15,117 nt of DNA. It comes from Bacteroidales bacterium. Its GTDB lineage: Bacteria > Bacteroidota > Bacteroidia > Bacteroidales > VadinHA17. Positions 1 through 15,117 of this stretch are shown here, in pieces; within the stretch, counting starts at the first letter, position 1, and each line of letters opens with the position of its first letter. The translations under genes and the position numbers were made by a program. The stretch lies in NCBI GenBank assembly GCA_003155705.1, contig PMEC01000049.1, positions 7,549 to 22,665 on the forward strand, read 5' to 3'. The notes under the pieces were generated by a model. The model worked only from the letters and a program-made list of their open reading frames with translations. It ran no database searches and was not told the origin of the DNA.

Positions 1-813
1 GGAAAAGACCTTATCAGTGTTGAGGACAGAAAAGACGCTGTCAAAGTGAGAATTGGAAACAGGGGCTTAAATATTCTCGAGTCGCTTGAAGGACCAAAAG
101 TTGCTTTTGAAAAATATATTGGAAACAATAATTCATATGAATCTGATGATAATGACCAGGACGACAAGAAGGCCAGAAGAAGATCTCATTTCAAAGGGCA
201 CTGGTCAGGAATTGAGTTCGGATTTAACAATTATGTGACTTCTGACCGTAGCATGGTATTGCCTTCCGGCATTAATTACATGAATCTTCAGTCAAGTATC
301 TCCAATAATTTTAATATCAATTTTTCACAGCTTAGTCTTGGCTTTACCAGACATTTTGGAATTGTGACTGGACTTGGAATTAACTGGAATAACTACAAGT
401 TTGACGGAAATAATAATATCCAAAAAGGGAATGATGGGATTATTGAAGTACTTAATCCTGGGTTTGATCTTAAAAAATCAAAACTTGCAACAATTTATCT
501 CACACTTCCTGTAATGCTCGAGATACAAATACCTGCAGATTATCATCATATTAACCTTGCGGGTGGATTTATCGGGGCAATAAAACTTGGATCCCATACT
601 AAAATGGTATATAAGGATGGAAATGATGTCAAATCATATGGTGACTTTAACTTGAATATGCTCAGATATGGAGCAACGGTCCGGGTCGGATATCAGAATT
701 TCCAGATCTATGGAACTTATTATAAAACACCATTATTTAAAACCGGCTTAGGGCCGGGGGGTTATGATCTTTATCCTTTTGAAATAGGTTTTGCTCTGAC
801 TTTTAATGGTTAA
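1..813 (+). CDS. Outer-membrane beta-barrel protein, PorT-like (5' end missing)
   Basis: The reading frame is open from the first base, so the gene starts upstream of the window. A GTG at 46 lies in frame but is not needed as a start, because the sequence before it (GKDLISVEDRKDAVKV) reads as normal protein. The visible 270 residues begin with a short segment containing GLNILESLEGPKVAFEKY. A charged linker (SDDNDQDDKKARRR) follows, then alternating hydrophobic and aromatic strands from about residue 66 to the end, as expected for a small outer-membrane barrel. The arrangement matches Bacteroidota proteins of the outer-membrane beta-barrel (PorT/OMP_b-brl) group. Any role beyond a surface barrel is unknown. 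The signal peptide would lie in the missing part. The gene is followed directly by an intrinsic terminator, so it ends its transcription unit. The family call is from recognition of pattern and spacing only. Confidence 0.72.
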   Translation, partial: GKDLISVEDRKDAVKVRIGNRGLNILESLEGPKVAFEKYIGNNNSYESDDNDQDDKKARRRSHFKGHWSGIEFGFNNYVTSDRSMVLPSGINYMNLQSSISNNFNINFSQLSLGFTRHFGIVTGLGINWNNYKFDGNNNIQKGNDGIIEVLNPGFDLKKSKLATIYLTLPVMLEIQIPADYHHINLAGGFIGAIKLGSHTKMVYKDGNDVKSYGDFNLNMLRYGATVRVGYQNFQIYGTYYKTPLFKTGLGPGGYDLYPFEIGFALTFNG

Positions 814-836
814 TTGAATTCTAATAAACAACTCAT

Positions 837-866
837 AGGAGGGCGTTTCAAATGTCCTCTTTTTTT
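837..866 (+). terminator. Intrinsic terminator after the outer-membrane barrel gene
   Basis: A hairpin pairs 837-847 with 851-861 around a three-base loop (848-850). The core is GGAGGGC against GTCCTCT and includes G-T wobbles at 843/855 and 845/853. It runs straight into a T tract (860-866). The position 24 bases after the barrel stop codon fits a Rho-independent terminator for that gene. Confidence 0.8.
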
Positions 867-893
867 ATATTTTTTTCTTTCCAATGACTGCCG

Positions 894-901
894 TATATTT
901 G
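894..901 (+). promoter_or_regulatory. Bacteroidota -7 promoter box before the E1-like gene
   Basis: TATATTTG matches the Bacteroidota -7 consensus TAnnTTTG exactly and is followed by CAT. It lies 22 bases upstream of the ATG at 924 and just after a terminator, where a promoter is expected. No clear TTG -33 element was found; the region at the expected distance is T-rich. The same TATnTTTGCAT word recurs at 5523. Confidence 0.5.
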
Positions 902-923
902 CATATATCAGAGAACTACATCA

Positions 924-1700
924 ATGGAATCCGGCATCTTATCCCCAAGAGAGATCAGACGATACAGTAAACAGATAATGCTTTCTGAAATTGGACTGGA
1001 AGGTCAGGAAAAACTTAAAAAAGCCAAAATCCTGGTCGTCGGGGCAGGCGGTCTTGGTTGTCCTGTTCTTCAGTATCTTACTGCAGCAGGTATAGGGAAA
1101 ATCGGGATAGTGGAATTCGATAAAGTAGATGAATCAAATCTCCAGCGACAGGTTCTGTATGGTTCTCTCGATGTTGGAAAACTAAAAGCAATTATTGCAA
1201 AAAACTGGCTTGAGAATTTAAATTCACTGGTTGACTTTGAAATTTTCAATTTAAAACTGACTGCCGCTAATGCTATTGGGATAATCCGAAAATTTGATAT
1301 TGTCGTTGATGCAACTGACAACTATGAGACACGGTACATTATTAATGATGCCTGTGTAATCCTTCATAAGTCGATGGTTCATGGTGCTATTTTTAAGTAC
1401 GAAGGTCAGGTCTCTGTTTTCAATTTTAATAATGGCCCTACATACAGATGTTTCAACCCTCATGAAAAAACAGATGATTATAAGAACCCGCGACCTGAAG
1501 ATGTCGGGCTAATGGGAGTTTTGCCGGGAATTACCGGAACTATAATGGCAAATGAGGTAATAAAAATCATTACAGGTGCCGGGAATGTTCTAAGCGGGAA
1601 ATTATTGATATTTAATATGCTTAATTACGATTTCCATACAATCAACATTGATAATATTCCGGAAAATCACAATATCAGTGAATTAATAACGGATTATTAA
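924..1700 (+). CDS. ThiF/MoeB/HesA-family E1-like adenylyltransferase, cysteine-poor
   Basis: This 258-residue protein belongs to the E1-like family that adenylates the C-terminus of sulfur-carrier proteins (ThiS, MoaD) in thiamine or molybdopterin synthesis. The N-terminal helix motif RRYSKQIMLSEIG is typical. The nucleotide-binding loop GAGGLGCP is at 40-47. The arginine region SNLQRQ spans 71-76, and the ATP/Mg aspartate is D132 in DATDNYETR. The Rossmann-like core is complete, and the length fits ThiF or MoeB without a rhodanese domain. Two features are unusual. The zinc motif CxxC is T173-Y-R-C176, and the second CxxC near the C-terminus is absent. The usual SCAEAG segment reads RPEDVG, with P191 at the cysteine position. 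Only C46, C144 and C176 remain. Whether it serves ThiS, MoaD or another partner cannot be told, since no partner gene is in view. It leads a co-directional run, 25 bp before the AsmA-like gene. Confidence 0.85.
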   Translation: MESGILSPREIRRYSKQIMLSEIGLEGQEKLKKAKILVVGAGGLGCPVLQYLTAAGIGKIGIVEFDKVDESNLQRQVLYGSLDVGKLKAIIAKNWLENLNSLVDFEIFNLKLTAANAIGIIRKFDIVVDATDNYETRYIINDACVILHKSMVHGAIFKYEGQVSVFNFNNGPTYRCFNPHEKTDDYKNPRPEDVGLMGVLPGITGTIMANEVIKIITGAGNVLSGKLLIFNMLNYDFHTINIDNIPENHNISELITDY

Positions 1701-1725
1701 AATCTCATTTCTGTTTTTAACAATC

Positions 1726-4350
1726 ATGAAATTGAGCCTTAAAATACTTAAATGGTTTGCAATCGGAGTTACTCTTATCCTGATTCTGTTGTTTTGTATT
1801 TCCATTTTTCTTCAGAATGACGTGGTAAATATTTTCATTAAATCAATAAATAAAAACATCTCAACAAAAATAAAGGTCGGGGCCGGCAGTTTTTCTCTTA
1901 TAAGTAAATTCCCCAAAGCTACAATAAGACTGGAAGATGTGCTTGTTCATTCTTCTGCCAGGTTTGACCGTACCCAGTTTAAAGGGATGAATCTTGATAC
2001 TCTTCTTTATGCAAAATCCATGTCACTTGAATTTAAAATGACCGATCTAATTAAGGGTATATATAATATTGAAAGTGTAAGTATCACTAGCGGAATTTTG
2101 AATCTTTATTCAGATAGCACTGGAATGATTAATTATGAGATTTCATATGACAGTATTCCATCTTCGGAAAAAGAGCTTGTAATTAATCTGGAAAGAATTA
2201 ATGTTTCGAATCTCAATACAACTTATATTAATATCGCTACCAGTTTGAATATTAAGGGCTTATTTAAAACCGGCAGATTTAAAAGCAGAATTGCCGGAAA
2301 TAATATTGACTTCATTGCAAACTCCTCCCTGCAGCTATCTCACGTGGAAGTTTTCCCCTTATCTCTGAAAACCAGTACTGCTGCTACTATTGATCTTAAC
2401 CTTCATAAATCTGATAGTGGCATTTTCATCAGAAAAGGTACGCTTAAAATTGAAAGCTTTAATTTCGGAATCTCAGGATTTATATCTGGAACGGATAACA
2501 TTGATTTAAAAATAACCGGAAGTAATATTGATATTTCAAAAATAAAAAAATTTCTGCCGTCAAAATATCTTCATAATTGGGTGGAATACGATCCGGCAGG
2601 AATCCTGAGACTTAATTGCGGATTAAAAGGTGTTTTTAATCGAAAAAATAATCCTGATATTTTAATTGACTTTTCAATAGACAAGGGACATATTTTTAAT
2701 AAAAAATCTAATATTAAACTGGACAGGCTTTCATTGACAGGAAGCTTTAATAATGGTAAGCTTAAAGGTCCGGAAACCAGTGTTTTATTAATTAAAAAGG
2801 CAAATGTCTCTCTTGGATCAGCAGATTATTCCTGTTCATTGACAATAGAAAATTTTAAATACCCTGAAATTGATTTCATTTTTTCAGGTGAACTTTTCCC
2901 TTCTGAGCTGACAGAATTTTTTAATATCAAAAGAGTTTCATGGTCAAAGGGATCGGTAAAGCTTAATTTAAAACTTTCCGGGAATCTGCCCTTAAAAGAA
3001 AAATATTTCCTTAACGATTTTATGAGGCTGAATCCTGAAGCAGATTTGCAGTTCAACTCAATGGGAATCGGATTTAATAATAATAAACTTGTGGTTAATG
3101 ATATCAATGGAAATATATTTATTACCAAACACTTACGGGCGAATAATCTATCCTTTTCCTATAAGGGTCAAAAGGTAAAAATAGATGGGGAATTCACCAA
3201 TCTTCCAGCCTGGATTGCAGGTCAGCCCGTTTATATAAAGGCTGTTGCCGATCTTTCAATCGATAATTTAATGCCTTCCTCCTTCCTGCCGGATTCTTCA
3301 ACTGTTTCTGCGAAACAAACATCCTTTAAACTTCCTGATGGTGTTGAACTTGACATTAAACTAAGTATTGATAATCTGAACTATAAGAAGTTTTCTGCTA
3401 CTAACATAAAAGGAAATCTTATTTACAAACCGGGCTTATTCAGTTTTAAATCGTTTACGCTTAACTCACTGGATGGCTATATTTCAGGAGATTATTTACT
3501 CGCCGGGGGAACCGGAAAGTCCTTTATATCCCAGGGAAATTTTACACTTGCCGGAATCGACATAAATAAAGCATTCATCACATTTAATAATTTCGATCAG
3601 GATTTTGTATTGGCTGAAAACCTTGCAGGATCTCTGTCCGGATCCCTGTCTCTTATTATACCTCAGGATTCGTTGCTTAATCCCCGGTTTAGTACAATCA
3701 CCGCAGAAGGTAAATATACTATTACGAACGGGGCCTTAATAAACTTTGAACCTATAAAAAGTCTTTCCCGTTTCATCGAACTTTCTGAACTTGAAAACAT
3801 TACATTTTCGAAACTTGAAAATGATTTTTATATAAGAAATAATTATATTGCTATTCCCCAGATGGATATAAGATCTTCCGCAGCTGATTTTACAGTAAGC
3901 GGGAAACATGATTTTGACAATAATTATGAATATCACGTAAAAACATACTTGTCTGAACTCCTCAGTAAAAAAGTCAAAAAAAACAAGAAGAATTCTACTG
4001 AATTTGGTGCGGTTGAGGATGATGGGCTTGGCCGGACATCTATTTTTTTAAAAATTACCGGGAAAGGTGATGATGTTAAAGTTGGATATGATATGAAAGC
4101 TGCAAGAGGGAATATCAAACAAAGTCTTAAAACAGAAAAGGAGAACCTGAAAAGTATTTTTAATAAGGAATATGGATGGTTCAGTAAAGATTCGACAATA
4201 AAACAAGAGGCAGCTCCCAGACCAAAATTCAGAATTGAATGGGACGAAACGGACACTATCAAAACCCGGGCAGATACTTCGACCGTAAAAAAAGAACATG
4301 GAATAAACCGTATCTTTAAAAAGAAAAAAGGACCGGAACTTCAATTTTAA
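1726..4350 (+). CDS. AsmA-like envelope protein
   Basis: The 874-residue protein starts with a membrane anchor (about residues 10-31: FAIGVTLILILLFCISIF). A QNDVVNIFIKSINKNI segment follows, then a conserved-looking region with amphipathic beta strands (KIKVGAGSFSLISKFPKATIRLEDV). This is the usual opening of Bacteroidota AsmA-family proteins. The long middle is repetitive beta-rich sequence, as in the bridge-like AsmA/TamB group. The C-terminal AsmA signature begins near residue 668 (NGALINFEPIKSLSRF) and continues through LENITFSKLENDFYIRNN. The end is lysine-rich and polar (from about residue 748). AsmA-like proteins sit in the inner membrane with the bulk in the periplasm and are linked to lipid transport and outer-membrane homeostasis; that role is inferred here. 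The start is the ATG just ahead of the anchor; no Shine-Dalgarno is seen. The gene ends 7 bp before a histidine kinase, suggesting co-transcription. Confidence 0.8.
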   Translation: MKLSLKILKWFAIGVTLILILLFCISIFLQNDVVNIFIKSINKNISTKIKVGAGSFSLISKFPKATIRLEDVLVHSSARFDRTQFKGMNLDTLLYAKSMSLEFKMTDLIKGIYNIESVSITSGILNLYSDSTGMINYEISYDSIPSSEKELVINLERINVSNLNTTYINIATSLNIKGLFKTGRFKSRIAGNNIDFIANSSLQLSHVEVFPLSLKTSTAATIDLNLHKSDSGIFIRKGTLKIESFNFGISGFISGTDNIDLKITGSNIDISKIKKFLPSKYLHNWVEYDPAGILRLNCGLKGVFNRKNNPDILIDFSIDKGHIFNKKSNIKLDRLSLTGSFNNGKLKGPETSVLLIKKANVSLGSADYSCSLTIENFKYPEIDFIFSGELFPSELTEFFNIKRVSWSKGSVKLNLKLSGNLPLKEKYFLNDFMRLNPEADLQFNSMGIGFNNNKLVVNDINGNIFITKHLRANNLSFSYKGQKVKIDGEFTNLPAWIAGQPVYIKAVADLSIDNLMPSSFLPDSSTVSAKQTSFKLPDGVELDIKLSIDNLNYKKFSATNIKGNLIYKPGLFSFKSFTLNSLDGYISGDYLLAGGTGKSFISQGNFTLAGIDINKAFITFNNFDQDFVLAENLAGSLSGSLSLIIPQDSLLNPRFSTITAEGKYTITNGALINFEPIKSLSRFIELSELENITFSKLENDFYIRNNYIAIPQMDIRSSAADFTVSGKHDFDNNYEYHVKTYLSELLSKKVKKNKKNSTEFGAVEDDGLGRTSIFLKITGKGDDVKVGYDMKAARGNIKQSLKTEKENLKSIFNKEYGWFSKDSTIKQEAAPRPKFRIEWDETDTIKTRADTSTVKKEHGINRIFKKKKGPELQF

Positions 4351-4357
4351 AGACGAA

Positions 4358-5518
4358 GTGAACATTTATTACCGAAATACAATATGGAAACTTGCACTAC
4401 TTGTTTTTGCAGTGATTATCGGCCTTTCTTCATTGTTGTATACAGAAAATCTTGTTAAAAGGCTTAAGACTGAGGAGAGAAAAAAAGTAGAATTATGGGC
4501 AGAAGCAACAAGACTATTGATAAACAGTTCCGATTCAAGTGAATACCTTCCTTTTCTCTCTTCAATAAATGAAAATAATAGTACAATTCCAGTCATTCTG
4601 ACGGACGGGGCAGACAATATTATTTCTGCAAGAAATTTTGATCCTGAAAAAATAAAAGATATTAGTTTTCTGCAAACGGAGCTTGCCAGGATTAAAGGAA
4701 AGATCTCTCCGATAATTATAGATATTGGTGCCGGCCAAATCAATCGGATTTATTACAGGGAAAGCATAATACTCAGAAAATTAACTTATTATCCTTATGT
4801 TCAGCTAAGCGTAATTGTCTTGTTTATCCTTGTTTCATATATGGCTTTCAGTTCTTCAAGAAAAGCTGAACAGAATCAGGTGTGGGTTGGAATGTCAAAA
4901 GAAACTGCACATCAGCTTGGAACTCCGACATCATCTCTTGCCGGCTGGATTGAGATACTACAACTTAAATATCCTGAAATTACAATAACAGAAGAACTTT
5001 CCAGGGACCTTTCCCGTTTGGAAAAAGTGGCTGAGAGATTCTCAAAAATTGGTTCACGCCCTGATCTGGCACTAGAAAATATTATAACAGTCATAAACCA
5101 GACTATAGATTATCTCAGGTCCAGAACATCCTCAAAAGTTGTAATAAAGATAGATTCGGGCAATTTGAACGAAGTGTTAATCCCCATTAATTCAGCACTT
5201 TTCAGCTGGGTAATAGAAAATGTCTGTAAAAATGCGATCGATGCAATCACAGGGGAAGGTGAGATCAATATTCGTATTTCAGAAAATGACCAGGCATCAT
5301 TAATTGATATCAGTGACAATGGAAAAGGCATTCCTAAATCTGCTTATAAAAGGATATTCAAACCCGGATATACTACAAAAAAAACCGGCTGGGGATTGGG
5401 ATTATCGCTTGCGAAAAGAATTATCGAAGAATACCACGATGGTAAGATTTTTGTCAGAAATTCTGAAATCGGCAAGGGCTCAAGCATCAGAATTGTAATG
5501 AATAAGCGGATCAGCTAA
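4358..5518 (+). CDS. Membrane sensor histidine kinase (no HAMP, no receiver)
   Basis: This is a 386-residue sensor kinase that should autophosphorylate and pass phosphate to an unknown response regulator. Transmembrane segments lie at about 9-27 and 147-165 and flank a roughly 120-residue extracytoplasmic sensor with no recognised fold. The catalytic part has H185 in the H box (KETAHQLGTPTSSLAGW), the N box ENVCKNAIDAI (287-297), the G1 box DISDNGKGIP (317-326), the F box KRIFKPGYTTK (331-341) and the G2 box GWGLGLSLAK (344-353). All key residues are present. The HQLGTP form of the H box is common in Bacteroidota kinases. There is no HAMP or PAS domain. The start is a GTG 7 bp after the AsmA-like stop, chosen because it places the first membrane helix near the N-terminus; no ATG lies nearby in frame. 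No cognate response regulator is encoded in the window. Confidence 0.85.
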   Translation: MNIYYRNTIWKLALLVFAVIIGLSSLLYTENLVKRLKTEERKKVELWAEATRLLINSSDSSEYLPFLSSINENNSTIPVILTDGADNIISARNFDPEKIKDISFLQTELARIKGKISPIIIDIGAGQINRIYYRESIILRKLTYYPYVQLSVIVLFILVSYMAFSSSRKAEQNQVWVGMSKETAHQLGTPTSSLAGWIEILQLKYPEITITEELSRDLSRLEKVAERFSKIGSRPDLALENIITVINQTIDYLRSRTSSKVVIKIDSGNLNEVLIPINSALFSWVIENVCKNAIDAITGEGEINIRISENDQASLIDISDNGKGIPKSAYKRIFKPGYTTKKTGWGLGLSLAKRIIEEYHDGKIFVRNSEIGKGSSIRIVMNKRIS

Positions 5519-5522
5519 TTAC

Positions 5523-5530
5523 TATCTTTG
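5523..5530 (+). promoter_or_regulatory. Bacteroidota -7 promoter box before the U32 gene
   Basis: TATCTTTG is an exact TAnnTTTG match and is followed by CAT, like the box at 894. It lies 19 bases before the ATG at 5550, in the 31-bp gap after the kinase gene. A TTG at 5493-5495 is too far away (27 bp) to be a convincing -33 element, so support rests on the -7 box and the position. Confidence 0.45.
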
Positions 5531-5549
5531 CATCTCAAGTTTTCACCTG

Positions 5550-6815
5550 ATGAACCGAAAAGAGATTGAAATAATGGCTCCTGCAGGGTCGTATGAATGC
5601 CTGATGGCTGCAATTCAGGGGGGCGCCGATTCTGTCTATTTCGGAGTCGGGCAGTTGAACATGAGAGCTGCCTCATCAAATAATTTCACTTTAAAAGATC
5701 TTAAAAATATCGCTTTAATCTGCAGGGAAAATAAAATAAAAAGCTATCTCACAGTAAATGTGATAGTTTACGATAATGAGGTTCAACAGATGAAGGAGAT
5801 AGTTGAAGCTGCAGCAGAAAGCGGAATATCTGCCGTTATTGCTTCCGATCAGTCTGTTATAAATCATGCATTCTCTTCAGGGCTTGAGGTTCATCTTTCT
5901 ACCCAACTGAATATTACTAATGTTGAAGCAATCAGGTTTTATTCACAATGGGCTGACGTTGCAGTACTTGCCAGAGAATTAAATCTTGATCAGGTCAGAT
6001 ACATTTATGATGCTATCCGGCTAAACAATATCAGAGGGCCTAATGGAGAATTGATGAAAATTGAGATGTTTGCTCATGGAGCGTTGTGCATGGCGATATC
6101 CGGAAAATGTTATTTGAGCCTTCACGAAAATAACAGATCAGCGAACCGGGGAGCCTGTTACCAGACCTGCCGGAAATCATATGTAGTAACAGAAAAAGAG
6201 ACCGGGTATGAGCTTGAGATAGATAATGATTACATTATGTCACCCAAGGACTTATGTACGATTGGATTTCTTGATAAGATTATTGATGCAGGAGCTCGGG
6301 TTTTGAAAATTGAAGGGAGGGCCAGGTCTGCAGAATATGTCAAAGTTGTATCCTCTTGTTATGATGAAGCCATTAAATCTATTGTTGCAGACAGCTATAC
6401 TCCTGAAAAAATCGGACTTTGGACAGCAAGATTATCCACTGTATTTAACCGGGGCTTCTGGGATGGATATTATCTGGGACAAAAAATGGGTGAATGGACA
6501 AACAGCTACGGCTCCAGCGCCGCAAAAAGAAAAGTCTACGTTGGCAAGATTACAAACTACTTCACAAAAATAAATGTGGCTGAGATTAAACTTGAATCCG
6601 GAAACTTAAATAAAGGCGACACCTTGCTGATAATCGGGCCAACAACCGGCGTCATAGAATACACAGTGGAAGAAATTCGGGTAGATCTCAGGGTAACTGA
6701 AAAAGCAAAAAAAGGCGAATTCTGCTCAATCAAAATTACAGATTTCCTCAGGCGATCTGATAAGGTTTACAGATGGGCAGATGCAGAGAGGACAAAAGAA
6801 AAATCGCAATCTTAA
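5550..6815 (+). CDS. trhP: U32-family protein, TrhP (YegQ)-type tRNA hydroxylase
   Basis: The 421-residue protein has the U32 signature at 171-190: IEMFAHGALC followed by MAISGKCYLS. The N-terminus IMAPAGSYECLMAAIQGGADSVYFG is a typical U32 TIM-barrel opening. Conserved cysteines are C180, C187, C203 and C207 (GACYQTC), with C236 in SPKDLC. The KIEGRARSAEYV motif is at 253-264. A C-terminal small beta domain spans about 328-400 (VGKITNYFTKINVAEIKLE ... NKGDTLLIIGP). Family members annotated as collagenase-like peptidases include TrhP, which hydroxylates tRNA wobble uridine (ho5U34) in E. coli and B. subtilis with prephenate-derived chemistry. The length and the SPKDLC segment favour TrhP over the longer RlhA type. 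The assignment to TrhP is by architecture, so the exact substrate is inferred. The gene converges with mnmH and shares stop bases with it. Confidence 0.82.
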   Translation: MNRKEIEIMAPAGSYECLMAAIQGGADSVYFGVGQLNMRAASSNNFTLKDLKNIALICRENKIKSYLTVNVIVYDNEVQQMKEIVEAAAESGISAVIASDQSVINHAFSSGLEVHLSTQLNITNVEAIRFYSQWADVAVLARELNLDQVRYIYDAIRLNNIRGPNGELMKIEMFAHGALCMAISGKCYLSLHENNRSANRGACYQTCRKSYVVTEKETGYELEIDNDYIMSPKDLCTIGFLDKIIDAGARVLKIEGRARSAEYVKVVSSCYDEAIKSIVADSYTPEKIGLWTARLSTVFNRGFWDGYYLGQKMGEWTNSYGSSAAKRKVYVGKITNYFTKINVAEIKLESGNLNKGDTLLIIGPTTGVIEYTVEEIRVDLRVTEKAKKGEFCSIKITDFLRRSDKVYRWADAERTKEKSQS

Positions 6816-7849
6816 GAGAATACCTTCTCTGCAACTTTAAGAATTTTTAAAACATTGACTTCAGTTTCATCGGTCTCTGTTTGAATATATTGTATCTGAT
6901 CTTCCTTTCTCCCTTTCAAATTGTACATATATGTTTTATCATAATAATTCAGTGTTATTTCTATTGCTCTTGAGAAGTTATCTGCTTCCAATTCAGTTAT
7001 TGCTTCTTTAGTATTATCCCCGCCAAGTCGCTTTGAAATCTTTTTGATTGATGAAATCAGTTCTTCTTTGGGGAAAGCTGAATATTCTTTTATCAATCGC
7101 GGCATTCTTGTCTGAACAGACATTATAATCGCAATTACCGGAGATTCATGAAGTCTTATGTAGAACTGGTCCGGCATAAAAACAGTTCCGATATTTTTAC
7201 TTTCATCTTCAAACCAGATAAATTTATTTTTATCGGTTTTTTCTATTTCGTGAAATAGCAGATTGGCAAAATGTTCTGAGGTTGGCTGATCCGGTTGTCC
7301 AAGAGATCCGAATGCAGAACCCTTGTGGCATGCAATAGCCTCCAGATCAATTACCTGATGACCCATATTCTTTATTTTTTTCAGAATCTCTGTTTTCCCA
7401 CTCCCGGTTAATCCACTGAGAACAATATATTTGTGTTTTTCTGAGAGTTTTTCGAGTACATGTTGCCTGTAAGATTTATAGCCTCCATCAAGAATCCGGG
7501 TGTCAATATCTCCCAGAGAGAACAGCCAGGCCATAGCTTCGGATCTCATCCCGCCCCTCCAGCAATGGACAAGGAGTTTATTTTCTTTTGCCAGTTTCAG
7601 GGCTTCATCAAGTTTCAGGTACATTGAAGGGCCTGTCAGTTGAAGTCCTTTCAGGATGGCTTCTCTCCGCCCCTCTTTTTTATATTTAATTCCGACAGCT
7701 TCCCTTTCCTGGTCATTAAAAAGCGGAATGTTATTTGCGCCTGGAATATGTCCTTTTCTGAACTCTGAAGGAGATCTTACATCAACAACCGGGATAGATG
7801 CAGCCATGGTCAGAAAGTCTGATATAATCAGCTTATTATAAGGATCCAT
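6812..7849 (-). CDS. mnmH: tRNA 2-selenouridine synthase MnmH (SelU)
   Basis: The 345-residue protein has the two-domain layout of MnmH. An N-terminal rhodanese domain carries the active-site cysteine C96 in HCWRGGMRS, preceded by VVDVRSPSEFRKGHIPGA and by the family block LFNDQEREAVGIKYKKEG. A C-terminal P-loop domain has GLTGSGKT at 146-153, the HKGSAFGSLG block (175-184) and WFEDES (212-217). Length is close to the roughly 360 residues of E. coli. The enzyme first geranylates the 2-thiouridine at wobble position 34 of certain tRNAs and then exchanges it to 2-selenouridine using selenophosphate. No selD is in this window. The ATG at 7849 sits at the normal distance ahead of the rhodanese fold; no strong ribosome site is seen. 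It is 96 bp downstream of the hybrid kinase with no obvious promoter box between, so read-through is possible. Its last codons overlap the U32 stop. Confidence 0.92.
   Translation of the reverse strand: MDPYNKLIISDFLTMAASIPVVDVRSPSEFRKGHIPGANNIPLFNDQEREAVGIKYKKEGRREAILKGLQLTGPSMYLKLDEALKLAKENKLLVHCWRGGMRSEAMAWLFSLGDIDTRILDGGYKSYRQHVLEKLSEKHKYIVLSGLTGSGKTEILKKIKNMGHQVIDLEAIACHKGSAFGSLGQPDQPTSEHFANLLFHEIEKTDKNKFIWFEDESKNIGTVFMPDQFYIRLHESPVIAIIMSVQTRMPRLIKEYSAFPKEELISSIKKISKRLGGDNTKEAITELEADNFSRAIEITLNYYDKTYMYNLKGRKEDQIQYIQTETDETEVNVLKILKVAEKVFS
6815..6830. terminator. Possible bidirectional terminator hairpin at the convergent gene ends
   Basis: AGAGAA at 6815-6820 and TTCTCT at 6825-6830 form a perfect 6-bp hairpin around TACC. 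It lies immediately after the U32 stop and inside the last codons of mnmH. T tracts are weak on both sides (ACTTT on plus, GATTTTT eight bases away on minus). It may help termination from either direction, but the call is tentative. Confidence 0.33.
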
Positions 7850-7945
7850 ATCTTACCTGGTTTTTGCCGGAATTGCTTTCATCTCTGTAATGAACTGTTA
7901 ACTGCAGGTGCTGAAGGATATCCGGAAAGCCAATTTTAATGAAGG

Positions 7946-10780
7946 TTATTTGTTAAAATATTCGGCAAAAAGCTTTTTAAGATCTTCCAGCCGAACGGGT
8001 TTGGAGATAAATTCCTTTATACCGGACAATTCTGCTTTCCTTCTTGAATCAGGCATATTATCTGCAGTAATAGCAACTATATGATAGGATTTATCAAATT
8101 CGAGAATCCGCCTTGCTGATTCATAACCATCCATTTCTGGCATAATTATATCCATGAAAATTATATCATACTTTTTGTTAATAGCTTTATTATAACCTTC
8201 ATGTCCGTTTTCAGCAATTTCAGGGGAATACCCAAGAACCTCCAGCATTTTTGTCATTGTTTTCAGGTTCATCTTATTATCATCAACAACAAGAATGTGA
8301 ATTTCTTTTTTCAGGACTTCTGAACCTGTGGTGTCCGCACAATTTTCAACACCGGGAAAGCTGTTCTGGATAACTTTACATAATTCGCCAGCATCAAATG
8401 GTTTAACCAGGTAATGATCTATGCCCAGATTGATACACCGCAGATAATTACCTTTTTTGTCATTAGAACTGACCATTATCATTACAAAATTTAATGAAAG
8501 TTTATTCTCCCATAATGATCTTGCAACTTCAAAACCATCAAAATCCTCATCATCAGTAATAATTATCATCCTGTACCTTTCTGTCGGAAGGGAAAGGTTG
8601 GCTTTTAACTGACTAGTTGTCGATTTCTGGAATGTTGTAACAGAAGACGATAGGCCAAGTTTGTGAACGGAAGTCATGAGTTCTTCATCCCTGTTCTGAC
8701 TTCCGGATATAATAAGGGTTTTTATCTGATCAAACCGACTTAAGTCTGACATATTCAGTCCCTTTTGTGATCTTTCATTGGAATATGCTTTAATTGTGAA
8801 AGTCACCTTATTCACTGCGTTGCCAGAACTTTCCGTCTGACTTTCAGCAATAAGTTCTCCGCCCATCAATTCTATAAGTTGTTTTGCTATAATTGTTCCA
8901 AAACCAGATTCATCGTTTGATCTGACAGATATTGAGTCTGCACCTAAAAAGTTTCCAAATATTTTTTTCAGGTCAGCCTTGGAAATTGGTTGTCCTGTAT
9001 CCTGAATTTCAAACAATAGTATTACAACTCCATCTATTTTTCCCCGAGTCCGGCAATTGAGAAGAATCTCACCTTTTTCTGTATTTTTTATGGAATAATT
9101 AATAAGATTTGTCAGTATTTGTCTTAGCCTGAAAGGGTCACCGATAATGCTCTCCGGTACTTTTTTATCAATTATATGTCTGATTATCAGATCTTTTTCA
9201 AGTATGTTCGTTCTTGCAAGATCGACAGAGTAATTAATTTCCTCTCTAAGGTTGAAAGGAGCTTCATCCAGAATCATTTTACCTGATTCAATTTTAGAAA
9301 AATCAAGTATGTCATTAATAATTCCAAGCAGAACTTCCGTTGATCTGCGTAACAGACTTACAACATCTCTGACCTCGTTGTTCAGATCATATCTGTTCAG
9401 GACATCTGCCATTCCTATTATTCCATTAAGAGGGGTCCTTATTTCATAACTCATTCTTGCAAGAAACTCAGATTTGGCAACATTTGCTTTGGCTTCCTGC
9501 TTACGAGCTGACTCGAGCATAGTTATATCTATAAGGATTTCCATTGTAGCTTCCTCTCCTGAAAATTTTACCGGAATGCTGCTTCTGTAAAGTACTATTT
9601 CTCCTATTTCCTTCTTTATTATAACAAATTGATCCGGCAGGAATGTGCCCCCCAGATATTTGGAAAAATAATCACTATTGTCCGGTAGTGAGGTTTCCGG
9701 AAATATTTTTCCGAGCATTTCAGACTCCTTCTCATACGAGTAGAAACCCGCAGCGACTTTGTTCGACTTAAGAATCTCCCTGCTATAATTATGAATTATT
9801 ACTCCGACCGGCATCTCCTCAATTAGCTTCATCAGAGTACTTTCGGAGTCAGAAAGTCTTTCCACTTCTGATTCCATTGATTTTATATACCTCCAGAATA
9901 TTAAGATTATCAGTTGAATTATAAGCAGAGTTCCGATTACGATGAATATCGAATTTCTGATGATATATTTCTGGAAATAATCTGTTCTGGCTGAGAATAT
10001 CAGACCAAGGTCTCTCTGCAGAATCTGTGATGAGTAATAAGAGGAAAGAACTTCCCGATTTTTACCATCAATAATTGCCTCATGAATAATATTAGAGTTA
10101 GCTCCAGAGGATATTGCTCTGACAATCTTATCAATCTGAGAGTATTTTGTTATCCCGTTGTTGTCAAAAATTATTTCACCTTTATCACTTACTACCCACT
10201 GCCATTGATAATCCTTCAGGTTAAATTTTGAAAAAAGTTTCTGAAAGAATCTCTTATAATCAACTGTCACCATGATATTTCCAAATGGATCCCCACCACT
10301 TTTCATCAGGATCGGGGCATAGTAATTGAATTTCCCGTTACTTTCAATTAGTATGTCCATTTTCTGAATTTCTCTTTGATCCAGAGCGGTGAATTCACCT
10401 TCAATCCATTCATATGTCTGTTCATCCCTTGATAAAGTATATTCATTAAGATAGTTATCGTATAACCTGATATTAGTAACAAAGTCTTTGTACTTCGAGA
10501 AGAAGAGTTTCATTTGGTCTGTCACCCTGTATTTAACATCAGGTTTTGATTTATCAAAAAACCTTGTCAGGTCCTGAGAAAAGGGAATCTTGGCCAGATC
10601 GCTTCCAAAATCATTATTAGTACTGTCAACTTCCAGGCCGACAATCTGAACCTGTCTGTCAAGTAATTTAACAATATAATTTATCTGCTTATTATACAGG
10701 CTCTGATAATAAAAGTAGTTTGCCAGCATTATTACCAGAAATGCAGAATAGACAAGAATAAGGACTCTTCTCCTTTTCAT
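7946..10780 (-). CDS. Hybrid sensor kinase with degenerate catalytic core (pseudokinase) and intact C-terminal receiver
   Basis: This is a 944-residue, uninterrupted membrane protein with the layout of a hybrid histidine kinase. Membrane helix 1 is at about 7-25, the periplasmic sensor (Cache-like by position) at about 28-273 and helix 2 at about 275-297. A PAS-like domain spans about 312-425, the HisKA region about 434-500, the ATPase-like domain about 545-665 and two receivers about 685-808 and 826-944. The H box reads ARMSYEIRTPLNG, with Y445 where the phosphoacceptor histidine belongs (codon TAT on minus, plus 9446-9448). The N box reads NLINYSIKNT, with Y562 at the ATP-Mg asparagine. G1 is DTGQPI, with P598 instead of Gly. 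G2 is ESGFGT, with E624 instead of Gly. The first receiver has ISGSQ where the acidic pair is expected. The second has D833, D834, D877, T905 and K927, so it looks functional. Autophosphorylation is unlikely; the protein may sense a ligand, partner with another kinase or be phosphorylated in trans. MnmH lies downstream. Confidence 0.88.
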   Translation of the reverse strand: MKRRRVLILVYSAFLVIMLANYFYYQSLYNKQINYIVKLLDRQVQIVGLEVDSTNNDFGSDLAKIPFSQDLTRFFDKSKPDVKYRVTDQMKLFFSKYKDFVTNIRLYDNYLNEYTLSRDEQTYEWIEGEFTALDQREIQKMDILIESNGKFNYYAPILMKSGGDPFGNIMVTVDYKRFFQKLFSKFNLKDYQWQWVVSDKGEIIFDNNGITKYSQIDKIVRAISSGANSNIIHEAIIDGKNREVLSSYYSSQILQRDLGLIFSARTDYFQKYIIRNSIFIVIGTLLIIQLIILIFWRYIKSMESEVERLSDSESTLMKLIEEMPVGVIIHNYSREILKSNKVAAGFYSYEKESEMLGKIFPETSLPDNSDYFSKYLGGTFLPDQFVIIKKEIGEIVLYRSSIPVKFSGEEATMEILIDITMLESARKQEAKANVAKSEFLARMSYEIRTPLNGIIGMADVLNRYDLNNEVRDVVSLLRRSTEVLLGIINDILDFSKIESGKMILDEAPFNLREEINYSVDLARTNILEKDLIIRHIIDKKVPESIIGDPFRLRQILTNLINYSIKNTEKGEILLNCRTRGKIDGVVILLFEIQDTGQPISKADLKKIFGNFLGADSISVRSNDESGFGTIIAKQLIELMGGELIAESQTESSGNAVNKVTFTIKAYSNERSQKGLNMSDLSRFDQIKTLIISGSQNRDEELMTSVHKLGLSSSVTTFQKSTTSQLKANLSLPTERYRMIIITDDEDFDGFEVARSLWENKLSLNFVMIMVSSNDKKGNYLRCINLGIDHYLVKPFDAGELCKVIQNSFPGVENCADTTGSEVLKKEIHILVVDDNKMNLKTMTKMLEVLGYSPEIAENGHEGYNKAINKKYDIIFMDIIMPEMDGYESARRILEFDKSYHIVAITADNMPDSRRKAELSGIKEFISKPVRLEDLKKLFAEYFNK

Positions 10781-10803
10781 AATGAGTCTGTTTATGGCGA
10801 TTA

Positions 10804-10834
10804 TAAAGATAATTTATATTATAAGATAATTCAA
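10804..10834 (-). promoter_or_regulatory. Putative promoter of the hybrid kinase gene
   Basis: On the minus strand a -7 element TATCTTTA (10804-10811, seven of eight bases of TAnnTTTG) lies 20 bp from a TTG -33 element (10832-10834, inside the gap after rsgA). The start codon follows 23 bases downstream. The spacing fits the Bacteroidota consensus, but the last -7 base is off. Confidence 0.4.
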
Positions 10835-10836
10835 TT

Positions 10837-11763
10837 TCATCTGTATTTGCGATTATCATCCTCCAGAATGTTCAGATAGCTTCTGTACCGGAGAGGATCT
10901 ATATCCCCGTTTTCAACCGAAGACCTTACAGCGCATCCGGGTTCTTCGAGATGCAGACAATTATAGAACCTGCATTCATTTGATTTCCTGAAAATTTCAG
11001 GGAAAAAATGGTAAATCTCAATACGGTCCATATCGATGACTCCAAACCCCCTGATGCCGGGAGTATCAATAATATATCCGCCAAAAGGCATCGGGTGCAT
11101 TTCAGGAAATGTCGTTATGTGTTTGCCCTGTTTATGGTAATCAGAAATTTCTTCAGTTTTAAGATTAAGGGTGGGATTGAATAAATTCAGAAGAGTTGTT
11201 TTTCCTACACCTGAATTTCCTGAAAGAAGATTAATTTTATTCTTCATCGTGTTTTCAAGAAGAGCTGTGTTTTCCCCTGTAACCAGGGACAGCCTGAAGC
11301 ATTCGTACCCGATTTTGCTGTATAATGCAATAAGAAACTCCATCCTTTTAAGTTCGCGTTCGCCATAAAGATCTGTCTTATTAAAAATGATTTTTGCGGG
11401 CACCCTGTATGCTTCAGCGGTTGCAAGAAATCTGTCTATAAATTCCACCGGAGTTTCTGGCAATATTATTGTTACCATCAGAAACACCTGGTCGAGGTTT
11501 GCAGCAAGTATTTGTGAATGTTTTGAGAGGTTGGATGATTTTCTGACAATATAATTTTTCCTGTCAAGAACCTCCGTAATTATACCGGTAAAATCCACGG
11601 TGTTATAATCAAACAGAACATGGTCACCAACAGCAATAGGATTAGTGGTTCTGATTTCTTTTACACGCAACTTACCTTTTATGGTACAATCAACAATTTT
11701 GCCCTGGTCAAACAACACCTTATAGCGGCTGCCGGTAGATTTAATAACAAGCCCCTTTTCCAA
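10837..11763 (-). CDS. rsgA: Ribosome small-subunit assembly GTPase RsgA
   Basis: The 308-residue protein shows the circularly permuted GTPase order of RsgA (YjeQ), which acts in late 30S maturation. An OB-fold N-terminus (about 1-75) comes first. G4 NKTD is at 128-131 and the G5-like SLVTG at 159-163. The P-loop GNSGVGKT (G1) is at 182-189, the G2 threonines in GKHITT at about 217-218 and G3 DTPG at 233-236. A zinc-binding C-terminal motif follows: C264, C269, H271 and C277. All landmarks are present and the length is normal. The ATG at 11763 places the OB fold at the usual position. The gene lies between the phosphofructokinase and the hybrid kinase, all on the minus strand. A -7 box just upstream suggests its own promoter with a very short leader. 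Confidence 0.95.
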   Translation of the reverse strand: MEKGLVIKSTGSRYKVLFDQGKIVDCTIKGKLRVKEIRTTNPIAVGDHVLFDYNTVDFTGIITEVLDRKNYIVRKSSNLSKHSQILAANLDQVFLMVTIILPETPVEFIDRFLATAEAYRVPAKIIFNKTDLYGERELKRMEFLIALYSKIGYECFRLSLVTGENTALLENTMKNKINLLSGNSGVGKTTLLNLFNPTLNLKTEEISDYHKQGKHITTFPEMHPMPFGGYIIDTPGIRGFGVIDMDRIEIYHFFPEIFRKSNECRFYNCLHLEEPGCAVRSSVENGDIDPLRYRSYLNILEDDNRKYR

Positions 11764-11780
11764 CTGAGTTTATTTTCAGC

Positions 11781-11814
11781 CAAAAGTAAATAAAAATCAA
11801 CAGATAGCGGCAAA
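11781..11814 (-). promoter_or_regulatory. Putative promoter of rsgA
   Basis: On the minus strand TACTTTTG (11781-11788) is an exact -7 match. TTTG at 11811-11814 is a possible -33 element with a slightly long 22-bp spacer. The same CCAAAAGTAAA word (plus strand) occurs in the phosphofructokinase promoter. The implied leader is only about ten bases, which is common enough in Bacteroidota. Confidence 0.5.
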
Positions 11815-11827
11815 GGGGTCTGACATC

Positions 11828-13030
11828 CTAATTTTCTGAAGCCATCAGGAAGAAAGGCTTCATTTCAAAGCTGTGATAATAAGGCCTGAGTCTTTCAGTG
11901 TTATAATCTGCTAATTTGACTATTTTTTTAGTTGATGTAACCACATCAATCGGGAGATTATCGTATCTGCCATTCTTGAGAACCACAATCCTTCCATGTA
12001 CCCCCTTTAAAATCAAATCCAGGGCAAGGTTCCCATAAGCCATTGGTACGATAGAATCAAGTGCATCAGGATCTCCTCCACGAACCATGTAGCCAAGTTT
12101 TTGGTAAATTACATTAATGGTTTTTCCTTTATTATATTCTCCTGAAAGTTCTTTAAGTTTTACTGATACCATATCGCCAATACCGCCTAATTTTGCATGA
12201 CCATATGCATCTTTTTCACTATCAGCAAAGATCATCTCTCCTCCTTTAAACATTGCTCCTTCTGATACCAGAACAACTGAATATTTACTTGGATTATTGT
12301 TCCTGTCTTCAACAAGAAGCTTTGTGAGCTGATTTATATCAAACTCGTATTCAGGTATCACGCACCTATTTGCAGCGCCAGCCAAAGTGGGCAGCATTGC
12401 CGTAAAGCCGGCATATCTTCCGAATACTTCAAGAACCAAAAGTCTCTCATGAGATCCGGCCGATGTTCGGAGGCTGTTTGTCATTTGAATGGTTCGTGAA
12501 ACGCACGTGCTGAAGCCAATGCAGTAATCGGTTCCCGGAACGTCATTGTCCATGGTCTTTGGTATTGCAACAACATTTACCCCCTTTTTGTAAAGGTGAA
12601 CCCCATAACTCAGGGTATCATCGCCTCCAATAGGAATAAGATAATCAACCCCAAGCCATTCAAGGTTTTTTATTATCTCAGGAGTAAGATCATTAATATC
12701 TGCATTATATGTGTTTTTAAGATGATCCGGAACGTTTTCCTTTGCCATATGGCTCGGTCTGGTCCTCGAAGTGTGTAAAAAAGTTCCTCCGGTACGGCCA
12801 GCTTTATTAACAATATCATCTGTAAGAATTTGAAAATTGTTGCTGTTGTTTGCCTTGCCATCTCTGATTAATTCAGAAATACCTGCCCAGCCCCTGCGGA
12901 GTCCTATAACTCTATATCCCTCCCTGTTTGCGCGTATTGTCACTGCCCTTATTGCCGGATTCAAGCCGGGAACATCTCCCCCGCCAGTCAGAATTGCAAT
13001 TATACCCTTTACTGATTTTAAATTTGCCAT
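11828..13030 (-). CDS. 6-phosphofructokinase, pyrophosphate-dependent signature
   Basis: The 400-residue protein phosphorylates fructose 6-phosphate to fructose 1,6-bisphosphate in glycolysis. The N-terminal loop LTGGGDVPGLN (14-24) binds the phosphoryl donor. The donor-site motif is GGDDT (135-139), and the catalytic segment is PKTMDNDVPGTD (157-168) with D161 as the expected base. EVFGRYAGF (201-209) and KLGYMVRGGDPDALD (311-325) form the sugar-phosphate site. Position 138 is Asp and position 158 is Lys; these correspond to E. coli Gly104 and Gly124. The Asp plus Lys pair is the known signature of pyrophosphate-dependent enzymes, so the gene is better named a PPi-type enzyme than pfkA. This is inferred from two residues, and donor choice is sometimes flexible. 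The reaction with PPi is reversible, allowing use in gluconeogenesis. The start ATG at 13030 follows a well-matched promoter. An Fnr-like regulator gene lies upstream. Confidence 0.9.
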   Translation of the reverse strand: MANLKSVKGIIAILTGGGDVPGLNPAIRAVTIRANREGYRVIGLRRGWAGISELIRDGKANNSNNFQILTDDIVNKAGRTGGTFLHTSRTRPSHMAKENVPDHLKNTYNADINDLTPEIIKNLEWLGVDYLIPIGGDDTLSYGVHLYKKGVNVVAIPKTMDNDVPGTDYCIGFSTCVSRTIQMTNSLRTSAGSHERLLVLEVFGRYAGFTAMLPTLAGAANRCVIPEYEFDINQLTKLLVEDRNNNPSKYSVVLVSEGAMFKGGEMIFADSEKDAYGHAKLGGIGDMVSVKLKELSGEYNKGKTINVIYQKLGYMVRGGDPDALDSIVPMAYGNLALDLILKGVHGRIVVLKNGRYDNLPIDVVTSTKKIVKLADYNTERLRPYYHSFEMKPFFLMASEN

Positions 13031-13356
13031 GATTTCTGTATTTTAGATAGCTGTAAAATATTTTTTTCAGACCCAAAAGTAAAATAATTTTGATTTATTC
13101 CCAACATCTCATTAGTGTAAAAAATGTTAATACAGAATCAGTTCAGTAACATGCACCCAGTAATTTGCAATATAGATCAACTATTTCCATAAAAGAGCTT
13201 GGAGCAGAAATTTGTTTTATTACCGGGGAAGTGGGTTTTTGGGAAAATATTTGCTCCTTAGTTTTTTTTAAGTATTAAATAACCCGATAATTTTTCTAAA
13301 TTGTAGATGTTTAAATGGAATATTAAATCAAATCAATTATCAGCGTTTGTTAATGC
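13031..13356. other. Intergenic region with a hairpin plus T-tract on the plus strand
   Basis: This 326-bp gap separates two minus-strand genes. Its left end holds the phosphofructokinase promoter. In the middle, GGAGCA (13201-13206) pairs with TGCTCC (13252-13257). Pairing extends imperfectly inward to 13213/13245 and is followed by TTAG and eight Ts (13262-13269) on the plus strand. No gene on the plus strand precedes it, and on the minus strand the hairpin has no T tract, so it does not serve either neighbour as a normal terminator. No clear terminator for the Fnr-like gene and no convincing small ORF was found. Confidence 0.4.
13075..13105 (-). promoter_or_regulatory. Promoter of the phosphofructokinase gene
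   Basis: On the minus strand a -33 TTG (13103-13105) is followed after 20 bp by TACTTTTG (13075-13082), an exact -7 match. This is the best promoter in the window. The start codon lies 45 bases downstream, leaving a leader of about 35-40 nt. Confidence 0.65.
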
Positions 13357-14052
13357 TTACCCTCTCTTTGAAATGATTTCCAATTTATTCAGATCAACTA
13401 TTTCAATGGTTTTGCCAAAGACTTTTATTATTCCTTCTCTTTTGAAATCAGAAAGAGTTCTTATCACGTTCGCGGTACTCATTCCTATATAATCGGCAAT
13501 TTCTTTCCGTGATACCGGAATATCAAAAATCAATGAATTATATATCTCTTTTGTAAAATAGAGCAAAACAAAAGCAACTCTTCCGATAAGATTCTTCTGC
13601 CGGATATCGAGCGTCTGGTTGATTATTTTGTCATTAATTTTTGAGATTTTTGTAAGCAGCCCCATTGCAAACCCTCCATTCTTCAGGAAAAGCCCCTTAA
13701 TAAAATCCAGCTTCACGATACAGACAACTGAATCCTCCAGCGCAGAAACAGAATACTTGTACCTGTCTTCCGAAAAAATACTCATATTACTTACAAACTC
13801 AAATGGTCTTGTAATGGTTATTACCTGTTCCTCTCCTGAAGAAGTTCTGCGGTAAAGTTTTACCAGTCCGCTTTTAAGATATTTGAAGTTGGTAATTTTT
13901 TCACCTTCACGATTTATTATTTCACCCTTTCTGAAAGACATTTCATCTTTGTGATTGCAAAGTTCCTGTATAGCCACATCATCGAGATGGGCAAAAACCA
14001 CTTCTCTGAAATCACAATTGGCACAGACACAATACTTATCTGTTTTATTCAT
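13357..14052 (-). CDS. Crp/Fnr-family transcriptional regulator, Fnr-like cysteines
   Basis: The 231-residue protein has a cyclic-nucleotide-binding-type barrel (about 20-130), a long dimer helix (about 130-160) and a winged helix-turn-helix (about 178-215: VSRKEIADYIGMSTANVIRTL). Five cysteines are present: C8, C10, C13, C32 and C111. C111 lies in ALEDSVVCIVKLD, which aligns with E. coli Fnr ALETSMVCEIPFE, where C122 is an iron-sulfur ligand. The N-terminal CVCANC group could supply the other ligands, though its spacing is tighter than in Fnr. An oxygen- or redox-sensing role is therefore plausible but inferred. The protein would bind DNA as a dimer in the cytoplasm. The ATG at 14052 is preceded by a promoter-like box and an inverted repeat. 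The closest downstream gene encodes phosphofructokinase, consistent with metabolic control, but no target site is proven. Confidence 0.88.
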   Translation of the reverse strand: MNKTDKYCVCANCDFREVVFAHLDDVAIQELCNHKDEMSFRKGEIINREGEKITNFKYLKSGLVKLYRRTSSGEEQVITITRPFEFVSNMSIFSEDRYKYSVSALEDSVVCIVKLDFIKGLFLKNGGFAMGLLTKISKINDKIINQTLDIRQKNLIGRVAFVLLYFTKEIYNSLIFDIPVSRKEIADYIGMSTANVIRTLSDFKREGIIKVFGKTIEIVDLNKLEIISKRG

Positions 14053-14066
14053 TTATTGTTTTTTAA

Positions 14067-14098
14067 CAAAATTATTATTTTTCAGATAATTGACACAA
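14067..14098 (-). promoter_or_regulatory. Putative promoter of the Crp/Fnr gene
   Basis: On the minus strand TAATTTTG (14067-14074) is an exact -7 match, with TTG (14096-14098) 21 bp upstream. The start codon lies 14 bases downstream, so the transcript would have almost no leader. The -33 element sits inside an inverted repeat. Confidence 0.5.
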
Positions 14099-14100
14099 TT
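14088..14100. repeat. Inverted repeat overlapping the Crp/Fnr -33 element
   Basis: AATTG ACA CAATT is a perfect 5-3-5 inverted repeat. It covers the -33 TTG of the regulator gene, a position suited to a repressing operator, possibly for autoregulation. It is not the classic Fnr (TTGAT-N4-ATCAA) or Crp (TGTGA-N6-TCACA) site. Short AT-rich palindromes also arise by chance. Confidence 0.3.
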
Positions 14101-14128
14101 TAAGATTCCTAATTCCTGGTAAATTCCG

Positions 14129-14145
14129 ACAAAAAACTCTTTTGT
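14129..14145. repeat. Short inverted repeat in the divergent intergenic region
   Basis: ACAAAA AACTC TTTTGT is a perfect 6-5-6 inverted repeat between the Crp/Fnr gene and the PHP phosphatase gene. It may be an operator or a weak hairpin. The rest of this 264-bp region shows no clear promoter for the rightward gene. Confidence 0.22.
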
Positions 14146-14316
14146 TTTAAATTTAACACTAAATATGACAAATACAAAATGGTTTTGTTCATTGAGGGAC
14201 TGTTCACACCCGACAATTCAATTAGTGATAAAGGACAGTGGCTGGAATCAAATAAACAGTTATTTTTATTGAAGAAAATGAAATTAACTCTACCTCATCG
14301 GGGTTAAATATTTATT

Positions 14317-15117
14317 ATGCTCTACAGAACAGATTATCATATTCATTCGACTTTCAGCGACGGGAAAGCAGATCCTGAAGAATATATCGCTCAGGCAATG
14401 TCAGCCGGAATAAATGAGATAGGTTTTTCTGAACACCTTAATTTATTCGTTACAGATCAGCAGTGGTGTATGGATCCCGGGAGGATTCATGATTATGTTT
14501 ATTATATTAAAAGACTCAAGAAGAATTTTTCAGATATAAAAATTAAAACAGGGCTGGAGGTTGATTATTTCCCTGGAAAGGAAGAAGAAATTTATAAATT
14601 CCTGAAGCCCCTGGATCTCGATTTTGTGATGGGATCGGTGCACTACCTTGGTGAGAAAACCGTCGATAGCGGACCGGAATTTTATGAAAACCGCAATATT
14701 GATGACTTATATGAAACTTATTTTGATTATGTTAATGAGGCTGTTGCATCAGGCTTATTTGACATAATTGCCCATTGTGATCTTATCAGAATTTACAATT
14801 TCAAACCATCCGGAAACCCTGAAAGGTTATATAGAAGGCTGGCAGCTAACATGAAAATTCATGAAGTTGCTTTTGAGTTGAACACCAACGGGAGAAACCG
14901 GCATCTTGGTGATTTTTATCCTGACAGACGGTTTCTGCAGATTTTCAATGAAGAAAATGTTCCTGTCTGTGTCAATTCCGATGCACATATTCCAACCCGG
15001 GTCGGGCAATATTTTAGTGAGGCGTATGCTCTTTTGAAAGAAACCGGTTTTAAAGAAATGGCTGTATTTAATAAACGTGACAGGTTTCTGGTACCAGCAG
15101 ATTTTAATTCTTTGTAA
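14317..15117 (+). CDS. PHP-domain phosphatase, histidinol-phosphatase (HisJ) family
   Basis: The 266-residue protein has the metal-binding motifs of the PHP superfamily in order: H8 and H10 (DYHIHSTFSDG), H40 (SEHLN), E81 (GLEVDYF), H109 (GSVHYL), H153 with D155 (AHCDLIR) and D222 with H224 (NSDAH). These should hold a two- or three-metal site that hydrolyses a phosphate ester. Length and motif order fit the HisJ family, which removes phosphate from histidinol phosphate in histidine synthesis. No his gene is nearby, and other PHP phosphatases have different substrates, so the substrate remains open. The ATG at 14317 opens directly into the first metal motif. The TAA is the last three bases of the window, so the gene is complete. 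It is transcribed divergently from the Fnr-like regulator. Confidence 0.85.
   Translation: MLYRTDYHIHSTFSDGKADPEEYIAQAMSAGINEIGFSEHLNLFVTDQQWCMDPGRIHDYVYYIKRLKKNFSDIKIKTGLEVDYFPGKEEEIYKFLKPLDLDFVMGSVHYLGEKTVDSGPEFYENRNIDDLYETYFDYVNEAVASGLFDIIAHCDLIRIYNFKPSGNPERLYRRLAANMKIHEVAFELNTNGRNRHLGDFYPDRRFLQIFNEENVPVCVNSDAHIPTRVGQYFSEAYALLKETGFKEMAVFNKRDRFLVPADFNSL

Follow-up and report, generated by a model that had tools for sequence, protein, structure and literature searches.

Pseudo-histidine kinases, hybrid ones included, are already known, and examples are DivL, CCNA_03265, RcsD and plant ethylene receptors of subfamily 2. DivL of Caulobacter crescentus (PDB 4q20), the best studied of the histidine kinases without the His, has a Tyr at the acceptor position, a DHp domain that is still recognisable, an Arg three residues further on, and ATP use that is weak or lost (PMC4211667). 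It is described as having neither kinase nor phosphatase activity and as binding DivK~P at the DHp domain, a binding which is disrupted by R553A but not by Y550H (PMC4211667). DivL is described as an alphaproteobacterial protein with several PAS domains, a C-terminal DHp-CA part and no receiver. RcsD is a hybrid-type protein without the conserved His (PMC3762810), and its C-terminal output domain is an Hpt. In CCNA_03265 of Caulobacter the His or other essential kinase residues are missing and the receiver Asp is kept; its authors suggest that a nearby His may serve instead (PMC11481889). The plant receptors ETR2, ERS2 and EIN4 have a kinase domain without the His or other essential residues (PMC2799528). 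ShkA (Caulobacter, PDB 6qrj) has the domain order DHp, CA, pseudo-receiver, receiver, and its pseudo-receiver controls access to the DHp domain (PMC12632262), but it has an active kinase. The Pseudomonas aeruginosa protein RetS (PDB 6dk7 and 7n0e) acts on the DHp domain of another kinase, as stated in the title of entry 7n0e.

In this work we compare these proteins with the product of a gene in a window of 15,117 nucleotides, meaning the whole stretch of DNA that was analysed. The window protein has the domain order of ShkA, which is also its best Foldseek match (profile match 2.1e-52). RetS shares the fold of the kinase core and is among the top matches by both sequence and structure, but its sensor and lineage are not those of the window protein. 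With DivL (profile match 4.9e-21; Foldseek rank 44, TM (target) 0.73, 27% identity) the window protein has in common a non-phosphorylatable residue at the DHp acceptor position and an Arg, R448, at the offset of R553. It differs from DivL in its Cache-type sensor, its pseudo-receiver and its intact receiver (827-940), and the acceptor is replaced by Y, F, Q or R in its family, whereas the Tyr is nearly constant in DivL (PMC4211667). Unlike RcsD, the window protein ends in a receiver, and it scores far below the cut-off of the NCBIfam RcsD model (89 of 634 bits). CCNA_03265 and the subfamily-2 ethylene receptors are not orthologous to it, and are likened here by description and not by sequence. 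No named NCBIfam equivalog was found for the window protein, the best 25 of 120 models all lying below their cut-offs. In the open-licence literature we recognised neither this gene nor a repeated loss of the acceptor His in one orthologous gene. An orthologous core gene with repeated acceptor loss and different replacements therefore appears to be new within the open-licence literature searched.

Layout of the gene and its protein

The gene is read from the minus strand and begins with ATG; as the first-pass annotation of this DNA had reported, it runs over 944 codons with zero internal stops. Its features are as follows.

7946..10780, minus strand: hybrid pseudo-histidine kinase, whole gene (ORF of 944 aa; Pfam HisKA, HATPase_c, Response_reg)
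9959..10699, minus strand: extracytoplasmic sensor, residues 28-274, probably of Cache type (predicted structure, pLDDT mostly 76-90 there)
9509..9880, minus strand: PAS-like region, residues 301-424 (PAS_8 in 21 of 29 orthologues; structure model)
9272..9484, minus strand: DHp domain, residues 433-503 (Pfam HisKA 435-500; model helices 420-462 and 468-498)
9446..9448, minus strand: Tyr445 codon, phosphoacceptor position (family alignment, 104 genomes)
8789..9271, minus strand: CA domain with damaged ATP site, residues 504-664 (Pfam HATPase_c 547-664)
9095..9097, minus strand: Tyr562 codon at the N-box Asn position (orthologue alignment)
8987..8989, minus strand: Pro598 codon at the second Gly of G1 (orthologue alignment)
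8909..8911, minus strand: Glu624 codon, start of G2 (orthologue alignment)
8354..8737, minus strand: pseudo-receiver REC1, residues 682-809 (two Pfam Response_reg stretches)
7961..8302, minus strand: intact receiver REC2, residues 827-940 (Pfam Response_reg 829-937)
8150..8152, minus strand: Asp877 codon, receiver phosphoacceptor (Asp in 103/103 readable family orthologues)

The protein has the architecture of a hybrid histidine kinase, with sensor, DHp, CA and a receiver with intact Asp on one chain. The full order is membrane helix, sensor, membrane helix, PAS-like region, DHp, CA, pseudo-receiver and receiver, with the membrane helices, judged by eye, at about 7-27 and 275-297. Pfam dCache_1 matches the sensor in 5 of 29 orthologues, the window protein not being among the five. 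The altered kinase-core letters first noted were all found again in our reading, in MSYEIRTP (Y445), LINYSIKNT (Y562), DTGQPI (P598) and ESGFGT (E624/S625), and so were the intact letters of the C-terminal receiver (D833/D834 in VVDDN, D877, T905 and K927). Since Pfam still recognises the domains (E-values of 1.7e-18 for HisKA, 7.4e-15 for HATPase_c and 1.4e-32 for Response_reg), these changes are substitutions within recognisable domains, and the protein is a pseudo-histidine kinase in the sense that the HisKA/HATPase fold is present and the phosphoacceptor His is missing. The structure model (mean pLDDT 78.1, pTM 0.40) was used for the domain limits and the Foldseek list only; in the CA domain its pLDDT falls under 50 at residues 611-624. 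REC1 was considered as a second working receiver and ruled out, because its acid pocket is absent in all 16 orthologues displayed, canonical ones included. Neither this degenerate receiver nor the placing of the sensor between two membrane helices was part of the first-pass annotation.

State of the acceptor position across the family

We found an orthologue in 110 of the 117 genomes of this uncultured Bacteroidales family and in all 15 genera (E <= 1e-120), and in 57 of the 62 genomes of the window's genus at E <= 1e-150. There is one match per genome, except in three genomes that have the gene in two pieces; the gene of G006 is split into two frames. The search gave no orthologue match in seven of the 117 family genomes, including G070 (97% complete) and G086 (93%). 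The named relatives are MAGs of Bacteroidia/Bacteroidales. The next-best homologues match mostly over the kinase core, with about 30-40% identity. A duplicate taking over the kinase role was considered and set aside, as strict cut-offs gave a single copy per genome, split genes aside. The place of the gene is conserved as well, with two neighbours that serve as synteny markers.

10837..11763, minus strand: rsgA, upstream neighbour (Pfam; flanks the orthologue in 13 of 15 genera)
6812..7849, minus strand: mnmH (tRNA 2-selenouridine synthase), downstream neighbour (NCBIfam equivalog above cut-off)

Among loci with flanks, mnmH lies beside the orthologue in 15 of 15 genera, and it was not found in several single loci. 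As to rsgA, it was not found within the 4 kb read in genus g20 (genera are given here by number), and in g26 the contig begins inside the orthologue gene. Beyond these two neighbours lie a U32 peptidase and a separate kinase. The gene rsgA also adjoins the orthologue in outgroups, among them Carboxylicivirga mesophila, a cultivable relative whose orthologue is canonical.

The acceptor position was read in 104 of the 110 orthologues, the partial ones (G050, G077, G111, G115, G121 and G129) being left out. Position 445 holds Tyr in 56, Phe in 20, His in 18, Gln in 6, Arg in 3 and a gap in one, so that the His is absent in 85 of 103 readable orthologues. Genus g1 has Tyr in 52 rows, Phe in two and a gap in one; g30 has Phe in 18/18; g26, g27 and g29 have Tyr. 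In g22 the residue is Gln and in g19 Gln (4) or Arg (2), and two genera are mixed, namely g25 (His, Gln) and g28 (Arg, Tyr, His). Only His is found in g18, g20, g21, g23, g24 and g31. That Phe stands for Tyr in 20 rows means that the Tyr hydroxyl is dispensable. The receiver letters are constant throughout, with D834 in 104/104, D877 in 103/103 readable and K927 in 102/102 readable orthologues. In a separate protein collection, the best 120 of 7983 hits, window protein included, have Tyr in 117 cases, Phe in two and His in one. The close relatives are thus without the normal His, whose presence in them would have refuted the first-pass annotation. The sole His protein among these 120, P0007, has a damaged ATP site and suggests that the His can return.

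In four family genomes the other HisKA domains read have His in 45/45: the source genome has 22 HisKA places, of which the other 21 all have His (20 aligned, one by eye), and in three further genomes 30 of 55 HisKA places were retrieved, four of the 30 not being aligned, two being the orthologue itself and 24 distinct others having His. In published data 0.9% of sampled bacterial HisKA domains (722/76,471) are without the His (PMC12632262). Set against this background, the 85 of 103 orthologues without His are more than chance. At E <= 1e-110 a match was obtained in 83 of the 393 genomes searched across the order, and five of the 83 belong to the family. Relatives from ten other families kept the His in all 25 loci read, and rsgA stands beside 23 of the 25; many of the remaining matches span just the kinase core and receivers. 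Among these outside loci the G2 box is lost in two (f39), and a third (f7) shows an unusual H box together with an Asn replacing the receiver Asp.

For the number of losses we used trees built from the sensor, PAS and receiver columns, with the kinase core excluded, of 90 rows and of 71 rows with an outgroup from other families. The 71-row tree requires at least 5 changes between His and non-His. If no regain is allowed there are six losses: in g1, g29 and g30 together, in g26, in g27, in one of two g25 rows, in two of three g28 rows, and in g19 and g22 together. As this number assumes no regain and P0007 hints at a return, five changes is the safer number. A single origin was rejected: when the 38 non-His rows are forced into one group, the log-likelihood falls by 948 units (AU test, p-AU 3.4e-93). 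This test used a quick tree, and its group was named after the tree had been seen. The g26 row has letters in 48% of the columns, and some branches are long. On these trees the family has lost its acceptor His on more than one occasion.

Selection on the gene and the two fates of its kinase core

Selection was estimated as NG86 dN/dS for the closest 45 of 90 pairs above 80% identity. The first-pass annotation had read the substitutions as selected loss of kinase activity and not recent decay, a claim that would sit badly with values near 1. In 23 non-His pairs the whole-gene dN/dS is 0.049-0.240, and that of the DHp domain 0.000-0.136; seven pairs with a half gene (L025) give 0.042-0.089. For the fifteen His pairs the range is 0.128-0.455, with low dS in most of them, and for this reason we claim no contrast between His and non-His pairs. 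The sequences show purifying selection on the gene, on REC2 and, in the Tyr/Phe lineage, on the DHp docking helix, and taken together the trees and the dN/dS values show repeated loss of the His followed by strong constraint. The part of the earlier claim that stands is that the gene is maintained and not decaying, which the relatives and the dN/dS values support; selection for the loss itself was not borne out, and the His losses may have been neutral once the autokinase had become dispensable. That the loss is recurrent and spans the family was beyond the reach of that annotation.

Recent decay or a sequencing error in one strain is excluded by the orthologues and the dN/dS values. A slow decay, with the gene being lost gradually and its substitutions neutral, would account for letters that differ by lineage (Y, F, Q, R), for the seven genomes without a match and for the split gene of G006. 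We consider it very improbable, given the low dN/dS in all 23 non-His pairs, the open frames of the other full-length copies, the invariant receiver residues, and an aromatic residue at the acceptor position in all 73 readable rows of g1, g29 and g30 (74 rows, one gap).

The state of the ATP site was scored from five hand-picked letters (N562, D594, G598, G626 and G628). Of the Tyr/Phe rows, 75 of 76 are without at least one of them. All five are present in 6/6 Gln rows and in 13 of 18 His rows, and each of the three Arg rows has four. The five His rows with an incomplete set are three of g31, the g24 row and one of g18. The DHp letters give the reverse picture: the Tyr/Phe rows have E446 in 76/76, T449 in 74/76 and R448 in 74/76, and the Gln/Arg rows have E446 in 9/9 and R448 in 8/9 but T449 in 1/9. 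For DHp helix 1, the mean identity between pairs of rows is 0.89 in g1 (53 rows) and 0.95 in g30 (18), compared with 0.85 in g18, g20 and g23 together (10 rows) and 0.70 in g19 and g22 (7); for REC2 the values are 0.65, 0.78, 0.68 and 0.78 in the same order. The docking helix is the best-conserved part in the Tyr/Phe genera. From these counts the Tyr/Phe lineage has abandoned ATP use and retained the docking helix, and the Gln/Arg rows of g19 and g22 have kept the ATP site and given up docking. As D594 and G596 are invariant in 104/104 family orthologues, some residual nucleotide binding or a structural role of the CA domain may persist.

One orthologous gene in a conserved place displays all states: canonical, His lost with the ATP site kept, His kept with the ATP site damaged, and both lost. 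The receiver Asp is common to all four within the family. This natural experiment makes two general questions testable, namely which tasks of a hybrid kinase can do without its kinase activity and by what order of steps a kinase becomes a pseudokinase.

Proposed routes of signalling and candidate partners

Judged from sequence, kinase loss is well supported, and the best explanation of the observations is a family-wide hybrid sensor which would have descended from a normal hybrid histidine kinase and is now a pseudokinase. Because the His was lost several times and the receiver is intact, the protein probably signals without being a kinase. For the Tyr/Phe lineage we lean, by analogy, towards a DivL-like pseudokinase that carries a receiver on its own chain and is phosphorylated in trans; the Tyr at DivL's place and R448 at the R553 offset favour this reading. 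Such a protein would be unable to autophosphorylate, and the phosphoryl group of REC2 would come from elsewhere, perhaps from a free-standing Hpt that a different hybrid kinase has charged. With its state set by the sensor and the PAS region, the DHp dimer would read a receiver by docking, much as DivL reads DivK~P, the docked receiver being its own REC2 or that of another protein. The output would be a change of conformation or of partner binding, and not phosphotransfer from the DHp domain. The first-pass annotation had put forward a heterodimer, phosphorylation by another kinase, a phosphatase-like role or a receiver platform, all of them inferences.

This mechanism cannot fit the whole family, since the Gln/Arg rows have mostly lost the docking letter T449, are less alike in helix 1 and keep most or all letters of the ATP site. 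Also against it, g31 and g24 keep the His with a damaged ATP site, P0007, which belongs to the Tyr group, has a His, DivL is without a receiver, and seven family genomes, two of them over 90% complete, gave no match. In a bolder scheme the hybrid kinase would have been turned round: its receiver would take up phosphoryl groups from an Hpt and dock on its own DHp domain, and the former core with the sensor would be gate or output. Kinase activity would have been dispensable already in an ancestor, hence the repeated His loss and the two fates. We regard this bolder scheme as rather unlikely.

ExxT/N is the phosphatase motif of the DHp domain. The near-constant E446 and T449 of the Tyr/Phe rows raise the question whether the protein is only a phosphatase, one whose sensor controls the removal of phosphoryl groups by E446xxT449 from REC2 or from a different receiver. 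To HisKA phosphatase activity the His contributes, but it is reported not to be essential (PMC12632262). Nevertheless T449 remains in just one of the nine Gln/Arg rows, and a nucleotide-assisted phosphatase may be more than the damaged CA domain can support. DivL is itself without phosphatase activity, and the same paper argues against such activity as the general function of pseudo-histidine kinases (PMC4211667). A phosphatase-only enzyme thus seems a doubtful solution.

The strong conservation of DHp helices 1 and 2 in the Tyr/Phe lineage could also reflect a heterodimer, in which the Tyr subunit pairs through its DHp domain with an active sensor kinase, either inhibiting that kinase or being served by it, on the pattern of RetS-GacS. 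Among the best structural matches of the kinase core are RetS and entry 7n0e, the DHp complex of RetS with GacS, and these genomes contain many other hybrid kinases. A possible partner is encoded in the window itself.

4358..5518, plus strand: a further sensor kinase whose motifs are normal (TAHQLGTP, N box, DxGxG, GLGL), candidate partner (HATPase_c)

Its motifs are kept in all 16 rows displayed of 59 aligned. It is intact and syntenic, but it also lies beside canonical orthologues and was therefore rejected as a dedicated partner; a dedicated kinase partner was not found. In addition, the conserved helix-1 residues serve receiver docking as much as dimerisation, and a heterodimer leaves the intact REC2 unexplained unless the partner phosphorylates it. 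We give such pairing only a small share of the probability.

For the DivL-like reading, in which REC2 is phosphorylated in trans, a free-standing Hpt is a candidate phosphoryl donor. Such an Hpt (open frames of 117-151 aa) is found in all eight family genomes tested, whether their orthologue has His or not, and some of the eight have further Hpt. No specific tie joins REC2 to the Hpt; genomes with a canonical kinase have the Hpt as well. One Hpt was tested against Pfam and matches PF01627. An ORF of 111-128 aa directly follows the Hpt in the six regions in which the Hpt frame was retained, and it matches Pfam STAS in both of the two tested from these six.

Variation at the acceptor and ATP-site positions

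Among the homologues of the pseudokinase gene that fall within the Tyr group, the protein P0007 carries a His at position 445, the phosphoacceptor position, while both its N box and its G2 box are damaged. P0007 may represent a return from Tyr to His in a background that would be dead for ATP. In the Tyr/Phe lineage, His occurs more often than any other residue at the Asn position of the N box (window 9095-9097, minus strand), being found in 42 of the 74 rows from the genera g1, g29 and g30.

Partial damage of other kinds is seen in the same gene outside the window's family. The counterparts in family f39 (loci L277 and L283) have no G2 box, and the counterpart in family f7 (L284) has an odd H box and a receiver in which the Asp is replaced by Asn.

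Split and missing orthologues

In genome G006 (contig C213, locus L025) the orthologue lies in two frames; the break comes at about residue 450, either within the H box or immediately ahead of it. This may be either a real frameshift or an assembly error. The gene may also have been lost in places, since genomes G070 and G086 gave no match to it at the strict cut-offs (E <= 1e-120 for the family, 1e-150 for the genus), although both are more than 90% complete.

Neighbouring genes and the Hpt locus

Two window neighbours are found at conserved positions:

Window 1726-4350, plus strand: protein of 874 aa, whose sole match, to AsmA, is weak (E 0.004) and falls short of the cut-off
Window 4358-5518, plus strand: separate sensor kinase with normal motifs

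Synteny between the sensor kinase and the pseudokinase gene extends over different genera and to the outgroups, and the 874 aa protein also occurs at this position in other genera.

The free-standing Hpt gene, which encodes a candidate phosphoryl donor to the pseudokinase's receiver, is directly followed by a small gene in the middle of six loci (L251, L252, L253, L256, L257 and L258). This small gene encodes a STAS domain in both of the two tested. The adjacency of Hpt and STAS genes hints that, in the window's family, phosphorelay may be connected to partner switching.
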